This document shows, one piece after another, positions 1 through 64,000 of a stretch of 64,000 nt of DNA. A model generated the notes under the pieces. That model saw only the letters and a list, made by a program, of their open reading frames with translations. It did no database searches and was not told where the DNA came from. The position numbers and the translations under genes were made by a program. The DNA is taken from positions 29,353-93,352 of the IMG/VR virus record IMGVR_UViG_3300026521_000463. The stretch is one strand, 5' to 3'. Position 1 is the first letter of the stretch. Every line of letters begins with the position of its first letter. This stretch comes from a virus.

Positions 1-170
1 CTTTCTCTCATACTTGTAAAAGCATCTATTTCAATATCATCTTTTTCATTTACTTCTTTTTTAACATCTTCTTCTACTTCTGTAATATCTTGTAAGTTGA
101 TATCTACTCCAAATATTCTTGAAAAAACATCACTTAAAACATCTAACCCTTCAATTTCATTACTTTTCAT
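1..170 (-). CDS. Unknown protein, partial (C-terminus beyond left edge)
   Basis: An open frame reads leftward from an ATG at 170 to the window edge for 56 codons without a stop. The visible part (MKSNEIEGLDVLSDVF...) is acidic, becomes Glu/Lys/Asp-rich after residue 30, and matches no family I recognise. Its ATG overlaps the end of the GroES-like gene by 11 bases, so the two are probably translationally coupled in one operon. The overlap and open frame are seen directly. The protein's role is unknown. Confidence 0.6.
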   Translation of the reverse strand, partial: MKSNEIEGLDVLSDVFSRIFGVDINLQDITEVEEDVKKEVNEKDDIEIDAFTSMRE

Positions 171-492
171 TATCATTCTCCTTATTTTCTTCATCCAAAC
201 TTTCTTTAAAGTCTGCTTCATTATTGATACCTAAAACTACTTCATCAGGAATCAATACATATTTTTCACTATTAAGGATTATAGGTGTCCCTGCTCCTTT
301 TTGAATAGTGATAATATCATCTTCACAATACTCTAAACCTTTTGCAACTCTAATTATCTTAACATTTTCAGTAAATGAGACAGTTTTTGTAGTTGCCAAA
401 ATAATACCTGATTCAGATTTAACTTCATCTTCTTTTTCTGCTTCACGAAGGCAAAGTAACATTTTATTTTTTGGTATAAAATTAGGTTTCAT
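160..492 (-). CDS. GroES-like co-chaperonin (T4 gp31-type)
   Basis: This 110-residue protein has the GroES layout: an N-terminal strand (NKMLLCLREAE), a mobile-loop region followed by GIILATTK, a central V-x-I-x(2)-V-A-K-G turn, and a C-terminal Y-x(2)-DDIITIQKGAGTPI...YVLIPDEVVLGI, which parallels the VGDIVIF...EEVLIMSESDILAI end of GroES. The last 20 residues are an extra acidic tail. In T4, gp31 replaces GroES on host GroEL so that the capsid protein can fold, and the same role is inferred here. A GTTAATTT-class promoter lies just upstream (522-551), and the next gene overlaps its stop. Confidence 0.75.
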   Translation of the reverse strand: MKPNFIPKNKMLLCLREAEKEDEVKSESGIILATTKTVSFTENVKIIRVAKGLEYCEDDIITIQKGAGTPIILNSEKYVLIPDEVVLGINNEADFKESLDEENKENDNEK

Positions 493-521
493 TTATCTCC
501 TTTTTAATTTTTTTATTTATA

Positions 522-551
522 ATTATACTATTTTTAGAAAAGAAAATTAAC
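522..551 (-). promoter_or_regulatory. Putative GTTAAT-class promoter for the co-chaperonin gene
   Basis: Reading leftward, GTTAAT (551-546) is followed after 18 bases by TATAAT (527-522) within TATAATTATAA. The GroES-like ATG lies 30 bases beyond. Eight other sites in the window share this arrangement. Confidence 0.55.
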
Positions 552-558
552 TAATCTC

Positions 559-1542
559 TTAAAAAATATATTCTATTTCATAAACACTATCATCTTCACC
601 TAATAGTGGTAATTCAAATCCTCTTCCCATATCACTCCAAAGATAAAATAAATTTTTATCTCCTCTTTTTTTGTTTCTTTTTTCTAATTCATCTAATCCA
701 ATAAGTGAGACATACATTTTTGTATTAAAATTCTTATTGAAAAATTTTCTTCTGCTTTTTATAGACATATTTGTTCTATCAACCACAAAATCTTTTCTTG
801 CTTTTAGTAATTTCCCTTTTTTAACTTCAAAAAGTTTATCTATCTCTTTATGGTCTTCTTTAGATAACTTTTTCCAAATCTCATTATAATCCGTTTCATT
901 GAATTTATCTTTTCCGTATTCAAGTAAAATATCATCTCTACTTAACACATGAAGTCCGTTGAGATTTTCTTTTATATAAGTTGATTTACCACAACCTGGT
1001 AACCCTATAAATAAATGGATTGTAGGTTTATTAGGGTCTTTTTTAGGCATTTCAATCTTTTCTAATTCAACTTTTACATCCCTTCCTTCTTGGTCTTCAA
1101 AACATATATTTCCTGCAGTGTCATATTTTCTGAACTCATATAAATTTTTTAAAAGTTTAAGATTATGTTTAAAGTATTGTCTTATTTGTCTTTCACTTTT
1201 TTGCCATAATGCTCCGTGATAATTTATAGTATAAAGGATATCTATATCCTCAACACTCAAATAACCTTTATCACCCATTAAGTAATCAATTGCTATTAAA
1301 GTTGAAAAATGCTCGTGTCCTGTATATAATACTCTTCCATTTTCATTTATAAATTTTGAAACAGGTTTTCCTAAGTCGTGTAATAAAGCAACTTTTTTCA
1401 TAAATTCACTTTTTGCTTGACTAAAAACCATACAAGTATGACTCCAAGTGTCATCCTCAAGATGATATGTCTCACTTGGCACAATTGTATTTTTTAAAAC
1501 ATTCATATAATCTTTTTTAACTTTTAAAAATAATTCTTTCAT
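559..1542 (-). CDS. HD-Pnk-like nucleic acid end-healing enzyme (HD phosphoesterase + 5'-OH kinase)
   Basis: Two domains are visible in 327 residues. The N-terminal half is an HD-type metal phosphohydrolase with His27, His35, the HD pair 55-56 (LLHDLGK) and a further GHEH near 75-78. The C-terminal half is a P-loop kinase with Walker A GLPGCGKST at 180-188, SRDDI near 201, and an Arg-rich lid segment (VVDRTNMSIKSRRKF). This order matches the bacterial HD-Pnk enzymes described from Runella, which remove 2',3'-cyclic phosphates or 3'-phosphates and phosphorylate 5'-OH ends. T4 Pnkp instead uses an HAD phosphatase. The likely role is repair of tRNA or DNA broken by host defence nucleases. It is driven by a consensus early promoter (1573-1601) with the GGATCCACATG leader. 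Confidence 0.8.
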   Translation of the reverse strand: MKELFLKVKKDYMNVLKNTIVPSETYHLEDDTWSHTCMVFSQAKSEFMKKVALLHDLGKPVSKFINENGRVLYTGHEHFSTLIAIDYLMGDKGYLSVEDIDILYTINYHGALWQKSERQIRQYFKHNLKLLKNLYEFRKYDTAGNICFEDQEGRDVKVELEKIEMPKKDPNKPTIHLFIGLPGCGKSTYIKENLNGLHVLSRDDILLEYGKDKFNETDYNEIWKKLSKEDHKEIDKLFEVKKGKLLKARKDFVVDRTNMSIKSRRKFFNKNFNTKMYVSLIGLDELEKRNKKRGDKNLFYLWSDMGRGFELPLLGEDDSVYEIEYIF

Positions 1543-1572
1543 GTGGATCCTTTTTTGTTTATTTTTTATATT

Positions 1573-1601
1573 ATTATAACTTAAAAATTTTTATTTGTCA
1601 A
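1573..1601 (-). promoter_or_regulatory. Early-class promoter (TTGACA-17-TATAAT)
   Basis: TTGACA (1601-1596), a 17-base spacer and TATAAT (1578-1573) read leftward into the HD-Pnk-like gene. The -35 box overlaps the end of the upstream gene. This is a perfect sigma70 match. Confidence 0.8.
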
Positions 1602-2025
1602 GTGAATTAACAATCCATTCACTTGCTTTTATAATACCTTCAATTTCAGAACTTGCTTCACATTCAAATAAAACATCTGTATCATTTAGAATTTTAGAAG
1701 TAGAATATACTAAAAAGTCTTTAATAACATAAACATCAAATTCTGTCAATTCTTTATTAAAACAATCTGTTAAAATGTTATAACCATTTCTAAATGCCAC
1801 CCCTTTACACTTGAAAGCAAATTCAAAAATACTCATCTCTTTATAAAAATCTTGCTTAGTATTGTAATAATCTTCTGACAAATGTTTATTAAATTCTGTC
1901 TTATGTAATTCATTAGGAGTGCAATGAAACTTACAAATCATTCCACCATCATCTTCAATCGTAATATATTCAATAAACTCTTCATTTATGTCCATAATTT
2001 TACTAAATAATTTTTTACTAATCAT
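1591..2025 (-). CDS. Hypothetical protein (144 aa)
   Basis: This acidic 144-residue protein contains three Cys and several aromatic residues, and I do not recognise it. The start is supported by the early leader AAAAAGGATTCACATG, with an early promoter 27 bases further up (2052-2080). It is probably an early host-takeover gene, inferred only from that promoter. Its 3' end carries the -35 box of the next transcription unit. Confidence 0.7.
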   Translation of the reverse strand: MISKKLFSKIMDINEEFIEYITIEDDGGMICKFHCTPNELHKTEFNKHLSEDYYNTKQDFYKEMSIFEFAFKCKGVAFRNGYNILTDCFNKELTEFDVYVIKDFLVYSTSKILNDTDVLFECEASSEIEGIIKASEWIVNSLDK

Positions 2026-2051
2026 GTGAATCCTTTTTGTTTTATATTATA

Positions 2052-2080
2052 ATTATAACAAAAATGATGAAAAAAGTCAA
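2052..2080 (-). promoter_or_regulatory. Early-class promoter (TTGACT-17-TATAAT)
   Basis: TTGACT (2080-2075) and TATAAT (2057-2052) are spaced by 17 bases. They are followed by TATAATATAAA and then the AAAAAGGATTCACATG leader of the gene starting at 2025. Confidence 0.8.
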
Positions 2081-2087
2081 TAGTTTT

Positions 2088-3230
2088 TTAGACTTTTTTC
2101 AAAATAAAACAAGATTCATATCTCTCAATCGATTGATTAGAATCCCTTCTCGTTTCAATACTTTTAGGTAAAATCTTTATTTCTCTAATGAACTCAAATT
2201 TTTCTTTTGCTATTTCAAGTAAATCTTGACCTATCATTTTACCATCTATCTGTCTTGAAATTACAAATGAATATATACCACCTTTATTAAGTGCATTAAA
2301 TGAATTTTCAACTGTTTTTCTCCAATACTTATCTAACCATTCTTCATAAGTCGGATAAAGATTTATACTTTGTAAATCCCCGTTATAAGATTCTAAATCA
2401 AAATAAGGAGGGCAAAAGAAAACAATATCATAATCATTATCTATAACTTCATCCATTCTTTCAGATGGAATACAAAATGTTTTAAGTTCTGGCAACTCAT
2501 CAAACATACTCTCAGGTTTATGTAATTCAATACAATTTTTTAAAACATTTTCTTGGACATCTATTATATGATATTTATTGACTTTATCTTTTAAAGGTGA
2601 TTTGTCAATTGCTATCACAGGAGAACACCAACTTGCTGTGGGAATTAAAACATTTACTTTTTCCTTATTAACCATTCTATATACTTCATCTAAAAGAGTG
2701 TAATAAGTATTAGGTGAAAAAATTGAAGGCAACATTATAACTGTTTTTAAAGTAGTTGAAAAAGGTTTATATTCTCCTTTAATACTTTTTGAAAAAACAG
2801 ATGGCATTGTGATAGACCTCATATTTTTACCTGTTTCAAGCGATGCTTTATATTTATCAAAAATTGTAGGATTATTTTTTGATGAACTTTTTAAAATATC
2901 TACGAGATTTATATTTCTTAAAGTGCTAGGTGAATTAGGTTTAATAGTTACCATATCATCTTTAATTTCAAGTTTTTCAATAGGTTTAAATTCTTTATAA
3001 GTAAAATAAGTATTATAAAATTTTCTTAAAGTTTCTTTATCATTTAAAAAATTGTAAAACCATTCATAAAAAGCATTCAAATCATTTTTAAAATATACCT
3101 TTCTGACATCATTGTCATCTAATCTTTCCCATAATTTTGCTAAATTTGGAGTTTTTTTGAAGTCGTCAAGTGATAAAGGAGTGATATCCTTAAAAAGAAT
3201 ATCTATAAAATCATCAAATGAATGAATCAT
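2088..3230 (-). CDS. DNA methyltransferase-like protein
   Basis: This 380-residue protein looks like a class I SAM-dependent methyltransferase that acts on an exocyclic amino group. It has a motif IV-like FFCPPYFDLESY (the N/D/SPPY catalytic loop), a downstream YPTYEEWLDKYWRKTVENS segment and the strand GGIYSFVIS. The motif I region reads VLIPTASWCSPVIAID instead of the usual D-P-F-x-G-x-G. Related phage and large-virus enzymes carry a similar TPTxSWCS form, so this need not mean inactivity. The N-terminal 150 residues are unassigned. The likely role is modifying phage DNA against restriction. It shares a four-base overlap with the membrane-protein gene before it. The target base cannot be read from sequence. 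Confidence 0.7.
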   Translation of the reverse strand: MIHSFDDFIDILFKDITPLSLDDFKKTPNLAKLWERLDDNDVRKVYFKNDLNAFYEWFYNFLNDKETLRKFYNTYFTYKEFKPIEKLEIKDDMVTIKPNSPSTLRNINLVDILKSSSKNNPTIFDKYKASLETGKNMRSITMPSVFSKSIKGEYKPFSTTLKTVIMLPSIFSPNTYYTLLDEVYRMVNKEKVNVLIPTASWCSPVIAIDKSPLKDKVNKYHIIDVQENVLKNCIELHKPESMFDELPELKTFCIPSERMDEVIDNDYDIVFFCPPYFDLESYNGDLQSINLYPTYEEWLDKYWRKTVENSFNALNKGGIYSFVISRQIDGKMIGQDLLEIAKEKFEFIREIKILPKSIETRRDSNQSIERYESCFILKKV

Positions 3231-3538
3231 TTTTCTACCTTTATGTTTTTGTAGTTATTTGCTTTTAAATATATTTCCATTTTTTGAGGATAATGTTTTT
3301 GTAATTCATACATCATAAAATCTTTTTGAGGTGTAAATAATATAAATACACCACCTATAAATAATGCTATAAAAAGTTTTTTTCTTGCTTTAAATGCTTC
3401 TTTCAAATCTCCATTTTGATAAAAAATATAATCATATAATTCAAAAATGATAAATCCTCCAACTAAAAAAACAGCAAAGAAAACGACCACAACTGAAATA
3501 TCTAAAACACCAGCAAACCATAATAAAAATTCAAACAT
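3227..3538 (-). CDS. Small inner-membrane protein (2 TM)
   Basis: The 103 residues hold a long N-terminal hydrophobic stretch (about residues 3-32, possibly one long or two short helices) and a second membrane segment around 52-68 (LFIALFIGGVFILF). A Lys-rich loop separates them and the C-terminal tail is charged. No family is recognised. The gene is packed between the methyltransferase gene, which it overlaps by four bases, and a hypothetical gene one base away. Membrane location is inferred from hydrophobicity only. Confidence 0.7.
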   Translation of the reverse strand: MFEFLLWFAGVLDISVVVVFFAVFLVGGFIIFELYDYIFYQNGDLKEAFKARKKLFIALFIGGVFILFTPQKDFMMYELQKHYPQKMEIYLKANNYKNIKVEK

Positions 3539-3859
3539 TTATTCTCCTTTTAATCTTTCAATAATAGCATCGTATCTTTGCAGATTATCACTTTTACCAA
3601 TTTTTGCTGTCCTTCTTAAACATTTTACAAAAATAATCATATATTTTGTATCTAACTTTCCTTTAATCTCTAAGTCATTATCAAAAATTTTTTCAACTCT
3701 GTTTTTGAATGTTTTAAAAGTTGAACCTTCAAAATATACAGGATAGGATTTATAAAACATTTCCAAAACTTTATCAAAACCACCTAATGTTTGTGATAAC
3801 ATACCTTTAACCATAAACAAGAAATTTTCTTGTCCTTCTGTTAAATTATTTCTTTTCAT
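3539..3859 (-). CDS. Hypothetical protein (106 aa)
   Basis: This is a basic, mostly helical-looking 106-residue protein of unknown function. The stop of the YqeY-like gene overlaps its ATG by four bases, and the membrane-protein gene starts one base after its stop. That packing makes it part of one operon with the YqeY-like, membrane and methyltransferase genes. Confidence 0.7.
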   Translation of the reverse strand: MKRNNLTEGQENFLFMVKGMLSQTLGGFDKVLEMFYKSYPVYFEGSTFKTFKNRVEKIFDNDLEIKGKLDTKYMIIFVKCLRRTAKIGKSDNLQRYDAIIERLKGE

Positions 3860-4269
3860 TTTTGTTCCTTTAAATTCGCAAAAATATCTTTAAGCATTGA
3901 ACTTGCTTTTTTCATATCAATATCTTGTCTTCCTTTTAACTCTTTCATACACTCTCCAAAATTTTTACCACTTGAAACCAAATCGTGCAGAATAGTCGTC
4001 AATTCGGCATCTGATAATTGTTTAGGTAAAATATCATCTGCTAATTTCTTTAGAAAATTTAATTCATTTTCAGCATCTACCCCATTTTTGATTGAGTCTT
4101 CAACTTGTTTGATAGACTTTTTTAATCCGTCAATAATAAATAAATCTGGATTTGGGTCCTTTGGGTTTTTATCTTTTGCTAATTTTTCTATCGTGTCAAT
4201 TAACATCATAATATAATTTTTATTTTCTTTATCTTTCATTCTCATAATTTTTAATTCTTTAAAAGTCAT
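3856..4269 (-). CDS. GatB/YqeY-like protein
   Basis: This 137-residue helical protein has the hallmark of the YqeY family: a long charged helical region, then DDILPKQLSDAELTTILHDLV (compare AYLPKQLSEEEI in YqeY), a Gly/Lys-containing FGECMKELKGR segment, and a final helix. YqeY proteins resemble the C-terminal tRNA-binding region of GatB amidotransferase, and their biochemical role is unsettled. Phage copies exist, but their function is unknown to me. It lies in a tight operon and overlaps the next gene by four bases. Confidence 0.65.
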   Translation of the reverse strand: MTFKELKIMRMKDKENKNYIMMLIDTIEKLAKDKNPKDPNPDLFIIDGLKKSIKQVEDSIKNGVDAENELNFLKKLADDILPKQLSDAELTTILHDLVSSGKNFGECMKELKGRQDIDMKKASSMLKDIFANLKEQK

Positions 4270-4282
4270 TTTCTTCTCCTTT

Positions 4283-4531
4283 TTAATATGGGTGAATTTT
4301 ATTTAAAACTTCTTGAAGTTCTTCAACCATTTTATTAACTTTTGATTTCACTTGATATTCATCTTCAAATTCTTGAGCATCAAATAAATTGTGATTATAC
4401 ATTTTTACATCAATAGTTTTATATTTAATCTCATTTAATAAGTTACCAACTGCCACACCTATCAAAAACAATTCTTGATGATTTAATTTCAACTTGATAT
4501 TATTCATCTCATCTTTAACTTTTATTTTCAT
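4283..4531 (-). CDS. Hypothetical protein (82 aa)
   Basis: This 82-residue protein has alternating hydrophobic and charged residues and a C-terminal amphipathic helix (KVNKMVEELQEVLNKIHPY). I recognise no family. The start is supported by the SD GGAGAAG. It heads the 4.5-3.2 kb gene run, preceded by a 144-base gap that holds a microprotein and a hairpin. Confidence 0.65.
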   Translation of the reverse strand: MKIKVKDEMNNIKLKLNHQELFLIGVAVGNLLNEIKYKTIDVKMYNHNLFDAQEFEDEYQVKSKVNKMVEELQEVLNKIHPY

Positions 4532-4577
4532 CTCTTCTCCTTTGTCAATTTCATTTTACATCTAACGATTTTCATAC

Positions 4578-4605
4578 CATAATGTAAAGCAGAATTTACA
4601 TTATG
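4578..4605 (-). repeat. Perfect hairpin overlapping a stop codon
   Basis: The inverted repeat CATAATGTAAA / TTTACATTATG has 11-bp arms and a 6-base loop. The stop codon of the 21-codon microprotein gene lies inside one arm. No U-run follows in the direction of transcription, so it is not a textbook terminator. Confidence 0.7.
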
Positions 4606-4666
4606 AAGTATGCCATATAAGAAGTATTATATTCAATACAATTAAAAGGAATAAAAAAGTATTCAT
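4601..4666 (-). CDS. Putative single-span membrane microprotein (21 aa)
   Basis: Ten bases after the ligase stop, AAAGGAAGAAAATG gives a good ribosome site for a 21-codon frame. The peptide is MNTFLFLLIVLNIILLIWHTS, one hydrophobic helix with almost no flanks. The strong SD, the position directly behind the ligase and the hairpin at its stop favour a real gene. There is no homology evidence. Such peptides are often lysis or membrane modulators, but that is speculation here. Confidence 0.45.
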   Translation of the reverse strand: MNTFLFLLIVLNIILLIWHTS

Positions 4667-4675
4667 TTTCTTCCT

Positions 4676-6028
4676 TTAATTTAATTCTTTAGCACTTTCT
4701 TCAATTTCAAAACATTCATTTAAAGTATTTGAAGTGTCTTTATCTTCTCTAACTTCCACAAATCTCGGATGTAAAACACTAAATGTTCCATTTGAATTTT
4801 CGCTTATTCCAGAACATTTAATAGTAACAATTTTTCCGATTAAATTATCTCTATTTTCTGTTAAATAGTCCATAATTGCTTCAGGAATGCCACCAGCAGT
4901 TGTTTTTAATTTTCCGTCTGCCGTTTCACATACAACTCTATTAACAAAATTTTCATATTTTGTTCCTGCATTTCCGTTTAGTAAATCTGTAATAACAAGG
5001 TCTAATTCAATTTCTAACTTGAATTTCATTTGACTATTAGGTTTCCCATCTTCCCAAATACTATCTGTATCTTTTAAGATTATACCTTCTTCGCCATTAT
5101 CTTTTGCTTCTAAATAACTATTCATAATTTCTTCATAAGTTGAAACTTCTTTATATTCAACTAATCCAATTTTAGAGTTGTTCTTGTGAAATTCAATTAA
5201 ATCTTTTCTTCTTTCATATAAAGGTTTTTCATATCTACCTTCTTGCCATTTGTCAAGTGGTATAATATCCCAAGCAACCATATGAATTTTGTTAAGTGCT
5301 TCATTAGGTGTAATACCATAATTTTTTATAAAGTTTTCTACATCTTTTTGTTTTGAACCTTTTTCAATAAGTTGCTTTAATGAATTTACTAACCCATTGG
5401 CAATATATCTGTTAAAACCTTCAACTAAAATCTCACCTGTTACCACAAGATTTTTTGCTTCAATACCCTCGAATGCTTTTTCAAGAAATAATTTTTTACC
5501 ACTTCTCGCAAGAGTTTCAACTCTACCATTCTCATCAAAAATTAAATTGCAAAATAAACCATCATATTTTATTTCTGAATATAATTTTTTACCTATCATT
5601 TTTTGAAGTTTTTTCTTATTGAAACTTATTGCTCCCATATAATTTATTGTAGGGATTAAATTTTTATAAACTTTATTTATAAGTTTAGTATTTATACCAA
5701 CCTTCATATCTTTTGCTAAAATTTTATCAAGAACAATAGCATCTCTTTCATTTAATTTGCTTCTTAAAATAGTTACCATATCAATTGCTGCATTACCTGT
5801 AACTTCTCTATTTTTTAGTTGGTCTAAATAGTCAAATACTGCTTCAAGTTGAAACTCCCCTGAAAATGTTTTTCCTTTTGGATACTTTTTAATGTTAAAA
5901 GTATAAAACGGATTGTAAGCATAAAATAATACTTTTCTAAATAATTCATTATCATTTTCTTTTAAAATAACTTGTTTTTGATTTGTGCTATTTTCATTTT
6001 TTAATTTTTCTAAAATTGATAATATCAT
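4676..6028 (-). CDS. ATP-dependent DNA ligase (T4 gp30-type)
   Basis: The 450-residue protein carries the nucleotidyltransferase motifs in order. Motif I EIKYDGLFCNL has the nucleophile Lys154. Next come LARSGK, motif III VVTGEILVEG, motif IV EEGIILKD, and motif V MKFKLEIELDLVI, and an OB-fold tail closes it. The N-terminal 130 residues form the helical DNA-binding region typical of phage ligases (T4 gp30 is 487 aa). It seals nicks in Okazaki synthesis and recombination. Its ATG overlaps the stop of a 45-codon gene, and both are driven by an early promoter at 6194-6222. Confidence 0.93.
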   Translation of the reverse strand: MILSILEKLKNENSTNQKQVILKENDNELFRKVLFYAYNPFYTFNIKKYPKGKTFSGEFQLEAVFDYLDQLKNREVTGNAAIDMVTILRSKLNERDAIVLDKILAKDMKVGINTKLINKVYKNLIPTINYMGAISFNKKKLQKMIGKKLYSEIKYDGLFCNLIFDENGRVETLARSGKKLFLEKAFEGIEAKNLVVTGEILVEGFNRYIANGLVNSLKQLIEKGSKQKDVENFIKNYGITPNEALNKIHMVAWDIIPLDKWQEGRYEKPLYERRKDLIEFHKNNSKIGLVEYKEVSTYEEIMNSYLEAKDNGEEGIILKDTDSIWEDGKPNSQMKFKLEIELDLVITDLLNGNAGTKYENFVNRVVCETADGKLKTTAGGIPEAIMDYLTENRDNLIGKIVTIKCSGISENSNGTFSVLHPRFVEVREDKDTSNTLNECFEIEESAKELN

Positions 6029-6162
6029 TTTAACTCCTCTAAAATTTTTTTAAGTCTTTTTCTTTCCATATAAATATACACTTGCTCATTAAAATTTGTA
6101 GTAGTGTTTAAATCTACTTTTAACTTTTTCAGCATCAATCTAATTTTTTGTTTTTCCGTCAT
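6025..6162 (-). CDS. Hypothetical small protein (45 aa)
   Basis: A 45-codon frame starts with the early leader AAAAAGGATTCGCATG at 6162 and ends in TGA overlapping the ligase ATG. The peptide (MTEKQKIRLMLKKLKVDL...) is strongly basic. The promoter, leader and coupling to ligase make it a convincing gene. Its function is unknown. It may simply couple ligase translation to the strong early leader. Confidence 0.65.
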   Translation of the reverse strand: MTEKQKIRLMLKKLKVDLNTTTNFNEQVYIYMERKRLKKILEELK

Positions 6163-6193
6163 GCGAATCCTTTTTATTTCTTTTTACATTATA

Positions 6194-6222
6194 ATTATAA
6201 CATATAAAAAATAAAAAGTCAA
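6194..6222 (-). promoter_or_regulatory. Early-class promoter (TTGACT-17-TATAAT)
   Basis: TTGACT (6222-6217) and TATAAT (6199-6194) are spaced by 17 bases, followed by TATAATG and the leader AAAAAGGATTCGCATG. It serves the 45-codon gene and ligase. Confidence 0.8.
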
Positions 6223-6240
6223 GTAAATTTTAACTTTTTG

Positions 6241-6441
6241 TTAAAAATTTACCTGAATGAATTTATAGTCATATCCTGAATTATCTTTTTTATTGACACT
6301 ATAAATCTTTTCTTCATCGTCGTCAATAATTTCAAAATCATAACCTTTTTGATATAACTCTTTAGCAGTTTCAATAGCATCTTCTAAAATATCAAATTCT
6401 TCCTTGAATTGTGCTATATCATTTCTATATATTAAAATCAA
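6241..6441 (-). CDS. Hypothetical protein (66 aa), TTG start
   Basis: This 66-residue acidic protein begins FKEEFDILEDAIETAKELYQKGYDFEIIDDDEEKIY after a short N-terminus. The pattern looks like a small alpha/beta fold but is not a family I can name. The start codon is TTG at 6441. It is supported by a strong SD (AGGAGG, five bases away) that overlaps the stop of the upstream kinase-like gene, which suggests coupled translation. Confidence 0.65.
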   Translation of the reverse strand: MILIYRNDIAQFKEEFDILEDAIETAKELYQKGYDFEIIDDDEEKIYSVNKKDNSGYDYKFIQVNF

Positions 6442-6442
6442 T

Positions 6443-6967
6443 TTATCCTCCTATAAAATTTTCTAATAATTGAATGACTTCTTCTTCATTATCGCAAATA
6501 TAATAATTGTCTAATTCATTCATTATTTTTTCTCTAATCAAATCATCTAATTTTTTTGCTTCTTCTTCATTTTGAAGTCTTCCGTGTGGATTAAATTCAC
6601 AATTTCTTCTTAAAAAAATATCAACTGTCATAAAATCATCGTGTTTATGAAGTAAATAATCTTTAAGTTTTTCGTCATTTGTATAAACACTTCCTAACAA
6701 AAATGGACTATCAGTAATTATGATATATTCATCTTCTTTAAAACCTTTATCTTTATAATACTTATCAACTCTCCAAATTCTATGATATTGACTTGCTGAT
6801 ATAAAAAATTGGTCTTGTAGTTTTTTGAGTGATTCCTCATAAACTAAATCTTTGGCATATTCAGTTACCAATTCAATCTGTTTATTAAGTTTTTTGAAGT
6901 GATTAAACACTCCTGCTGCCGTAGTTGATTTTCTACAACCAGGTCCTCCATATAAATTTACTATCAT
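6443..6967 (-). CDS. P-loop kinase-like ATPase
   Basis: The 174-residue protein opens MIVNLYGGPGCRKSTTAAGV, a P-loop of the phage kinase/ATPase type, followed by ELVTEYAKDLVYE, a Walker B-like DEYIIITDSP and an Arg-rich lid (FLRRNCEFNPHGRLQ). The layout resembles the ribosylnicotinamide/nucleoside kinase domain of NadR and small phage AAA-type kinases. The substrate is unknown. The Gly before the catalytic Lys is replaced by Arg (G-C-R-K-S-T), which departs from the usual GxxGxGKS. It is coupled to the following 66-codon gene. Confidence 0.7.
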   Translation of the reverse strand: MIVNLYGGPGCRKSTTAAGVFNHFKKLNKQIELVTEYAKDLVYEESLKKLQDQFFISASQYHRIWRVDKYYKDKGFKEDEYIIITDSPFLLGSVYTNDEKLKDYLLHKHDDFMTVDIFLRRNCEFNPHGRLQNEEEAKKLDDLIREKIMNELDNYYICDNEEEVIQLLENFIGG

Positions 6968-6986
6968 TTTTATTCCTTTGATGATT

Positions 6987-7397
6987 TTATTTTATCAATT
7001 CAACTAAACAATTCTTTCCATATTTTTGAATTGTTTCCTTTACAGATTTAACATTTATTTCATTTTTAAGATTTTTAAACCTTGTAGGTTTATCAATTGA
7101 TTCTAATTCTAATCTTGCTGCTTTTTTGATATTATGTGGCAATTCAACTTCAACATAAAATGAACCTTTGACTCTTAAAGTAAAATTCATTTCAGTTAAG
7201 TAATTAGGTAACACTTTTTCAACTTGTAAATTTGGATAAACTTGTTTTAGTGAAGCAACATAATTTTCCTTAACTTTTTTAAGAGCAATATCAATCCTGC
7301 TTTGGAAATTAGAAATTGTATTGTCAAGCATTTGTAAAAAATCTTTTGAATCTATTTTTTTTGATTCATCAAGATTGTAGGTCATTTTTAATTTCAT
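6987..7397 (-). CDS. Hypothetical protein (136 aa)
   Basis: This basic 136-residue protein is rich in Lys, Glu and Leu. An N-terminal amphipathic region (residues 15-45) is followed by probable beta segments. No family is recognised. It lies between the kinase-like gene and a 50-codon gene in the same direction. Confidence 0.65.
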   Translation of the reverse strand: MKLKMTYNLDESKKIDSKDFLQMLDNTISNFQSRIDIALKKVKENYVASLKQVYPNLQVEKVLPNYLTEMNFTLRVKGSFYVEVELPHNIKKAARLELESIDKPTRFKNLKNEINVKSVKETIQKYGKNCLVELIK

Positions 7398-7406
7398 AAT
7401 TGTTCC

Positions 7407-7559
7407 TTATTCTTTTTTCTCAAATCGGGGTTGAAATGAAGTTAAGAAATTTTCAATATTCTTAACTCCTTCTTTAACATCTTTCAATTCATAAGCAACT
7501 TTTTTAGCAATTTCTTCAACTATTGCTTTTAAAAGTTCCTCATTGTTTTTATATTCCAT
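7407..7559 (-). CDS. Hypothetical small helical protein (50 aa)
   Basis: A 50-codon frame starts at ATG 7559, overlapping the stop of the upstream gene as TAATG, and ends TAA at 7407. The product is a single charged amphipathic helix (EELLKAIVEEIAKKVAYELK...) with a basic tail. The stop-start overlap and conserved direction support it. Function is unknown. Confidence 0.55.
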   Translation of the reverse strand: MEYKNNEELLKAIVEEIAKKVAYELKDVKEGVKNIENFLTSFQPRFEKKE

Positions 7560-7756
7560 TAACTATCCACATTTTTTGTAAATTCTGCTTCAATGTTATT
7601 AAAAGCAGTATCTCTTTTATCAGTATCATCATAAACTTCCGTAGATGTTTGCCCGTTTGAGAAAGTGAATTTTATTTTATCGTCATCTAATTTCTCATAT
7701 TTTGAGATAAGTGTCATCGGATAAAGTTTGTCATTTGTTCTTACATAAATTATCAT
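7559..7756 (-). CDS. Hypothetical protein (65 aa)
   Basis: This 65-residue protein has a strand-rich N-terminus (MIIYVRTNDKLYPMTLISKYE) and a central Thr/Asp-rich turn. I know no family. A TTAAATAA element (7773-7780) lies upstream of its AAAAGGATTATAATG start region. Confidence 0.65.
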   Translation of the reverse strand: MIIYVRTNDKLYPMTLISKYEKLDDDKIKFTFSNGQTSTEVYDDTDKRDTAFNNIEAEFTKNVDS

Positions 7757-7772
7757 TATAATCCTTTTGTTT

Positions 7773-7780
7773 TTATTTAA
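7773..7780 (-). promoter_or_regulatory. TTAAATAA element (possible late promoter)
   Basis: TTAAATAA on the minus strand lies 16 bases before the SD-ATG of the 65-aa gene. It is one of twelve such sites placed just before genes in the correct orientation. Confidence 0.35.
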
Positions 7781-7798
7781 TTAAGATTCCGACCAAAA

Positions 7799-8329
7799 TT
7801 AAAATTTCTGAGGTGTATAGTCGTGTAATTCCACACTAAAATTTATATGATTTGGTAAATTGACAATTCTGTTATGTGTGTGCCCGTGGAAAATTAAATC
7901 ATATTCATTTTCCTTTAATCTAGAAATATAATCATATAAATCTTTTTTATATTCTTTTTTTAATTCAAGAGGATAATGAGAAAATAAAATTTTTTTATCC
8001 CCAAGTGTCAGAATCATATTATCTAAAACTTTATCAAATCCAATATCTAAATAAAATTGATTTGATTCTTTATCGTGATTTCCTCTTATAAGAATTTTTT
8101 TACCATTTAATCTATCCATAATTGCCTTATAAGCATCTTTTTTTGTTTTATATCTTTTATCCCAACCAATGGCAAAATCACCTAAATGAACCACAAAATC
8201 ATCTTTTTTAACAACTTCATTCCATTTTTTTATAATGTATTCATTCATTTCATCTGAATTATTAAAAGGTCTATCACAATAATTGATGATATTATTATGA
8301 TAAAAATGTGTGTCTGAAATTAAAAACAT
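7799..8329 (-). CDS. Calcineurin-like metallophosphoesterase
   Basis: The 176 residues carry the full metallophosphoesterase set in order: SDTHFYHNN, VHLGDFAIG, IRGNHDKE, FSHYPLEL and GHTHNRI. These Asp, His and Asn residues bind two metals. The length and the C-terminal GHTHNRI fit compact phage phosphoesterases. The substrate cannot be deduced; cyclic nucleotides, nucleic acid ends and phosphoproteins are all possible. Its ATG touches the stop of the upstream 85-aa gene at 8329. Confidence 0.88.
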   Translation of the reverse strand: MFLISDTHFYHNNIINYCDRPFNNSDEMNEYIIKKWNEVVKKDDFVVHLGDFAIGWDKRYKTKKDAYKAIMDRLNGKKILIRGNHDKESNQFYLDIGFDKVLDNMILTLGDKKILFSHYPLELKKEYKKDLYDYISRLKENEYDLIFHGHTHNRIVNLPNHINFSVELHDYTPQKF

Positions 8330-8586
8330 TACATACCTTTTATAATTTTGTGGTGTGTCCCATCAGTCATAGCATTATCAATGATAAACTTAACAACATC
8401 AAGAGCAGTATCAAATTCTTTATCAGGTGTATGGTAATTCCAAGTAGTGTGATTTGAATATCTGAATTTAACAATATATCTACCTTTTTGATTTCTTAAA
8501 TCATTTTTTCTTGAAATTTTGATATAACATCTTAGACCATCTGGTGTGATAAATTCAGTATATCCTTTTTTACAATTTTCAATCAT
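8329..8586 (-). CDS. Hypothetical protein (85 aa)
   Basis: This 85-residue basic protein has a beta-rich core (RCYIKISRKNDLRNQKGRYIVKFRY) and a C-terminal helix. It is unrecognised. A GTTAATTT-class promoter (8610-8639) precedes it, and the phosphoesterase gene follows with a one-base overlap. Confidence 0.65.
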   Translation of the reverse strand: MIENCKKGYTEFITPDGLRCYIKISRKNDLRNQKGRYIVKFRYSNHTTWNYHTPDKEFDTALDVVKFIIDNAMTDGTHHKIIKGM

Positions 8587-8609
8587 TCTTTTCTCCTTAT
8601 TTTTTTATA

Positions 8610-8639
8610 ATTATAATTTATTTTTAATAAAAAATTAAC
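8610..8639 (-). promoter_or_regulatory. Putative GTTAAT-class promoter
   Basis: GTTAAT (8639-8634), an 18-base spacer and TATAAT (8615-8610) within TATAATTATAA are followed by AAGGAGAAAAGAATG of the 85-aa gene. Confidence 0.55.
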
Positions 8640-9494
8640 TTATTCTGGGCATTGAAATTTAAACATTTCTTTCCATTTTACTTGCGGGTCAATCGCATTG
8701 CCATCGTCGTCATAATAACAAGTTACAATCCCTGTCTCAGGGTCAAGATTGGCATATTTTTGATTGTATCTTTTTTCTGTAAATAAACCAAGACTATCGT
8801 TATGAATTATTATTTTTGCTATAAATTTTTTTGATGATTTAATAGTAAATTCAAAATCTTCATTATATTTATCCACAAAAACTTTATAAAAAGGATAATC
8901 TGGTAGAGTTGGCAAAACCTCTTCGACAGGTGGTGGCGGAGGAAGGGGTGGTAACGATGGGTCTGGCGGTGGTGCCGGATTTGGGTCAGGAATAATACCT
9001 AATAAAATTAAGATATCATCTTCGACTCCTTTTGCTTCAGGTAAAAATTTGTTATAAAAAGCATCAATATCTTTAATTTTTATTTTTGAAATAAAATCAA
9101 TAGTTACTTCTTTTTCAATAAAACCTGTAGGCGGGACATATTGGGAATAATCTTTATCATAAATCATAGGAAATTCACTCAATGGAGGAAATTTTGCTTC
9201 TTTTTCAATTATAGGGTCGCCATCAACTTTCCCACCTATCTCACCTATTTTAGTATCGTTAAATTTTAATCCTTCAATATCAAGATTAGCATTATATTCG
9301 TGTGAAATTTCTTCAAAAAATTCATCCATACCTTCTTCAAAAACAGTTTTACAATAATCAGTAAATGATTTGAAGTCGCAACCTGTTAAAATGTTTTTAC
9401 CATTAGGAGATTGTATATAGTCATTATCAATCCATTTATGATAAGCAACTTTTAAAGGAGTTTTAAAGTATTGATTTAAGACCATTTTATCCAT
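8640..9494 (-). CDS. Unknown protein with polyproline hinge (284 aa)
   Basis: An N-terminal region (1-165) of mixed character is joined by a Pro-rich hinge (residues 173-197, with runs of three and five prolines) to a C-terminal beta-rich region that ends YYDDDGNAIDPQVKWKEMFKF. Such hinges are common in virion proteins with two rigid domains. It follows the PAAR-tip and phosphoesterase genes, so a tail or baseplate role is possible but unproven. ATG 9494 has a strong SD (GGAGGG, six bases). Confidence 0.65.
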   Translation of the reverse strand: MDKMVLNQYFKTPLKVAYHKWIDNDYIQSPNGKNILTGCDFKSFTDYCKTVFEEGMDEFFEEISHEYNANLDIEGLKFNDTKIGEIGGKVDGDPIIEKEAKFPPLSEFPMIYDKDYSQYVPPTGFIEKEVTIDFISKIKIKDIDAFYNKFLPEAKGVEDDILILLGIIPDPNPAPPPDPSLPPLPPPPPVEEVLPTLPDYPFYKVFVDKYNEDFEFTIKSSKKFIAKIIIHNDSLGLFTEKRYNQKYANLDPETGIVTCYYDDDGNAIDPQVKWKEMFKFQCPE

Positions 9495-10234
9495 TTATTG
9501 CCCTCCCCTAAAAATATCTTATCCTTTTCAATTTTTAAGTAATTATCATCCATCTTAAAATTTCCTGAATTTATATAAATACTCTTGGGAAATTTTTTGT
9601 AGTCAAATTTATGTGTATGCCCTAAAATAACCACATCATTTTCTGAATGTTTTAAAAATTCTTTAATAATATCATCTTCTGAATCACTAAATTTATCATA
9701 AAGAGTATTAAACATTTTTTCAGATTTTTTCACTTGCATAAAAGGTTTTAATAAAATGCTTATTTTAGAACTCAACCAAGCAAAAAATTTATATATCAAT
9801 CCTTCAGATTTTTCTAATGTTTCAAAACTTGTTTCTTCGGAACAATTGTTCCCATGTGTGATAAAACATTTTGCTTTGCCATTTTCAATAATTACTTCTC
9901 TAAGATTATTACCTATAAGTCTCAATCCAAAATCGTGATTTCCTAAAATTAACAAAACATTATCGTGAGATATCAACTCATCTAAACCTTCATAAAAATC
10001 TATGATTTTTTGAATTTTTTTGATGTTTTCTTCAGGTGTTACCGTGAAGTCGTCATATTTCCATATTTCAAGTGTATCTCCATTTAAAATAATTACATTT
10101 TCATCTTTTAATTTATTTAGATATTTTATTATTTTTTTATTTGTATCTTCATTTGAAAAACCGATATGTAAATCTGAAAAAACATATATTGTTTTTGATG
10201 TGTTTATTACTTTTTGTTTATCCTGCATTAACAT
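9476..10234 (-). CDS. Metallophosphoesterase, LpxH/YbbF-like
   Basis: Motifs in order are FSDLHIGF, LNGDTLEIW, ILGNHDFGL, ITHGNN and GHTHKFDY, a complete dimetal phosphoesterase site. A hydrophobic helical insert (YKFFAWLSSKISILLKPFMQV) sits between the fourth and fifth motifs, as in UDP-2,3-diacylglucosamine hydrolases (LpxH), where it contacts lipid. That is similarity of layout, not proof of substrate. The first possible start is GTG 10240, but ATG 10234 has the better SD spacing (AAAGGA, seven bases). The start overlaps the PAAR gene and the end overlaps the polyproline gene. Confidence 0.83.
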   Translation of the reverse strand: MLMQDKQKVINTSKTIYVFSDLHIGFSNEDTNKKIIKYLNKLKDENVIILNGDTLEIWKYDDFTVTPEENIKKIQKIIDFYEGLDELISHDNVLLILGNHDFGLRLIGNNLREVIIENGKAKCFITHGNNCSEETSFETLEKSEGLIYKFFAWLSSKISILLKPFMQVKKSEKMFNTLYDKFSDSEDDIIKEFLKHSENDVVILGHTHKFDYKKFPKSIYINSGNFKMDDNYLKIEKDKIFLGEGNKWIKWS

Positions 10235-10508
10235 TCGCACTTCCTTTCGCTAATGCCCCACCACAATCTATAGGGTCGCCTATTCTCGCTAAAGGTTTAC
10301 CTTCAGCAAACACACTACCACTTCCTGCTGCTATTGCTCTGCCGTGTGGTGGCGAAGGACAAGACCCTGAATGAGGTTCTAATGTATCTCCTTGTCTTGC
10401 GACAGGTTTTCCATTCACAAAAACACTACCTGCTCCAGCATTTATATTCGTTGTAGGAAAACATCCGTGTCCTGCACCAGCGTCACCTAATCTTGAAACA
10501 GGAGGCAT
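10218..10508 (-). CDS. PAAR-domain spike tip protein (T4 gp5.4-like)
   Basis: The 96 residues are made of PAAR-type repeats: PVSRLGDAGAGHG, then VNGKPVARQGDTLEPHSG and VFAEGKPLARIGDPIDCGG. His and Cys residues are placed to bind a metal at the apex. PAAR proteins sharpen the spike of contractile tails and type VI secretion systems; gp5.4 is the T4 example. The protein is Gly/Ala rich, unlike its neighbours, and it begins directly after the 119-aa gene. Its end overlaps the phosphoesterase start by 17 bases. Confidence 0.92.
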   Translation of the reverse strand: MPPVSRLGDAGAGHGCFPTTNINAGAGSVFVNGKPVARQGDTLEPHSGSCPSPPHGRAIAAGSGSVFAEGKPLARIGDPIDCGGALAKGSANVNAG

Positions 10509-10868
10509 TTATACCTCCACGAACCCAATGTGCTCAAACACATTGATTTTTTCAACTTTTTTATCATATTCAATCTCTTTACTAACTCTTTTACTGAATG
10601 AATATACAGGTGTAAGGTCGTGTCTTTTTAATTCTCTTTCTAAAATAGACATAAAAAATGGCGCTCCGCCAATAAGCACTTTATCTACTCCATAAGTTAT
10701 TGCCATAACTGATAAGTATTCTGCTCTTTTTATCATATCTTCAATTGTAGGTATTTCATCAAATGTTAGCATTGATTTAATTGTTTCTTTTTCTTGAGGT
10801 TCAAACACACCTGCTTCAATTTGTGATTGAGTAGCATTGTGCTGTGTAAGATTTAAAATGTTTTCCAT
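10509..10868 (-). CDS. Conserved hypothetical protein (119 aa, LNLTQH family)
   Basis: The sequence begins ILNLTQHNATQSQIEAGVFEP and later has IGGAPFFMSILERELK, PVYSFSKR and NVFEHIGFVEV. I recall the same motif series in small bacterial and phage proteins of unknown function. The fold looks Rossmann-like alpha/beta, with the GGAPFF strand-turn central. The neighbouring PAAR gene starts one base after its stop. Function is unknown. Confidence 0.75.
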   Translation of the reverse strand: MENILNLTQHNATQSQIEAGVFEPQEKETIKSMLTFDEIPTIEDMIKRAEYLSVMAITYGVDKVLIGGAPFFMSILERELKRHDLTPVYSFSKRVSKEIEYDKKVEKINVFEHIGFVEV

Positions 10869-10877
10869 AAAAACTCC

Positions 10878-11327
10878 TTATATATTAAATTTGATAATAC
10901 TATCAACTGTATCTGAATGTAAAATAAATCCTGGCATTTTTTCAAAATCTTTGATTTGTTTTCTGCATTTATAAACAATTCTTTTTATTCTTTTAATTGT
11001 ATCTTCTTTATATTCATTATAAGTAACAACAGCATCAAAATAAACAAATCCGTTTTCATCAATTTCTTCTATTTGAATTGAATATATATTATCTACTTCA
11101 TTTAATAAAACTTTTTCAAATCTTCTTTTTGCTTCAATTATAACTGATTTTGAAATCATATCTTTTTCAATAGCAAATGGATAAATACTATATGCTCCAC
11201 TCATATAAGTTGAATATACATCGCTAAATCCACCTTTTCTGAAAGGTTCAACTATTTTATCCGTAAAAACTTTTTCAGTCATTTTATCAAGTTTTAAAAG
11301 TGTTTTTATAATTTCAATTTTATTCAT
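10878..11327 (-). CDS. Hypothetical protein (149 aa)
   Basis: This is a 149-residue basic protein with mixed helix and strand and no recognised motif. It is preceded by an early-class promoter (11358-11386) and the leader AAAAAGGAATTCACATG, so early expression is expected. Confidence 0.7.
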   Translation of the reverse strand: MNKIEIIKTLLKLDKMTEKVFTDKIVEPFRKGGFSDVYSTYMSGAYSIYPFAIEKDMISKSVIIEAKRRFEKVLLNEVDNIYSIQIEEIDENGFVYFDAVVTYNEYKEDTIKRIKRIVYKCRKQIKDFEKMPGFILHSDTVDSIIKFNI

Positions 11328-11357
11328 GTGAATTCCTTTTTATGATTTTATATTATA

Positions 11358-11386
11358 ATTATATCATTTTAAAATAAAAAAGTCAA
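11358..11386 (-). promoter_or_regulatory. Early-class promoter (TTGACT-17-TATAAT)
   Basis: TTGACT (11386-11381) and TATAAT (11363-11358) are spaced by 17 bases, upstream of the 149-aa gene and its GGAATTCACATG leader. Confidence 0.8.
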
Positions 11387-11387
11387 G

Positions 11388-11705
11388 TTATCCTAACTGT
11401 TTTTCGTTTTGTTTTTCGTGTGCTGCTATCAATTTTTCATCTATCTCTTTTAATTCTTCAAGTGTAACTTCTTCATCAAATAATTCTTTCATTAAAATCT
11501 TAACATCCTCATTATCTGGACATAAATCACCAAGTTCTAATAATATCATTTTACAAACCTTTACATTCATAATTGTTTCCATTTCAAATTCATCTGCTTC
11601 AAGAAACTCAATTTTTTCTTTAAGTCCAAAATGTAAAGTTTTTAATGCTTCAGTAACAGTTAAAACTTTTATTTTTATTATTTTATTTGATAATTCTATT
11701 TTCAT
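11388..11705 (-). CDS. Hypothetical acidic protein (105 aa)
   Basis: A frame upstream is open to 11747, but ATG 11705 is chosen because it carries the early leader AAAAGGAATCACATG and lies just after a promoter. The protein starts MKIELSNKIIKIKV and is helical and acidic towards the C-terminus (EELFDEEVTLEELKEIDEK). Function is unknown. Confidence 0.7.
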   Translation of the reverse strand: MKIELSNKIIKIKVLTVTEALKTLHFGLKEKIEFLEADEFEMETIMNVKVCKMILLELGDLCPDNEDVKILMKELFDEEVTLEELKEIDEKLIAAHEKQNEKQLG

Positions 11706-11735
11706 GTGATTCCTTTTCATTTTATTTATAATATA

Positions 11736-11764
11736 ATTATAACACAAAAAAGGATAAAAGTCAA
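11736..11764 (-). promoter_or_regulatory. Early-class promoter (TTGACT-17-TATAAT)
   Basis: TTGACT (11764-11759) and TATAAT (11741-11736) are spaced by 17 bases. This promoter decides the start of the following gene, because an upstream in-frame start at 11747 would lie inside it. Confidence 0.8.
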
Positions 11765-11770
11765 GAGATT

Positions 11771-12028
11771 CTAGATTGAATCTAATGAAATTCCTAATTC
11801 TTGTTCTAATTCATACTTTTTAATTATTTGCCATAAAGTATCTTTCATTTTTAAAAAGTCATAATTTTTTACTAATGGCGCATTAACTTCAATACCTTCA
11901 ACAATTTTATTTTCTGTTTCTTCAAGAGATTTTATATTTTGATGAAAATAATCAATTTGTAAAAAATCTTTAATAAAAGCACCTTCAGATTCATTTTCAG
12001 AACAAACTAAATAATCTAATTTTAACAT
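11771..12028 (-). CDS. Hypothetical protein (85 aa)
   Basis: This is an acidic, helical 85-residue protein of unknown family. Its ATG follows the stop of the upstream 157-aa gene directly, so the two form an operon with the primase-helicase-like gene further up. Confidence 0.65.
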   Translation of the reverse strand: MLKLDYLVCSENESEGAFIKDFLQIDYFHQNIKSLEETENKIVEGIEVNAPLVKNYDFLKMKDTLWQIIKKYELEQELGISLDSI

Positions 12029-12502
12029 TTATTTATCCTTAAAATAATTACAAATTTCAGATTTTAATTTTTTGAAATCTTTATCACTCAATTTTATAGT
12101 CTTACTTTTTTTATCAAAATTTTTAGGTTTTGAAACTATTGCGGATGTTACATATCCATTACTTTTTGTAATAACAACATTTTCAAAAAATACATTGTAA
12201 CCTATATTAAAAAGATATTCAGTGTTACCAAATAATTTTGCTTCAAGTAATCCAAGGTATTTATCTTCAATTTTACAATCACTTAAATCAATTGTGAATA
12301 CTGACATTTCGCTCTCAGTAAATCCTAAATTATCTTGGACATTTTGTAAAAATCTTTTATTGACAAGAAAAGCAGTAAATGTTTCTTTATCACTTTCTTT
12401 ATTTGTAACAATTTGTAACACTTCATAACCCCTACGGATATATGAAGCAATGTGATTTGCTAACTCTCTTGATGTTTTTGCTTGTATATCATAGATTAAC
12501 AT
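12029..12502 (-). CDS. Hypothetical protein (157 aa)
   Basis: This 157-residue alpha/beta-like protein begins MLIYDIQAKTSRELANHIASYIRRGYEVLQIV, which suggests a helix followed by core strands. The C-terminus is Lys-rich. No family is recognised. It lies one base downstream of the large primase-helicase-like gene, so a replication link is possible by context only. Confidence 0.65.
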   Translation of the reverse strand: MLIYDIQAKTSRELANHIASYIRRGYEVLQIVTNKESDKETFTAFLVNKRFLQNVQDNLGFTESEMSVFTIDLSDCKIEDKYLGLLEAKLFGNTEYLFNIGYNVFFENVVITKSNGYVTSAIVSKPKNFDKKSKTIKLSDKDFKKLKSEICNYFKDK

Positions 12503-12503
12503 T

Positions 12504-15020
12504 TTAATCCTTTTTTAATTTGTTAAAAAATTTCATTATAAATGGACTCAATTTATATGACTTTCCGTATCTTTTATAACCTATCAATCTTAAAAATTTC
12601 TTAAATCTATCATTTTTTAGTTCTTTTTCAGAATATTTATCTTTCAATTGTATTGACTTAAATTGACTAAGCAATTCTAAGTTGTGAATATAACTTTTAT
12701 TTAAGTTATTTGCTAAACTATATGAAATAAGATTTTTTATATTATCGTTTAAGAACATTTTAAGGTAATTGAACTTCATAAGAATTTTTTTATCTCTTTT
12801 ACTTATATTTAATAATTCAATTATTTCATCTTTATCAAGTTCTACAAAAATTTTATTGATAGAATTATAAAATTCATTATAATCCGTTTCAAGTTTTAAG
12901 TCAAATTCAAAAGTTGATAAATCTTTTAACACTTCAATTTTTTCTTTGAATTCTTTTTCTTCTTCTTGTTTCAGTGTTTCTCTAATCTGTTTTAAATCAT
13001 ATTTTTTAGTCAATGTATCTATTTCAATAGTTTCATTTTCAAACTGTTCTTTTAATAAAATCTTAAAAGTTAAAAGTGGATTGGTATTAAATAAATTTTC
13101 CATATAAATTTTTTTAAGAGTCCATTTACCAAACTTGCTAAGTTTTAAATTAGCATAAGAATCAAATTCAACGAATAAGGAATTTTTTACAAGATATTTA
13201 TCAAGTTTTTTAACAATATCACTTTCTAATTCTTCGTAGTCAATAATTCTATTATATCGTTTATTTTTAAGGTAAAAATGAATGTTTTTTGCTTGTCTAT
13301 TTCTTTTTACTTGCTGTAATGAATTTATAACACTTCCTGTCCCATCTGAAAAATGAAAATGATGAAATGAATGATTTAATATATTTATTCCTACGGTTAT
13401 TGTAGGTGTATATATTAACAAATCCCATTCTTCGTGCTTTTCTTTTTTAAAAAATTCACTATAATCCTCATCTGTTTCACTTGTAATGCAAACGACTTTA
13501 AAATCGTTTTCAAAAATTTTTTTAATGACCTTAGCATAACTTTTATTTGTAGTTGATAAAGTAACTTTTCCATTTTTGTTTTTTAAGGTTGATTCAATAG
13601 TATAAATAAACTCATCTAATTCCCTATAAACATAAAGATTTGTCTTATCTCTATAAAGATTTTCGTAGTATTCAATCTTTTTTCTTTTAACAAATTCAAC
13701 CTCTATTCCTGTTAAAAAAGCATCCATAATCAATAAAGGTTTTTTGAAATTTTGTAAGATATAAAAAAATTTAAGATTATTATAGTTACCATAATCGCCT
13801 AAATTAGATTGACTATGCTCAACAAGAGATAAAAATTCATCAACTATAAAAAAGTCAAATTGCTTTAAATCATATTTATACAATGATTCAAATTGACAAA
13901 TTAAACTATCTCCCTCAAAATACTTATCTTGATTGTATAATTTAAAATGAGGAAATTTTTCCTTATATTCTCTTGCAAGTGTTACTCTGTTTGTAATGAT
14001 TAAACATTTTTTATCTTTTTCTAAATGTTTTATGAAATTTGTCTTACCTGTCCCCATTGCTGATTTTACAAAAATAACTTTATCATCTTCTAATTCTATT
14101 TTACCAAAAGTATCTTCAATTTTATCTATATCAATATATCTTTGATTAAATACTTTTTTATTTTGAATAGGTGCGAATATCTTATCTTGAAATTCATTTA
14201 AAATTCTTTTTTGATTGTATTCTTTAAATTCTTTTGTATTTTTTATCAAATCAAAAATTGAAAATGATTTTGCTTTGTTAAAATGATGGCAAAATTGAGG
14301 TGAATTTTTATAAATAAAATATCCACCTTTTGTTTTTTCTTTTGGGTGCTGTAAATTTATCAAGTCCTCTTTTTCAGATTTTATATTAAAACCTAAATTT
14401 TCATAAGTTCTTAGACATAATGATAATAAACTATTATCAAAATTTGAAACATCAATTTTACTTTCTTCATAATAAAAGTCTAAAACATTGCCACCCTTAA
14501 AGGTTATGATTTCATTTTCTTTAAAAGTTGGTGCTTGAACTGAACTTATTCTTATTGATGAATAATCAACCTTACAATAATCATTTATTAACTGATTTAT
14601 ATAATCTAATGCCTTCGTTCTGCTAATAAAATTATTATTTCCTATAAATTCTATAACACCTTTCATATTGAAGTTATCAACACCATTATAACTTCTACTT
14701 TCCCACAGTGAAAAATTAAAATTATTTTTTTGTAAGATTTCAATGATATAATCACGATTAAAAGCATTTTTAATTTCATCAAAATCTACAATTATAAAAC
14801 TAAATTCTTTACATAAAAATTTTTCCATTTCATAATTGTTTCTTTTTGAAATTGTTCCATTTTCTGAAAATTTAAAACATCCGTTTAATAACCAAAATTC
14901 TGAATTAACTTTATAAAAATATTCTAAAGGAATATCCTTAGTATAAAATAAAAATTCATTATCTTCGTTACCTAACGGGTGCTTACCTATTCCTTCAGAC
15001 TTGAAGAATGATAATAACAT
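12504..15020 (-). CDS. Probable primase-helicase: AEP-like N-terminus + SF2 helicase (origin-binding-like)
   Basis: In 838 residues the C-terminal two thirds form an SF2-type helicase: Walker A SAMGTGKT at 320-327, LIITNRVTLARE (motif Ia), FFIVDEFLSLVEH with the DE pair near 394, a TLSTTNKSYAKVI segment, then DLLIYTPTITVGIN and SLQQVKRNRQAK (motifs V/VI). This resembles herpesvirus UL9-like origin-binding helicases and related phage proteins. The N-terminal third contains SFIIVDFDEI (D-x-D, residues 75-82) and IRISSVQAPTF, which could be an archaeo-eukaryotic primase (AEP) core. If so, the protein replaces the separate T4 primase. The helicase is clear and the primase reading is tentative. 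It sits beside the Cas4-like nuclease. Confidence 0.72.
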   Translation of the reverse strand: MLLSFFKSEGIGKHPLGNEDNEFLFYTKDIPLEYFYKVNSEFWLLNGCFKFSENGTISKRNNYEMEKFLCKEFSFIIVDFDEIKNAFNRDYIIEILQKNNFNFSLWESRSYNGVDNFNMKGVIEFIGNNNFISRTKALDYINQLINDYCKVDYSSIRISSVQAPTFKENEIITFKGGNVLDFYYEESKIDVSNFDNSLLSLCLRTYENLGFNIKSEKEDLINLQHPKEKTKGGYFIYKNSPQFCHHFNKAKSFSIFDLIKNTKEFKEYNQKRILNEFQDKIFAPIQNKKVFNQRYIDIDKIEDTFGKIELEDDKVIFVKSAMGTGKTNFIKHLEKDKKCLIITNRVTLAREYKEKFPHFKLYNQDKYFEGDSLICQFESLYKYDLKQFDFFIVDEFLSLVEHSQSNLGDYGNYNNLKFFYILQNFKKPLLIMDAFLTGIEVEFVKRKKIEYYENLYRDKTNLYVYRELDEFIYTIESTLKNKNGKVTLSTTNKSYAKVIKKIFENDFKVVCITSETDEDYSEFFKKEKHEEWDLLIYTPTITVGINILNHSFHHFHFSDGTGSVINSLQQVKRNRQAKNIHFYLKNKRYNRIIDYEELESDIVKKLDKYLVKNSLFVEFDSYANLKLSKFGKWTLKKIYMENLFNTNPLLTFKILLKEQFENETIEIDTLTKKYDLKQIRETLKQEEEKEFKEKIEVLKDLSTFEFDLKLETDYNEFYNSINKIFVELDKDEIIELLNISKRDKKILMKFNYLKMFLNDNIKNLISYSLANNLNKSYIHNLELLSQFKSIQLKDKYSEKELKNDRFKKFLRLIGYKRYGKSYKLSPFIMKFFNKLKKD

Positions 15021-15029
15021 TTTTTCTCC

Positions 15030-15779
15030 TTAAAATATATCCAACTCCATTTCAGGAGTATCAGCATTCCCATCACATATATTATGCTCAAAATAAGGAC
15101 ACCAATTACAAAAAGTATCTTTTTTAGGAAATGACGACGACATTTCAATCATTTCAATAATTTTTTTGACTTCATTTTGAATTTTTTCTTTTTCAGATTT
15201 GTCAAATTCAAATGAAATACTTTTATTATGCTCGATAAAATCAAAATAAAGTTTTGCTTTTTCGGCAGGAAATAGTGATAATGCGACAAGATAGTAGATA
15301 TATAACTGAATTTTATCTTGATTCTCATTGAATTTTCCTGACTTGTGGTCTATGATATATACTATCTTTTCATCTTCGTCATAAAACATCAAATCTATAA
15401 ACCCTATAATATCAGAATCATAGTTATAATCTTTAACTTCTAATGTATCAATATCAAGTCCGAATCCTTTTTCAATATATAAATTTTCTTTTGTTTTATA
15501 GTATTGAATGTTATCATTTTTTAAGATTTTTTTAAGTTGTTTAAACAACTTAGATTTTTCTTCATCATTATAAACCTTAAATTCAAAATCAGCAATTTTT
15601 TTGATTTCATCTTTCAAATAAAGTTCTATTCCTTTATGTAAAAACGAACCTTTTTCTAAACTCTTATTCATTACAAACGGAGTTTTGATTTTATCTATAT
15701 ATTGAAGTTTGAACCTATAAGGACAATTCTTATAAGTGTTTATTTTTGAATAACTATAAGGTGAAAATTTTAAATTCAT
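15030..15779 (-). CDS. Cas4/RecB-like PD-(D/E)XK nuclease with Fe-S cysteines
   Basis: This 249-residue protein has the RecB/Cas4 order. It begins with YSYSKINTYKNCPYRFKLQY containing Cys19, then GSFLHKGIE (His48), GFIDLMFY (Asp129), YIIDHKSGK (Asp144, Lys146) and a downstream Gln158 (QLYIYYL). It closes with the cysteine cluster FCNWCPYFEHNIC (Cys224, 227, 235), which with Cys19 would hold a 4Fe-4S cluster. It is predicted to be a metal-dependent exonuclease or flap nuclease, probably processing replication or recombination ends. It lies directly before the primase-helicase gene in one operon. No Cas1/Cas2 genes are present, so it is not a CRISPR adaptation gene. Confidence 0.88.
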   Translation of the reverse strand: MNLKFSPYSYSKINTYKNCPYRFKLQYIDKIKTPFVMNKSLEKGSFLHKGIELYLKDEIKKIADFEFKVYNDEEKSKLFKQLKKILKNDNIQYYKTKENLYIEKGFGLDIDTLEVKDYNYDSDIIGFIDLMFYDEDEKIVYIIDHKSGKFNENQDKIQLYIYYLVALSLFPAEKAKLYFDFIEHNKSISFEFDKSEKEKIQNEVKKIIEMIEMSSSFPKKDTFCNWCPYFEHNICDGNADTPEMELDIF

Positions 15780-15782
15780 TTT

Positions 15783-16085
15783 TTATTCACCTAAAAGTTT
15801 ATTTGCTAAATTTTGGACATTGTCATCTTCTTCAAATCTTCTCGCGAATAATTCTGCTTCACTATCAATAGGTTTTAATTGTTCTTTTATTTTTTGTTTA
15901 ATCATTGATAACGCTTTATTAAAATTTTTAACCGTAATACCTTCATCTTTCAATTCATCTTTAATTGCTTTAATATCCATTTTTAAGTCTTTGATTTCAT
16001 TTTCAAGACTTAACACCCTAATTGCTCCACTTATTGCTTTTTGAATATCTTCTTCTTCCGTTGAAACTATTTTTTCTTCAATCAT
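15783..16085 (-). CDS. Hypothetical coiled-coil protein (100 aa)
   Basis: An acidic N-terminus is followed by a coiled coil (ALENEI-like heptads around residues 25-50) and a basic stretch (KALSMIKQKIKEQLK). It faintly recalls small DNA-associated DUF2312/GapR-type proteins, but the match is too weak to assert. It is the first gene of the primase-helicase/Cas4-like operon, with a GTTAATTT-class promoter upstream (16124-16153). Confidence 0.65.
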   Translation of the reverse strand: MIEEKIVSTEEEDIQKAISGAIRVLSLENEIKDLKMDIKAIKDELKDEGITVKNFNKALSMIKQKIKEQLKPIDSEAELFARRFEEDDNVQNLANKLLGE

Positions 16086-16123
16086 TATTATCTCCTTAGA
16101 TTTAATTTATAAATAACATTATA

Positions 16124-16153
16124 ATTATATTATAATACCATTCATAAATTAAC
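16124..16153 (-). promoter_or_regulatory. Putative GTTAAT-class promoter (divergent region)
   Basis: GTTAAT (16153-16148), 18 bases and TATAAT (16129-16124) drive the 100-aa, Cas4-like and primase-helicase genes. The same AT-rich patch also contains two plus-strand TATAAT boxes (16120-16125, 16131-16136) facing the gp4-like gene. Confidence 0.55.
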
Positions 16154-16157
16154 TCTA

Positions 16158-16165
16158 TTAAATAA
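16158..16165 (+). promoter_or_regulatory. TTAAATAA element before the gp4-like gene (possible late promoter)
   Basis: On the plus strand TTAAATAAATTTAAAAG (16158-16174) leads into GGACACTTATG. The identical 17 bases occur before the portal gene and the 68-aa gene on the minus strand, which argues for a shared signal. Confidence 0.45.
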
Positions 16166-16181
16166 ATTTAAAAGGACACTT

Positions 16182-16673
16182 ATGTCTTATGGTAACATTT
16201 ATCTAAAATTAAAAAACCAATACAAACATTTAACATCTACTTCAAAAGTAAAAAATCATCATACTACAACCAAAAAAACAAAAAGAGGTCATCTTTATGG
16301 CGATTTTGTTCCTGTAAATGAAGACAAATTTATTATAGTTAAAAACAAACAAAATGGCGGAAAAATAAAATATCGCTCTTCTTGGGAAAAGAAATTCCTT
16401 GAATGGTGCGATGCTAATCCCAATGTTACTAAAATAATATCTGAAGGTATAAAAATACCTTATTATTTTGATGGAAAAGAGAGAAATTATTATCCTGATT
16501 TTGTTATAAATTTTAAAAATGAAGTTTTACTTCTTGAAATAAAACCAGCAAGTCAAGTTGATGACCCTATAAACATTGCTAAATTTGAAGCAGCAAAAAA
16601 ATTTGCTGAATCAAGAAAAATAAAGTTTTTAATTCTTACAGAAAATGAATTAAAAAATCTTATTAAATCATAG
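16182..16673 (+). CDS. Head completion protein (T4 gp4-like nuclease fold)
   Basis: This 163-residue plus-strand protein has the T4 gp4 hallmarks: KYRSSWEKKFLEWCDANPNV, a Ser-Glu followed by IPYYFDGKERNYYPDF, LLLEIKPASQ and FAESRKIKFLILTENEL. Compare T4 gp4 with YRSNWEKFFFEWLDKNP, EIKP and KFRILTEDGL. The E...D...ExK residues form a PD-(D/E)XK/TnsA-like site. In T4 this protein finishes filled heads before tail joining. The start has SD AAAAGGA. The basic N-terminal 50 residues match a DNA- or head-contacting arm. It overlaps the convergent zinc-ribbon gene by six bases. Confidence 0.87.
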   Translation: MSYGNIYLKLKNQYKHLTSTSKVKNHHTTTKKTKRGHLYGDFVPVNEDKFIIVKNKQNGGKIKYRSSWEKKFLEWCDANPNVTKIISEGIKIPYYFDGKERNYYPDFVINFKNEVLLLEIKPASQVDDPINIAKFEAAKKFAESRKIKFLILTENELKNLIKS

Positions 16674-16862
16674 CATTGCTAAATTACCTTCAACCATAAC
16701 ATCCATTGTTTGAGTTGAACTTTGAGCATCATTTAACGATGTTAAATTAGGTGTTCTTTGTTTTCCATTTTCAGTCGTTTTTGCTATATTTAATCCACAT
16801 TTCGGGCATACCATAGCATTGCCCATATCCTTCATAACAGATTTACATCTTGGACATATCAT
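16668..16862 (-). CDS. Small zinc-ribbon protein (64 aa)
   Basis: The N-terminus holds CPRC-x(11)-CPKC, a classic zinc ribbon (Cys3, 6, 18, 21). A Ser/Thr/Gln-rich tail of about 40 residues follows. The neighbouring gene at 17135-17314 encodes a second ribbon with the same CPxC-x-CPxC layout, so they may be paralogues. Function is unknown; nucleic acid or protein binding is typical of such folds. Its ATG overlaps the end of the 80-aa gene by four bases. Confidence 0.7.
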   Translation of the reverse strand: MICPRCKSVMKDMGNAMVCPKCGLNIAKTTENGKQRTPNLTSLNDAQSSTQTMDVMVEGNLAML

Positions 16863-17101
16863 CCTAACTCCTTTATAAAGTTTTTAACTTTGTCTTTAAA
16901 TTCATTTTTTTTGACACTTGAAACAGTATCAATTGAAAAACCTATAATTTCATTTTCATAAGTTTTTAATTTACAATCATAAACTTCTTCAAAATGTTCC
17001 GAAATTTTTTCAGCAATTTCAAACATTTTTTCTTCATTTTCATTAAAACCTATAAAAATTTCTGCTATATTCATTCTTTCTAATATATTTTTTAAAGACA
17101 T
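16859..17101 (-). CDS. Hypothetical protein (80 aa)
   Basis: This acidic 80-residue protein has a helix-strand pattern (MFEIAEKISEHFEEVYDCKLKTYENEIIGFSID) and no recognised family. It is sandwiched between two small zinc-ribbon genes in one operon. Confidence 0.65.
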   Translation of the reverse strand: MSLKNILERMNIAEIFIGFNENEEKMFEIAEKISEHFEEVYDCKLKTYENEIIGFSIDTVSSVKKNEFKDKVKNFIKELG

Positions 17102-17134
17102 TTTATTCCTTTTTAAATGGTAACTACTTCATAA

Positions 17135-17314
17135 TTAAGCAAAAGTGCCTAATTCAAACTTTTTACCTTGTCTAAGATTATCAACCTTTTCATTTTTTAT
17201 TTTTTTATTTTTAAAGTCAATCTCAGCACCAACATTAAAACCACAAGCAGGACAGGTCATTATGTTACCATTAGGAAACATTTCTGTCTTACATTTAGGA
17301 CATTTTAAATTCAT
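17135..17314 (-). CDS. Small zinc-ribbon protein (59 aa)
   Basis: A 59-codon frame from ATG 17314 to TAA 17135 reads MNLKCPKCKTEMFPNGNIMT then CPACGFNVGAEIDFK, with four Cys in the zinc-ribbon spacing CPKC-x(11)-CPAC. The tail is Lys-rich. The spacing is identical to the 16668-16862 product, supporting both as real genes and probable paralogues. AAAAAGGTTTAAAATG provides the SD, and a TTAAATAA element lies at 17330-17337. Confidence 0.7.
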   Translation of the reverse strand: MNLKCPKCKTEMFPNGNIMTCPACGFNVGAEIDFKNKKIKNEKVDNLRQGKKFELGTFA

Positions 17315-17325
17315 TTTAAACCTTT

Positions 17326-18135
17326 TTAATTATTTAAAACAATTGCATCCTTGCTTGAATTATTTTCATTTAATTTCTTAACTATATCTTTAATTGTCGT
17401 TTGAGAACATTCACATTTTACAAATTCAGTTGAAATGACTTTTTTGCCACCTAAATTTTTTGTTATATTACTTGTAAAATTAAAATAAACAGTATTGTCA
17501 TCATTTATTTTAATGTTATAAACATTATCAAGATTTATAAATCTGTTCCCTACTTTTACCCATCTACCATCACTTGTCAATTTAGTAACAAATTCATACA
17601 ATTCTTTTGAATCCTTAAAATTTTCAATTTCATAACTTGGTCTAACATTTTCAACATTTTCTTTATTAGACTCAGTATTTTTAAAATTTAAAATTACACT
17701 CAACCTATCAAAATCATATACTATATTATTGATATTCTCAGAATTGTAGAAATTATTATCTCTTTCTATCCACATTTTTTCTCCTTTTAAGTATTCAATT
17801 ATTCTTTCATTTTGTCCAGAAACTTTGATATTATAGTTTAAAAATTTACTATAAATTCTTTTTTTAGATAAACTTGTCATAAAACAATAATCACCTTTAT
17901 CTTCATAAAAAGTAATTTTAATAATCTTTTTAAGATTTACATATAATTTATCGTCAATTTTAAAAAATTGCGATAACTCGTCCTCACTAAAATTATCAAA
18001 TTGTTTCTGAATATAAATATCTTCGCCCCTAATGTTTATCATTACATCAAGAGTTGCAGACCACTTATCCCCAAAATGTGTTATCTTGAGAATTTTATCT
18101 TTGTTATAAAACTCATTATCCGTCGCTAATTTCAT
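17326..18135 (-). CDS. Hypothetical protein with repeated beta domains (269 aa)
   Basis: Three similar segments can be seen, around residues 1-90, 110-175 and 190-250. Each has W-x(4)-N-x-F-Y/I-N, then a V/I-x-F turn and a long strand (compare FYNSENINNIVYDFDRLSVILNF with FINLDNVYNIKINDDNTVYFNF). The protein therefore looks built of internal repeats of a small beta unit. No function is known. It has both an early-class promoter (18209-18237) and a TTAAATAA element (18163-18170) upstream. Confidence 0.65.
   Translation of the reverse strand: MKLATDNEFYNKDKILKITHFGDKWSATLDVMINIRGEDIYIQKQFDNFSEDELSQFFKIDDKLYVNLKKIIKITFYEDKGDYCFMTSLSKKRIYSKFLNYNIKVSGQNERIIEYLKGEKMWIERDNNFYNSENINNIVYDFDRLSVILNFKNTESNKENVENVRPSYEIENFKDSKELYEFVTKLTSDGRWVKVGNRFINLDNVYNIKINDDNTVYFNFTSNITKNLGGKKVISTEFVKCECSQTTIKDIVKKLNENNSSKDAIVLNN
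17330..17337 (-). promoter_or_regulatory. TTAAATAA element (possible late promoter)
   Basis: This TTAAATAATT sits on the minus strand before AAAAAGGTTTAAAATG of the 59-aa zinc-ribbon gene, overlapping the 3' end of the 269-aa gene. Confidence 0.35.
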
Positions 18136-18162
18136 TTAATCTCTCCTTATTTTTACTCGTTA

Positions 18163-18170
18163 TTATTTAA
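18163..18170 (-). promoter_or_regulatory. TTAAATAA element (possible late promoter)
   Basis: TTAAATAATAACGAG lies on the minus strand between the early promoter and the SD of the 269-aa gene, so that gene may be read both early and late. Confidence 0.35.
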
Positions 18171-18208
18171 AATAATCTGTTATAAGTTTTGATTAAATGA
18201 ACTATATA

Positions 18209-18237
18209 ATTATAACAGAATTATTTTAAATTGTCAA
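18209..18237 (-). promoter_or_regulatory. Early-class promoter (TTGACA-17-TATAAT)
   Basis: TTGACA (18237-18232) and TATAAT (18214-18209) are spaced by 17 bases. Unlike most of this class, the downstream leader lacks the TTCACATG element and is unusually long. Confidence 0.75.
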
Positions 18238-18243
18238 TAGTTT

Positions 18244-19698
18244 TTATTCAAAATCTCCGAAATCAAAATCATCTTCAGAAGTGTCGTCAAATTTCAAATC
18301 TCCCGTTGAATCTTCAGGGACACCAAAACTTGCATTTAATTGACTTGTCAAATCTGGTAAATTATTGTTATCTATTTCATTGACTCTTTGATTTATTTGT
18401 TTTATTCCTGCTTGCTCGTCAATAACACCTTTAAAAGTCATTCTTGAAAAATCAACTTCTAATAAAACTTTTTCAAGTTTTCCTGTATATCTATTTTTAT
18501 CTGCTTTTAAAATTATTTGTTTTTGCTGTCTTAACTCTTCATTTGAAAGCATACTCGCTGCGAAATCTGCTGTAGCAATTACACCGATTGATTCTGAAAT
18601 GTTTTCCATACCTGCTTCTGTATTGTTATAAGAACTCCTATTCATTTGAGAACTTGAAATTATTATAATATCATTTTGCTTAGCAAATCCGTGTAACTCT
18701 TCAGCAATACTTTTAAAATAAGTGTATGAACCTTGACTTAACTTTGCTCTCGTTGATTTCATTAAGTTAAGATAATCTATAACAATGTAATCTAACTTGA
18801 TATTATGCTCATTTTCAATTTCATCTTTTAAAAATTGTAAATCAAAAACACTAAACCCTCCCGCGGGATATTCTTTAACAAAAAATTTACCTACATAATC
18901 TTTAACCTTGTCATATTTTGATTTATAAACATCCCAAGACATATTATCAAACTCGTGCAATTGAGTATAAAGAAGATTAGCATCAAACCTTTTTAAAATC
19001 TCTGCTTCTTCCATTTCAAGTGAGATATATAAACCATTTTTCTTTTGTAATGACATACCTGCTGAAACAGCAATTTTTAGCGCAGTTTTCCCTCCGTGAG
19101 ATGGAGCAAGAAAGAGATTTAATGTTTTGCTCCTAAAACCACCACCTAATAAATCGTCAAGAACATTTATTCCCGTTGAAATTTTTCTAAACTCCTCTTG
19201 GTATTTTTTGAATCTATTTTCTAAATCATTATGAAATTCTAAACCTAAATCTGTGTCAAAATTATAATTTAGTGCCTTTTCAAATTTTACTATTATATCA
19301 TTTTCAATATCATCTTTTTGTTTTAACTCATCCACACTTTCTAAAATAGCATCCATCAATGATATTTTTTTGAGATGTCTTTGAGTGAATTGTATTAAAA
19401 AATCAAAATTTTTTATATCTTGTTCGTTTTTTAATTCAGTTTTAATGTAGTTGAATACATTTTGTTTTAAATTTTTATCTAACCCACTCTCCATCATAAA
19501 AAGTGCTAATTCTTTGATTGACGGGGATTTTTCAAAATTTTTATGAAACTTTTTAATATATTGGTATATTGTCTTAGTTTCTACTTTTTTAAAATTATTT
19601 TCTTCTAATTTTGAAAATACTCTAGCAAAATAAGCAGGGTTTTTCAATAAATGAAAAATAATAATTTTTTCCCCATCGAGATTGTTTAATTCATTCAT
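18244..19698 (-). CDS. Replicative DnaB-type DNA helicase (T4 gp41-like)
   Basis: This 484-residue protein (T4 gp41 is 475) has an N-terminal helical domain, a linker, then the RecA-like core. KISTGINVLDDLLGGGF is followed by Walker A APSHGGKT (198-205), GLYISLEMEEAEI (catalytic Glu region), Walker B DYIVIDYLNL (303-312) and IIISSSQMNRSSY. It unwinds the fork as a hexamer. The acidic Asp-rich C-terminus (from about residue 460) may bind partners. It carries its own GTTAATTT-class promoter (19740-19769). Confidence 0.92.
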   Translation of the reverse strand: MNELNNLDGEKIIIFHLLKNPAYFARVFSKLEENNFKKVETKTIYQYIKKFHKNFEKSPSIKELALFMMESGLDKNLKQNVFNYIKTELKNEQDIKNFDFLIQFTQRHLKKISLMDAILESVDELKQKDDIENDIIVKFEKALNYNFDTDLGLEFHNDLENRFKKYQEEFRKISTGINVLDDLLGGGFRSKTLNLFLAPSHGGKTALKIAVSAGMSLQKKNGLYISLEMEEAEILKRFDANLLYTQLHEFDNMSWDVYKSKYDKVKDYVGKFFVKEYPAGGFSVFDLQFLKDEIENEHNIKLDYIVIDYLNLMKSTRAKLSQGSYTYFKSIAEELHGFAKQNDIIIISSSQMNRSSYNNTEAGMENISESIGVIATADFAASMLSNEELRQQKQIILKADKNRYTGKLEKVLLEVDFSRMTFKGVIDEQAGIKQINQRVNEIDNNNLPDLTSQLNASFGVPEDSTGDLKFDDTSEDDFDFGDFE

Positions 19699-19739
19699 AT
19701 TGTTTCTCCTTTAAATATATTAAAAATGATTATTTTATA

Positions 19740-19769
19740 ATTATATTATAAATGAAATATAAAATTAAC
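19740..19769 (-). promoter_or_regulatory. Putative GTTAAT-class promoter for the helicase gene
   Basis: GTTAAT (19769-19764), 18 bases and TATAAT (19745-19740) within TATAATTATAA face the helicase gene. On the plus strand of the same gap, TATAAATG (19747-19754) resembles a T4 late box facing the Ntn-hydrolase gene. Confidence 0.55.
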
Positions 19770-19782
19770 CTAAGGAATTTAT

Positions 19783-20802
19783 ATGTGTGTAATAATTGCC
19801 AAAAAAATAAAAAATATAAATAATGAATTAGAATGGAATCTTTTTAAATTTAGAGACAGGGCATACGACCCAAAATATGTTCTTAAATCATTTATTTATA
19901 AAAATGTAGAAGTTTTATATCTTAAAGATAAAAAATCAAAATGGATTGAAGGAATAAATTCATTTGGAATCACACTTGTATCAGCAGCACTTGATAATCA
20001 TTCTGATGCTTCAATAGGCGGAGATAATACTTCAACCTTATTCAAAAATTATCTGAAAACTGCTAATGAAAGAAATAGTATCATCCTAAAAAGAGCACTA
20101 AGACAAACTTCTATAGAAGATGCTCTTGAAGTTCTTGTAGATTCAAAATTTATAGGTAATACTTTTTTAACGGACGGAAAAAAACTTTTCAGTATTGAAA
20201 TTTCAATTCCACAAAAAAAATTATTAAATTACAGAAATTCATCTGAAGATTTAGCAAAATTAAAATGGTCTGATTTTAAAGCAAAAATTATGCAAAATCT
20301 TGATGAAACTGATTTTAAGGTTTCAGTTAAAGAAGCATCAACTGAAAGATTACTTGTTAAAACAAACCATTCAATCCAAATGAAAAATTTAGGATATCGT
20401 CCAGAACACAAGGGTTATAAATCAAGTGTTAAAAGAAGAGAAATTGTTAAGAATTTTATGAAAAATATAAAAACAGATTCAATTGAAAACATTATGTATC
20501 TTTTAACAAATCTTGATGACCCAAAACATTCTAAAAACCCTGAATTAAGACCATTAAGAACAAAAGAAAAAACTTCATTATCAAATAAAGAAAAAGAAAG
20601 ACATAACATCACTGATTATTATACAACTGATATTTTTGGGTTTTCGCCTTCTAAAAGAACAATGTATCTTTTACCTATACATTCAAAAACTGAAAAAGGC
20701 AATTTTGATAATAAAGAAACTTCGTGTCATTTTGTTACATTAAGCAGAAGTTTTCTTAAAGAAAACTTATGCGAAATTCTTTATACAGATTTCAACGATT
20801 AA
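19783..20802 (+). CDS. Ntn-hydrolase-like protein (NRDE/acyltransferase-like)
   Basis: This 339-residue protein starts MCVIIAKK, so removal of Met would leave an N-terminal Cys as nucleophile. That is the mark of the N-terminal-nucleophile amidohydrolases (class II glutamine amidotransferases, NRDE/TANGO2, peptidase C45). Further supporting patterns are WIEGINSFGITLVSAA (the oxyanion-type N-S-x-G-I turn) and IGNTFLTDGKKLFSIEIS. The substrate is unknown; amide or peptide bond hydrolysis is the family chemistry. It is one of only two plus-strand genes, with SD AAGGA six bases from ATG, and it converges on the gp62-like gene with an 11-base overlap. Confidence 0.6.
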   Translation: MCVIIAKKIKNINNELEWNLFKFRDRAYDPKYVLKSFIYKNVEVLYLKDKKSKWIEGINSFGITLVSAALDNHSDASIGGDNTSTLFKNYLKTANERNSIILKRALRQTSIEDALEVLVDSKFIGNTFLTDGKKLFSIEISIPQKKLLNYRNSSEDLAKLKWSDFKAKIMQNLDETDFKVSVKEASTERLLVKTNHSIQMKNLGYRPEHKGYKSSVKRREIVKNFMKNIKTDSIENIMYLLTNLDDPKHSKNPELRPLRTKEKTSLSNKEKERHNITDYYTTDIFGFSPSKRTMYLLPIHSKTEKGNFDNKETSCHFVTLSRSFLKENLCEILYTDFND

Positions 20803-21217
20803 ATTCGTTGTAATTCTCTTGAATTTCTTTTAAAGTTGAATTTTTAAGATATTTTAAGTATTTGTATGCCATTTCATCATTTATCTTAAAATACCACTTT
20901 ACAGCATCAAGATAAACTGACTTTTTAATTTTAGGTTTTGAAGGATATCTTATAAACCCAACCCTCCCGAATAACATTTGTAGCAACTCAATAGATTTTT
21001 CTTGTGGTATGTTCATCACATTAAATTGATTTAATGTTTCTATAAATTTTGCTTCTGAACTTAAATGCTGTAAAAGCATATATTCACTTACTTTCTTAAA
21101 CTCTTCTTTAGATAATTTTCCGTTAAAAAGTTTTTTATGATAATCAAACATACCTAATTTTTTCTCTTTCTTAACTTCCTCTTCTTTTTTAGGTTCTTCG
21201 TCAAAAAATAATCCCAT
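20792..21217 (-). CDS. Probable clamp loader small subunit (T4 gp62-like)
   Basis: After a Lys/Glu-rich N-terminus the 141-residue protein has LLQHLSSEAKFIETLNQFNVMNIP, a FGRVGFIRYPSKPKIKKS basic segment, and WYFKINDEMAYKYLKYLKNSTLKEIQENY. The last part matches the end of the phage clamp-loader subunit A family (a YY-x-I-S-x-x-K-A-x-x-Y-L-x-x-L pattern). It lies two genes after the gp44-like subunit in the same operon, as expected for a loader pair. The assignment rests on patterns and position. Its stop lies in a hairpin shared with the convergent gene. Confidence 0.55.
   Translation of the reverse strand: MGLFFDEEPKKEEEVKKEKKLGMFDYHKKLFNGKLSKEEFKKVSEYMLLQHLSSEAKFIETLNQFNVMNIPQEKSIELLQMLFGRVGFIRYPSKPKIKKSVYLDAVKWYFKINDEMAYKYLKYLKNSTLKEIQENYNEFNR
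20793..20810. terminator. Hairpin at convergent gene ends
   Basis: CAACGA / TCGTTG (6-bp arms, 6-base loop) lies exactly where the plus-strand Ntn-hydrolase gene and the minus-strand gp62-like gene overlap. It could serve as a weak two-way terminator, but there is no U-run on either side. Confidence 0.35.
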
Positions 21218-21226
21218 TTGTTCTCC

Positions 21227-21766
21227 TTAAAATAGACTTCCGTCTTCTATAATTATATTTTTAAAAATTTTTTCGTCTAATTTCCATTTCATAAATTTCA
21301 TTAAATAATCTATCTTATCATATATTATTTTTTGAAAAGTGTTTAATTTTTTATTTTTTAACAAAAAATAAACTGTATAAAAACTTATTTTTCCTTCCTG
21401 AAACAATTGAAACACCTCATCTACTTCAATTTTTAAATTATTTTCCATCAAAAATTCTATATCTGCTTGAATATATTTTAATGGGTTTTTCATAACATCT
21501 TTAAATTTATAGTATTCACTTCTATCCTTTAAATTGTTATGACAATAATTAAGAAAAGTTTCAAAATTGCTTGCTGAATACTTATAAGTTACAAAAATAG
21601 CAAGCAATGCTATAAATTTTTTTTCATAATTTTTAAAAGGCAATAAATAACTACTATAATGCTCAATTGTTTTCTTTGTATATTTTACACTTTTTAATCT
21701 TTTATTTATTTTTGAACCTTCATAAATTCTTCTTAGTAATAGATATAATTCTAAATCTTCATTCAT
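21227..21766 (-). CDS. Hypothetical helical protein (179 aa)
   Basis: This basic, Lys/Tyr-rich and probably all-helical 179-residue protein is unrecognised. It lies between the possible gp33-like and gp62-like genes in the clamp-loader operon, with short gaps on both sides, so a replication or transcription role is plausible by context only. Confidence 0.7.
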   Translation of the reverse strand: MNEDLELYLLLRRIYEGSKINKRLKSVKYTKKTIEHYSSYLLPFKNYEKKFIALLAIFVTYKYSASNFETFLNYCHNNLKDRSEYYKFKDVMKNPLKYIQADIEFLMENNLKIEVDEVFQLFQEGKISFYTVYFLLKNKKLNTFQKIIYDKIDYLMKFMKWKLDEKIFKNIIIEDGSLF

Positions 21767-21774
21767 TTTAACTC

Positions 21775-22050
21775 CTAAAAGAATCCTAATCCACTCAATT
21801 TATTATCTTTTTGAATTTTTTTACTCATTGCTAAATTTTTAATGACTTCACTTGCTTCTATATAATCTTCAATATCTTCAACTCTGAAATCATTTTTTTC
21901 ACAAAATCCTAAAATACCATCAATTATATCAAGTTGTGGATTTTTATTGAGGAATGAAACTATATTATTTTCTAAAATAGATATAATTTCATCCTTATTT
22001 TCGGCAGTCGGGATAATATAAGGAATGTCTTTTAATTTTATAGTTTTCAT
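21775..22050 (-). CDS. Possible late-transcription coactivator (T4 gp33-like)
   Basis: This is a 91-residue acidic protein. The segment IDGILGFCEKNDFRVEDIEDYIEAS...IKNLA resembles the core of T4-family gp33 proteins (y-x-AIL-x-CE-x(4)-IE...K-I-x-x-EA). The C-terminus ends in a hydrophobic LSGLGFF, comparable to the clamp-binding tail of gp33. In T4, gp33 joins RNA polymerase to the sliding clamp for late transcription. The position next to the clamp-loader genes fits. Homology is suggestive only. Confidence 0.4.
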   Translation of the reverse strand: MKTIKLKDIPYIIPTAENKDEIISILENNIVSFLNKNPQLDIIDGILGFCEKNDFRVEDIEDYIEASEVIKNLAMSKKIQKDNKLSGLGFF

Positions 22051-22057
22051 TTTAACC

Positions 22058-23017
22058 TCAATATACTGACATCAATTTTAATAAAAATGCCATTAAAGTA
22101 ATTTCTTTATTTTTTGCAATTTTATCCATCTCTTGATATCTCGCTAATTCCCCGACAATTCCAGGTTGTTTTTGTGCTGGTAAAAATTCATCCATTTTTT
22201 TCCAAAACCAAGTATAAAAATTTGAGGGATTATTAAGTAACATAACCATACCTCTTGTAGCACTATAATTTTTTTCTTTAACTTTTTCCATTAAATCTGT
22301 AAAAATATCATCCACATCTAAGTTTTGAAGTTTTAATTTTCCATTTATAACATTATCTTGTAATGATATTGTCATATTTCTCATAGAAGGATAATGTTTT
22401 TTAACAATTTCACCTATATCTTTTTTATCGTATTCAACCCCTTCAATTTCACAAATATCCATAAGTCTTTTATACATTTTTTTTGCTATTTCATTTTTGT
22501 GTTCTTGAAAAATAATATCAAAATCAAAAACTATAAATCTGCTCAATAAAGGTTCAATAAATCTGTCTTTATAATTTCCTGTAAGAAAAAATCTAACATT
22601 TCCTGCATATTGCTCAATCACACCTCTTAAAATATCTTGTGCCCCTGCACTTCCTTGACTTGAAGTCGTTAAGTTATCTGCTTCATCTAGAACCAATAAC
22701 TTTCTTTTACCTTGTGCTGACATCGTGCTTGCAAAACTTACAATTTCATTTCTAATAGTTGAAACAGAATTATCTTGTGAAGCATTTATCCATTTCACAT
22801 CTGAATCCAACTCGTGAATTAAAGCATTAAGCATACTCCCTTTACCTGTTCCTGGGGTGCTACTAACAAACATTATATTTGGAATGTTACCTTTATCAAC
22901 ATATTCTTGAAATTTTTCCATAAGGTAATCTGGTAAAATAACATCTTTTAATCTTTGAGGTCTATATTTTTCAACCCATAAGTCGTTAAATTTTTCATTA
23001 TACACTAAATCTGGCAT
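22058..23017 (-). CDS. Sliding clamp loader ATPase subunit (T4 gp44-like)
   Basis: At 319 residues it has the same length as T4 gp44. It starts with WVEKYRPQRLKDVILP (the typical N-terminal box), then Walker A SSTPGTGKGSM with Lys59, Walker B LLVLDEADN (111-114), sensor 1 FFLTGNYKDR and the arginine-finger LLSRF motif (159-161). A Gly follows the P-loop Lys where Thr/Ser is usual, and Ser61 is adjacent. It loads the clamp with the small subunit. A 15-codon upstream frame overlaps its start, and an early-class promoter lies at 23074-23102. Confidence 0.93.
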   Translation of the reverse strand: MPDLVYNEKFNDLWVEKYRPQRLKDVILPDYLMEKFQEYVDKGNIPNIMFVSSTPGTGKGSMLNALIHELDSDVKWINASQDNSVSTIRNEIVSFASTMSAQGKRKLLVLDEADNLTTSSQGSAGAQDILRGVIEQYAGNVRFFLTGNYKDRFIEPLLSRFIVFDFDIIFQEHKNEIAKKMYKRLMDICEIEGVEYDKKDIGEIVKKHYPSMRNMTISLQDNVINGKLKLQNLDVDDIFTDLMEKVKEKNYSATRGMVMLLNNPSNFYTWFWKKMDEFLPAQKQPGIVGELARYQEMDKIAKNKEITLMAFLLKLMSVY

Positions 23018-23045
23018 TTTTTCTCCTTTGTTTTGATTGATTCAT
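22998..23045 (-). CDS. Possible leader peptide overlapping the clamp loader start (15 aa)
   Basis: The early leader AAAAAGGATTTGCATG points to an ATG at 23045, which opens a 15-codon frame (MNQSKQRRKNARFSV, strongly basic) ending inside the clamp loader gene. The clamp loader has its own SD (AAAGGAG) within this frame. It may be a coupling or control peptide, or only a remnant of the leader cassette. Confidence 0.3.
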   Translation of the reverse strand: MNQSKQRRKNARFSV

Positions 23046-23073
23046 GCAAATCCTTTTTATGATTTATAATATA

Positions 23074-23102
23074 ATTATAACATAAAAAGGAATAAAAGTC
23101 AA
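23074..23102 (-). promoter_or_regulatory. Early-class promoter (TTGACT-17-TATAAT)
   Basis: TTGACT (23102-23097) and TATAAT (23079-23074) are spaced by 17 bases, in front of the clamp loader, gp33-like and gp62-like operon. Confidence 0.8.
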
Positions 23103-23111
23103 GTAAATTGA

Positions 23112-24113
23112 CTAATAATTTATCTTTTGGTATTTTAGATTTTTGATAACATTTTGTCTAATATCCGTTTGAATTGTAGTTTTAGATGGGTCATTTTCTT
23201 TTTCATTTGTTCCTACACCACTCCAACCTCTATATCCAGGATTAACATTAAATGAATCACTTTTATAAGATATATATCTGCATTCATCAATTGTATCATC
23301 TGCATCAATTGAAGCAAATTCATTTTTTGATTCAATAAGTGTCATAACATTGTCATCTCCAGAATTAGCGAAATAAATCGATAAAGTTCCTTTTCCGTCA
23401 ATTAGGTCAAACGACTGCGATGACTTTATATTTGAATTAAATGAAATTTTATATTCTACATTTGAAGAATTATAATCACTTATATTATCATTGTAATCTA
23501 AGGCAAATGCTTTATACTTTTTTAATACACCTTCATTGACATTTTTAGGAAGTTGTATTGAAAACTTATCAGGACGAATAGCGAAATTGTCCGTGCTGTA
23601 TTCAATATAATGTTCTGTGTCTTTTTTTAATGTTACATTATAACATTTTCTGAATGGCGGATATTTTATCAAAACATAATATAAACCTTCATCAAGATTG
23701 TCTGTAATTTCCTCAACTTCTTTGAAACCTGTTAAAATTGTAGGACACTCAACCTCATTTGATATAAATTCAATTTTATCTTTATCATATTCAAATTTCA
23801 CTTTTACATTTTTATAAGATTTATCAATCTTAAATGGTAAAAGCGGGGTATAAGATTTCACTTCGGAAATATTCTTGTCATTTGAAACAAGAACTATTTT
23901 TATATTATGGATGTTAAGACATTTTCTTTCAATTTTTAACCAAAATTCTTTGCCATCAATTTTTGTAGATATACTCGATGCCGAATCTATATTGAATGCA
24001 TTTAAACATTGATTTGAATCATCTGCTAATGCTTTATCTTTGTCGCTTGTTTTAAGGCAAGCACCATTTAACCCCAATATAATCAAGGGTATTAAAAATA
24101 ATAATTTTTTCAT
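23112..24113 (-). CDS. Secreted protein with MSHA-pilin/DUF6701-like segment
   Basis: This 333-residue protein has a signal peptide (MKKLLFLIPLIILGLNGAC). The Cys could be lipidated, although the lipobox is not ideal. Several further Cys suggest periplasmic disulfides. Around residues 175-215 it reads DNFAIRPDKFSIQLPKNV...DYNDNISDYN, which resembles the FAIRPxxF segment of MshQ/DUF6701 surface proteins common in Campylobacterota. It may therefore derive from a host pilus or adhesin gene. Roles such as receptor masking or superinfection exclusion are speculation. A TTAAATAA element (24143-24150) suggests late expression. Confidence 0.6.
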   Translation of the reverse strand: MKKLLFLIPLIILGLNGACLKTSDKDKALADDSNQCLNAFNIDSASSISTKIDGKEFWLKIERKCLNIHNIKIVLVSNDKNISEVKSYTPLLPFKIDKSYKNVKVKFEYDKDKIEFISNEVECPTILTGFKEVEEITDNLDEGLYYVLIKYPPFRKCYNVTLKKDTEHYIEYSTDNFAIRPDKFSIQLPKNVNEGVLKKYKAFALDYNDNISDYNSSNVEYKISFNSNIKSSQSFDLIDGKGTLSIYFANSGDDNVMTLIESKNEFASIDADDTIDECRYISYKSDSFNVNPGYRGWSGVGTNEKENDPSKTTIQTDIRQNVIKNLKYQKINY

Positions 24114-24142
24114 AATTTTATCCTTTCAAGGTGTTCGTATAA

Positions 24143-24150
24143 TTATTTAA
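24143..24150 (-). promoter_or_regulatory. TTAAATAA element (possible late promoter)
   Basis: This TTAAATAATTATACG lies on the minus strand before GAAAGGATAAAATTATG of the secreted-protein gene. It contains no TATAAT box. Confidence 0.35.
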
Positions 24151-24154
24151 CATT

Positions 24155-25840
24155 TTAATTTTTTACGATTACACTATACCCTTTATTTTCAATTGTATAG
24201 ATTTTATTGAAAATATCTTTATTTTTAATGTCTTTATTATGTGTTATTAAAATTATTTCTTTTTCAGTAAAATTTTTATGAAGCAATTCTAAAATTTCAT
24301 CAACACCATCTTCGTCTAAACTTCCGTTTATAAATTCATCAAGAAATAATATATTAAATGAAATTTTGCTTTTTATTTCACTCAATTTTAAAAAGGCAAA
24401 TAAAATAGCAATAATTACTCTCATTTTTTGCCCGTTACTTAACGAATTAAAACTATAATCCTTATTTCTGTAAATTATTCTTTCTTTAAAGAACTTGTCT
24501 AATATAAAATTATAGGACATACCTAATTTCTCTAAATATAAATTTATATGATAATTCAAAATAGGTATTTGCTCGTCAATTAACTCACCTTTAAGATTAT
24601 CTTCACTCAATAAAATTTCAAGTTCTTTTAAATCATTTAATTTTTGAGATAATTCAATATATTCATCTTTAAGTTTTTTTAATATATCTTTTTTCTCATC
24701 GATTAACGATGTATTCACTTCAATTTCTTTAAGATTTTTTATTCCGTTTATTTTATTTTTTAAGTCAATTATCTTTTTTTCTGCTTCAACCTGTTTGAAT
24801 TGTTCCATTTTTAAATCGGATAATTTTTGTTTTTCAGTTTCAATTTCTTTTTGGATAACTTCAAGATTTTTTTCAAAAAATGAGATATTTTCTTTCATTT
24901 TTTTGGCAGTTTCAACCTCGTCTTGATAATCAAAATCAAATTTTGCCATAATTTCATTTCCACACTTATCACAGACTATTTTTTCATTTTCTGCTTTTTT
25001 AAATGCCTTTATATTTATGATATGTTTTTGAATATCATTTTTAAGTCCTTTTAATTGATTTTCAATTGTTTTTTTCTCAAATAAAAGTTCTTCAAGAGTT
25101 GTTTTATCAATCTCAATTTTTTTATCAAGTAATTTTCCAAGATTTTTTATTTCATTCTCATAATTAGAAATCAATTCTTGTTTTTTATCAATAATTTCCT
25201 GTTTTTGTTTTTTTGCTTTTTCATATTCATTTTGTAAAGTCGTAATATCGCTTTTTAAGGTTGAAGTTTTAAAATCATTTTCTTTAATTGACTCTTGAAT
25301 ATATTTTTTATAATTTTTAACTTTTTCTTTTAATTCATTAAAAATTGAAGTATCTAAAAGAATTTGAAAAACTTGTTCTTTTTCTTTAGGAGATAGTTCC
25401 ATAAAATTTTTACTATTTGTAACATTTGCACCTAAATATAATAATTGATTGAAAATCAATTCATCAAACCCAATCATTTCCTCAAATTTTTTCTGATAAT
25501 CTTTAGACTTAGCATCCAAATCTAAGATTTTACCATTTACATATATCTCAAAAATGTTAGGTTTCATTCCTCTCTTGATAAAATATAAATCATCGTTTAT
25601 CATAAATTCAAGTGTTACTAATAACTTTTTACCAGCAGTATCATTTATCATTTCTGCTAATTTAACTTTATTAAGAGATTTACCAAACAGAGCAAAATAA
25701 ATTGCAGCACCAATAGTTGATTTTCCTTGCCCGTTTTTTCCTGATAATAAAGTCAAACCCGTTTCAGAAAATTCAATTGATTGTTCCTTTGAATAGGACA
25801 TAAAATTTTGTAGTGTCAATTTTTTAAAATGAATTTTCAT
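24155..25840 (-). CDS. Recombination endonuclease ATPase subunit (T4 gp46, Rad50/SbcC-like)
   Basis: The 561-residue protein (T4 gp46 is 560) has the SMC/Rad50 plan: N-terminal Walker A SGKNGQGKST (33-42), long coiled coils, a zinc hook CDKC at 290-293, and the C-terminal signature SLSNGQKMRVIIAI with Walker B NILFLDEFINGS. With gp47 it resects double-strand ends for recombination-dependent replication and repair. It follows a 93-aa gene and the gp47 gene in one operon. Confidence 0.95.
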   Translation of the reverse strand: MKIHFKKLTLQNFMSYSKEQSIEFSETGLTLLSGKNGQGKSTIGAAIYFALFGKSLNKVKLAEMINDTAGKKLLVTLEFMINDDLYFIKRGMKPNIFEIYVNGKILDLDAKSKDYQKKFEEMIGFDELIFNQLLYLGANVTNSKNFMELSPKEKEQVFQILLDTSIFNELKEKVKNYKKYIQESIKENDFKTSTLKSDITTLQNEYEKAKKQKQEIIDKKQELISNYENEIKNLGKLLDKKIEIDKTTLEELLFEKKTIENQLKGLKNDIQKHIINIKAFKKAENEKIVCDKCGNEIMAKFDFDYQDEVETAKKMKENISFFEKNLEVIQKEIETEKQKLSDLKMEQFKQVEAEKKIIDLKNKINGIKNLKEIEVNTSLIDEKKDILKKLKDEYIELSQKLNDLKELEILLSEDNLKGELIDEQIPILNYHINLYLEKLGMSYNFILDKFFKERIIYRNKDYSFNSLSNGQKMRVIIAILFAFLKLSEIKSKISFNILFLDEFINGSLDEDGVDEILELLHKNFTEKEIILITHNKDIKNKDIFNKIYTIENKGYSVIVKN

Positions 25841-25857
25841 TTTTACTCCTATTATTT

Positions 25858-26139
25858 TTATTTCTCTTTTTTATCTTCTTTATCGTCCTGAGTTGAATCT
25901 TTTTCTGAATCATTATTTTCATCTTTAATAAGTTTATATTCAATAATTTCAGTTAAAGGAAATGAAGTTCTGTTCCCGTGGTCATCAAAAACCCAAAAAG
26001 TGTTATCATCGTCATCAATTGAATCTAATTTATACCACTTTGTGTCTATTAAAACTTTTACAGGTTTTTCATCAATAAGTAATTGCTTTAATGTTTTCAA
26101 ATCATTACTATTTATTTCTTCTAAAATTTCTCTAAGCAT
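25858..26139 (-). CDS. Hypothetical acidic protein between gp47 and gp46 genes (93 aa)
   Basis: This 93-residue protein has a small strand-rich core (KVLIDTKWYKLDSIDDDDNTFWVFDDHGN) followed by an Asp/Glu/Lys-only tail. T4 also has small genes between 47 and 46, but I cannot match them. Its ATG lies two bases after the gp47 stop. Confidence 0.65.
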   Translation of the reverse strand: MLREILEEINSNDLKTLKQLLIDEKPVKVLIDTKWYKLDSIDDDDNTFWVFDDHGNRTSFPLTEIIEYKLIKDENNDSEKDSTQDDKEDKKEK

Positions 26140-26141
26140 TT

Positions 26142-27188
26142 TTATCCTTCTTCGTTAAATTTTAACACCTCATTTAAGATGCCATTAAGTTTAGGGTCCA
26201 ATCTCTTTTTAATATATTCAATACCTTTAACTTGAATATCTTCATCAAGAATTTCCTCTTCTTTTGGGTCATATTTTATATCTATCAACTCGCTTAATTC
26301 TGCATTGTTAAAAACTTCAAAATCAAGATTTTTTTGCTTTAAATCATATAATATCTCATTATATTTATTATCTTTAGCAGAATTGATATAGACATTAAAA
26401 ATGTTTTTTTGAAGTATTTCTAAAACATTTTCATTTAATTTATCAAAATATATATCTTCACCTAAACCACTTATTACCCAAGGTTTTTTGTTTCTGTCGT
26501 CATATTTTAATTTTAAATGCATAGGTGAAATTTCATTTTTTATAAATTCAATACCTTTATCAGTATCAAGAATATAAAATCCTTTGATTTCACCGTAATC
26601 ACCCCATTCAAGTTGATAAGGTGTTCCGATATACATAACATTATCCTTTAATGATTTATTATGATAATGTCCACTGAATACCATTTTTGCTTTTGAAAAT
26701 GTTTTTATATCTATCTCTCCGGCAATATATTTATCAATATCTTTGAACTCAAAATGACCTAAAACAAATTCATTATAATCTTTTGGGATATCTTTTTTAC
26801 TATCTATTATCCAAGGAACAAGTGTCATATCTTCTAAATCAGTTACTTCACTTATATTGATAAATTTATCATAAAATTTTTCTAAATGTTTCACTAAACT
26901 TACATCACTTCTGTTTCTGAAATATAAATCGTGATTTCCTTGGATATTATAAAAAGTGATATTAAATTCTTTCAATAATTCTATAAATTCATTTATAAAA
27001 TCATTAAAAAAATTTATATCTATAATAGTTCTATTATCAAAAAGGTCTCCCATTGAGATACATATTTCAATGTCTTCATCTTTCATTTTTTTAAACATTT
27101 CACGGAAAAATTCAATTTGATTCTTAAAAATTTTTTTGTTAAAATTCTTTTTTCCGAAATGTGGGTCACCTACTAAAACACATCTCAA
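26142..27188 (-). CDS. Recombination endonuclease nuclease subunit (T4 gp47, Mre11/SbcD-like)
   Basis: The 348 residues (T4 gp47 is 339) carry the Mre11-type phosphoesterase set: VGDPHFGKK (Asp8, His10), MGDLFDNR (47-53), QGNHDLYFRNR (84-87), LGHFE and SGHYHN (173-176). It acts with gp46 in end resection. The start codon is TTG at 27188, chosen because AAGGAG lies five bases upstream and the frame lacks an earlier ATG. A GTTAATTT-class promoter precedes it. Confidence 0.94.
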   Translation of the reverse strand: MRCVLVGDPHFGKKNFNKKIFKNQIEFFREMFKKMKDEDIEICISMGDLFDNRTIIDINFFNDFINEFIELLKEFNITFYNIQGNHDLYFRNRSDVSLVKHLEKFYDKFINISEVTDLEDMTLVPWIIDSKKDIPKDYNEFVLGHFEFKDIDKYIAGEIDIKTFSKAKMVFSGHYHNKSLKDNVMYIGTPYQLEWGDYGEIKGFYILDTDKGIEFIKNEISPMHLKLKYDDRNKKPWVISGLGEDIYFDKLNENVLEILQKNIFNVYINSAKDNKYNEILYDLKQKNLDFEVFNNAELSELIDIKYDPKEEEILDEDIQVKGIEYIKKRLDPKLNGILNEVLKFNEEG

Positions 27189-27215
27189 TTTAACTCCTTG
27201 ATATAATTTTTTATA

Positions 27216-27244
27216 ATTATACCAAAAAGTAAAATTTTTTTAAC
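27216..27244 (-). promoter_or_regulatory. Putative GTTAAT-class promoter for gp47/gp46 operon
   Basis: GTTAAA (27244-27239), 17 bases and TATAAT (27221-27216) within TATAATTATAA sit directly before the gp47-like gene. Confidence 0.5.
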
Positions 27245-27333
27245 TAAAATTCTTTAATACCGTATAATATAAAATAATCTATCTCGTTATTTTGTTTTTT
27301 CTCGTTCTTAAATAACCTAATTAAAAATTCCAT
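27244..27333 (-). CDS. Possible small protein (29 aa)
   Basis: ATG 27333 is preceded by AAGGG and opens a 29-codon frame (MEFLIRLFKNEKKQ...) ending TAG at 27244, inside the promoter of the next unit. The size and single weak SD leave this uncertain. It fills an otherwise empty gap in the right direction. Confidence 0.35.
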   Translation of the reverse strand: MEFLIRLFKNEKKQNNEIDYFILYGIKEF

Positions 27334-27341
27334 TTAAACCC

Positions 27342-27569
27342 TTATTTTTGTAATTCAGAAATAGTTTTACTTACAATTGTTTCTAATGTATTTTTAGCAA
27401 CTCTTCTTGCTGTTTGTCTTGGACACCCTTGTCCTATCAAGTCAAAAACGAACTGTGGTCTGAAATAATTTTTTACATCTTCGATGTTCCCATTCCCATT
27501 TAACATTTTAACTACTTCATTTCTAATTGCATCTACTAAATTGATTCTTAAAGTTTCATTTACTACCAT
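27342..27569 (-). CDS. Hypothetical protein (75 aa)
   Basis: The frame is open to 27608, but ATG 27569 (MVVNETLRIN) carries the early leader AAAAAAGGAAATCACATG and lies after the promoter, so it is taken as start. The protein has a helical core with QGCPRQTARRVAKNTLE, which hints at a helix-turn-helix, but the match is weak. An early regulatory role is possible. Confidence 0.65.
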   Translation of the reverse strand: MVVNETLRINLVDAIRNEVVKMLNGNGNIEDVKNYFRPQFVFDLIGQGCPRQTARRVAKNTLETIVSKTISELQK

Positions 27570-27622
27570 GTGATTTCCTTTTTTGTTTATTATATTTTGT
27601 AACTTCATCTTGTTACATTATA

Positions 27623-27651
27623 ATTATAACAAAAAAGATTTTAATTGTCAA
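27623..27651 (-). promoter_or_regulatory. Early-class promoter (TTGACA-17-TATAAT)
   Basis: TTGACA (27651-27646) and TATAAT (27628-27623) are spaced by 17 bases, driving the 75-aa gene. Confidence 0.8.
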
Positions 27652-27678
27652 GTATTTTTTTATAAAATCTCCAAAAAA

Positions 27679-27966
27679 TTAAAAAATTTCAGGAGATTCT
27701 ATAAAATTTGAATCTTTTAGAATAGAACCTATTTTATCAGGGTCTAAATCTAACTTTTGAATTAAAGAAAGAGTTTTCTCAAGATTTGTTACTCCTTCTA
27801 AAAAATTGATATCTGATAATTTTTCAATAATTTCAATAAGTTTTTCGCTATCAATTTTACCTTTATCAATTTCAAGAAAAGTTGAAAAAGATAAAATATC
27901 TTTTACATCATTTTCTAAACTAAGGTAAAATTTTTTATCAAATATCATTTTAGTTTTAACTGACAA
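27679..27966 (-). CDS. Hypothetical protein (95 aa), TTG start
   Basis: This is an acidic helical 95-residue protein with no recognised family. The start is TTG 27966, overlapping the end of the 159-aa gene, with GAGG four bases upstream. The first internal ATG (codon 7) has no SD. Coupled translation with the upstream gene is likely. Confidence 0.6.
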   Translation of the reverse strand: MSVKTKMIFDKKFYLSLENDVKDILSFSTFLEIDKGKIDSEKLIEIIEKLSDINFLEGVTNLEKTLSLIQKLDLDPDKIGSILKDSNFIESPEIF

Positions 27967-28435
27967 AGTTACCTCTTAAAATTTTTTCAATCTTATGCTT
28001 TTTCATAAGTTCTACATCATTTTGAGATAATCTTTCTTTATCTAATTCTTTGTCAAATTCAATTTTTACGATTTGTCTAAAAACTTCTTTACCACCAACT
28101 TCTTTAACGAATTTTTTTAATTCTTTAATTTTTTCAGGATTGTCATTGATATATCTAAGTGCTTCCTCTCTTGAAGTTCTTCCTCTTTGTCCTACAGGAC
28201 TTTCTCCAAGGTATTGTTCTTTAATTTTTTGAGTTAAAGATTCAGTTTTAACATCAATACTTTTAGGGTCTTTTTTAGGACCTTTACCATTTTCCCACCA
28301 TTTATTGATAGCATCAAAAAATTCAGATTTTTGCTCATCTGTCAAATCGGCAGGTGATTCAGCATTGAATTTTTTTAACATATCAGCAAAAAATTTTCTA
28401 TAATCTTTTTGTAATTGACTTAATTCTTGTGCCAT
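27956..28435 (-). CDS. Hypothetical protein (159 aa)
   Basis: This charged helical protein of 159 residues has an aromatic-rich start (LQKDYRKFFADMLKKF), DEQKSEFFDAINKWWENGK and an RGRTSREEALRYI segment. It is similar in feel to small internal virion proteins, but I cannot name it. A TTAAATAA element (28452-28459) precedes it, which would fit late expression. Confidence 0.65.
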   Translation of the reverse strand: MAQELSQLQKDYRKFFADMLKKFNAESPADLTDEQKSEFFDAINKWWENGKGPKKDPKSIDVKTESLTQKIKEQYLGESPVGQRGRTSREEALRYINDNPEKIKELKKFVKEVGGKEVFRQIVKIEFDKELDKERLSQNDVELMKKHKIEKILRGNFVS

Positions 28436-28451
28436 TATATTCCTTTTTATA

Positions 28452-28459
28452 TTATTTAA
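28452..28459 (-). promoter_or_regulatory. TTAAATAA element (possible late promoter)
   Basis: This TTAAATAATATAAAAAGGA lies on the minus strand and leads into the 159-aa gene. Confidence 0.4.
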
Positions 28460-28463
28460 AAAT

Positions 28464-29285
28464 TTAATTATGATAAATAATTTTTATTGATTTAATACAA
28501 TAACTACCATCTCCAGGATTTGAAAAAGTCAATACCATTTCATCTTCAATTTCATTATCAAATGACATAACAAATCCGAAACTATTATTGTATAATGACA
28601 TTCTATCTGAGTAAATAATTTTATCATTTAAAGTAATAGTATCTGTTTCAGCATCTTTTGAAATTGAATCAAGTGTTACTATAAAAATATCCATTTTTGA
28701 AAAGTTATCATTTTTAGGAATTGTTACAGATGACTCTTCATCAAATCGTAAAACCCCCATTAAATCTATTTCATTATACAATAAATCTATTTCTTCATTT
28801 TCAGGAAAATCATAAACTTCATATTTTGGATAAAATCTATGTTTAAACAAAACCATTGCTTCATCTTCAACACCTTCTCCGTTGCCATTTAGAGTAGTAT
28901 CTAAATATAAAGTGGGGGTAGTCTCAAAAAATGAGGCATATAAACAAGTTCCCGCACCAGTGTATCCATTGACATAATAATTTTCCCATTTAGGATGTGG
29001 TAAATCCAAAATACAAAATTCATTTTTTCCTATAACATCATACCCTTCGTTGGCACCGTGATTTATCGTATATCTTTTAATATCGCCTTCATCGGATGAA
29101 ATAATATAATCTTCAGAATCAGGTGACCCGGCAACACCCCAAAGTAAAAAATGCAATCCTTTATCTTTACATTCAGGTATTGATATTGTTTGTTTATCTA
29201 AAAAAAGAAGCATATTATTTTCATCTTTAGAATTCCATTCAATGCTATGAATTTCTGATGATGAAGACTTTATCAATTCTGCCAT
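28464..29285 (-). CDS. Hypothetical beta-rich protein (273 aa)
   Basis: This is a 273-residue acidic protein rich in Gly, Asn, Asp and aromatic residues. The pattern of short strands and turns is typical of virion decoration or adhesin proteins. No motif is recognised. It sits in a run with the 195-aa and 159-aa genes, downstream of the topoisomerase genes. Confidence 0.65.
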   Translation of the reverse strand: MAELIKSSSSEIHSIEWNSKDENNMLLFLDKQTISIPECKDKGLHFLLWGVAGSPDSEDYIISSDEGDIKRYTINHGANEGYDVIGKNEFCILDLPHPKWENYYVNGYTGAGTCLYASFFETTPTLYLDTTLNGNGEGVEDEAMVLFKHRFYPKYEVYDFPENEEIDLLYNEIDLMGVLRFDEESSVTIPKNDNFSKMDIFIVTLDSISKDAETDTITLNDKIIYSDRMSLYNNSFGFVMSFDNEIEDEMVLTFSNPGDGSYCIKSIKIIYHN

Positions 29286-29294
29286 TTTATTCCT

Positions 29295-29882
29295 TTAAAA
29301 TTCACTTGTATTTTTTTCTTGTGCTTTTTTTCTTTTTGTTTGAGCAATCATTTGAAGTATTTCATCAAGATTTTCCTCATCATAATCTTCAATTTCTTCA
29401 TTTTTTTCAACTTCGCTTTTAGTATGTAATGCTTTAAGTGTCATTTCAATGCTATCCATATCAATTTTTTCTTGAATTTTCATAAGCATATCTTCTGTTC
29501 TTTCAAATAAGATTCTCGTTGATTGGTAAAGTTGTAACATCTCACCTGTTTCAAGTTTATCTATCATTCTATCGTCAAATAATTTATCTTCTAATTTTGA
29601 TAAATAATCTTCAAGAACATTTAGTTTTGCGCTTAACTTTTTAGCAAGTTGAATCAATTGAAGTGAAACTCCTAATCCTGATAATTTAACTCTTTTAATA
29701 AAATCCTTATCAGGAATTTTACCTTTAAAAAGTAGTTCTTCAACAATCGCATCATCTTCCTTAGTAAGAAGATTTAACGATTTAAAAGTATCTTGGGTTT
29801 CATATTTTTCTTCTTCAAAATTACTTAACTCATCGAAAAAGTTTTCTTCGATGACTTCTGCTTTAATAACATCATTAGACAT
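29295..29882 (-). CDS. Hypothetical helical protein (195 aa)
   Basis: This acidic, all-helical 195-residue protein has a coiled-coil centre (LAKKLSAKLNVLEDYLSKLEDKL) and a basic C-terminal stretch (QTKRKKAQEK). The size and plan would fit a small terminase or scaffold-type protein, but nothing specific supports that. It follows the topoisomerase gene by about 35 bases. Confidence 0.65.
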   Translation of the reverse strand: MSNDVIKAEVIEENFFDELSNFEEEKYETQDTFKSLNLLTKEDDAIVEELLFKGKIPDKDFIKRVKLSGLGVSLQLIQLAKKLSAKLNVLEDYLSKLEDKLFDDRMIDKLETGEMLQLYQSTRILFERTEDMLMKIQEKIDMDSIEMTLKALHTKSEVEKNEEIEDYDEENLDEILQMIAQTKRKKAQEKNTSEF

Positions 29883-29917
29883 TTTTACCCTTTACTCGTT
29901 TTAAAAGTATTTAAAAG

Positions 29918-31315
29918 TTAAGCAGGTAAAATGTTTTTAAGTTCTTCAAGTTCCTCATTCCAAATATCAAAAATATCTTTATTTTTTAAATCATCATATT
30001 GTTTTTGAAGTTTATCTCTTTGAGATAACAATTCATTTATCTTTTCTTCTGTTAAATTTAATAAATTCATTTGTAGATGTTTTTCAGCAAATTTTATACC
30101 TAATTCATTACATTTTTTTAAGATGTTTTCTTTTTTATTTTTATTTATAACTATATTATCATCAATTATATTTTGGATAAATTTTATTCTGTCATTTAAA
30201 AAGTCAATTTCTTCTTGCCATTTATTAAGTTGATAATCTTTTCTTTTGTGATAAACTTCAACTCTTTTATTTATAAATGCTTCAAGCAACTCAATTTCAT
30301 CTTGAAATTCAACTATCTTATTATTTTCATCTATGCAAGTAAAGTTTTCAGTAACTTTTTTGACTAATTTTAATTCTTTATAAATCTTTTCATCATTTCC
30401 TGAATTATACCAATCCATAAGTTTTTTACTACGGATTTCAAATCTAAACTCGTCTTTATCACTTAAATCTCTATATGATTGAATAATTTTTCTGTCTTGT
30501 AACTTATCAAGTTCTTTAATATAACCTTTTAAAGTGTATCCTATAGGAACTTCTGTGATAACTATTTTATTTTTTTCAACTTCAAATTTCCCAAAAATAC
30601 TAAAAGACCCTTTTGTCATTTCACTTGAAATTGTCCCATTAAAACCATTATAACCTGGTAAAATACCATTAGGTAAATTTTTATTTTTGATATAATTTTG
30701 TAAAACTTCAATAATTTTTTTGGGTTTTCTTGGTAAGATTTTTTGTGAAAATCCTAATGATATACCTTCAGAACCATTTACTAAAATTAAAGGAATTACA
30801 GGCATATAATACTTGTATTCAACCTTTTCGCCTTCAAAATAATTTTCTTCTAATACAGGCGAATCTTCACTTCTAAAAACTTTTTTAGCATATTCAGATA
30901 AATGACTATAAATATATCTGCTTGCTGCTGGTGCTGGTATAAATCTTGTCCCAAAACTTCCTTCAGGATGTAAAAGATTTATATTGTTACTCCCTACAAA
31001 ATTTTGGGCAGTATTCACTAAAACACCTTCAAGAGATTTTTCTCCGTGAATATAATTTGTGAAGTCAGCAATGTTACTAACTATTCTTGCCACCTTTACT
31101 TCTTTTGTGATATTTTTTTCTAAAAATGTATAAAGAACTTTTCTTTGTGATAACTTCATTCCATCAATATAACTTGCTATTTTTCTAACATTGTCGTAAG
31201 AAGCAAATGAAATGTATTCATTTTCTAAAAAGTCTTTAATTGACTTTTTAGTTTTATCTGTTATACTTGAAGTTTCGTTTTCTGTCATTGCTTCGATTGT
31301 TTCTAAAATACTCAT
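29918..31315 (-). CDS. DNA topoisomerase II, breakage-reunion subunit (T4 gp52-like)
   Basis: The 465 residues (T4 gp52 is 442) match the GyrA/ParC core: DGMKLSQRKVLYTFLE (the DGLKPVxRR box), NTAQNFVGSNNINLLHPEGSFGTR, and PAPAASRYIYSHLS with the presumed catalytic Tyr134 after Arg133. Next come YYMPVIPLILVNGSEGISLGFSQ and a C-terminal coiled coil. It cleaves and rejoins DNA with the ATPase/Toprim parts encoded at 35546-36250 and 31324-32406. It lies eight bases after the Toprim gene. Confidence 0.94.
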   Translation of the reverse strand: MSILETIEAMTENETSSITDKTKKSIKDFLENEYISFASYDNVRKIASYIDGMKLSQRKVLYTFLEKNITKEVKVARIVSNIADFTNYIHGEKSLEGVLVNTAQNFVGSNNINLLHPEGSFGTRFIPAPAASRYIYSHLSEYAKKVFRSEDSPVLEENYFEGEKVEYKYYMPVIPLILVNGSEGISLGFSQKILPRKPKKIIEVLQNYIKNKNLPNGILPGYNGFNGTISSEMTKGSFSIFGKFEVEKNKIVITEVPIGYTLKGYIKELDKLQDRKIIQSYRDLSDKDEFRFEIRSKKLMDWYNSGNDEKIYKELKLVKKVTENFTCIDENNKIVEFQDEIELLEAFINKRVEVYHKRKDYQLNKWQEEIDFLNDRIKFIQNIIDDNIVINKNKKENILKKCNELGIKFAEKHLQMNLLNLTEEKINELLSQRDKLQKQYDDLKNKDIFDIWNEELEELKNILPA

Positions 31316-31323
31316 TTTAACTC

Positions 31324-32406
31324 CTAAACTTTATTTATATCTAAACTATAATTTTTAAGTAATTCTTTTCTTTTATCACTTTTTTCTTTACTTAACCAAT
31401 CATCTAAGTCTTTATCATTTTCAACCTTAAATGATATTAACATATTTTCAAAACCTTCTTTTTCAATAACTTGCCCTAATAATTCAGGTGTATATTCTCC
31501 TAAACCTTTCATATATTTTAACTCACCTTTTGAAGTGTCAATCTCATCATCAAGTGAAAAATAATAATTTTGAATTTTTTTATTTTTTTGGATTATTATA
31601 ATAGGTGTTATAAATCTTTTAACTTTTGACAAGTATTCAGGTAAAAACTTATAGAAAAATCCTAACAATAAACCAAATATATGATGTCCGTCAGCATCAG
31701 CATCTGAAGCAATAATTATTTCTTGATAATTTTCATTTGAAATAATTTTAAATAACTCACTTAACTCTACATTTTTGTTTAATGCTGAAACATTTACTTC
31801 CCAAGCATTTAATGGAACACCTTTTAATTCATAATAACCATTTTCTTTTCTTCCTAATGAAGGTATCAATCCACCAACTGCTGATGCTCCTTCTCCAATA
31901 ATCAATCTTTTCTTAAATTGAGTTGCAGGAAGATATTTTTCACTTTTTATTTTTTTAGTCGTTTTAGCAAGTTTTTTTAACTCAGCATTCTCTTTTGCTT
32001 GTTCTTTAAGTGTAAAATATTCTGTAATACTTAACATTAAATCTTCATCTTTGAGTAATTCTCTAACAATTTTATCCCATTTAACACCTTCAAAAACTTT
32101 ATCCCAAGTTGATTTAGCATTACTTATCTCAATCTTTTCTTGACTTGTAAATTCAAGTGCAGGGACAAATCTAGCAATAACCATCAATTTTATTTTATTT
32201 TTTATATCCGCAGGTTTAATTGTTTTAAATTTTTTAACTAATTTTTCTCTAATTGGCGGAATAATTTTATCTAAAATATAATTCACTTGCGACCCACCAT
32301 TTCTCGGGTTTATACCATTTATTATAGACAATTGTGAAAAATCATCTGTATCATTTGCTTTTATAATAATTTCAAAATTATCTTTTTTTATGTTACCATA
32401 TTTCAT
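31324..32406 (-). CDS. DNA topoisomerase II large subunit, transducer + Toprim half (T4 gp39/gp60 part)
   Basis: The first 90 residues are the transducer domain (LSIINGINPRNGGSQVNYI; compare FVNxIxTxxGGTHV). The Toprim domain follows, with RLIIGEGASAVGGL (Glu172) and IIIASDADADGHHIFGLLL (Asp235-Asp239), and then KGLGEYTPELLGQ. The GHKL ATPase domain is missing and is encoded as a separate gene 3.1 kb upstream in transcription. T4 also splits this subunit, but within the Toprim region (gp39/gp60). There is no intein sequence at the break. It must work as a complex with the ATPase polypeptide and the gp52-like subunit. Confidence 0.92.
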   Translation of the reverse strand: MKYGNIKKDNFEIIIKANDTDDFSQLSIINGINPRNGGSQVNYILDKIIPPIREKLVKKFKTIKPADIKNKIKLMVIARFVPALEFTSQEKIEISNAKSTWDKVFEGVKWDKIVRELLKDEDLMLSITEYFTLKEQAKENAELKKLAKTTKKIKSEKYLPATQFKKRLIIGEGASAVGGLIPSLGRKENGYYELKGVPLNAWEVNVSALNKNVELSELFKIISNENYQEIIIASDADADGHHIFGLLLGFFYKFLPEYLSKVKRFITPIIIIQKNKKIQNYYFSLDDEIDTSKGELKYMKGLGEYTPELLGQVIEKEGFENMLISFKVENDKDLDDWLSKEKSDKRKELLKNYSLDINKV

Positions 32407-32415
32407 TTATACTCC

Positions 32416-32637
32416 TTATATTGGTAAAACAAGATTTTTATCTTCAATTTCATTTAACAATTCTATTACATTTTGTTTCTTTTTAGTGTATAACATTTTA
32501 CCTAAACATCCAAAACAAAAATGCTGGTCTTCGATTTCAGCATATGTTAAATTATCACCTGTCCCATCATTATAAAAATAATTAGGTTCTTGTAAAATTA
32601 CTCCACATTTATCACATTTTTTGACTTCACAAATCAT
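32416..32637 (-). CDS. Small zinc-binding protein (73 aa)
   Basis: CDKC near residue 8 and CFGC near residue 41 give a two-knuckle zinc site (C-x2-C...C-x2-C). A helical C-terminus follows (KKKQNVIELLNEIEDKN). No family is named. It is inserted between the glycosyltransferase gene and the Toprim half of topoisomerase, with its own weak promoter. Confidence 0.7.
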   Translation of the reverse strand: MICEVKKCDKCGVILQEPNYFYNDGTGDNLTYAEIEDQHFCFGCLGKMLYTKKKQNVIELLNEIEDKNLVLPI

Positions 32638-32666
32638 AGGTTCTCCTTTTTATAATTACTTTTATA

Positions 32667-32695
32667 ATTATACTAAAAAATTCATTAAAATAAAC
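32667..32695 (-). promoter_or_regulatory. Putative GTTAAT-class promoter (weak)
   Basis: GTTTAT (32695-32690), 17 bases and TATAAT (32672-32667) within TATAATTATAA. The -35-like box departs by one base from the class and overlaps the end of the glycosyltransferase gene. Confidence 0.4.
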
Positions 32696-34361
32696 TTCTG
32701 GAAATTGTTTTGTAATTTTTAAATTCATAAATTTTATATTTATCAGGAATTGCTTCAAAAACCAAAATATCATTATTTCTCAGCACTTCATCTATTTCTT
32801 TTTTTGTCATAAGCGAAGGAACCAAATCATAACAATTCATTTTATTTTCTAATGCATAAATAGCAGTATAAATATCAATATCATTTTCTGTAAAGTTGAT
32901 AAGAGTATCATAATTATCTTTTAGTTTATCTAACTCACTTTTTAAAAAGTCTTTTGATGCTTTACCAACGACAACTAATCCTTTTTTAAATTCTCTTATA
33001 TTAAACCATACATAATTATTTTTTTTGCTTAACTTTTTATTCTTTTTAATGTTTGTATTACTTTTTGAATCAATTATTCTTCCTCCTAAAATTTTAGCAA
33101 GGTCAGAAGTATAATTTTTTCTTGAAGATATTTTTCCTAAAATTTTATAATTATAATCAATTTTTTTACAATTACAATTTCCGAATGAATTATTTTTAAA
33201 AGGTTTATAATCTACCTCGTGGTGCCATCTATTAAATTTGTATTTTAGTTTAGTGTATTCAGGATAAGTTTTCCAAAGCATATAAGATTTAGGAAGGGTT
33301 CCCTCTTGAAAATAAAACTCATCACTATTACCACCACTTAACACCTGAGTTGTCATTTTATCACCTATAAACATATTCCATTGAATAGTTGAATACCCAT
33401 TTGTAAGAACATCAAGTGATAAGATTGTATCTTCATTATAACGACCTCTCCACCTAAAAGGTATATTATTGCGAATAAGCAACATTGAATAAATTCTTGT
33501 ATTTTTTACATAAGGTTTATTCTTATTTTTAAACATTACGAAGGTTTCATAATTTAAACCACTTATTGCTATATTATCATAATTTTCCATAAACATTTCA
33601 GGGAGTGCAAAAATAGATTCATCAATCAAAAAACCTTTATTGTCAGTATAAAAGTGGAAATTACGGATATTATCATCTAAAACCCAATGAAATTCATAAC
33701 CTTCTTTAATTGAAGTTTCCCAAGCAAAATTCCTTGCTGGACCCGGACCAGTGGATTTTTCAAGACCATAGTCATCTAATTTCTCATAATCTTCTTTATA
33801 TTTATTATCAAGAATAATAAGTTCTTCAGGTTTAAAATTTTGAAGATATTTATCATATTCTTGTTCTTCGACTACAATGCGGAATTTAACATTCATTGCT
33901 GCTAATTTTTTTGCTGTTATACAATTATCCCATCGTCCTTTTGACACGATAAATATAGGATATTTTTGCTTAACTTCAAATGAAACTACCTCATCTATAT
34001 TTTGAATTTCAAGATTTGGATAATAACATAAATAAGTTTTTCTGTTACCTGTGAATGGTATTTTAATTTTTTTAAATTTATCTTTATATTTTAAAAAATG
34101 TTCTGTGTCTTTAAATTCTAAATCAATCATTTGTTTATAACTTTTTTTGACACCCCATTTATAGGTCGGAAAATTTATTTTATTAAAAACTTCATCATTA
34201 TATATTTCTGTAAAAGAATTTTTTGTTTTTAATAAAGATATTTTTTCTTCATCAACTTTATAATTATAATCATTTTTTAACGGAAAATCTTTTTTAAAAA
34301 TTTCATCTAATTCATTTTTTACTTCTAAGTTTTTATCATTAACATAAACACGGACAACCAT
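32685..34361 (-). CDS. TET-associated glycosyltransferase (TAGT/GREB1-type) DNA modification enzyme
   Basis: The 558 residues contain the TAGT glycosyltransferase series: YPIFIVSKGRW (134-144), VVEEQEYDKY, ARNFAWE, the metal and sugar-nucleotide site HWVLDDNIRNF (226-234), NTRIYSMLLIRN, FRWRGRYNED (302-311), a GGN turn at 343-345 and FNRWHHEVDY (376-385). Family enzymes add sugars to hydroxymethylated pyrimidines in phage DNA. An N-terminal region (1-130) and a C-terminal extra domain (about 440-558) are unassigned. It lies inside the block that splits the topoisomerase large-subunit genes. No hydroxylase or hydroxymethylase is in the window, so its substrate base is unknown. Confidence 0.85.
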   Translation of the reverse strand: MVVRVYVNDKNLEVKNELDEIFKKDFPLKNDYNYKVDEEKISLLKTKNSFTEIYNDEVFNKINFPTYKWGVKKSYKQMIDLEFKDTEHFLKYKDKFKKIKIPFTGNRKTYLCYYPNLEIQNIDEVVSFEVKQKYPIFIVSKGRWDNCITAKKLAAMNVKFRIVVEEQEYDKYLQNFKPEELIILDNKYKEDYEKLDDYGLEKSTGPGPARNFAWETSIKEGYEFHWVLDDNIRNFHFYTDNKGFLIDESIFALPEMFMENYDNIAISGLNYETFVMFKNKNKPYVKNTRIYSMLLIRNNIPFRWRGRYNEDTILSLDVLTNGYSTIQWNMFIGDKMTTQVLSGGNSDEFYFQEGTLPKSYMLWKTYPEYTKLKYKFNRWHHEVDYKPFKNNSFGNCNCKKIDYNYKILGKISSRKNYTSDLAKILGGRIIDSKSNTNIKKNKKLSKKNNYVWFNIREFKKGLVVVGKASKDFLKSELDKLKDNYDTLINFTENDIDIYTAIYALENKMNCYDLVPSLMTKKEIDEVLRNNDILVFEAIPDKYKIYEFKNYKTISRSLF

Positions 34362-34363
34362 CT

Positions 34364-34597
34364 TTACTCCTCAATAAATTCATCAACATCAATATGATTA
34401 TTTTCAAAAATAACTTCTCCGTTTAAAAGCAACATTTCTATATTATCATCAGGCAACACTTCAACCCATAATTTATCGTCGTCAGAAGTCAGTACTGAAC
34501 CGTCAAATGAAGTTATTTTATCTATATTTACATTTTTTACTAATTCATGTGATAAAAATTCGTCAAGTGATTTAAATTGTTTTTTAATAAATTTCAT
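34364..34597 (-). CDS. Hypothetical acidic protein (77 aa)
   Basis: This 77-residue acidic protein has a strand pattern (KITSFDGSVLTSDDDKLWVEVLPDDNIEMLLLNGEVIFENN split by turns). It is unrecognised. An early-class promoter (34625-34653) precedes it, and it probably starts the unit with the glycosyltransferase. Confidence 0.65.
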   Translation of the reverse strand: MKFIKKQFKSLDEFLSHELVKNVNIDKITSFDGSVLTSDDDKLWVEVLPDDNIEMLLLNGEVIFENNHIDVDEFIEE

Positions 34598-34624
34598 TTT
34601 TATTCCTTTATGTTTTATAATATA

Positions 34625-34653
34625 ATTATATCAAAAAAGAAAATAAAAGTCAA
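34625..34653 (-). promoter_or_regulatory. Early-class promoter (TTGACT-17-TATAAT)
   Basis: TTGACT (34653-34648) and TATAAT (34630-34625) are spaced by 17 bases. They drive the 77-aa and glycosyltransferase genes, so the modification enzyme is probably made early. Confidence 0.8.
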
Positions 34654-34659
34654 GGACTT

Positions 34660-35118
34660 TTATTCTTTTATTTCAAATTCCTCAAGATTTTCAAAATCAA
34701 TTTTTAGAGAATTCAATGATTCATCTATATTCCAAGGTATTGCTTTTTTTGTTTTCATATCCATTGAAAGAATAGTGATAGCAGTTAAAAGTTTTATTTC
34801 CGGAACAATTCTATAAATAACCTTAAACTTAGATTTTGTAAATGTTAAGGCAACATCTGTTCTGCCTTTGAATTTGCCTTTATTATATTTATATAACATT
34901 AAATCTAAACCTTTTGAAATTTTCTTCTCAGCAGTTTTCCAATCTAAATCTGTTCTCTCTTCCACTTTTTCAGCAAAGTTATGGTCTTTTGTATTATAAA
35001 AAGTTATCCTAAACCCATAATCATTTTTACCAACATATTTCATTCTTTTAAATTTTTTAGCAGAAGAACTATCTCCTTTTCTAACAATGTTTATTGCTTC
35101 AAGAATTTCTTTGAGCAT
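34660..35118 (-). CDS. Hypothetical basic protein (152 aa)
   Basis: This basic 152-residue protein has beta-rich central segments (YGFRITFYNTKDHNF, DVALTFTKSKFKVIYRIV) and an acidic C-terminus. I know no family. A TTAAATAA element lies just before it (35135-35142). Confidence 0.65.
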   Translation of the reverse strand: MLKEILEAINIVRKGDSSSAKKFKRMKYVGKNDYGFRITFYNTKDHNFAEKVEERTDLDWKTAEKKISKGLDLMLYKYNKGKFKGRTDVALTFTKSKFKVIYRIVPEIKLLTAITILSMDMKTKKAIPWNIDESLNSLKIDFENLEEFEIKE

Positions 35119-35134
35119 AATAATCCTTTTTTGA

Positions 35135-35142
35135 TTATTTAA
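35135..35142 (-). promoter_or_regulatory. TTAAATAA element (possible late promoter)
   Basis: TTAAATAATC on the minus strand precedes AAAAAAGGATTATTATG of the 152-aa gene and overlaps the stop of the 48-codon gene. Confidence 0.35.
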
Positions 35143-35281
35143 AACGATATAATAATTCTCCGTGCCCGTCTTCTTGGATATTTAACTTGTATTCAATTGA
35201 AGCAATTTGTCCTTGTGAATGCACTTCATTGAGATTAAATGCTTTTAATCCGAAGTAGCATATTACTGCCATTAAATTCAT
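35135..35281 (-). CDS. Hypothetical small protein (48 aa)
   Basis: A 48-codon frame from ATG 35281 (MNLMAVICYFGLKAFNL...) ends at TAA 35135. Its start has AAGGAG a few bases upstream, and the frame fills the gap between two genes of the same strand. The hydrophobic N-terminus is too short for a confident signal or anchor. Function is unknown. Confidence 0.5.
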   Translation of the reverse strand: MNLMAVICYFGLKAFNLNEVHSQGQIASIEYKLNIQEDGHGELLYRFK

Positions 35282-35290
35282 TTTGACTCC

Positions 35291-35545
35291 TTAAAATTTA
35301 TTTATGAATTCATTTATTTTAAATCTTATCTTATCAAACAATGAGATTTTTTTACAATGTGATTCATAGAATTCTTCACCTAATGATGTTATCGTCCATT
35401 TATCGTCCTCAATTTTTATGAAATTATTATTTTTAAACATTTCAAAAAATAAATCACCTATATTGTCAATCAATTCCAGGACATTACCTTTTTTCTTATC
35501 TCCTAGATATTTTATTGCATATTTAACATCAGTCATTTTTTTCAT
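35291..35545 (-). CDS. Hypothetical protein (84 aa), winged-helix-like
   Basis: This 84-residue basic protein has DVKYAIKYLGDKKKGNVLELI and DDKWTITSLGEEFYESH, a helix-helix-wing pattern with T-x-L-G-x-x-F typical of winged-helix proteins. It is only suggestive. The gene begins directly after the topoisomerase ATPase gene and is the first of those separating the two topoisomerase halves. Confidence 0.6.
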   Translation of the reverse strand: MKKMTDVKYAIKYLGDKKKGNVLELIDNIGDLFFEMFKNNNFIKIEDDKWTITSLGEEFYESHCKKISLFDKIRFKINEFINKF

Positions 35546-36250
35546 CTAAAACTCAACTTCCGAAGATTTGACAATTTCATCATTAAGTATAAATTTTATT
35601 TCAGGGTAAGTTTCTGCCAATAATCTAATTCTTGTTTTAATAACTTTTAAATCATTTTCAGAAAATTCTTCTTTATCAAATCTATTAAAATCAGGTTCAC
35701 AATAAACATAAACACCACTTGATGAAATTTTAGATTCTTTTAAATTGAATTTTGAAGCGTTATCTTCCCATTCGCAAGTTACTTTTAAATTATTATTTTT
35801 ATTTTCACCTATAAACTTTTTTGAAAAAATATTTGTTAAAGCAGCACCCATCCCATTTGTCCCAATGGATTTTCTATTGTCATCATTAAAATTACTTCCT
35901 GCTCTCAATTCACTCCAAGCAACTTCACACATATATTTATCGTCAATTTTTTCATTTGGGATTCCTCCTCCGTTATCTTCCACACTAAAATAATTTTTTT
36001 GTAATTCAATTTTAATTTTTGGATTTCCTTTTGGTGCTTTAAGATTATTATCTACAAAATAATCTACACTATTATCCAAAATCTCCTCAAAAATTTTAAC
36101 TAATCCAGGGGTATATGATATTTTTTGATTGACATATTTATTATCTTCAACTAAATATCTTTCCTCATCGATAACCTTTATGCTTCCTATATAAACATTT
36201 GCTCTTTTTAACACATGTTCCTTATCTGATAGCACTTGTATTTGTCTCAT
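35546..36250 (-). CDS. DNA topoisomerase II large subunit, GHKL ATPase half (T4 gp39 N-terminal part)
   Basis: The 234-residue protein ends where the GHKL ATPase domain ends. It has the Bergerat-fold motifs: FEEILDNSVDYFVDN (Glu56, Asn60), VEDNGGGIP (92-98) and SIGTNGMGAALTN (129-140). The transducer and Toprim domains are in a separate gene at 31324-32406. The break lies at the ATPase-transducer junction and shows no intein remnants, so the halves must associate non-covalently. Its start lies inside the preceding 69-aa membrane gene, with SD GGAG. Confidence 0.9.
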   Translation of the reverse strand: MRQIQVLSDKEHVLKRANVYIGSIKVIDEERYLVEDNKYVNQKISYTPGLVKIFEEILDNSVDYFVDNNLKAPKGNPKIKIELQKNYFSVEDNGGGIPNEKIDDKYMCEVAWSELRAGSNFNDDNRKSIGTNGMGAALTNIFSKKFIGENKNNNLKVTCEWEDNASKFNLKESKISSSGVYVYCEPDFNRFDKEEFSENDLKVIKTRIRLLAETYPEIKFILNDEIVKSSEVEF

Positions 36251-36431
36251 CTGCTCTCCTTTTTACCCAAATTTTTTCATTATGAACTATTTTTTGCACA
36301 TACCCGTGTTCTATAGCAATTCTTGCTGTTTCTTCTTCCATTTTTTTAGCATTATACAAATACAAAAAAAGTGAAACCATTATGCTTATAAATATCAATC
36401 CGCCTATAGCATCTGAAATTGTTTCATTCAT
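36222..36431 (-). CDS. Small membrane protein (69 aa)
   Basis: One transmembrane helix (IGGLIFISIMVSLFLYLYNA, residues 9-28) is followed by a charged cytoplasmic-type tail. No family is recognised. Its last 29 bases overlap the topoisomerase ATPase gene in another frame, which suggests coupled translation. Confidence 0.65.
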   Translation of the reverse strand: MNETISDAIGGLIFISIMVSLFLYLYNAKKMEEETARIAIEHGYVQKIVHNEKIWVKRRADETNTSAIR

Positions 36432-36440
36432 TATTTCTCC

Positions 36441-36947
36441 TTAACCTTTTATATCAAAATTAAAATCTGTTTCAGGAGTATTTAGTAACTCATCAAGAGT
36501 TTTTTCAATACTTTCTTTAATAGTTTTTTCAATAGATTTAACAGATATATTTTTACCCATTAACTCACTAATTTTTTCAAGGTATAATTTTTCCATTGAT
36601 TCAAATTTTTTTAATAACATTTCGTTATTTTTTTCAAGTTCTTTAATAATTTTATCTTGTTTTGAAACCACACTATCTTTACCTAATTCAGCATCAAGAA
36701 CTTTTGTATTTTCAAGTCTTCTTATATATTCTTTCATTTTTTCATTTTCTTTTTTTAAAAACATATTTTCTTCATTCATATCTGAAATTGATTTCATCAA
36801 ATCTTGTTTTTGTTTTTTGCACTCGTTTATTTCTTCAACTTGTTCGTTATAGTAATTTATAAATTTTGATAATTCATCTTTTCTAACTTCATAAACATTT
36901 CCTGTAAGTCTGTCAAGTGCTCTAACTTCTAAATTAAATTTACTCAT
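36441..36947 (-). CDS. Coiled-coil protein (168 aa)
   Basis: A short N-terminal globular part is followed by a long coiled coil (residues 30-125, Lys/Glu/Met-rich heptads) and a helical end (KTIKESIEKTLDELLN). The function is unknown. It is an early gene by promoter (36979-37007) and leader (AAAAAGGATTACACATG). Confidence 0.7.
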   Translation of the reverse strand: MSKFNLEVRALDRLTGNVYEVRKDELSKFINYYNEQVEEINECKKQKQDLMKSISDMNEENMFLKKENEKMKEYIRRLENTKVLDAELGKDSVVSKQDKIIKELEKNNEMLLKKFESMEKLYLEKISELMGKNISVKSIEKTIKESIEKTLDELLNTPETDFNFDIKG

Positions 36948-36978
36948 GTGTAATCCTTTTTATGTTATTTACAATATA

Positions 36979-37007
36979 ATTATAACATAAAAAAGAATAA
37001 AAGTCAA
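36979..37007 (-). promoter_or_regulatory. Early-class promoter (TTGACT-17-TATAAT)
   Basis: TTGACT (37007-37002) and TATAAT (36984-36979) are spaced by 17 bases, before the coiled-coil gene. Confidence 0.8.
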
Positions 37008-37013
37008 GAACTT

Positions 37014-37199
37014 TTATGAATTATTTTTGATTTTTTCAATAATTTCATTAAGTTCTTTTTCCATATTTGAAATTTTATTTTTTAATCTCATATTTTCATC
37101 ATTTAAATCTGAAATTATTTTGTCTAATTCATCTATTGACTTTTTAGCGTCCAAAAGTGAATTAAGTTTATTTTTAAATTCATCAAAAATTTTAATCAT
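37014..37199 (-). CDS. Small coiled-coil protein (61 aa)
   Basis: The product is almost wholly coiled coil (residues 15-60). The frame is open further upstream, but ATG 37199 overlaps the stop of the helix-turn-helix gene and is the natural coupled start. An upstream start would give a Lys-rich extension that only mirrors the other frame. Function is unknown; it may pair with the DNA-binding protein encoded just before it. Confidence 0.6.
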   Translation of the reverse strand: MIKIFDEFKNKLNSLLDAKKSIDELDKIISDLNDENMRLKNKISNMEKELNEIIEKIKNNS

Positions 37200-37413
37200 C
37201 TTTAACCTTATTTTTTGTATTTTTTGTTTTTTTATTTTCAGGTTTAACTTCACAACCTGCTAAAAATTCAGCAATATGTTTAGGTGAGATTTTATAAACT
37301 CTTGATGAAATTTTATAACATCCTAATTTTCTTTTTTTGATATAATCTCTTACTGCCCAATCTGATAAACCTAAAAATTCAGCAACTTGCTGAACTGTCA
37401 TTAACTCATCCAT
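37192..37413 (-). CDS. Excisionase/MerR-type helix-turn-helix DNA-binding protein (73 aa)
   Basis: MTVQQVAEFLGLSDWAVRDYIKKRKLGCYKIS...ISPKHIAEFLAG is the HTH_17 (excisionase-like) pattern: helix-turn-helix, basic wing, then a closing helix. A Lys/Asn-rich tail follows. It is probably a small transcription regulator of phage or host genes, since nothing suggests integration. It overlaps the 61-aa coiled-coil gene by eight bases. Confidence 0.85.
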   Translation of the reverse strand: MDELMTVQQVAEFLGLSDWAVRDYIKKRKLGCYKISSRVYKISPKHIAEFLAGCEVKPENKKTKNTKNKVKDD

Positions 37414-37422
37414 TTATTCTCC

Positions 37423-38106
37423 TTAAAATAAAATTCCTTCTTCTGATATATTTTGATATTTTATGTATGAATAATCATTAAGATATTTTTCTTGTTTTTC
37501 TTTTTCAACTTTTCTTGCTGTAATTTCATTCCTTGCTCCTGTAAAAGCGAAGGTTGATAACAATGTAAATCCGCCTGAAATTTTACCACTTTGCCAATCA
37601 AATAAATCTACCTTAGGAACATAAAATATAACTTCATCTTCAGGATTTATATCACATTTCAATTTATTGTAAAAAGTTATTAAGTATCTATTTTCATCAA
37701 GTTTTTCGCAAGTTTTGACTGAATAAGTTCTGTTATGAATTTCAAGCATTTCATATTCTTTAAAACATCTATTCATAATTAACTTATTATCTTTTTGATT
37801 TCCTTTTTCAAGAACAAACTTACCTGATTCAACTTTTTTGAAATTATTTTTTACTCTATAAGGTTTGAATTTATACCAATTTGTAAGAAATAAATAAGTC
37901 CCTGAACTTCTCATTAAATCTTTAACCATTCCATAATAATTTTTGAAATTAGGTTTATTTAAAATTTTATCTTGAATTGTCATAAAAGCAACCGCTAATT
38001 CTTCTGAGACGACTTTTTTGTCTTTACCTTTATTGGCATCCATATCACGAAGAATTAAGGAAGTTACTTGTTTATCATCCATATACATTCTTTTCTGTTT
38101 TGCCAT
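37423..38106 (-). CDS. Hypothetical protein (227 aa)
   Basis: This basic 227-residue protein has an N-terminal helical part with DKQVTSLILRDMDANKGKDKK broken by loops, then a beta-rich core (ILITFYNKLKCD-like segments) and a charged end. It has no recognised family. It is read from a GTTAATTT-class promoter and followed by the HTH gene in the same direction. Confidence 0.65.
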   Translation of the reverse strand: MAKQKRMYMDDKQVTSLILRDMDANKGKDKKVVSEELAVAFMTIQDKILNKPNFKNYYGMVKDLMRSSGTYLFLTNWYKFKPYRVKNNFKKVESGKFVLEKGNQKDNKLIMNRCFKEYEMLEIHNRTYSVKTCEKLDENRYLITFYNKLKCDINPEDEVIFYVPKVDLFDWQSGKISGGFTLLSTFAFTGARNEITARKVEKEKQEKYLNDYSYIKYQNISEEGILF

Positions 38107-38129
38107 TTTTATTCCTTTTTTATTTTATA

Positions 38130-38159
38130 ATTATAATATAAATTTAAAAATAAATTAAC
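38130..38159 (-). promoter_or_regulatory. Putative GTTAAT-class promoter
   Basis: GTTAAT (38159-38154), 18 bases and TATAAT (38135-38130) within TATAATTATAA are followed by AAAAAGGAATAAAAATG of the 227-aa gene. Confidence 0.55.
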
Positions 38160-38162
38160 TTT

Positions 38163-38735
38163 TTATTTAGGGGGACTTATTTTTTCATCAAGTTGATATC
38201 CAACTACTTGAAAATCAATTGAAAATGTTTGATTTCCTGAACTCCCATAACTATTAACCCATTTAGGTAATGATTTTGGATATAATGTAAAACTTCCTCC
38301 AAAAACTTTTTCTCCATCGGGAGTGTATCTATTTATTTCTAATTCAATTGAATACTTATGCAAATTACCTGGCGCTATACCTGTAAATTTTCTTAAATTA
38401 GAATCGGTAACTATTTTATTAAGTGTTTGATAGATTTTTCCGTCTTCAACTTCAATAAATGTAATTGAAACTTCTTTAGGAGGTTTCCAAGATTTCGGAT
38501 ATTCGATAGCAAAAAAATCAAAATACTGAACAGAACTATAATCAATTGAACCCTCATCAATTGATATTTCTTCAATTAACATAAATTCATTACCTGCTGA
38601 ACCTACAAGATTTAAATCATTGGCATCAATTGATAGGTTTTCCCCGACACTAACTATTCTTGCATAGAAAGTGTCGGTTCTAGCAGGAGGTTTATAAATG
38701 GATTTGACATTTATGTATTTTGTAAAATCACCCAT
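38163..38735 (-). CDS. Tail tube-like protein, second copy (190 aa)
   Basis: This 190-residue beta-rich protein directly follows the tail tube gene and has the same length. Shared layout includes an N-terminal F-x(2)-R-I/ V start, a central EDGKIYQTLNKIVTDSN segment (compare EDGKVTEFYRSLMSG in the tube protein), LEINRYTPDGE...GGSFTLYPKSLP (compare VNLYDNDGNTVWRTWTF) and a final SIDFQVVGYQ strand (compare TFNADFSYF). It is probably a tube paralogue such as a tube initiator or terminal-ring protein. Which one cannot be decided from sequence. Confidence 0.65.
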   Translation of the reverse strand: MGDFTKYINVKSIYKPPARTDTFYARIVSVGENLSIDANDLNLVGSAGNEFMLIEEISIDEGSIDYSSVQYFDFFAIEYPKSWKPPKEVSITFIEVEDGKIYQTLNKIVTDSNLRKFTGIAPGNLHKYSIELEINRYTPDGEKVFGGSFTLYPKSLPKWVNSYGSSGNQTFSIDFQVVGYQLDEKISPPK

Positions 38736-38752
38736 TTAAAACTCCTTTATTT

Positions 38753-39325
38753 TTACCAATTACCTGATGCTTTACCTTTATCTTCAAAATAAGAGAAATC
38801 AGCATTGAATGTATATTGTAATGGCGCAACTTCTTGCCCTAATTCCATAGAATAAGACATTGTTAAAAGACAATTATCAAATGTCCAGGTTCTCCAAACT
38901 GTATTTCCGTCATTATCATAAAGATTTACTGTTATTGTATATCTTGAAGGCGAATATGAAGTGTTTCTAACACCATCGGCATCTTTTGCTTCTCCACCTT
39001 TAAAATAACCACTCATTAAACTTCTATAAAATTCAGTAACTTTCCCGTCTTCGTCTTCAAATACTGTCCAAGTAAGAGTTCCATTTTTTGCGATTTTTCC
39101 AGGAAATGTAAAATGATAACCCATAACATCTATTTCAACTTTTTCCATTTCAATTTCGCCAGGAATACCACTTATTGAGTCCGTAACAAATTTTACTTTA
39201 TCAGATATTGAAGTTTCCGCTAAACCTTTGTCGGCAAGTTTTATTTCAATTTCCCAGAATTGATTTGTTTTAACAACTCCAACATTTTCCTTAACATTAT
39301 TATATTTTCTAACTTCTAATGCCAT
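38753..39325 (-). CDS. Tail tube protein (T4 gp19-like)
   Basis: The 190 residues have the T4 gp19/Hcp-like tube fold pattern: long strands such as VEIDVMGYHFTFPGKI, the loop EDEDGKVTEFYRSLMSGYF, SRYTITVNLYDNDGNTVWRTWTFDNC and LQYTFNADFSYFED. T4 gp19 is 163 residues. It forms the inner tube inside the contracting sheath. The gene lies 30 bases downstream of the sheath gene, the standard T4 order (18 then 19). Confidence 0.85.
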   Translation of the reverse strand: MALEVRKYNNVKENVGVVKTNQFWEIEIKLADKGLAETSISDKVKFVTDSISGIPGEIEMEKVEIDVMGYHFTFPGKIAKNGTLTWTVFEDEDGKVTEFYRSLMSGYFKGGEAKDADGVRNTSYSPSRYTITVNLYDNDGNTVWRTWTFDNCLLTMSYSMELGQEVAPLQYTFNADFSYFEDKGKASGNW

Positions 39326-39345
39326 TTATTTTTCCTTTATAAAGT

Positions 39346-39369
39346 CAATTACGGATTATACCGTAATTG
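39346..39369 (-). repeat. Hairpin with the tail sheath stop codon in its loop
   Basis: CAATTACGG / CCGTAATTG (perfect 9-bp arms) encloses a 6-base loop that contains the TAA stop of the sheath gene. The next SD (AAAGGA) follows about 8 bases later. Confidence 0.75.
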
Positions 39370-41968
39370 CTAAACTTTTATTGAATACTGCTAGAGTAAC
39401 TTTTATTTCATTTATGTCCATAGTAGGTTGAATTCCTAAGAAAATAGGTAACTTTCTGTTATCAATATCAAAATCTGTAGGACTAACAACACATTTGAAG
39501 TCATAAACTCCGCCTTTTGCTTTAATTGAATTACTCATAAAATTATCAATCGTTGTTTTAATTCTGCTCCAAGTTGCAGGATTATTGTAATTGAATAATT
39601 CATATTTTAAGTAACTTTCTAAACCATATCTAATTGCCATTAACAAGAATGCTACACTTCTAAGTTGTAACGGCGACGGTTTAGCATACATTGTTCTGTT
39701 ACCCCAAATAATTAAACCTTGTCCTTGTTTATAAATTATCGGATTGATTCTATTATCTACAACTACATCAAGTTCTCCATCGCTAAATTGATGTTTAATT
39801 TCAAGTCCTAAAACTTTACCTCTAACTAAACCTGCTGCAGGAGTAAATAAACTATAATTTCTATGAACGAAGTTTTGACTAATTGCCCCATAAGTTGAAG
39901 GTGCCGTCCATACATATTCTTTATTATAAGGACAGTATTGTTTTACCCATCCTGTAAATAATGAACCTAAATGTGAATTTATCATCAATTTATTAGCATA
40001 TTCACCTGTCGCTGTTAAAGCATCAGCACTTTCTTCAGCACTTGGGTCCATACTCCAATAACAATGTGTGTTATTTTCACCTTGAGCATTTGCTACTCTT
40101 AACATTTCTTGAGCATAAGCAGGAATAGTGTAACCACCATCTAATAATAATTGCACAGGTGTTTCAGTGTTATTGCTTAACTTTCTCAATGCCATAATCA
40201 TATCTGCTAAACTTACAGGACTACCATCATCTGCTTTATCCATAAAATTTACACCAGCATCTAAAACTACACCATTTGAAGTCCCGATAGCAACATAATC
40301 TCCGATATGCTCACCTGTTAAAGGATAACTTAGAATTGTGTATGGGTAATATTGGTAACCATCTACAATATGATTATCAACATCAGTTAAATCTTTTTGC
40401 CATTTATAAACAATCCAACCTTTTTCATTAGCATCATCGTAAGAATAATCTCTTTGAATAGGTCTGTCTAAAAATACTTGATTATTGTCTGAATCGATAT
40501 CTTCAATTGTATATAATTCATATAAATCTGTCCCATAAACAACATCGCTTGTTTCATAATTTGGAGCAAATTTAATAGTATCTCCGATATCTAATCCGTC
40601 TGTATCATTTAAGAAAACTTCAATATCACCTACGAATAAATCTTCTTTTGTTTCAAGTTTATCCCCATCGTCATTTTTAGCAGGATAAAAAATCATATCT
40701 TTATTTTTTCTCCAAACTGAATAATCAGTAGGTTTCGGATTTAAAACTTTCCCATCAACAGTTTTAGCAAAAATGTTATCTTTTACTTGAATGTATTCAG
40801 AAAAACCATTAACAACTGTCTCAATATATAATTTCTTTCCAAATCCATCAACAAATTCTCTATCTTTTGAAACTAACCATCTTTCTACTTCTGCACCATC
40901 TTCATAAACTACAAGATAAAATGCTTTCATATCAGGGTAATCTTTAGATTTTTCAATCCCTATTTCAAGTGAATTATTCCATACACCTGGATTCACACCT
41001 GTTACCATAAATGAATACATTTGTTCCCAAATTGAAACTTTTGTAATTTTATAAATAGTATCAGAACTTGCTACTGTTACAGGTTGTTTAGTTGTAACAA
41101 AATATAAATCTATTTGGTCTCTGAATTTTTGAATTGCTGTATCATCAGTTTCTTCGTCATCGTCATCAAGAACAACGATTTCGTCCCCGTCGTGGAATTC
41201 ATCAGCATTATCAACTATAATAAATGGTGCTTCATCTCCGTCTATTAAAACAATTGCTGTAGCATCATTTGATTTATTTTTAACCTTAGTTCCTTTTTTA
41301 ACAGTTAAAGTCGTTTGATTACCATCACTATCTTCATCAAAAACAATTCTGTCAAATTTGTGAGCACCAGGTTTAACATCTAAAACTTCAACTATTTTGA
41401 AACCTTCTTCATCAACATCGTAATCTGTAATTTCAGCATAATCATCTTTATCAGAAATAACAATTTTTTGACCTGCTGCGATATTTTTAGGTTCTCCACT
41501 TAAAACAAATTCATATGAATTTATTGAAGTTGCTCCAGGTTTGTCAAGTTCTTTTTCAACTTGAACTAATTTTTCTTTTTGGATGAAATTGTAACTATCA
41601 AATTCATCTTGTGTCAATCCTTCTTCAAAAGGTTCAACCACTTTCTTAACATCGTCGTCATATTCAGGACCTATATTAAAGTTACCACCTCTAACAAGAA
41701 CACCACCATATTTTATATCATCTGCTGCTGCTCTAACAGTCCAAACTTTATCAGTTGATTTTAAAATATGAACGGCACTTTGATTTTCAGGGTATCTTAA
41801 ATCAGGTGTTCCATAAACATTGATATATTGACCTTCAGAAGTCATAAGTCTTGGCACATTTACAGGCCCTTTTTTGCTTCTTACTACAATACCAGCAAAA
41901 ATACCTGATAATCCTTGGATTACGGCACTTCTATCTTGTGTAGCAAATACAACTTTTGCTGCTCCCAT
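39356..41968 (-). CDS. Tail sheath protein (T4 gp18-like), extended
   Basis: At 870 residues it is clearly longer than T4 gp18 (659). The N-terminus has FATQDRSAVIQGLSGIFAGIVVRSKKGP and VYGTPDLRYPENQSAVHIL. The C-terminal 300 residues carry the conserved sheath core: LYSLTGEHIG-like and YAQEMLRVANAQGE segments, CYWSMDP, YANKLMINSHLGSLFTGWVKQYCPYNK, VWTAPSTYGAI and LRSVAFLLMAIRYGLESYLKYELF. The extra length lies in the middle (about residues 130-560), with very acidic loops, and would sit on the sheath surface. The protein contracts to drive the tube through the host envelope. Confidence 0.92.
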   Translation of the reverse strand: MGAAKVVFATQDRSAVIQGLSGIFAGIVVRSKKGPVNVPRLMTSEGQYINVYGTPDLRYPENQSAVHILKSTDKVWTVRAAADDIKYGGVLVRGGNFNIGPEYDDDVKKVVEPFEEGLTQDEFDSYNFIQKEKLVQVEKELDKPGATSINSYEFVLSGEPKNIAAGQKIVISDKDDYAEITDYDVDEEGFKIVEVLDVKPGAHKFDRIVFDEDSDGNQTTLTVKKGTKVKNKSNDATAIVLIDGDEAPFIIVDNADEFHDGDEIVVLDDDDEETDDTAIQKFRDQIDLYFVTTKQPVTVASSDTIYKITKVSIWEQMYSFMVTGVNPGVWNNSLEIGIEKSKDYPDMKAFYLVVYEDGAEVERWLVSKDREFVDGFGKKLYIETVVNGFSEYIQVKDNIFAKTVDGKVLNPKPTDYSVWRKNKDMIFYPAKNDDGDKLETKEDLFVGDIEVFLNDTDGLDIGDTIKFAPNYETSDVVYGTDLYELYTIEDIDSDNNQVFLDRPIQRDYSYDDANEKGWIVYKWQKDLTDVDNHIVDGYQYYPYTILSYPLTGEHIGDYVAIGTSNGVVLDAGVNFMDKADDGSPVSLADMIMALRKLSNNTETPVQLLLDGGYTIPAYAQEMLRVANAQGENNTHCYWSMDPSAEESADALTATGEYANKLMINSHLGSLFTGWVKQYCPYNKEYVWTAPSTYGAISQNFVHRNYSLFTPAAGLVRGKVLGLEIKHQFSDGELDVVVDNRINPIIYKQGQGLIIWGNRTMYAKPSPLQLRSVAFLLMAIRYGLESYLKYELFNYNNPATWSRIKTTIDNFMSNSIKAKGGVYDFKCVVSPTDFDIDNRKLPIFLGIQPTMDINEIKVTLAVFNKSLAITV

Positions 41969-41992
41969 TTAATTTCCTTTAAACTTTATTTT

Positions 41993-42181
41993 TTAACCTA
42001 AAACATTCATTTGAGCACCTTTTGGTAACTCTTGTGAAATTTTGATTATTTGATTCTCATCTACATCTAAAACAATTCTTTCTTTGATACCTATTAAGAA
42101 TATATCTTTATGAGCATTTTGCCCTTTCGTATCAACCATAAATTGTCTTTCACTACCATTGTAAATTTCAATTTTAACCAT
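41993..42181 (-). CDS. Hypothetical small protein before the sheath gene (62 aa)
   Basis: This 62-residue protein is strand-rich (MVKIEIYNGSERQFMV, KERIVLDVDENQIIKIS). It is compact enough for a small connector or capsid accessory protein, but no family is recognised. It has a T4-like late box TATAAATA at 42207-42214. Confidence 0.65.
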   Translation of the reverse strand: MVKIEIYNGSERQFMVDTKGQNAHKDIFLIGIKERIVLDVDENQIIKISQELPKGAQMNVLG

Positions 42182-42201
42182 TTTATACTTTCCTTTTATA
42201 T

Positions 42202-42987
42202 TTAAGTATTTATATTATTTAAACTCTCACAACTCTCTTCTATTATAAGATTTGTATCTTGATTGACATCACAAATTTCTCTGCACGCCAATGTAGATTC
42301 ATTATATAAAGTTATATCTTCTAAATCCATTGATTTATCAAGAACATTAACTTTTAAATCAACCACTTCAATTTTATTATTTGCTAATTCATAAAATGGA
42401 CTAAAAAATACACCGTCAATTTTAACTGAAAATTCTATAAGTGTCATACTCCCATATGAAGCAATGTCTATATATTCAATAGATTCTATATTTTCATAAT
42501 GGGTATTATAATTTATAGGAACCTCAACTTTTTCATCTATAATATAATTTATTTCAATAGGAGGATTAACACCACTAAATTCTAAATTAAAAAGTAATTC
42601 AATCAAATAAATAACTTTACTTTCTGAGGCAAAAAGTTGAAATGTGAAGTTTGTTTCTCCATAAAAAATTTGTCTTAAAGTTATTTCATCATCAACTTCT
42701 ATGTATTGTGTTCTTACAGGTGAACTCCAATTGTGTCCTTTTTCTTCAGATTTAACAATAGGGTCTCTTTTCCAAACACACAGACTTATATTATCGTTAT
42801 ATTCACCTATAAGTTCTTTAATGGCATCCGTAGTTTTTGTAGTATTTATTTTTGAAATTCTATCTTTCCTGAATTCTTCGATAAAATCCATTGAAGGACT
42901 ATATTTAAAAGGTATATCTAACCCCATTTTTTCAAGAAATAAAGTTTTAAAATAATTTATAACTCCTGCTTCAAATTCTTGTGTCAT
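42202..42987 (-). CDS. Possible tail terminator/sheath stabiliser (T4 gp15-like, tentative)
   Basis: In 261 residues an N-terminal helix (GVINYFKTLFLEKMGLDIPFKYSPS) is followed by beta segments. IEYIDIASYGSMTLIEFSVKIDGVFFSPFYE parallels the end of T4 gp15-type proteins (a strand, then F-x-V-x-G-x-x-x-P). The position between head genes and the sheath gene suits a neck or tail completion protein. The evidence is positional and weakly patterned. The last 40 residues are acidic with several Cys. Confidence 0.4.
   Translation of the reverse strand: MTQEFEAGVINYFKTLFLEKMGLDIPFKYSPSMDFIEEFRKDRISKINTTKTTDAIKELIGEYNDNISLCVWKRDPIVKSEEKGHNWSSPVRTQYIEVDDEITLRQIFYGETNFTFQLFASESKVIYLIELLFNLEFSGVNPPIEINYIIDEKVEVPINYNTHYENIESIEYIDIASYGSMTLIEFSVKIDGVFFSPFYELANNKIEVVDLKVNVLDKSMDLEDITLYNESTLACREICDVNQDTNLIIEESCESLNNINT
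42207..42214 (-). promoter_or_regulatory. TATAAATA box (T4-type late promoter candidate)
   Basis: An exact TATAAATA on the minus strand lies 26 bases before the ATG of the 62-aa gene, inside the stop region of the 261-aa gene. It is the only one I noticed among head-tail gene leaders, so chance is possible. Confidence 0.3.
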
Positions 42988-43006
42988 TTTTGTCCTTGTT
43001 TTAAAA

Positions 43007-43014
43007 TTATTTAA
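43007..43014 (-). promoter_or_regulatory. TTAAATAA element (possible late promoter)
   Basis: This TTAAATAATTTTAAAACAAGGA on the minus strand leads into the 261-aa gene. It differs by little from the 17-base element shared by three other genes. Confidence 0.4.
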
Positions 43015-43638
43015 TTATAATAAATCAATTGCTTTACTCCAACCTGTATTTCCTCCAGATTTAAGTGCTTCCATAACATTATCAAACATTTCTTTACCCT
43101 CATCTCTTAAATCTGTTATATCAAAAGGTAATTCCGATAAAGCAAAATCGTTTCTGTTATGACCTATATAAATATACGATAAAGCAGTTATTAAATCTAA
43201 AAATAAAGTATCATCATAATTTATATCTTCAAGAACAGGATTACATAAAAATTCTATATAATAAGTAGAACTTGCATCAAAATTTGAAAATGAAGTATTT
43301 AAAATTTTTCTTGTTTTATCAAATTCCCATCTCCACATAACTTTTAAATCATCACGAACATCAGCAGGATAAGTTCTAAAATTACTATAAAAAATACCTG
43401 AAATGTTTTGCACCGTTCTTTCAATTCCTAACTCATCAACCATTGTATTAAATTTCATATAAGTTGATGAAATTAAAACAGGCGCTAAAATAGTTACAGG
43501 ATTATATTTACCATAAATACCAAATGCTCTTTTTAATAAACCATCTAAAATAGGCTCTTTAATTTCAAAATTTTCAAGTCCTACAAAATACTGATTTGTA
43601 TTAACTAATATATAATCCATTAACTCCGTTTTTGTCAT
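43015..43638 (-). CDS. Probable neck or connector protein (207 aa)
   Basis: This is a 207-residue protein with helical N- and C-terminal parts and an aromatic-rich middle. The segment DDTLFLDLITALSYIYIGHNRNDFALSELPFDI recalls head-tail adaptor proteins, but I cannot assign a T4 number. It lies between the scaffold-like gene and the gp15-like gene. The start carries GGATACACATG, the only copy of the early-type leader in the virion block, with no early promoter behind it. Confidence 0.55.
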   Translation of the reverse strand: MTKTELMDYILVNTNQYFVGLENFEIKEPILDGLLKRAFGIYGKYNPVTILAPVLISSTYMKFNTMVDELGIERTVQNISGIFYSNFRTYPADVRDDLKVMWRWEFDKTRKILNTSFSNFDASSTYYIEFLCNPVLEDINYDDTLFLDLITALSYIYIGHNRNDFALSELPFDITDLRDEGKEMFDNVMEALKSGGNTGWSKAIDLL

Positions 43639-43670
43639 GTGTATCCTTTTTTTAAATTAACAAAAGAGAA

Positions 43671-43686
43671 AAACTTAAATAAGTTT
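43671..43686 (-). repeat. Hairpin with the scaffold-like gene's stop codon at the loop
   Basis: AAACTTA / TAAGTTT (7-bp arms, 2-base loop) spans the stop codon at 43675-43677. In the transcript it is followed by a U-rich stretch (TTTTTCTCTTTTG in DNA), so weak termination is possible. Confidence 0.55.
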
Positions 43687-44628
43687 CCCTGCTAATGTTC
43701 CTGATTTGTTTTCAGTAATTGCTTTTGAACCTTCATCTTCTAAAAGTTTTTCAGCAAGACTTTTTTTAGTTTCACCTTCATTAACTTCTTCTTCTTTAGG
43801 TTCGTCTTTAACTTCACCTTCAGATTCTACAACTTTTTCAATTTTTGTTTTTCCACCTAAAAGTTTTTCAGCAAGACTTGATTTAGTTGATTGAGTTTCG
43901 TCATTTTCAACGATTTCTTTTGAATCTTCATTTAAACTTTCTTTAATTTTTTCAATCATTTTTTCTTCAACTAATGCCATTTCACTTTCTTTAATAATAT
44001 AAAATTCTTCTTTATTTTTCATTGCTTCTGTCAATTCAGCAAATTTATCTTCACCTAATGCTTCAGCAAGTTTTTCATCATATTTTTCAACCATTTTATC
44101 TTCAACTTCTTTAAGTTGTGATTCTTTGATTACAAAAATTTCTTCATTATTTTCAATTGCTTCTTTGATAATTGAGAATTTTTCACCTAATGCTTCTTCA
44201 TATTTAGCATCAATTTCTTCAACCATTTTATCTTCAACTTCTTTAAGTTGTGATTCTTTGATAACGAATGCTCTTTCTTTTGATTTTAATAATTCTGAAA
44301 CTTGTGCCTCACTCATTCCGAATTTTTCTTTTAAAACTTCAATTTGAGTTTCAGCATATTTTTCTAAAAGTTTATTTTCAACTTCTTCAATTTTTGATTC
44401 TTTAATTACAAATGCTGTTTCAACTTCATCTTCTGTAAGGCCCCATTTTTCAAGTAACTCTGCTCTTGCTTTTTTAACTTCATTTTCAATAATTGTTTTG
44501 AATTCTTCTTCTTTTAAAACAACATTTTCCATTAAAATGCTCTCAAATGCTTGAGCATATGCCTCTTTTTGAATTGAAGCAATTTTTTCTTCAATTTTTT
44601 TACTTTCTCTTAAATCTTTGATTGCCAT
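43675..44628 (-). CDS. Repetitive acidic scaffold-like prohead protein (317 aa)
   Basis: This highly charged helical protein has four repeats of 44-48 residues, each centred on (F/Y)-(V/I)-IKES-x(3)-x-VE-x-K (starting near residues 73, 121, 165, 209). The C-terminal third is disordered and contains SSLAEKLL, KSLAEKLL and a terminal TLAGKLI. The same KSLAEKL box ends the prohead protease fusion. LAE, IKE and LKE fit the (I/L)-x-E rule of T4 prohead protease sites, so this looks like a core protein chopped during maturation. It is inferred to be a scaffold or internal core protein by composition and position. Confidence 0.65.
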   Translation of the reverse strand: MAIKDLRESKKIEEKIASIQKEAYAQAFESILMENVVLKEEEFKTIIENEVKKARAELLEKWGLTEDEVETAFVIKESKIEEVENKLLEKYAETQIEVLKEKFGMSEAQVSELLKSKERAFVIKESQLKEVEDKMVEEIDAKYEEALGEKFSIIKEAIENNEEIFVIKESQLKEVEDKMVEKYDEKLAEALGEDKFAELTEAMKNKEEFYIIKESEMALVEEKMIEKIKESLNEDSKEIVENDETQSTKSSLAEKLLGGKTKIEKVVESEGEVKDEPKEEEVNEGETKKSLAEKLLEDEGSKAITENKSGTLAGKLI

Positions 44629-44631
44629 TTA

Positions 44632-45237
44632 TTATCCTTTAAATCTTATTGTTATAACTTCATCAGTAACTTCTACATCACAACTTGCGAATATAGTATT
44701 TTCATTATTTTTAATAAATTCTAAAATATCTTCGCTAAATGGAATTTCAATTGTATCATCAGCAACAATGCTAATTTCTACTGAACCATTTGTTTCTTTA
44801 TCTATTAAAGCAGCGATGCTTTCAATATCATCAATAGTTTCATTTCTTGCCCCATCAGTAGGAACTTCACCTAAATCGTCAGCACTACCATCAGCATCTT
44901 CTGTGAAACTATTATCAACATCCACTAAAAATATATCTTGAAGTAATAATGCCCACTCATCAATAATAACTAATTCACCTAATTTATAAAATGGTGCTAA
45001 AAGCATTTTTAATTTTTGAGAATTGTAATTTTTACTTCTAACAATTGTTCCACTATCATTTACTTCTAAATCTTCAGGTTTAACACCAAATTTTGATAAT
45101 AAAACTTTAATTTCTTCAACATCAACATCCGCAGCACCATCTGCTCTTTTAATAATTAACCCTTCAGGTATTTCTTTTAAAACTAATGTAGAATCTGCCT
45201 CTACAAGTTTTTTAATATCATTAAAATTTAATTTCAT
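44632..45237 (-). CDS. Hypothetical prohead-region protein (201 aa)
   Basis: This acidic 201-residue alpha/beta protein starts MKLNFNDIKKLVEADSTLVLKE split by turns. It contains DADGSADDLGEVP (near residue 117), which closely matches ANGSADDLGVLP in the major capsid protein, and ends in two strands. It overlaps the AT-hook gene by four bases and lies four bases before the scaffold-like gene. It is a likely capsid-associated protein of unknown role. Confidence 0.65.
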   Translation of the reverse strand: MKLNFNDIKKLVEADSTLVLKEIPEGLIIKRADGAADVDVEEIKVLLSKFGVKPEDLEVNDSGTIVRSKNYNSQKLKMLLAPFYKLGELVIIDEWALLLQDIFLVDVDNSFTEDADGSADDLGEVPTDGARNETIDDIESIAALIDKETNGSVEISIVADDTIEIPFSEDILEFIKNNENTIFASCDVEVTDEVITIRFKG

Positions 45238-45563
45238 TCTGTTTCCTTTTTAGGTTTTCTTCCTCTTCTTTTAGGTTGAGTTTTTTTATCTTCTTGTTTA
45301 GTTTCGTCTTTTACAGACTCAACTTTTGTTTCTATTACAGGTTCTTTTACCTCAACTTTTTCAACTTTTGTTTCTTCAAAAATTGTTTTTTTAGGTTGAG
45401 TTTTTTTAATATCTTCAGGATTTATTTTTTTAATTTCTGAAGGTATAAATCTAACTAATTTCTCATCAATTTGAACCTGACTTAAAGGCCCAATTTGTAA
45501 ATGTGTATAATCTTTTTTAAGAACACTAATAATTTTTTTAGTTTCATTTTTTAAAATTATCAT
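45234..45563 (-). CDS. Capsid-region protein with C-terminal AT-hook (109 aa)
   Basis: A folded N-terminal half (about 50 residues) is followed by a Lys/Glu/Thr/Val-rich flexible arm. It ends in PKRRGRKPKKE, a canonical AT-hook core (RGRKP) that binds the minor groove of AT-rich DNA. It lies directly behind the major capsid gene, so it may be a packaged or capsid-lining protein touching the AT-rich genome. Function is inferred from the motif and place only. Confidence 0.65.
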   Translation of the reverse strand: MIILKNETKKIISVLKKDYTHLQIGPLSQVQIDEKLVRFIPSEIKKINPEDIKKTQPKKTIFEETKVEKVEVKEPVIETKVESVKDETKQEDKKTQPKRRGRKPKKETE

Positions 45564-45587
45564 AATTTTCCTTTATAACTTTTACTA

Positions 45588-45595
45588 TTATTTAA
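45588..45595 (-). promoter_or_regulatory. TTAAATAA element (possible late promoter)
   Basis: This TTAAATAATAGTAAAAG lies on the minus strand in the gap behind the major capsid gene, before AAAGGAAAATTATG of the AT-hook gene. Confidence 0.4.
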
Positions 45596-45638
45596 AAAAT
45601 TTTTAATTATTTTTCTCGTTTTACTTTTTTCATGTGAA

Positions 45639-45654
45639 GTTCCCAAAAGGGAAC
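45639..45654 (-). terminator. GC-rich hairpin behind the major capsid gene
   Basis: GTTCCC / GGGAAC with a 4-base loop lies 15 bases after the capsid stop. It is among the most GC-rich hairpins I noticed in this AT-rich window. No clear U-run follows, so attenuation, RNA processing or mRNA 3' protection are alternatives to termination. Confidence 0.5.
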
Positions 45655-45669
45655 CAAAAATCAATTTAA

Positions 45670-47076
45670 TTAAATGTTAGCATTTAAAATTTTGATTTTT
45701 GTGCTTAAATTAGGCATAACTGATTTAATACCAACCATTGCTGCCGCTGCTTTTTGTGAATTTAACGGGTTATGGTCTTGTCCGCTGAATGTATCAGTTA
45801 CGAATAAAGGCATATACGGTGAATATACAACAGATGCTGTAAATACATCATCACCTTTACTAACTAAAATCATTTCATCGTTTGGCATTACAATACTTCT
45901 GATAATTGGTCTTCCATCAAGTGTTCCGTAGAAGTGTGTTCCTAATGCTGCTTTTACATCAGTCGCAGGCACAAATCCTGGTAATGCTCTTAAAAGTCCA
46001 GCAACAGTTGTTCCAACTACATAAACGATTTCTCCACCTAATCTACCACTTTGTTCTAAGATAGTGTTTTCTGCTTGTGCAATTTTAGCACTAAAACTTA
46101 AAAGGTGTTCCATATATGACACACCATCTGGCGCTTGTTTATCCCACTCTAATGTTCCTGGAGTATGTAAATATAACTCTCTGATTACATTTGTAGATAA
46201 GTTTGTAGTCAATTCAGTAACTAAATCTTTTGCTAAAACTTCTTCAGCATTGATATTGAATCTTCTACTCATTTCATATGATTTGAATAATCCGATTTCA
46301 GTTCTTAATCCATAAGTTCTTGCTGTAATTTCAGTTGAATCGAATTCAGTTTGAACTGTTTGTAATTCATTTAATTCTTCAAGGTTTGTCGCATAAGTTG
46401 TTTTGATTGCAACTCCGTCACCTGGTGCTGTATCAAATGAAACTTTTACTTCTCCATTAACATAATCAATTGAACCTTTTCCACCTACACCAATTAAATT
46501 TCCTTGTCCGTCATCTACAAGTTTAGTGTCAGGTTGGTCATCAACTGTAACTAAAATTGTTCTAACTCTCGCAGGAGCATATTTGATTACATAAGTGAAA
46601 TCTGTAGCACTTCCGTCACCTTTAGCATCTACTTCATTGTTAATCATTTCCCCAGCGAAGTCTTCTGCTAAACCAACTCTACCTTCTTGTGCTGATAATA
46701 AAGTTTGTCCGTCATTGATGTTACCTCTTGTAGTTTTAGAGATTACATTTTTAAACCATACAAGACCTTTTCTTTCATTGATAGGTTGAACTGATGCGAT
46801 TAAAGGCACTACTGAACTTGTCGCTGATGCCGCGATTACATCTAAACCAATTTTTGGTAAAACACCTAAATCATCTGCTGAACCATTTGCTTCTTTAAAT
46901 TGTCTCCAATTTTCAAATTGTGCTAATTGAGCACCTAATGCTGCTAAATCGAAATCTGAAACAGTGTTTCCTGCTTTTGATTTTACTGATTTTGCTTCGA
47001 ATAAATCAAAATACTCTTGATATTTTTTTTCATATTCACTTAAATTTTTAAGTGCTGATTCTGTCATACTGAACAT
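45670..47076 (-). CDS. Major capsid protein (T4 gp23-like)
   Basis: The 468 residues (T4 gp23 is 521) have the T4-family capsid pattern. An N-terminal helical arm is followed by ANGSADDLGVLPKIGLDVIAASATSSVVPLIA-type sequence in two parts, then VQPINERKGLVWF. Later come TYGLRTEIGLFKSYEMSRRFN, GGEIVYVVGTTVAGLLRALPGF and MILVSKGDDVFTASVVYSPYMPLFVTDTFSG. The N-terminal arm contains LSE14 and LFE27, possible (I/L)-x-E cleavage points. It assembles around the core with the GroES-like protein aiding folding. A long dyad lies upstream and a GC-rich hairpin downstream. Confidence 0.93.
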   Translation of the reverse strand: MFSMTESALKNLSEYEKKYQEYFDLFEAKSVKSKAGNTVSDFDLAALGAQLAQFENWRQFKEANGSADDLGVLPKIGLDVIAASATSSVVPLIASVQPINERKGLVWFKNVISKTTRGNINDGQTLLSAQEGRVGLAEDFAGEMINNEVDAKGDGSATDFTYVIKYAPARVRTILVTVDDQPDTKLVDDGQGNLIGVGGKGSIDYVNGEVKVSFDTAPGDGVAIKTTYATNLEELNELQTVQTEFDSTEITARTYGLRTEIGLFKSYEMSRRFNINAEEVLAKDLVTELTTNLSTNVIRELYLHTPGTLEWDKQAPDGVSYMEHLLSFSAKIAQAENTILEQSGRLGGEIVYVVGTTVAGLLRALPGFVPATDVKAALGTHFYGTLDGRPIIRSIVMPNDEMILVSKGDDVFTASVVYSPYMPLFVTDTFSGQDHNPLNSQKAAAAMVGIKSVMPNLSTKIKILNANI

Positions 47077-47137
47077 AATTTAATTCCTTTTTTATAAGTT
47101 TTTGAGTTTGTTTTTAATATAATATAGTTTTGTTTTT

Positions 47138-47222
47138 GTAAGCATTTTGTGCTACCTACATTAAACACTTCAAACAACTTTTTTAATTGTCTCAAATGTT
47201 TAATGTAGGTCAAAATGCTTAC
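47138..47222 (-). repeat. Long interrupted inverted repeat between protease and capsid genes
   Basis: Arms 47138-47167 and 47197-47222 pair over 26 bp. GTAAGCATTTTG pairs with CAAAATGCTTAC and ACCTACATTAAACA with TGTTTAATGTAGGT, with a 4-base bulge in one arm and a 29-base loop. It begins one base after the stop of the protease gene and ends about 60 bases before the capsid ATG. No U-run follows in the direction of transcription. It is by far the strongest dyad I saw in the window. Confidence 0.85.
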
Positions 47223-47223
47223 A

Positions 47224-49296
47224 TTAAACTAATTTTTCTGCTAAACTCTTTTTCTTTTTTGTTTTTTCTTGTTTTGAAATCTGTAAATCATACCCCATAG
47301 TTTCATATAAACTTTGTGATTTTTCAGATTCCATATTTTCTAAAACTTGTTTAACCTTATTTATATCATCAAATTTATTTAAAGTTTCTGAAATAATTTT
47401 TTTGTCAAGTTTATATAAACTCTCAAGATATTTTAGTTTATATTCATTAACTTCATTTGATAATTTTACATTAGATTCTTCAAGTGTTTCAATAATCTTA
47501 TTTTCTTTTTCTAATGTTTCATTTAAGTTATTTAATTGAGATGTTTTTTCATTTTCAAGTAAAGTAATCATTTCATTACTTTTATTTAATTCTTCTTGAA
47601 GTTTTTCAATAGTTTCAAATGTCTCATCTACTTTTTGTTTTAATGAATTGTTTTCTTTAACTAATTCATTATTTTTAGTATTTAATTTTTCTTCAATAGA
47701 ATTTATTTTTTCATTATATTCTGAATGAATTTTTTCCTCAATTTTCTTTCTTTCTTCATAAAGTTTTTTTGAAACTTCACTCTCAATAATCTTTGATTGT
47801 GTTTCTTTAATTGTCGCAAGTTTATTTTCTAACAATTGTTTTGATTTTTCAGTTTCACTAATTTTTTGAACTAACTCTTCATTTTTTGATGATAATTCAT
47901 TATTTTTAGTATTTAATTTTTCATTATTTGATTTTAATGTTTTAACACTTTTTTCAAGCAATTTATTTTTTTCTTCAATTGATTTTAATAACTCATTTTT
48001 TTCTTCAATTTCAGAAATAAAATTTTCTTTTAGTAAATTAAATGATTCTAAAATTTTATTTTTTTCATTTTCAGTTTCTATAAGTTTTTTACCTAAATCT
48101 TTAATAATTTCATTATAAGATTCTTCAAGGTTTTTTAATGCTTCATTAGACTTTTCTTGTTCTTGTTTAATAATCAGATTTGAATTTTTATCTAAAAGAT
48201 TATCAAAATCAGATTTTTCAACTTTTTCAGAATTGTTTTTAATGATTGAAATAATTTTTTTTGCTTCTGTTAAAAACTCATCATTATTTAAAACTTCTTC
48301 TAATTCATCAAGATTTTCAATTGTCAATTCAGTATTATCTGTATTGATAAATTTTAGCATTTTTTCAATAATTTTTTCTTTTTCTTTAATTAGATTATTT
48401 TCTTTAACATATTTTTCAATTATTGAATTTAAAAATTTTAATAAAGTTTCATTTGTTAAATTTTCATAATCATTTTTTTCAGAACCTTTGTCATCTTTTA
48501 CTTCTTTATCATCTTTTTTAAGGACTTCATCTTGAAGTTTATCATTTTCTTCGCTTAAATTTTTTACAATTTTTTTGTATTTTTCAAGTTCCTCAGTCAA
48601 TTTTTTATGAAGTTCTATGCCTTCAATTAAAGTGCATACTCCGTCCTCACATAAGTGAATTTTACTTTCTTTAAGTTTTTCAATATCTTCATTATTTTCT
48701 TCTTCAAGTTTTTCAATAAGTTTAACATCAACATCAGCAATTCCGGGTTTGATAACAAAATCAATACTTTCTAATTTGAATGTTTTTGGATTGATTACTT
48801 GATATCTTTTCCCGTCAATTTCTTTTGCTTCATTAACAAATTCTCCAAAACCTCTTGTAGAAACTTTCATTTTGCTACCAGCACTTAACACTGTTTTTAA
48901 AATTCTACCAGCAGGAGTGTCTAAAATTTCATATCTTGCATAACCATATCCGTCTTTGCCTAATTTTAAATCAGTTACAATATGTGAAACTTTCCCGTCT
49001 TGAAGTAACTCGTCAAGAGTATAATTTTCAGGATGACCTATACACCCAAACATTAACCTATCTCTAAGCATTTCTTTAACTTCATTATCTGATAAAGCAT
49101 TTTCCCATAATTCTTTTGCATAAAATCTACCATTTCTGCTAACACCATCTAAAACAAATGATTTACCTTCAACTACACCAAGCACTTCAAATTTACTCGA
49201 TGAAGTTGGATTATAACCTTCATCTATTTTATTTTGATATTCTTCAACAGAATAAAATTTATTATCAGATACAAATTCATCAATAATTCTAATCAT
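47224..49296 (-). CDS. Prohead core protease fused to long coiled-coil (T4 gp21-like, with scaffold-like extension)
   Basis: Residues 1-190 match T4 gp21: VSRNGRFYAKELWE, LMFGCIGHPENY with the catalytic His88, VSHIVTDLKL, YEILDTPAGRILKTVLSAG, and MKVSTRGFGEF with the catalytic Ser146, then LESIDFVIKPG. T4 gp21 stops soon after this. Here some 500 residues of Lys/Glu/Asn-rich coiled coil follow, like the gp22 scaffold, ending KKKKSLAEKLV. It is therefore probably a protease-scaffold fusion that forms the prohead core and then cleaves it. It lies between the portal and capsid genes. Confidence 0.88.
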   Translation of the reverse strand: MIRIIDEFVSDNKFYSVEEYQNKIDEGYNPTSSSKFEVLGVVEGKSFVLDGVSRNGRFYAKELWENALSDNEVKEMLRDRLMFGCIGHPENYTLDELLQDGKVSHIVTDLKLGKDGYGYARYEILDTPAGRILKTVLSAGSKMKVSTRGFGEFVNEAKEIDGKRYQVINPKTFKLESIDFVIKPGIADVDVKLIEKLEEENNEDIEKLKESKIHLCEDGVCTLIEGIELHKKLTEELEKYKKIVKNLSEENDKLQDEVLKKDDKEVKDDKGSEKNDYENLTNETLLKFLNSIIEKYVKENNLIKEKEKIIEKMLKFINTDNTELTIENLDELEEVLNNDEFLTEAKKIISIIKNNSEKVEKSDFDNLLDKNSNLIIKQEQEKSNEALKNLEESYNEIIKDLGKKLIETENEKNKILESFNLLKENFISEIEEKNELLKSIEEKNKLLEKSVKTLKSNNEKLNTKNNELSSKNEELVQKISETEKSKQLLENKLATIKETQSKIIESEVSKKLYEERKKIEEKIHSEYNEKINSIEEKLNTKNNELVKENNSLKQKVDETFETIEKLQEELNKSNEMITLLENEKTSQLNNLNETLEKENKIIETLEESNVKLSNEVNEYKLKYLESLYKLDKKIISETLNKFDDINKVKQVLENMESEKSQSLYETMGYDLQISKQEKTKKKKSLAEKLV

Positions 49297-49305
49297 TTTT
49301 TACCT

Positions 49306-49782
49306 TTATTCACTAAAAAATTCAAATAATTCAATAATGATTTCTTTAGATTTGATTTCATCTTGTTTATATAAATTATTTAACATTTCTTTTTCAATTA
49401 TTTCACTATATTTTAAAAACAATTCAAACATTTTTAAAAATTCAGCGATGTTTCTATAATCTGCCTCAAAGTATTGTAACTCTATCAATAAATGTGTTTT
49501 TATTGAATTTAAAGCAGTTAAAACACTAATCATTTCCGAATAATTTAAAACATCTTTTTCTTTTAAAGTATTTAAAGATTCTAAAATTTTTTTCTTAAAT
49601 CTTTTTTTATGTGTAGAAAGTTTCCATTTATTGAGACCATTTTTTAATTTTTCTTTATCAAAATTCTCAACCTCAATTTTTTCAAATTTTTTAGCAAGTA
49701 AAATTTTTTTTACAAATTTTGATTCATCAAGTCCAAGGACTTGATATTCAAACTCATCTGATTCATTTTTAAATTTTATCAT
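49306..49782 (-). CDS. Hypothetical helical prohead-region protein (158 aa)
   Basis: This Lys/Glu/Phe-rich, all-helical protein of 158 residues lies three bases after the portal gene and nine before the protease gene. In T4 the small core proteins gp67 and gp68 lie at this place between genes 20 and 21, so a prohead core role is a reasonable guess from position. No sequence similarity can be claimed. Confidence 0.65.
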   Translation of the reverse strand: MIKFKNESDEFEYQVLGLDESKFVKKILLAKKFEKIEVENFDKEKLKNGLNKWKLSTHKKRFKKKILESLNTLKEKDVLNYSEMISVLTALNSIKTHLLIELQYFEADYRNIAEFLKMFELFLKYSEIIEKEMLNNLYKQDEIKSKEIIIELFEFFSE

Positions 49783-49784
49783 AA

Positions 49785-51236
49785 TTACTCCTCGTCTTCG
49801 CCTTCGTTTTCATCAACGACAAACATAGGTTCCCCAAATAATTTTTCAAAAGATTTATTGTAATACTTAACTAATGCTTTTTGATTAACTTTTACACCTA
49901 ATTCTTCTGCTTCATCGGCAATATCACCTACAAAAGATTTGATTGTGTCCATCATATCAATTGTCATAGATAAGTATTCAACTTTTTCTAAATCGTTAAG
50001 ATTTACTACATTTAAGAATTGAATATCAATATGTCTGATAGAAATATCGTGTCCTTGATTTTTCAAGTGTATTAAAAAAAGTTGCTGTAATGAATTTATT
50101 AACCCTGTTTGAAATGTTTTTAATTTTTTTGAATATCTTACACTATTTTGAATAATATCCATTCTTCCTGCTGAGTTATTGAATATATCTTCAGGATATC
50201 CGTTTGTAGTTAAAATTACATTTCTTAAATCTTCAATTTTTGTAAATAAATCTTCTAAATCTTCATAAACACCATATTCTTGTTTTTCAAGTTGCCCTTT
50301 ATCTCCCCAACTTGGGACAACCTTAACATTGTTTGTATTTTCTAAAATACTATTTAAGGTATCTTTTATATTTTCAAAATCAAATTCAACTTTATTAAGT
50401 GATTTATTTACCAATTTTTCATAACTTTTAGCAATGTTTATTGCTTCTTCAGGACTAACTGAATCAGGTATTGACACACCTAAAACATTTTGTTTAGTTG
50501 CTTTTTTAAGAAGATTGATATAAACTAAACCTTCTAATAAATATAATGTCCTTAACAATTCAATTACAGGATTTAGAATACCTTGCCCTGTTTTGAAATA
50601 AACTGCTTCCTCATCGTTTAATTCAACTTTTACTTTCTTTCTTGAAGTTGAAAAACCAAAAAATACATATTTATAAGCAGGTTCTTTATAAATTTTATTA
50701 TCTTTTATAACATTATAATATAAAACTTGATTATCTCGCCATATCGGAATTATTTTAGTAGGGTCTGTGTCGTCGTGAATGTTTATAATACCTTTTAAGA
50801 CTTTATCACTATCTATTGTTTCAACATCAAGTCTAAGGTAATGAGAACCATATGCTAAAATATCAGGTGCTATATCTATTAAAAGTTTTTCTATATTAAA
50901 ATTTTTTTTAAAAAGATTTGCTTCTTTTGTAGCAACTTCATTTACTGTATCGTCTTCATTTTTAATAGTTACCTTAAAAATTTCATTTTCACTACCCACA
51001 GGATTTAAAGCATCATCAATAATTCTGCTTATCATCATTTGTGAAAGATAAAAATCTTTCAATTCTGAAAGAAGTTTATGGGTTTTAACTAAATCATCTC
51101 TTGTAGATAAAAGTGCTAAATTAACTTTTTTCTGTGAATCTGATTCATTACTATTAACATAATCGCCTGTGGCAGGGTCTTTTTTTGTATTCATCCAATA
51201 GAATAATTTTTGTGCTGCTTTATTCCACATACTCAT
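49785..51236 (-). CDS. Portal vertex protein (T4 gp20-like)
   Basis: The 483 residues (T4 gp20 is 524) show the T4-type portal series: MMISRIIDDALNPVGSE, PDILAYGSHYLRLDVE, KYVFFGFSTSRKK (clip region), GQGILNPVIELLRTLYLLEGLVYINLLKKA (long stem helix), DKGQLEKQEYGVYEDLEDLFTKIEDL broken by a turn, and NGYPEDIFNNSAGRMDIIQNSVRYSKK. The acidic C-terminus ends EGEDEE. It forms the dodecameric DNA entry ring that receives the terminase. A TTAAATAA element and SD GAGGAG precede it. Confidence 0.92.
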   Translation of the reverse strand: MSMWNKAAQKLFYWMNTKKDPATGDYVNSNESDSQKKVNLALLSTRDDLVKTHKLLSELKDFYLSQMMISRIIDDALNPVGSENEIFKVTIKNEDDTVNEVATKEANLFKKNFNIEKLLIDIAPDILAYGSHYLRLDVETIDSDKVLKGIINIHDDTDPTKIIPIWRDNQVLYYNVIKDNKIYKEPAYKYVFFGFSTSRKKVKVELNDEEAVYFKTGQGILNPVIELLRTLYLLEGLVYINLLKKATKQNVLGVSIPDSVSPEEAINIAKSYEKLVNKSLNKVEFDFENIKDTLNSILENTNNVKVVPSWGDKGQLEKQEYGVYEDLEDLFTKIEDLRNVILTTNGYPEDIFNNSAGRMDIIQNSVRYSKKLKTFQTGLINSLQQLFLIHLKNQGHDISIRHIDIQFLNVVNLNDLEKVEYLSMTIDMMDTIKSFVGDIADEAEELGVKVNQKALVKYYNKSFEKLFGEPMFVVDENEGEDEE

Positions 51237-51256
51237 CTTCTGCTCCTCTTTTAAAT

Positions 51257-51264
51257 TTATTTAA
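51257..51264 (-). promoter_or_regulatory. TTAAATAA element before the portal gene (possible late promoter)
   Basis: On the minus strand TTAAATAAATTTAAAAG (51264-51248) is identical to the sequence before the gp4-like gene and the 68-aa gene. It lies just before GAGGAGCAGAAGATG. Confidence 0.45.
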
Positions 51265-51265
51265 T

Positions 51266-53278
51266 TTAATTTTCAAGATAATCAATTGTAATTCCTCCTC
51301 TTGAAGTTATTGCATCGTATAAATCATCACCTGAACTTACACCTGATTTTATTTTCAATTCTTTTACAAAGTTATTATCCTCTAATTTATCATATTTAAT
51401 TTGATTGAAGTTATAAATAGCATTAGCAATAGGGTCTGTTAAATCTTTTGACACATTTAAATCTCTTTCTTTTAAAACAGGAACATTACTTTTAACACCT
51501 TCAAGGTGGTCTATTTTTTTCTCATTTTCAATTAAGCAACTTATTTCTTCTTTTAAAATCATATTATTTGGAAGTTTTACTCTTCCTTCTTCAATAGCAT
51601 ATCTAAAAGCATAATAAGGTTTTTTGTTTTTATCAACTGATGATTCTTTTATATTAAACCCGTCTTGTTCTAAAATTTGAATAGTATCAACAGATTGATA
51701 ACCATCCGTAACAATCAACTCAATTTTAAATCCTATTCTTCTTAAATCTCTTATAAAATCTCTTATTTTTTCAAGTCTTATTTTTTCACCTGGGTTGTCA
51801 GGCATAAAGGCAATAACAAGGTCTGCCCAATATACAAAATCTTCATAAGTTGAAATTTTACCATCTCTAAATCTATCAACTTTTTTCTCAGAAACTCTGT
51901 GCAACATTGCTATACCTAATCTATCTCTATTTAAACCTATATCAATCGCAAGAATTCTTTTTTTATCTAATCCAAATTGGGTTAGTTTTTTAATATCAAA
52001 ATGGTCTATAATCCTGTCAGAAACATCATTTGTTATTTTCATATAATCTTTATCATATGTTTTTGTCAATGATAATGTCTTATTTATAAGACTTTTGTCT
52101 TTTAAAAATGATTTTGAATTTATAGTAGGTTTTCCTAAAACATCTTGGATACCTGTAATAACACTATTTTTAAATTCTTGTAAATGTTCTATAGGAACTT
52201 TATAAATTTTTGAAGGGTCTATTTCCATTGCCTTATTAAAGTCTTCATCAGTATGAATTATAAATGGGTCGGCATCATATGTTCCTATAAAAACTTGAAA
52301 AGTGTCCCCAGAATAATCTATTTTATGTTTTAAAACTTCAAATCTTGCGGGATTTACAAATTCAACACCAGATAAATCACCTTCAAAATTTTCTTTTAAT
52401 TGTTCAGTTAAAGAACCATCTGTTTGAGCAGATGAAATAATATAATAATGACAGGGCCAAGTATTTCCTTTTAATAGAAACCTTGAATTGATTCTGTTTA
52501 TCATTTCAGTAACCAATTCCATAGAACCACCCTTGACAACTTCCTGATTTATCTCATCAGAAACTGCGGCAATTACATCTCTACCGACTAATTGTCTTTT
52601 TCTTGAAACTGTTTTAATATCTAAACCTTTTTGAAATAAAGTTCTACCTGACTTATCAAAATGTTCCACAAAAAACGGACTTTCTCTGATGATTGCCATC
52701 ATCGGGTCAAAATTTATACTCTCTGCTGCTTCTAATGAAGAATTTGTAAGCATATAGATAATTTTTGTGGTATTAGGTAAATTAAATGCTGCCTGAGGGT
52801 TTTTTAGATGTAAAATTCTACAAATATCATATAATAAAGCATAAGTTGAAATTTTTGTATTATGATGAATTTCCCCATTAGGTGTGAGATAAAGATTAGG
52901 TCTGTCAATGTTTATATCATAAACTATTTCTTCATCATTTAATTTTTCTTTTTTAACAATTTCTATATTTTCAATTTCGTTTTTATCATTTATAACATCT
53001 ATAGATTCGGCGTCAATTGCTGAAATTTTTTTATTATTAGATATAATAGAGTGATTTTTAGACACCTTTAAGGTATTACCATTCGCAAGTATCAATTCAA
53101 TAGTTTCATCTTTTTTAGTAACTAAAAAATTTATTTTACTTTTACCTGAAGGAGTTTTTATAAACATTTCAACAGGAGGTAAATGAGCAAATCCGTTTTT
53201 ATTAAAATAATCATTATTTATATGTGCTATTTGAAATTTTTGGAATAATTTACCTATAGGAATTCTTATTTTCTTCAA
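51266..53278 (-). CDS. Large terminase, C-terminal cistron: intein C-fragment + ATPase/nuclease (T4 gp17-like)
   Basis: Residues 1-140 are an intein C-fragment: IPIGKLF, MFIKTPSGKSKINFLV, NGNTLKVSKNHSI (block B-like), EEIVYDINIDRPNLYL and the terminal NGEIHHN. Thr141 begins the terminase body with TKISTYALLYDI. It continues with VIAAVSDEIN (Walker B, catalytic Glu), YYIISSAQTDGSL (coupling region), IDIGLNRDRLGIAM (first nuclease Asp), VTDGYQSVDTIQILE and DLTDPIANAIYNF. Walker A is on the other cistron. The start is TTG 53278 with AAGGAG five bases away, in a hairpin. Splicing to the 79-residue N-extein gives 609 residues, close to T4 gp17 (610). Confidence 0.95.
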   Translation of the reverse strand: MKKIRIPIGKLFQKFQIAHINNDYFNKNGFAHLPPVEMFIKTPSGKSKINFLVTKKDETIELILANGNTLKVSKNHSIISNNKKISAIDAESIDVINDKNEIENIEIVKKEKLNDEEIVYDINIDRPNLYLTPNGEIHHNTKISTYALLYDICRILHLKNPQAAFNLPNTTKIIYMLTNSSLEAAESINFDPMMAIIRESPFFVEHFDKSGRTLFQKGLDIKTVSRKRQLVGRDVIAAVSDEINQEVVKGGSMELVTEMINRINSRFLLKGNTWPCHYYIISSAQTDGSLTEQLKENFEGDLSGVEFVNPARFEVLKHKIDYSGDTFQVFIGTYDADPFIIHTDEDFNKAMEIDPSKIYKVPIEHLQEFKNSVITGIQDVLGKPTINSKSFLKDKSLINKTLSLTKTYDKDYMKITNDVSDRIIDHFDIKKLTQFGLDKKRILAIDIGLNRDRLGIAMLHRVSEKKVDRFRDGKISTYEDFVYWADLVIAFMPDNPGEKIRLEKIRDFIRDLRRIGFKIELIVTDGYQSVDTIQILEQDGFNIKESSVDKNKKPYYAFRYAIEEGRVKLPNNMILKEEISCLIENEKKIDHLEGVKSNVPVLKERDLNVSKDLTDPIANAIYNFNQIKYDKLEDNNFVKELKIKSGVSSGDDLYDAITSRGGITIDYLEN
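52859..53278 (-). other. Split intein C-fragment (Int-C, 140 aa) in large terminase
   Basis: This is the coding region of residues 1-140 of the C-terminal terminase cistron. It ends His-His-Asn140, followed by Thr141 (codon 52858-52856), the expected penultimate His, cyclising Asn and +1 hydroxyl nucleophile. The C-terminal part matches the family pattern YD-x-x-x-x-x-x-LY-x-(T)-NG-x-x-(S/H)HN. It contains no endonuclease domain. Confidence 0.92.
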
Positions 53279-53299
53279 AAATACTCCTTGTTTTTGAAG
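53273..53299 (-). promoter_or_regulatory. Hairpin around the ribosome site of the C-terminal terminase cistron
   Basis: CTTCAAAAA / TTTTTGAAG (9-bp arms) encloses a 9-base loop holding the AAGGAG ribosome site. The TTG start codon lies in the downstream arm. This could set the translation level of the C-half relative to the N-half. Confidence 0.6.
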
Positions 53300-53313
53300 T
53301 ATTTAATTTCCTA

Positions 53314-53339
53314 AGGTTTAAATGAATTCTCCTAAACCT
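53314..53339 (-). repeat. Hairpin at the end of the 211-aa gene
   Basis: AGGTTTA / TAAACCT (7-bp arms, 12-base loop) includes the stop codon at 53318-53320. It is weaker than the other stop-codon hairpins. Confidence 0.45.
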
Positions 53340-53953
53340 CTTTTTGCTGTTCTAACTTCAATTATAGGTTTTTTATCAATCGGATTTAATGATAATAAAG
53401 GTTTTATAAATTTTTTAAATGCTACTAAAATATCACTCATAACATTTTCATCAATTTTAGGATTTAATAAGATTATAGTAGTGTTAAAATTACTTCTAAT
53501 TTTCATAATACCTGGTATTCTTATAAATAGTTTATTTAAGTCTAATTTTAATGCTACTTGCTTTTTTATTTTTTTAGCAGTTTCTCTAACCACTTCAAAA
53601 AAAGGTGTAACTTTTATTTCTAATAATTTTTCCATTTTGTCTAAGAAGTATTTTTCAACTTTTTTAATAAAAATTTCAACCTTTGAAGATTTTATTTTTC
53701 CATCAAGAAAATTCATCCACTTGCCTTGTTTGAATATAACAAATTCACCTAATTTTTTAGAATAAAATCTCATCGAAGAATTAAAAACTTCAACCTTAAA
53801 ACCCCATTTTTTAAAAACTTTACTTAGAGTGTCTAAAACAATTTTATAATCATCTTCTATTTTTAATTTATCAAATTTTAACATTTTCATAAGAGTTGTA
53901 TCATCTATTCCTACTTGTTTAGAAAGTATTTTCAACTCATTTAAACCTATCAT
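53318..53953 (-). CDS. Unknown basic protein between the two terminase cistrons (211 aa)
   Basis: This Lys-rich (pI clearly basic) 211-residue protein starts MIGLNELKILSKQVGIDD, has aromatic-basic stretches (FYSKKLGEFVIFKQGKWMNFL), a strand-rich RIPGIMKIRSNFNTTIILLNP and ends RTAKRGLGEFI. I see no GIY-YIG, LAGLIDADG, HNH or other endonuclease motif. In known fractured genes with split inteins, the intervening gene is often a homing endonuclease, so this may be a divergent one or a passenger structural gene. It has its own GTTAATTT-class promoter. Confidence 0.75.
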   Translation of the reverse strand: MIGLNELKILSKQVGIDDTTLMKMLKFDKLKIEDDYKIVLDTLSKVFKKWGFKVEVFNSSMRFYSKKLGEFVIFKQGKWMNFLDGKIKSSKVEIFIKKVEKYFLDKMEKLLEIKVTPFFEVVRETAKKIKKQVALKLDLNKLFIRIPGIMKIRSNFNTTIILLNPKIDENVMSDILVAFKKFIKPLLSLNPIDKKPIIEVRTAKRGLGEFI

Positions 53954-53976
53954 TTTTATTCCTTAATTTTTTTATA

Positions 53977-54005
53977 ATTATACAAAAATAATTTTAGAAA
54001 TTAAC
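53977..54005 (-). promoter_or_regulatory. Putative GTTAAT-class promoter between the terminase halves
   Basis: GTTAAT (54005-54000), 17 bases and TATAAT (53982-53977) within TATAATTATAA. It drives the 211-aa gene and probably the C-terminal terminase cistron independently of the N-terminal one. Confidence 0.55.
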
Positions 54006-54026
54006 CTTTGTATAGTTATAAATGAA

Positions 54027-54049
54027 GAAGATTAAACAATATAATCTTC
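54027..54049 (-). repeat. Hairpin containing the stop of the N-terminal terminase cistron
   Basis: GAAGATTA / TAATCTTC (perfect 8-bp arms, 7-base loop) overlaps the last intein codons and the TAA stop at 54032-54034. Confidence 0.7.
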
Positions 54050-54352
54050 AAGACCAAATCTTTTAATATCTTCTTCACTCATTTCAATTTCAATTTCTTG
54101 TTCTTTTGCAAGACACTTTCCTACACCTGTAGCCCCAGATAAAATAATCATTTTAACATTCGGGTCATATTGATAAAAAGGTGTAGGGAACCATTCTTCA
54201 AGTTTGTTTTTCCAATAGGGGAATACTTTTGTTCCCTTATTTGTTTCTTCACCTAAATAATAAGGATTTTCCAAAAACTCTTTTATAGTTGGTGGAGTTT
54301 TTTCATATCCTAATTGTTTTGCTGCTTTGTCATAAACTTGTTTTAATGACAT
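54032..54352 (-). CDS. Large terminase, N-terminal cistron: N-extein + intein N-fragment
   Basis: The 106 residues consist of the terminase N-terminus (1-79), with PFYQYDPNVKMIILSGATGVGK ending in the Walker A Lys79, and an intein N-fragment (80-106) starting Cys80. The sequence breaks exactly between GK and T of the P-loop, a favoured intein insertion point. On its own the product cannot hydrolyse ATP, because Walker B and the nuclease are on the other cistron. It is coupled to a 72-aa gene upstream and expressed from a promoter at 54603-54632. Confidence 0.93.
   Translation of the reverse strand: MSLKQVYDKAAKQLGYEKTPPTIKEFLENPYYLGEETNKGTKVFPYWKNKLEEWFPTPFYQYDPNVKMIILSGATGVGKCLAKEQEIEIEMSEEDIKRFGLEDYIV
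54035..54115 (-). other. Split intein N-fragment (Int-N, 27 aa) in large terminase
   Basis: The fragment reads CLAKEQEIEIEMSEEDIKRF then GLEDYIV and stop. Cys1 (codon 54115-54113) follows the Walker A Lys. A usual intein N-fragment is about 100 residues. A 27-residue one is the atypical split known from the AceL-TerL intein (25 residues), which is also in a phage large terminase. The assignment rests on this resemblance and the matching C-fragment. Confidence 0.9.
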
Positions 54353-54356
54353 TTAT

Positions 54357-54575
54357 TTATCCTTCCGTAGGTTTATTTCCTTCAACCAATTCATTAGAAA
54401 CACTATCTACAATTTTTCTAATTTCATCCATATTGATGTCTTCGTTGCCACTTTTAATTGCCATTTTAAGAACTGCTTCACATAAAATCATAACATTTAC
54501 AATATCTTTAACTGATGTCTCAGGTGTTTCAATTTTAAGTTGCTCTCCTACTTCAAATACAATTTTTTTACTCAT
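54357..54575 (-). CDS. Hypothetical protein before the terminase gene (72 aa)
   Basis: This acidic 72-residue protein has a helical core (SVKDIVNVMILCEAVLKMAIKSG split by a turn) and an acidic end. The position just before the large terminase suggests a packaging role, but it is far smaller than T4 gp16 and no terminase small-subunit motif is visible. Its stop lies four bases before the terminase ATG. Confidence 0.65.
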   Translation of the reverse strand: MSKKIVFEVGEQLKIETPETSVKDIVNVMILCEAVLKMAIKSGNEDINMDEIRKIVDSVSNELVEGNKPTEG

Positions 54576-54602
54576 TTCAATCCTTTATGTTTTATTTTTA
54601 TA

Positions 54603-54632
54603 ATTATATCAAAAAAATTTAAAAATATCAAC
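54603..54632 (-). promoter_or_regulatory. Putative GTTAAT-class promoter for the terminase N-terminal cistron
   Basis: GTTGAT (54632-54627), 18 bases and TATAAT (54608-54603) within TATAATTATAA. One base departs from the class in the upstream box. Confidence 0.5.
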
Positions 54633-54645
54633 CTTTTTATAAAAA

Positions 54646-55278
54646 TTATAATAAATCATCTTCATCAAATTCAAGTGTTATTTTACTTGATTTTTTAAGT
54701 GAAGGTTCAATAATTTCTTCACCTAAAGCACCTTCAAGAATATCTTCTTTAGGTTCACCCATTAACTCATTTAAAAATTCATCTGTAGAATTATCAGGAT
54801 TAACTTCACTATCATAAACCTCTTCCATATATTCACGATTTAATTCTTTTGAATTTTGTGTATGTATATCACTTTTTGTAATAGGAACGACAATTGCCTT
54901 TGTATAGATGTGCCCATATTCGTCATTATTAGAATATAAGTCAAAAACTCTATATAACTCATCTCCTGCTTCCATTTTGAATACTATCAATGAATTTATA
55001 GGAACATTTGCTAAATCGTCAAAATATATTGCTTTTTCATCTCCGTTTAATTCGTCAAAAAATCCCCCATAATGAGGTTTTGCTCCGTTAAAAACAAAAG
55101 GGGCAAGAAATTTTCCCTGCCAATCAGGTGTGTCATTATAAACTATTTCATCGTCATAACCACCTCTTCCGCTTTCATATTCTTTTGGATAATACATTTC
55201 TCCATCAATTCCGAAGATATTTGATAAAACACTTACAGCAGTTCTTCCTGCTATTCTTAAAGTTGGACTAAATAACAT
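54646..55278 (-). CDS. Possible neck protein (T4 gp14-like, tentative)
   Basis: This 210-residue acidic protein contains EMYYPKEY near the start and NVPINSLIVFKMEAGDELYRVFDLY in the middle. T4 gp14 has a comparable Y-x-PREY box and a P-x(n)-DLIYFPMDNSLFEI strand pair. The C-terminal 60 residues are acidic and disordered, ending EFDEDDLL. The position just before the terminase genes matches T4 genes 13-15. The match is weak. Confidence 0.45.
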   Translation of the reverse strand: MLFSPTLRIAGRTAVSVLSNIFGIDGEMYYPKEYESGRGGYDDEIVYNDTPDWQGKFLAPFVFNGAKPHYGGFFDELNGDEKAIYFDDLANVPINSLIVFKMEAGDELYRVFDLYSNNDEYGHIYTKAIVVPITKSDIHTQNSKELNREYMEEVYDSEVNPDNSTDEFLNELMGEPKEDILEGALGEEIIEPSLKKSSKITLEFDEDDLL

Positions 55279-55289
55279 TTTTAAACACC

Positions 55290-55745
55290 TTAATCAAAAT
55301 TTACAACTTCAATAACGCCAGGACATCCATCAGTTATTTCGTTTTCATCACTAAAATCAACATATAATAAAGGAGTTTTATCAAATGTATAAACAGGGTC
55401 TAAAACTTTATTGAAAAATAATAATGAATTTTCATATAATATATTATCACTAACATTTATTGATTTGCAAGAAGGATAATATACCGAAATATCAATAGGC
55501 ACCTCCATAAATCTATCATAATAATACTTATTTGCTGCTTCAGGAACTGCTGGTAAATCTTCAGAATATTCTAATGGAATTTCATCATCAGGGCAATAAC
55601 TAATAATTCCGTCTCCATCTGCTTCCAAATAAATAATTGTTCTTGAATAAAATGTTTCTTTTAATGCTTCGTTATTTACATAATCTTCAAAAATTTCCAG
55701 AGGTATTTTTTCAACGGATTCATTTATATTTCTAAAAATACCCAT
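55290..55745 (-). CDS. Hypothetical virion-region protein (151 aa)
   Basis: This acidic 151-residue protein is rich in Tyr, Pro and Asp, with short strands (VPIDISVYYPSCKSINVSD) typical of a small structural protein. No family is recognised. It is in a tight run with the gp14-like gene and the 88-aa gene. Confidence 0.65.
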   Translation of the reverse strand: MGIFRNINESVEKIPLEIFEDYVNNEALKETFYSRTIIYLEADGDGIISYCPDDEIPLEYSEDLPAVPEAANKYYYDRFMEVPIDISVYYPSCKSINVSDNILYENSLLFFNKVLDPVYTFDKTPLLYVDFSDENEITDGCPGVIEVVNFD

Positions 55746-55754
55746 TTTAAACCC

Positions 55755-56021
55755 TTAGATTTCAACATTACTGAATAATGTTTGAGTAACTACATCATAG
55801 ATTCCTATAATAGTTTCATTATTTTTTAAAAATAAACTACCACTTCTAAAAGTATCATCTTCTATTTCAATACCATTTTCTTTTGCAATTTTTTCAACTT
55901 CATCTTGAAGTAAAAATTTATTATATCTCATTTTATTTTTTAAAGTAAAGATTTGAGTTGTTATCCCACTATTTTGGAACATTCTTTGATTTTTCATTAA
56001 CATTGATGTTATTGCTGACAT
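55755..56021 (-). CDS. Hypothetical virion-region protein (88 aa)
   Basis: The frame can be read from TTG 56036, but ATG 56021 (MSAITSMLMKNQRMF...) is better placed behind AAAAGGA with five bases. The 88 residues look helical then strand-rich, and function is unknown. A small hairpin (AACATTA / TAATGTT, 55764-55782) lies just before the stop. Confidence 0.6.
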   Translation of the reverse strand: MSAITSMLMKNQRMFQNSGITTQIFTLKNKMRYNKFLLQDEVEKIAKENGIEIEDDTFRSGSLFLKNNETIIGIYDVVTQTLFSNVEI

Positions 56022-56036
56022 AAATATCCTTTTCAA

Positions 56037-56044
56037 TTATTTAA
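56037..56044 (-). promoter_or_regulatory. TTAAATAA element (possible late promoter)
   Basis: TTAAATAATTGAAAAGGA on the minus strand precedes ATG 56021 of the 88-aa gene. Confidence 0.4.
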
Positions 56045-56048
56045 TTTT

Positions 56049-56636
56049 TCATAGTGAATAAGAAATATTTGGCATTTTATTCATTCCTAAATATGTTTTA
56101 TCATTCATATAAGTTGAAATTTTTTTGGATGCTATAAATTCAACTAATTTATAAAAATGTTTATTAAATTCTTTATGAAATTTTTTATTTCTTACTAACG
56201 GTTTTTTAGTTAAAGCAATACCTAAATTTTTCTTAGTTGTTTCATTTATAACCACAGCATTTTTGGTATTTAATACATAAGCAAAATAATACTTAAACGA
56301 AGGGTCTGATGAATACACTTTTACAGGATAAGTATCATAAATTTTTATGAATTTTTCTTTAAGTGATTTTTTATAAGGTATTTGTAAGATTTGAATGTAT
56401 TTATATCTTTTAGTTTTTTTTGTTTTTTTATCAAAATGTGCTTTGCTTTCAACTAAAAAGTAAAAAGTAGCAAGTCCTTTAAATTCACTACCAGCAGAAT
56501 CTATTTCAATAGACCATCCCTTGTATTCAATTTTACCCAATTCTCTTTTTCTTTGATTTATAGGAGTTTTAAACATTGTGTTTTTAGTTGCTTCTTTTAA
56601 ATCTCTAATAGTCAATGATGATTGCACATAACTCAT
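56049..56636 (-). CDS. Hypothetical basic virion-region protein (195 aa)
   Basis: This very basic (Lys/Tyr-rich) 195-residue protein has a beta-rich centre (IEYKGWSIEIDSAGSEF..ATFYFLVESKAHF). It may be a DNA-side connector or baseplate protein by charge and place, but no family is recognised. The stop of the upstream 68-aa gene lies 3 bases inside its start. Confidence 0.65.
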   Translation of the reverse strand: MSYVQSSLTIRDLKEATKNTMFKTPINQRKRELGKIEYKGWSIEIDSAGSEFKGLATFYFLVESKAHFDKKTKKTKRYKYIQILQIPYKKSLKEKFIKIYDTYPVKVYSSDPSFKYYFAYVLNTKNAVVINETTKKNLGIALTKKPLVRNKKFHKEFNKHFYKLVEFIASKKISTYMNDKTYLGMNKMPNISYSL

Positions 56637-56839
56637 TGTTTTTCCTCATTTATTTTTTCATAAATTTTTATAATTTTATCAATTTTTGTATCAATTTCGT
56701 GAAAATTACCTGATAAATCTTGAAAAGCAATAATTTCATCATCAAAATCAGTAACAATTTTTTTTACTGATTTATTGAATGATTTCTTTAAGAGAAATTT
56801 TATTTCTTCTTCATTTAGTAGTATTCCGTTAAGTGTCAA
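56633..56839 (-). CDS. Hypothetical protein (68 aa), TTG start
   Basis: This 68-residue protein reads NEEEIKFLLKKSFNKSVKKIVTDFDDEIIAFQDL, giving a helix and a strand pair. No ATG exists in the frame. TTG 56839 has AAAGGAG six bases upstream. It is coupled to the 195-aa gene and has the shared TTAAATAA element. Confidence 0.6.
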   Translation of the reverse strand: MTLNGILLNEEEIKFLLKKSFNKSVKKIVTDFDDEIIAFQDLSGNFHEIDTKIDKIIKIYEKINEEKQ

Positions 56840-56857
56840 TTTTTACTCCTTTTAAAT

Positions 56858-56865
56858 TTATTTAA
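56858..56865 (-). promoter_or_regulatory. TTAAATAA element (possible late promoter)
   Basis: On the minus strand TTAAATAAATTTAAAAG (56865-56849) is the third identical copy in the window, before the 68-aa gene and directly after the stop of the 1061-aa gene. Confidence 0.45.
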
Positions 56866-59800
56866 TTACATTGTATCAACAGCAGTCCATAAAATTTTCC
56901 ATTTATTATTTTTAGCAACATTTAAAGCATCTCCAGGTTTATACTCTAAATATATTCTAAAACCATCTTTTGAGGAGTTATATATAGATGTGTATCCTAC
57001 TGCTTGCCAATTTCCTGAATTTCCTTGTAATGATGTGAAATACTTTACATTATCCGAAAATCCAAATTCAGAAGTATCAATATCCATATATAATGAAGTG
57101 TCAGAATTATATTCCTTCCATTCATCATTTTCACCTGTTTCAATTCTTGTAACATTATTTGAAATAATACCTCTATTATCTTTCATATCCACTAATGAAA
57201 TATATTCAACCCCGATATAATTATCTGTCAAAACATTACTAACAATTTCAATCTTATCATTTCCGTTAGCAACAAATTTTATTCTTATTATTGATGTTGT
57301 AAAATAATCATTATTGAATTTCTTATAAGCATCGGCATTTTCATTTTTTTCAAGACCTTCTATTGATAATATATTTTTTTGAATATGATATAAATTTTCT
57401 TTTGTATAGTTATAATTTAATGAACTTAAATTTTTTGTATCTGCTAAACTTAAAGTATCTCCAAAAAACTTTTCGCCATTTATTAAAACTTTGAAAACAT
57501 CAGTAACCTTAGTTTCATTATTCGTAAAATGAACTTTTAAATCAAGTGTATAAATGTTTCCTTTAATTAAATTTTTTTCAAGAGTTATTGTATTATTTTT
57601 CATAATTAAAGCATTGAAATTTTTAGAAATTATTTCTTGATTTTTAATTGTATTTGAAATATCCCAATTACCTACATAATTATCTGAGATAATCTCATAA
57701 TCTATTTTTTCAATTTTTAAATCTTTTAAGAATAAGTTTTCATTATTGAAAACTTCATTTAACCCATTATAAAAATACATTTCTTGTTCTTTATCAAGCA
57801 ATAATTCATAATTAAATGAGCATAATAAATCATTTCCAGATGATAACATTTTAACATAATTACTTAAATTAAATCCGGCATCTGAAAAAATTGCCCAAGG
57901 AACATTATAAGATAAATTTTTATCATTATAACCACCATATTTGCCTGTATCTTCATATAATTTTAAATCATTTAATTTAATCCCAAAAATTTCAGAATCC
58001 CAACTACCTGATAATATATAATCAAAAGATAATTTATAGTATTCTCTTTTATAAGGTTTAAAATTTATAAATGATTTACCGTAATTATCATCTCCGTTTT
58101 CATATCTTTTGGGCAAATTAAAAAATGTTTGTCCTGAATAATATAACATATTCGTTACAGGTAATTTTGAACTTGAATTATAAATATCAGTTTCAATTAT
58201 TTCAGATACATCAGTTTTAAATTCTTTTAGAATTTTTTCATCATTTTCTAAATTTCTGAAAAAGATATCATAATAAGCGACAGGACTATTTGTCCATAAT
58301 TCTAAAATACTATTTCCTGAATTTGGAATATCAACCGTAAAAATATACCATCTATATTTTTGTGAAGGTGTTCCATTTGCTGTTATTTCTGTTTTTTTAT
58401 AGTTACTTTTTCTTTTCACAACAAGGTAATTGACATATGAATATGAGGAATTGCCATCATTATACCATTTTACATTTCCATACTCGTCATAATCTATTCT
58501 CAAATAAGCACCAGCAGTATAATCCCCATTAGGCTCTGAAACATTTGTTAAATCGCTTGCCCACCAACAAGGTGACCCGTCTTTAACTCTCCATCCATCT
58601 TTGCCCATTTTATCTGAATTTAACGGTTTGTATGATGAATTCACTGCTCTTGTATTATAAATACCTAAAGGCCCCATCAAACCAGGTTTACCTATTGAGT
58701 TTAAATAATCTTTTGCTTTATCAAATTCATCTTTACTTCTTGGGCAAAATAATTCCCAACCATCATCTAATAAATCTTGTGAAATTTCATCAGTATAATA
58801 TCTTAAAGTATTGCCATTTTCTACAAGTTTGAACTCATCAATATCATCAGGACCCATTGAAGTATTTGAAAAAATATCAACAACTGAACATCCGTTCTTT
58901 AAAGTTGCTGTCATTCTTTCAGTCCCTTCAAAATCATATGTTAAAATACCTACTTCATATTTACCTTGTTTTAATCTTGGAATTTCAAAAATTGCCGTAT
59001 TGTTATTTGTATAGTATCTATAAGCAGGGGCATCCCCAACATTTGAAGTTGAAAAGTGATTGTTATTGTAATAAGGGTAATTACCTTTATACATATCGCA
59101 TTCACTTCTCGCTTGGAAACTTGAATTAAAATCCTCAATATCTGAAACTTCTACATAAGCAGCATTCGGAAAATGATTATAAGGTTCAATAATATCTCCG
59201 TCTTTGTAAATTTTTAAGTTTGCTAAACCTTTTCTGTCACCTTGATAATTGTATAATTTTACATCAATATAAGGTTCTGTTTCAGGCATTTCATCTAATA
59301 GAAAAGACAAGTCTTTTCTAAAAGTATAATTTGCCCACCCACTTGTGCTTGTAGATGTGTTTAATTGAATATACTCACCTGTTTTAGTGTTATATAATCT
59401 TATATAAGTTGTCGTTTCCGTATCACGCTGTGAAAATTGAATAACAGATGTTTCACATAATGCTCTTCTCGGAACTTTTATAATGATTGAAGTATTGCTA
59501 CTTAAAATAGTCCCATCGTGAATGAAAGCATTATTAGGTTTATAATGTCCAAAATGATTGTTTAATTCAATAATTTTCTTAACTATTTCATCTGTTACTG
59601 GATGAATAAATGACTCTAATTTATCAGATAAATACTCGCATTTTTCATTTATTTCATCTTCAAAATCTTGTTCTTTTTGTTCTAATTCAGATTCATCATT
59701 TTCAACTTTTGATAATTTGTCGTCAAAATCTAAAATTGTATCGTCAATTTTTTTATTTATTTCATCAATTTTATCTAAATAAGATTGTAAAGTATCTAAA

Positions 59801-60051
59801 TCAGCGAAATTATTGACATAAGCAATAATCCTATCGTATTCATTTTGAATATCATCTAATAATTTTTCATAATCATTTAATACTGAATCTATAGATTCAA
59901 CATCAAGATTTTTTATATTATCAAGATATATTAAAATTTTATCAAAAATATCTTTTATAGTGTTATCGTTTTTATCATAATAAAGGAGTGCCTCAGCAGG
60001 CACCTTGTCGTCAGTATCTCTATTATAAATATAATCTGTTTTTATAGGCAT
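56866..60051 (-). CDS. Large tail fibre or baseplate adhesin (1061 aa)
   Basis: The N-terminus (IKTDYIYNRDTDDKVPAEALLYYD) resembles those of the 234- and 391-aa fibre-like proteins and is probably a virion attachment module. A coiled coil (residues 30-150) follows, then several beta-sandwich-like regions rich in Asn, Tyr, Gly and Asp, and a C-terminal domain with EWKEYNSDTSLYMDID...GFRIYLEYK. That last domain parallels the end of the 234-aa protein (EWRYYNDTSVYIDV...GFRVYIDG). It likely binds host surface glycans. Repeated Y-x-I-x-F segments suggest carbohydrate-binding modules, by pattern only. Confidence 0.75.
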   Translation of the reverse strand: MPIKTDYIYNRDTDDKVPAEALLYYDKNDNTIKDIFDKILIYLDNIKNLDVESIDSVLNDYEKLLDDIQNEYDRIIAYVNNFADLDTLQSYLDKIDEINKKIDDTILDFDDKLSKVENDESELEQKEQDFEDEINEKCEYLSDKLESFIHPVTDEIVKKIIELNNHFGHYKPNNAFIHDGTILSSNTSIIIKVPRRALCETSVIQFSQRDTETTTYIRLYNTKTGEYIQLNTSTSTSGWANYTFRKDLSFLLDEMPETEPYIDVKLYNYQGDRKGLANLKIYKDGDIIEPYNHFPNAAYVEVSDIEDFNSSFQARSECDMYKGNYPYYNNNHFSTSNVGDAPAYRYYTNNNTAIFEIPRLKQGKYEVGILTYDFEGTERMTATLKNGCSVVDIFSNTSMGPDDIDEFKLVENGNTLRYYTDEISQDLLDDGWELFCPRSKDEFDKAKDYLNSIGKPGLMGPLGIYNTRAVNSSYKPLNSDKMGKDGWRVKDGSPCWWASDLTNVSEPNGDYTAGAYLRIDYDEYGNVKWYNDGNSSYSYVNYLVVKRKSNYKKTEITANGTPSQKYRWYIFTVDIPNSGNSILELWTNSPVAYYDIFFRNLENDEKILKEFKTDVSEIIETDIYNSSSKLPVTNMLYYSGQTFFNLPKRYENGDDNYGKSFINFKPYKREYYKLSFDYILSGSWDSEIFGIKLNDLKLYEDTGKYGGYNDKNLSYNVPWAIFSDAGFNLSNYVKMLSSGNDLLCSFNYELLLDKEQEMYFYNGLNEVFNNENLFLKDLKIEKIDYEIISDNYVGNWDISNTIKNQEIISKNFNALIMKNNTITLEKNLIKGNIYTLDLKVHFTNNETKVTDVFKVLINGEKFFGDTLSLADTKNLSSLNYNYTKENLYHIQKNILSIEGLEKNENADAYKKFNNDYFTTSIIRIKFVANGNDKIEIVSNVLTDNYIGVEYISLVDMKDNRGIISNNVTRIETGENDEWKEYNSDTSLYMDIDTSEFGFSDNVKYFTSLQGNSGNWQAVGYTSIYNSSKDGFRIYLEYKPGDALNVAKNNKWKILWTAVDTM

Positions 60052-60077
60052 TTATTGTCCTTCATTTTTATAAAAAT

Positions 60078-60782
60078 CTAAGATTTGAATCCTACAATTG
60101 ATTGAAGTTTAAATTTTTTTGAATTTTCTAAATCTAATCCATCAATATACACTCTAAAACCATAAGTTCTAGGATATACATTATTTGGAGTAATATAGAT
60201 AACATCATCTGTTTCAGAATTTAAAGATAATAATACTTTATAAGAATCATCAATTTCATAATTAACATCTATATAAACTGATGTGTCATTATAATATCTC
60301 CACTCGTCTGAAACAATGCAATTTATCTTATGTTCTGTTAAACTTTTGATATTATTAAATGAATCAATTTCATCGCTCATTTCATCAACTTTATTATTAA
60401 CATAACCTTTAAAATTTTCCATTTTTTGGATTAAATCTGAAAATTTATTTTCTAACACTTCAAATCTATTGTTATAATCGTCTATAGAATCATCAATTTT
60501 TGTATCTTCAAGATTATCTATTTCAGATTTTAAAGTAGATTCATTTTCTTTAAAATTTTTTTCTAATTCATATCTTTCTTTATACTTATTTAAAACATCT
60601 TTAAGATTTCTATATTTATCAAAAATTATTTTAATTTTGCCAATAAAATCTAATTGTGATTGAATTAAAGGAATGTCTATATCACCTGATAATGTTTTAA
60701 AACCTTCATCATAGAACAATAAATCTGTTATATCTTTTGAATGCTGACTTAGGCAAGTGTCAATAGAATCCGTTCTAATCAT
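60078..60782 (-). CDS. Short tail fibre-like protein (234 aa)
   Basis: It shares an N-terminal module (IRTDSIDTCLSQHSKDITDL, then LFYDE) and a C-terminal tip domain (YNDTSVYIDV...YGFRVYIDG) with the 1061-aa protein, joined by a coiled coil (residues 50-140). It looks like a shortened version of the same fibre plan. An alternative or accessory adhesin is likely. Confidence 0.7.
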   Translation of the reverse strand: MIRTDSIDTCLSQHSKDITDLLFYDEGFKTLSGDIDIPLIQSQLDFIGKIKIIFDKYRNLKDVLNKYKERYELEKNFKENESTLKSEIDNLEDTKIDDSIDDYNNRFEVLENKFSDLIQKMENFKGYVNNKVDEMSDEIDSFNNIKSLTEHKINCIVSDEWRYYNDTSVYIDVNYEIDDSYKVLLSLNSETDDVIYITPNNVYPRTYGFRVYIDGLDLENSKKFKLQSIVGFKS

Positions 60783-60785
60783 AAT

Positions 60786-61211
60786 TTAACCTTTATATTT
60801 AGGTAATAATTCTAATAATTCAATTGCTTTATCATCAGGTTGAATTGAATTTGAAATTTCTTCGTATGATTCATAAACTTCATCTACCCATTTAGATATT
60901 TTATTTGCTTCATCAGCATATATTTTAACATTTTTACAATATAATAGGTCAGATAAATCATCATAGTCAAAATGATTTAAAACTGCTCTGATATATTTTG
61001 AAACTTCATTAGAAAATTTTTCTTTTATTATTTTTATTTTTTCATTATCATTTTCTTTTTTTAACTTTTCACAAAAAACAAGACTATTATTTTCAACTTT
61101 ATAATTATACCAATCTTCAGGTAAATTTTTAACTAAAATTGAAGGTTTGTCTTCTAATTTTTTTTCGCTTATTCCTGTAATAAAACCATCCTCATTAAAA
61201 TAAATAACCAT
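60786..61211 (-). CDS. Possible tail fibre assembly protein (141 aa)
   Basis: The N-terminus (MVIYFNEDGFITGIS...LPEDWYNYKVENNSLVF) has the strand pattern of tail fibre assembly chaperones. The C-terminus (ADEANKISKWVDEVYESYEEI) resembles the helical end of DUF4376-type fibre chaperones. A GTG start at 61214 is possible, but ATG 61211 overlaps the upstream TGA and has AAGGGG seven bases away. It lies between two fibre genes. Confidence 0.55.
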   Translation of the reverse strand: MVIYFNEDGFITGISEKKLEDKPSILVKNLPEDWYNYKVENNSLVFCEKLKKENDNEKIKIIKEKFSNEVSKYIRAVLNHFDYDDLSDLLYCKNVKIYADEANKISKWVDEVYESYEEISNSIQPDDKAIELLELLPKYKG

Positions 61212-62386
61212 CACACAACCCCTTCAACTTTCCAACCAAGAATTTTAACAGATATAGAAGAAACTTGTGATAAATTTCTTGAAATCCCATCTGACAACCC
61301 TGCGATATATCCATATTTATCATTATTTTTGGTATAAACTTCAACATATAATTTTGAATCATCAAAACTCAAAAACATACCAGAAGAATTATCTCTTCTG
61401 TCGTCATCTGTATAACTTGAAAACACCCCAAATTGCATAATTTCACCTGAACTCCATTTCATATAACCTATAAAAAAAGCATTTCTCCCTAATGGATTTG
61501 TTATTGTTTTACCGCTCCTATCGACCGTAAACCACCCACTATCAAATGAAGGAGTTGTAATACCTCCGCTCATTTCTGATAATGTTTTAGGTGTTCCTCC
61601 ATTATGAAAAATAAGTTCCGGAGAATCTATAATAACTGCTGCTTTTGATTTTAAAACTGCTACATCAGATGTGTTTCCTTGGGCATCGTTCTCAATGCCC
61701 ATAATTATTGCTGAATTTTCATCTGAATCACCCCAATAGTTATAATCGTTATTGTCAGATTCATATCTTAAATAACCATAATCCGACCCTTCATTTGTGT
61801 CTGAATTAAATTTTAATTCAGTTTTTCCGTCTTTATTTTTAAAAGTCAGACCACCTGTTTCAAGATTTTTTGAATTATCAAAATAAGGTTCTAAATTATC
61901 ATTTAGATTCTCTATATCACTTTTATTTTCAGCAATACCATCTGAATTTTCATCTATTTTATCATTCATATCTGAAATAGTTGAATCATAAGTGTCTTTA
62001 AAATCATCAAAAATTTTAGCATTCAATTTTAATTCATCTAATGAATTTATTTTATCTTCTAATTCTGAAACTTTATCATTTAATGCTGAATTGTCGTCAG
62101 AAGTTGAACTTATATCATTTTGAATCTCATTTATCAAATCTCTAATATCATTTAATTCTGTTTCAACTTCATTAAAATATTCTTCATCAGTTTTAACTTT
62201 TATAAATGTTTCTAATTCATCTATTTTTGATTCAATATCAGTTAAAGACATTGAAACATTAAAAACTTCATCTCCATTAACCTGATAGATTTTTTTTGTC
62301 TTGCCATCATAATATAACATTGATTTTAATTCGACTGTATGAAGACTATCACAAGTTTCTAATTCGCAAGTTTTTATAGACATCAT
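61211..62386 (-). CDS. Tail fibre-like protein (391 aa)
   Basis: The N-terminal module (IKTCELETCDSLHTVELKSM then LYYDG) is followed by a coiled coil (about residues 50-170), a glycine- and Asn-rich shaft, and a beta-rich C-terminal domain (FDSGWFTVDRSGKTITNPLG...). The tip differs from those of the neighbours, so the common base carries different binding ends. The C-terminus overlaps the assembly-protein start by one base. Confidence 0.7.
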   Translation of the reverse strand: MMSIKTCELETCDSLHTVELKSMLYYDGKTKKIYQVNGDEVFNVSMSLTDIESKIDELETFIKVKTDEEYFNEVETELNDIRDLINEIQNDISSTSDDNSALNDKVSELEDKINSLDELKLNAKIFDDFKDTYDSTISDMNDKIDENSDGIAENKSDIENLNDNLEPYFDNSKNLETGGLTFKNKDGKTELKFNSDTNEGSDYGYLRYESDNNDYNYWGDSDENSAIIMGIENDAQGNTSDVAVLKSKAAVIIDSPELIFHNGGTPKTLSEMSGGITTPSFDSGWFTVDRSGKTITNPLGRNAFFIGYMKWSSGEIMQFGVFSSYTDDDRRDNSSGMFLSFDDSKLYVEVYTKNNDKYGYIAGLSDGISRNLSQVSSISVKILGWKVEGVV

Positions 62387-62667
62387 AATCCTTTAATTTT
62401 TTCATAATAACTATCTAAATAATTTTGTATATAACTTTCTTTCTTTTTATATACTTCAAGATTTGATAATAGTTTATTTTTTTCATTGTAAGATTTTTTA
62501 TTTTTTAAATCCTCAAATAATTTATCATAATCAAGTTTTAAATCCATGTGCAAAAGTTTTTCCATTGAAGATTCAAAATTATATTTTTCTTTTAATTCAT
62601 CAATTTCATTTCTATTACTTGAAACTTTTTCATTTAATTCTAAAAAACTCTCATAAATAGTTTTCAT
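62383..62667 (-). CDS. Small coiled-coil protein in the fibre cluster (94 aa)
   Basis: The 94 residues are nearly all helical and charged, with coiled-coil heptads in the first half. It overlaps the next fibre gene by four bases. It may be a fibre chaperone or linker; nothing in the sequence decides this. Confidence 0.6.
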   Translation of the reverse strand: MKTIYESFLELNEKVSSNRNEIDELKEKYNFESSMEKLLHMDLKLDYDKLFEDLKNKKSYNEKNKLLSNLEVYKKKESYIQNYLDSYYEKIKGL

Positions 62668-62692
62668 TTTTTGCCTTTATTTTTAATTAAGA

Positions 62693-62719
62693 TGTAACAA
62701 GGATTAAAATCCTGTTACA
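62693..62719 (-). repeat. Hairpin with a stop codon in its loop region
   Basis: TGTAAC-A-AGGATT / AATCCT-GTTACA (12 pairs, one bulge, 2-base loop) encloses the stop codon of the 95-aa gene (62704-62706). Confidence 0.7.
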
Positions 62720-62991
62720 TAAACTGAAATCATTTTACAATCTTTATAAACTTTTTTTGATTGTAAAGTGTCATTTTGCATCTCAGGAACTTCACCTTGT
62801 GAATCACCCATCCCATCCGAAGGCATCGTGCTACTTGATGTGCCATCACCTAATGGTAAGTCTCCTCCTCCAGAATTTGTAGAACTATCATCAACAGGGA
62901 CATTATTGTCTGTTTCAGTTGATGAACTATCATCTGAAGGTGTCCCTTCTGTTTCATTTGTATTATCTAAAGGTATTTCATTTTCTTCCAT
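62704..62991 (-). CDS. Low-complexity acidic linker-type protein (95 aa)
   Basis: About 75 residues are almost only Ser, Thr, Asp, Gly, Asn, Glu and Pro, followed by a short conserved-looking end (SKKVYKDCKMISVYVTGF). Such sequences form flexible linkers or surface spacers in virion fibres. The composition differs sharply from that of most other products in the window, which are Lys-rich. Function is unknown. Confidence 0.6.
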   Translation of the reverse strand: MEENEIPLDNTNETEGTPSDDSSSTETDNNVPVDDSSTNSGGGDLPLGDGTSSSTMPSDGMGDSQGEVPEMQNDTLQSKKVYKDCKMISVYVTGF

Positions 62992-63011
62992 AATTTATCC
63001 TTTTAATTTAT

Positions 63012-63037
63012 AAATCAAGGTTTAAAAACCTTGATTT
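63012..63037 (-). repeat. Perfect 12-bp hairpin around the fibre gene's stop codon
   Basis: AAATCAAGGTTT / AAACCTTGATTT with a 2-base centre spans the TAA at 63022-63024. The next gene's SD (AAAAGGA) follows soon after. Confidence 0.8.
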
Positions 63038-64000
63038 TCTTGACCCATTGTGCTATATGAATTATCTTGACTTATTAAAGTATTTTCAACACCTACATTC
63101 GCAACTTCAAACCCATCTTCATATAAAGGAGAATTTAATTTAGTTGTATAAATTTCACTTGCTTCCTCATTATCAAAATTACCATTTCCTGTAACCATAG
63201 GAATGTATCCATCTTTTATTTCGTCAATAAAGTAAATTCTATATTTACCTTCAGAAATTCTTTTAACACCCTTAACACCATAACCTTTTATGATTGAGCA
63301 CCATCCGTCTTCATCATAATTTGTCCCGTCAAAAATTACGGCAATTTTATTAAACCTCATATCAGTTTTATCTGCCTTAACCTCATCAAGTCTTTTTTCT
63401 TCCGAAGTCGCTCTTGTTATTTCATTATTAAGTTTTTCATCAATTTCGTTTTCTTTAGAAGTTGCTCTATTAACTTCATCTGATAAATCTTCATTTAATT
63501 GATTTTCAACTCTTTGTGCTCTATCTGATTCTTCTTCAATTGAAACTCTTAACTTGTTTTCTTCGTCAATCGCTCTACTTCTTTCAACTGAAATTTCATT
63601 TGACAATTCATTTTCTCTTTGAGTTGCTCTAGAAGTTTCATTTGTAATTTTATCTTCTAAGTCATTTTCTTTAGAAGTTGCTCTATTGATTTCGTCGTCA
63701 AGTCTTTTATCAAGAACATTAACTTCATTTACTAATTCAGTTTCTTTAGAAGTTGCTCTATTAACTTCATTATTTAATTGGATTTGTAAATCTTCATCTT
63801 TTGTTTTTGCTCTATTGATTTCATCATAAAGTATTGATTTGATGTTTTCTTCTTCAGAAGTTGCTCTATTAACTTCATCATCTAATTTCTTTTCAATTAA
63901 ATCTTCTTTAGAAGTTGCTCTATTGATTTCATCATCTATTTTAGAATTTAATCTTGAATCTTCATCAACACTTCTATTGATTTCATTTGATAATTTTTCA
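63022..64000 (-). CDS. Repetitive coiled-coil tail fibre, partial (N-terminus beyond right edge)
   Basis: The frame is open to the window edge. A possible TTG at 63606 is only internal, since the repeats continue upstream in frame. It contains about eleven repeats of roughly 18 residues of the type EINRATSKEDLIEKKLDD, where RATSxE recurs almost unchanged (18 = 11 + 7, a coiled-coil period). The last 115 residues form a globular tip (KIAVIFDGTNYDEDGWCSII...). It is probably a long trimeric fibre. The repeats also appear in DNA as near-identical 20-base stretches. Confidence 0.75.
   Translation of the reverse strand, partial: EKLSNEINRSVDEDSRLNSKIDDEINRATSKEDLIEKKLDDEVNRATSEEENIKSILYDEINRAKTKDEDLQIQLNNEVNRATSKETELVNEVNVLDKRLDDEINRATSKENDLEDKITNETSRATQRENELSNEISVERSRAIDEENKLRVSIEEESDRAQRVENQLNEDLSDEVNRATSKENEIDEKLNNEITRATSEEKRLDEVKADKTDMRFNKIAVIFDGTNYDEDGWCSIIKGYGVKGVKRISEGKYRIYFIDEIKDGYIPMVTGNGNFDNEEASEIYTTKLNSPLYEDGFEVANVGVENTLISQDNSYSTMGQENQGF

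What the first reader, a model, noticed from the sequence alone, without database searches (positions are those of the whole stretch)
51266..54352. Large terminase broken into two genes by an atypically split intein
Seen directly: cistron 54352-54032 ends its terminase part at the Walker A Lys79 and continues with Cys80 and 26 more residues. Cistron 53278-51266 starts with 140 residues ending His-His-Asn and then Thr, followed by the remaining terminase motifs. Joining residue 79 to residue 141 restores the P-loop GATGVGKT and gives 609 residues, against 610 for T4 gp17. Known: naturally split inteins with a very short N-fragment are rare; the AceL-TerL intein (25 + 104 residues) in a metagenomic phage terminase is the model. 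Inference: this phage must trans-splice to package DNA. The 27 + 140 partition, with an IPIGKLF segment kept on the C-fragment, looks like a distinct member.
Basis: partly seen in the sequence, partly recalled or inferred. Interest (0 to 1): 0.95.

Follow-up and report, generated by a model that had tools for sequence, protein, structure and literature searches.

The report
Phage packaging motor gene split by intein
This phage encodes its DNA-packaging motor as two genes whose products must be stitched together by an unusually split self-splicing protein element, and its relatives show that the element spreads between viruses by homing and lands exactly in the motor's ATP-binding loop.

Summary
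On the minus strand, cistron 54352-54032 is large-terminase residues 1-79 plus a 27-residue intein N-fragment. Cistron 53278-51266 is a 140-residue intein C-fragment plus terminase residues 80-609. The halves meet at the Walker A Lys|Thr with no gap against uninterrupted relatives. The C-fragment is an intein by profile, by all catalytic residues and by predicted HINT fold.

At least nine other viral contigs carry this element at the same codon, and at least ten related contigs lack it. In L001 and L022 a homing-endonuclease gene lies between the halves. The window has lost it, apparently by recombination between flanking repeats, and keeps an unrelated 211-aa ORF there. A near-identical intein-plus/intein-minus pair (L002/L003) shows a co-conversion scar beside the site.

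Related inteins occupy P-loops of other phage ATPases, including one contiguous copy. Modelling that copy places the split between beta2 plus an extra helix and beta3.

Known kind (atypically split intein, fractured gene). New are the P-loop family, the conserved helical N-fragment tail, and a homing endonuclease sitting at the atypical split. Trans-splicing itself remains untested.

The parts
54116..54352 (-). TerL N-extein, residues 1-79, ending at the Walker A lysine (GATGVGK)
   Evidence: homologous to annotated phage TerL N-termini; dN/dS 0.018 against L001
54035..54115 (-). Intein N-fragment (IntN), 27 residues CLAKEQEIEIEMSEEDIKRFGLEDYIV; stop at 54032-54034
   Evidence: conserved in 7 other TerL loci (C, L, QE.E, S-E-E-D-I...LE-E/D-Y); dN/dS 0.09
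53954..54031 (-). Spacer with promoter-like TTGTATAATTATAAA; a single hybrid copy of the two ~80-nt repeats that flank the homing-endonuclease gene in L001
   Evidence: pairwise alignments; motif enriched in the window: 38 found against 9.7 expected
53318..53953 (-). 211-aa ORF of unknown function between the halves; found only here and in L001
   Evidence: no family; no homologue in other loci; dN/dS 0.065
52859..53278 (-). Intein C-fragment (IntC), 140 residues, TTG start; block B His76, block F Asp121, penultimate His139, terminal Asn140
   Evidence: (Pfam Intein_splicing E 1e-5, below the curated cut-off)
51266..52858 (-). TerL C-extein, 530 residues plus stop, starting at +1 Thr (the Walker A Thr)
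   Evidence: dN/dS 0.047
54357..54575 (-). 72-aa ORF directly upstream of TerL-N, in the position of a small terminase; function not shown
   Evidence: no significant family

Best explanation
It is a naturally split class-1 intein inserted between the Walker A Lys and Thr of the phage large terminase, split at the S1 position (between strand beta2 plus an extra helix, and strand beta3). Two genes are translated separately: TerL(1-79)-IntN (27 aa) and IntC (140 aa)-TerL(80-609). SHOWN: sequence, catalytic residues, HINT fold of IntC, exact join, conservation and purifying selection, the same element with a homing-endonuclease gene in relatives, and empty sites. INFERRED: IntN docks into IntC and completes the HINT fold; Cys1 attacks the Lys79 bond; the N-extein passes to the +1 Thr; Asn140 cyclises; a 609-aa ATPase with an intact P-loop is released. 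Without splicing neither half has a complete P-loop, so packaging should depend on trans-splicing. The element is mobile in relatives: a free-standing endonuclease gene lying between the halves (L001, L022) presumably cuts the intact P-loop DNA of an intein-free phage, and repair copies the element in. The window phage has lost the endonuclease gene but must keep the splicing parts.
For: Intein: Pfam Intein_splicing 1e-5, sub-cutoff; family profile against PDB inteins down to 2e-9; AF2 model of IntC with the top 13 PDB hits all inteins. Exact excision. Family: IntC as a separate cistron starting at M(K)KI[KR]IPIG or a variant in L001, L005, L015, L021, L022, L023, L039, L053, plus L002 and L025 at contig edges; IntN halves in L001, L021, L022, L023, L039, L053, L118. 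Empty sites: L003, L004, L006, L024, L026, L027, L029, L030, L031, L008/L009. Endonuclease: L001 ORF540 and L022 ORF628 match PHROG_3339 homing endonuclease at 3e-102 and 1e-93; L118 homologue. Loss in the window: hybrid repeat, none in the 93-kb record. Homing: L002 (intein) against L003 (none), 23 of 38 differences fall in the 170 nt next to the site, Fisher 4e-14; presence is scattered on the TerL tree, at least 5 changes. Selection: dN/dS 0.09 IntN, 0.11 IntC. Split site: contiguous homologue L032 modelled at pLDDT 95.
Against: No splicing assay. The C-fragment falls below Pfam's curated cut-off. IntN is too short for any profile to recognise on its own, and the two window fragments could not be folded together (fused sequences are not accepted), so their docking rests on homology with the contiguous L032 copy. 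Homing is inferred from relatives, not from the window itself, and the N half of L002 lies off its contig. L021 carries a 2-nt insertion that shifts its TerL-N frame just before IntN, so at least one listed member may be damaged or mis-sequenced.
Confidence: 0.93

Rival explanations
1. Two-subunit terminase without splicing: the two polypeptides associate and work as a split enzyme, the intein parts serving only as dimerisation tags.
For: Split enzymes exist: a homing endonuclease is reported to have split a phage ribonucleotide reductase gene into two functional peptides (cited in PMC10448857).
Against: All intein catalytic residues (C1, block B His, Asn, +1 Thr/Ser) are kept across the family while the rest of the intein diverges to about 36-48% identity. 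The break lies inside the P-loop, which is unlikely to form from two chain ends.
Confidence: 0.03
2. Decaying gene: the intein or the terminase is a pseudogene in this phage.
For: The homing-endonuclease gene is missing; L021 shows a frameshift in TerL-N.
Against: dN/dS 0.018-0.11 in every piece against L001; all frames open; ribosome-binding sites before the cistrons; no second TerL in the 93-kb record.
Confidence: 0.02
3. RNA-level interruption (group I or II intron, or RNA trans-splicing) rather than protein splicing.
For: Terminase genes of other phages carry introns (ICP1, PMC10448857).
Against: No Rfam intron family in 50800-55300 at E up to 1; the only match is sroH at E 0.98, far below its threshold; both halves carry translated intein sequence, and the terminase and intein frames continue across the junctions.
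Confidence: 0.01
4. Regulatory split: the split has been kept because it delays or conditions terminase assembly (temperature, redox, late timing), not merely as a leftover of a selfish element. It would work by the same trans-splicing.
For: Persists without the endonuclease gene in the window, L023 and L053; a separate promoter-like element precedes the ORF211 / TerL-C unit.
Against: Presence is scattered among close relatives, which fits a mobile element; no evidence of conditional splicing.
Confidence: 0.1

Closest known systems
VidaL and PolB16 OarG split inteins (natural, S1 split site)
   Same: Split after beta2 before beta3, short IntN (16 and 15 aa), long IntC; VidaL (6vgv) is the top PDB fold match of the contiguous family member.
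   Different: IntN is 27 aa with a conserved helical tail (SEEDI...LEEY); Cys1 and Thr/Ser at +1 (PolB16 has Ser1/Ser+1); inserted in TerL Walker A; sequence similarity to VidaL weak (E 0.02).
AceL-TerL, GOS-TerL and the engineered Cat intein (natural or consensus, S2 split site)
   Same: Hosted by phage large terminases; IntN of 25-37 aa; CatC is a detectable homologue of IntC (E 1e-4; fold match E 7e-4).
   Different: Split one element later: CatC aligns only from profile position 22, i.e. beta3-alpha1 (IPIGKLF) is on the N side there and on the C side here; GOS-TerL has Cys at +1, here Thr.
Fractured genes with split inteins and free-standing homing endonucleases (Dassa et al. 2009, cited in PMC10448857 and PMC13014065; paper itself not held)
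   Same: Host gene broken by a split intein with a homing-endonuclease gene between the halves (L001, L022; L118 N side; L039 candidate).
   Different: From my knowledge those cases have the canonical split (IntN ~100 aa); here the endonuclease gene sits at the atypical S1 position. The window copy has lost it.
Pyrococcus horikoshii RadA intein (4e2t)
   Same: Best PDB fold match of the window's IntC model.
   Different: Contiguous, archaeal, different host protein.
TerL split inteins of Listeria phage LIS04 and Streptococcus phage GXN1
   Same: Putative split intein interrupting TerL, in LIS04 with an annotated endonuclease gene between the halves.
   Different: Different insertion site: the intact Walker A (GGIGLGKST, GAIGLGKTF) is on the N half and the element sits just before the Walker B region (HN|CGLLDEVEF); canonical-type split.

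Membership tests
Class 1 intein | Nucleophile Cys/Ser at position 1 | tested here: met
   Cys in the window and in all 10 other N-fragments aligned
Class 1 intein | Block B His, block F Asp, penultimate His, terminal Asn, +1 Cys/Ser/Thr | tested here: met
   H76, D121, H139 and N140 invariant in the 8-row IntC alignment; junction IHHN|T, in L021 INHN|S
Class 1 intein | HINT fold | tested here: met
   IntC model (pLDDT 72): all 13 PDB matches at E <= 0.001 are inteins; contiguous homologue L032 (pLDDT 95): top hits inteins. IntN and IntC of the window not folded together.
Class 1 intein | Exact removal restores a conserved host protein | tested here: met
   Junction in the same register as 10 uninterrupted relatives
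Class 1 intein | Protein splicing activity | not testable with these tools
   needs expression
Natural atypically split intein, S1 type (VidaL, PolB16) | Split between beta2 and beta3, short IntN | tested here: met
   Window split aligns between residues 31 and 32 of L032; model beta2 7-12, helix 19-25, beta3 34-38, alpha1 39-45
Natural atypically split intein, S1 type (VidaL, PolB16) | Separate genes for the halves | tested here: met
   753 nt between IntN stop and IntC start, with another ORF inside
AceL/GOS-TerL type (S2 split) | Split after alpha1, so that beta3-alpha1 is on IntN | tested here: not met
   IPIGKLF lies on IntC; CatC aligns from profile position 22 only
AceL/GOS-TerL type (S2 split) | Host is a large terminase | tested here: met
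   TerL by tblastn to annotated TerLs, E 1e-51; PHROG_9
Fractured gene (split intein plus free-standing homing endonuclease) | Homing-endonuclease gene between the halves | tested here: not met
   Absent in the window and in its 93-kb record; present in the close relative L001 and in L022
Mobile (homing) intein | Intein-plus/minus polymorphism in near-identical hosts with flank co-conversion | tested here: met
   L002/L003; shown for relatives, not for the window copy

The most novel reading that the evidence does not exclude
There is a phage-wide family of P-loop-seeking inteins (large terminase, clamp-loader ATPase, RecA-like ATPase, DnaB-like helicase) that are split at S1 because a free-standing homing-endonuclease gene settled in the beta2-beta3 loop rather than at the usual endonuclease site. 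Atypically split inteins would then be fossils of endonuclease invasion at a second position of the HINT fold, and the window shows the end stage: endonuclease gone, host addicted to trans-splicing for DNA packaging.
Probability: 0.6. Interest if true: 0.75.

Novelty: new variant of a known kind. Interest (0 to 1): 0.66.

Why it matters
Few natural atypically split inteins have been characterised (AceL, GOS-TerL, VidaL, PolB16), and they are prized for attaching short synthetic peptides to proteins. This work adds a family with matched halves, empty sites, endonuclease-plus and endonuclease-minus stages and a contiguous relative, so the question of how atypical splits arise becomes directly testable. 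It also indicates that an essential virion motor can be held in two genes and depend on protein trans-splicing. Annotation pipelines would read such terminases as broken or as missing their ATPase motif.

Tried and rejected
Pfam PF03237 (Terminase_6N) search of the own record: no match, so TerL identity rests on tblastn to annotated TerLs and PHROG_9/2699. TIGR01445 on IntC: below cut-off. Pfam on IntN+IntC joined letters: no better than IntC alone, so the short IntN adds no profile signal. tblastn of IntC against 50,697 phage records: nothing, so the family was not found in sequenced phages at that sensitivity. Genome-contig scan with the TerL alignment: nothing. N-part scan of viral contigs: only L001. 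PDB search with the endonuclease: nothing. The idea that ORF211 is the resident 217-aa ORF upstream of the small gene in L003/L004, moved into the gap: no significant similarity; dropped. The idea that the ~92-aa ORF just before IntC in L005, L015, L022 and L023 is an ordinary phage gene: not found in 10 records without the intein, but many are fragments, so association is suggestive only. RNA intron: none. The papers on GOS-TerL (PMC4661395) and fractured genes (PMC2677866) are not held, and no paper on VidaL's crystal structure was found, so I cannot exclude that a member of this family has been listed before.
Full report
WHAT IS IN THE SEQUENCE. The window lies in a 93,352-base virus record. 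On the minus strand, 54352-54032 encodes 106 residues: 79 that match the N-termini of phage large terminases and end in the P-loop SGATGVGK, then 27 starting with Cys. After a 78-nt spacer and a 211-aa ORF (53953-53318), a TTG-started cistron with an AAGGAG ribosome site (53278-51266) encodes 140 residues ending TPNGEIHHN, then TKISTYALLYDICRIL and the rest of the terminase. Joining 1-79 to 141-670 gives 609 residues and GATGVGKT. Its length comparison with T4 gp17 is a coincidence; the nearest annotated TerLs share 27-31% identity over the C part.

THE INSERT IS AN INTEIN. The 140-residue part matches Pfam Intein_splicing at 1e-5, below the curated cut-off, and the P. horikoshii RadA intein at 5e-4. 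A profile of 21 family members matches Npu DnaE, RadA, Cat and gp41-1 inteins at 2e-9 to 2e-4. The AlphaFold2 model of the window's fragment (pLDDT 72, 8 sequences) finds only inteins among its PDB matches at E <= 0.001, including RadA, gp41-1, Npu DnaE and Cat. Cys1, block B His76, block F Asp121, His139, Asn140 and +1 Thr are all present; the intein positions are invariant in the family alignments and +1 is Thr or Ser.

IT IS A FAMILY AT ONE SITE. A TerL-based scan and pattern scans of viral contigs found the same C-fragment, as a separate cistron starting at M(K)KI[KR]IPIG or a variant, in L001, L005, L015, L021, L022, L023, L039 and L053, and truncated by contig ends in L002 and L025. Matching N-fragments of 26-32 residues with a conserved tail (S-E/D-E-D-I ... 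L-E-E/D-Y) are in L001, L021, L022, L023, L039, L053 and L118. Uninterrupted P-loops G[AS]TGIGK|T or |S are in L003, L004, L006, L024, L026, L027, L029, L030 and L031, with a variant in L008/L009. The junction is in the same codon register in all those compared. Gap lengths run from 106 nt with no gene (L053) through 275 nt (L023), 580 nt (L021) and 753 nt (window) to 2.4-3.4 kb (L001, L022).

THE ENDONUCLEASE AND ITS LOSS. L001, 92% identical to the window over the C cistron, carries a 540-aa gene between the halves that matches PHROG_3339 homing endonuclease at 3e-102; L022 carries a 628-aa homologue, 40% identical; L118 has a third after its N half. L039 has a 324-aa ORF overlapping both halves that shares only its N-terminal part with these (E 1e-11), so it is a candidate. 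In L001 the gene is flanked by two ~80-nt near-identical repeats holding a promoter-like TTGTATAATTATAAA. The window has a single copy that starts like the first and ends like the second, as a crossover between the repeats would leave. The window's record holds no such gene elsewhere. The promoter-like motif itself is common in the window (38 found, 9.7 expected), so the repeats may simply be two ordinary promoters that served as recombination sites.

MOBILITY. L002 (intein) and L003 (no intein) are 97.6% identical over the terminase C part and 99% in the next gene, but 23 of their 38 differences fall in the 170 nt next to the insertion site (Fisher 4e-14). This is the flank co-conversion expected after homing. 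On a maximum-likelihood TerL tree the intein needs at least 5 gains or losses (4 forced by starred branches). L039 is a long branch there and the count cannot tell gain from loss.

WHERE IT IS SPLIT. In other phage contigs the same IntC type sits in the P-loop of a clamp-loader-like ATPase (L035, L040, L048, L050, L051, L056, L060), of RecA-like ATPases (L038, L041, L057, L058) and of a DnaB-like helicase (L034). L032, L046 and L055 carry a contiguous copy in the clamp loader. The gene names here are my reading of the extein sequences. AlphaFold2 models the contiguous L032 intein at pLDDT 95.3 with strand 7-12, an extra helix 19-25, strand 34-38 and helix 39-45; its best PDB match is VidaL, 3e-7. 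The split of the window aligns between residues 31 and 32, just before beta3: the S1 position. AceL-TerL and GOS-TerL are split after alpha1, the S2 position, and VidaL and PolB16 at S1 (PMC13014065). Consistent with this, CatC aligns with the family profile only from position 22, so IPIGKLF lies upstream of it.

SELECTION. Against L001, dN/dS is 0.018 (TerL-N), 0.09 (IntN), 0.11 (IntC), 0.047 (TerL-C) and 0.065 (ORF211). The intein is held by selection even where the endonuclease is gone. Only one TerL and one intein of this type are in the 93-kb record.

MECHANISM (inferred). The N-fragment (beta1-beta2 and helix) docks on the C-fragment; the standard class-1 steps (Cys1 acyl shift, transfer to +1 Thr, Asn140 cyclisation, acyl shift) join Lys79 to Thr. 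Since the break lies between the two catalytic residues of the P-loop, no unspliced form should hydrolyse ATP. For the selfish element this is a well protected site: only exact removal restores the host gene, and the DNA encoding the P-loop is conserved enough to be a homing target.

LIMITS. No splicing was shown. The two window fragments could not be folded together. Homing is shown for relatives by sequence pattern only. L021 has a 2-nt insertion in the P-loop codons, either an error or damage. I cannot exclude that members of this family are listed in intein catalogues that I could not search.

Noticed in passing
L032:6226-6702 (-), L046, L055: Contiguous intein of the same family in the P-loop of a clamp-loader-like ATPase, while L035, L040 and L048 carry the same intein split at the same place in the same gene: a direct contiguous/split pair.
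   Followed up: partly
L068-L128 (many, e.g. L070, L086, L103): Second, separate group: phage-encoded ClpA/B-like AAA+ proteins whose GxTGVGKC P-loop is followed by a 30-40-aa putative N-fragment (NKxTGxxxxIxI) and a stop, apparently split inteins of the S2 kind; contiguous long forms in L097, L098, L115.
   Followed up: no
L022:4117-4278: A 53-aa ORF after the endonuclease gene ends in MSDEDIEKYELSEYMED, a second copy of the IntN tail; probably a scar of how the endonuclease gene entered.
   Followed up: partly
L005:922-1206, L015:334-621, L022:5250-5528, L023:5335-5610: A ~92-aa ORF family upstream of IntC, not found in the intein-free records searched (many are fragments); possibly part of the element.
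   Followed up: partly
window 53318-53953: 211-aa ORF of unknown function inside the broken gene, under purifying selection, known only here and in L001.
   Followed up: partly
L021:1860-1885: Two extra bases inside the P-loop codons shift the TerL-N frame just before IntN; sequencing error or a damaged terminase.
   Followed up: no
L036, L042, L047, L052, L054, L059, L062, L063, L064: A ~100-aa intein C-fragment ending TPNGLINHN before CSFIGSSQTLIDPNVL of a putative T4-type terminase; weakly like CatC (E 0.27), perhaps AceL/GOS-type.
   Followed up: partly
L011 (Listeria phage LIS04), L012 (Streptococcus phage GXN1): TerL interrupted near Walker B by a canonical-type split intein; in LIS04 with an annotated endonuclease gene between the halves.
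   Followed up: partly
window, both strands (e.g. 53971-53982, 54597-54608): TATAATTATAAA-type motif is strongly enriched (38 against 9.7 expected), a likely phage promoter element.
   Followed up: no
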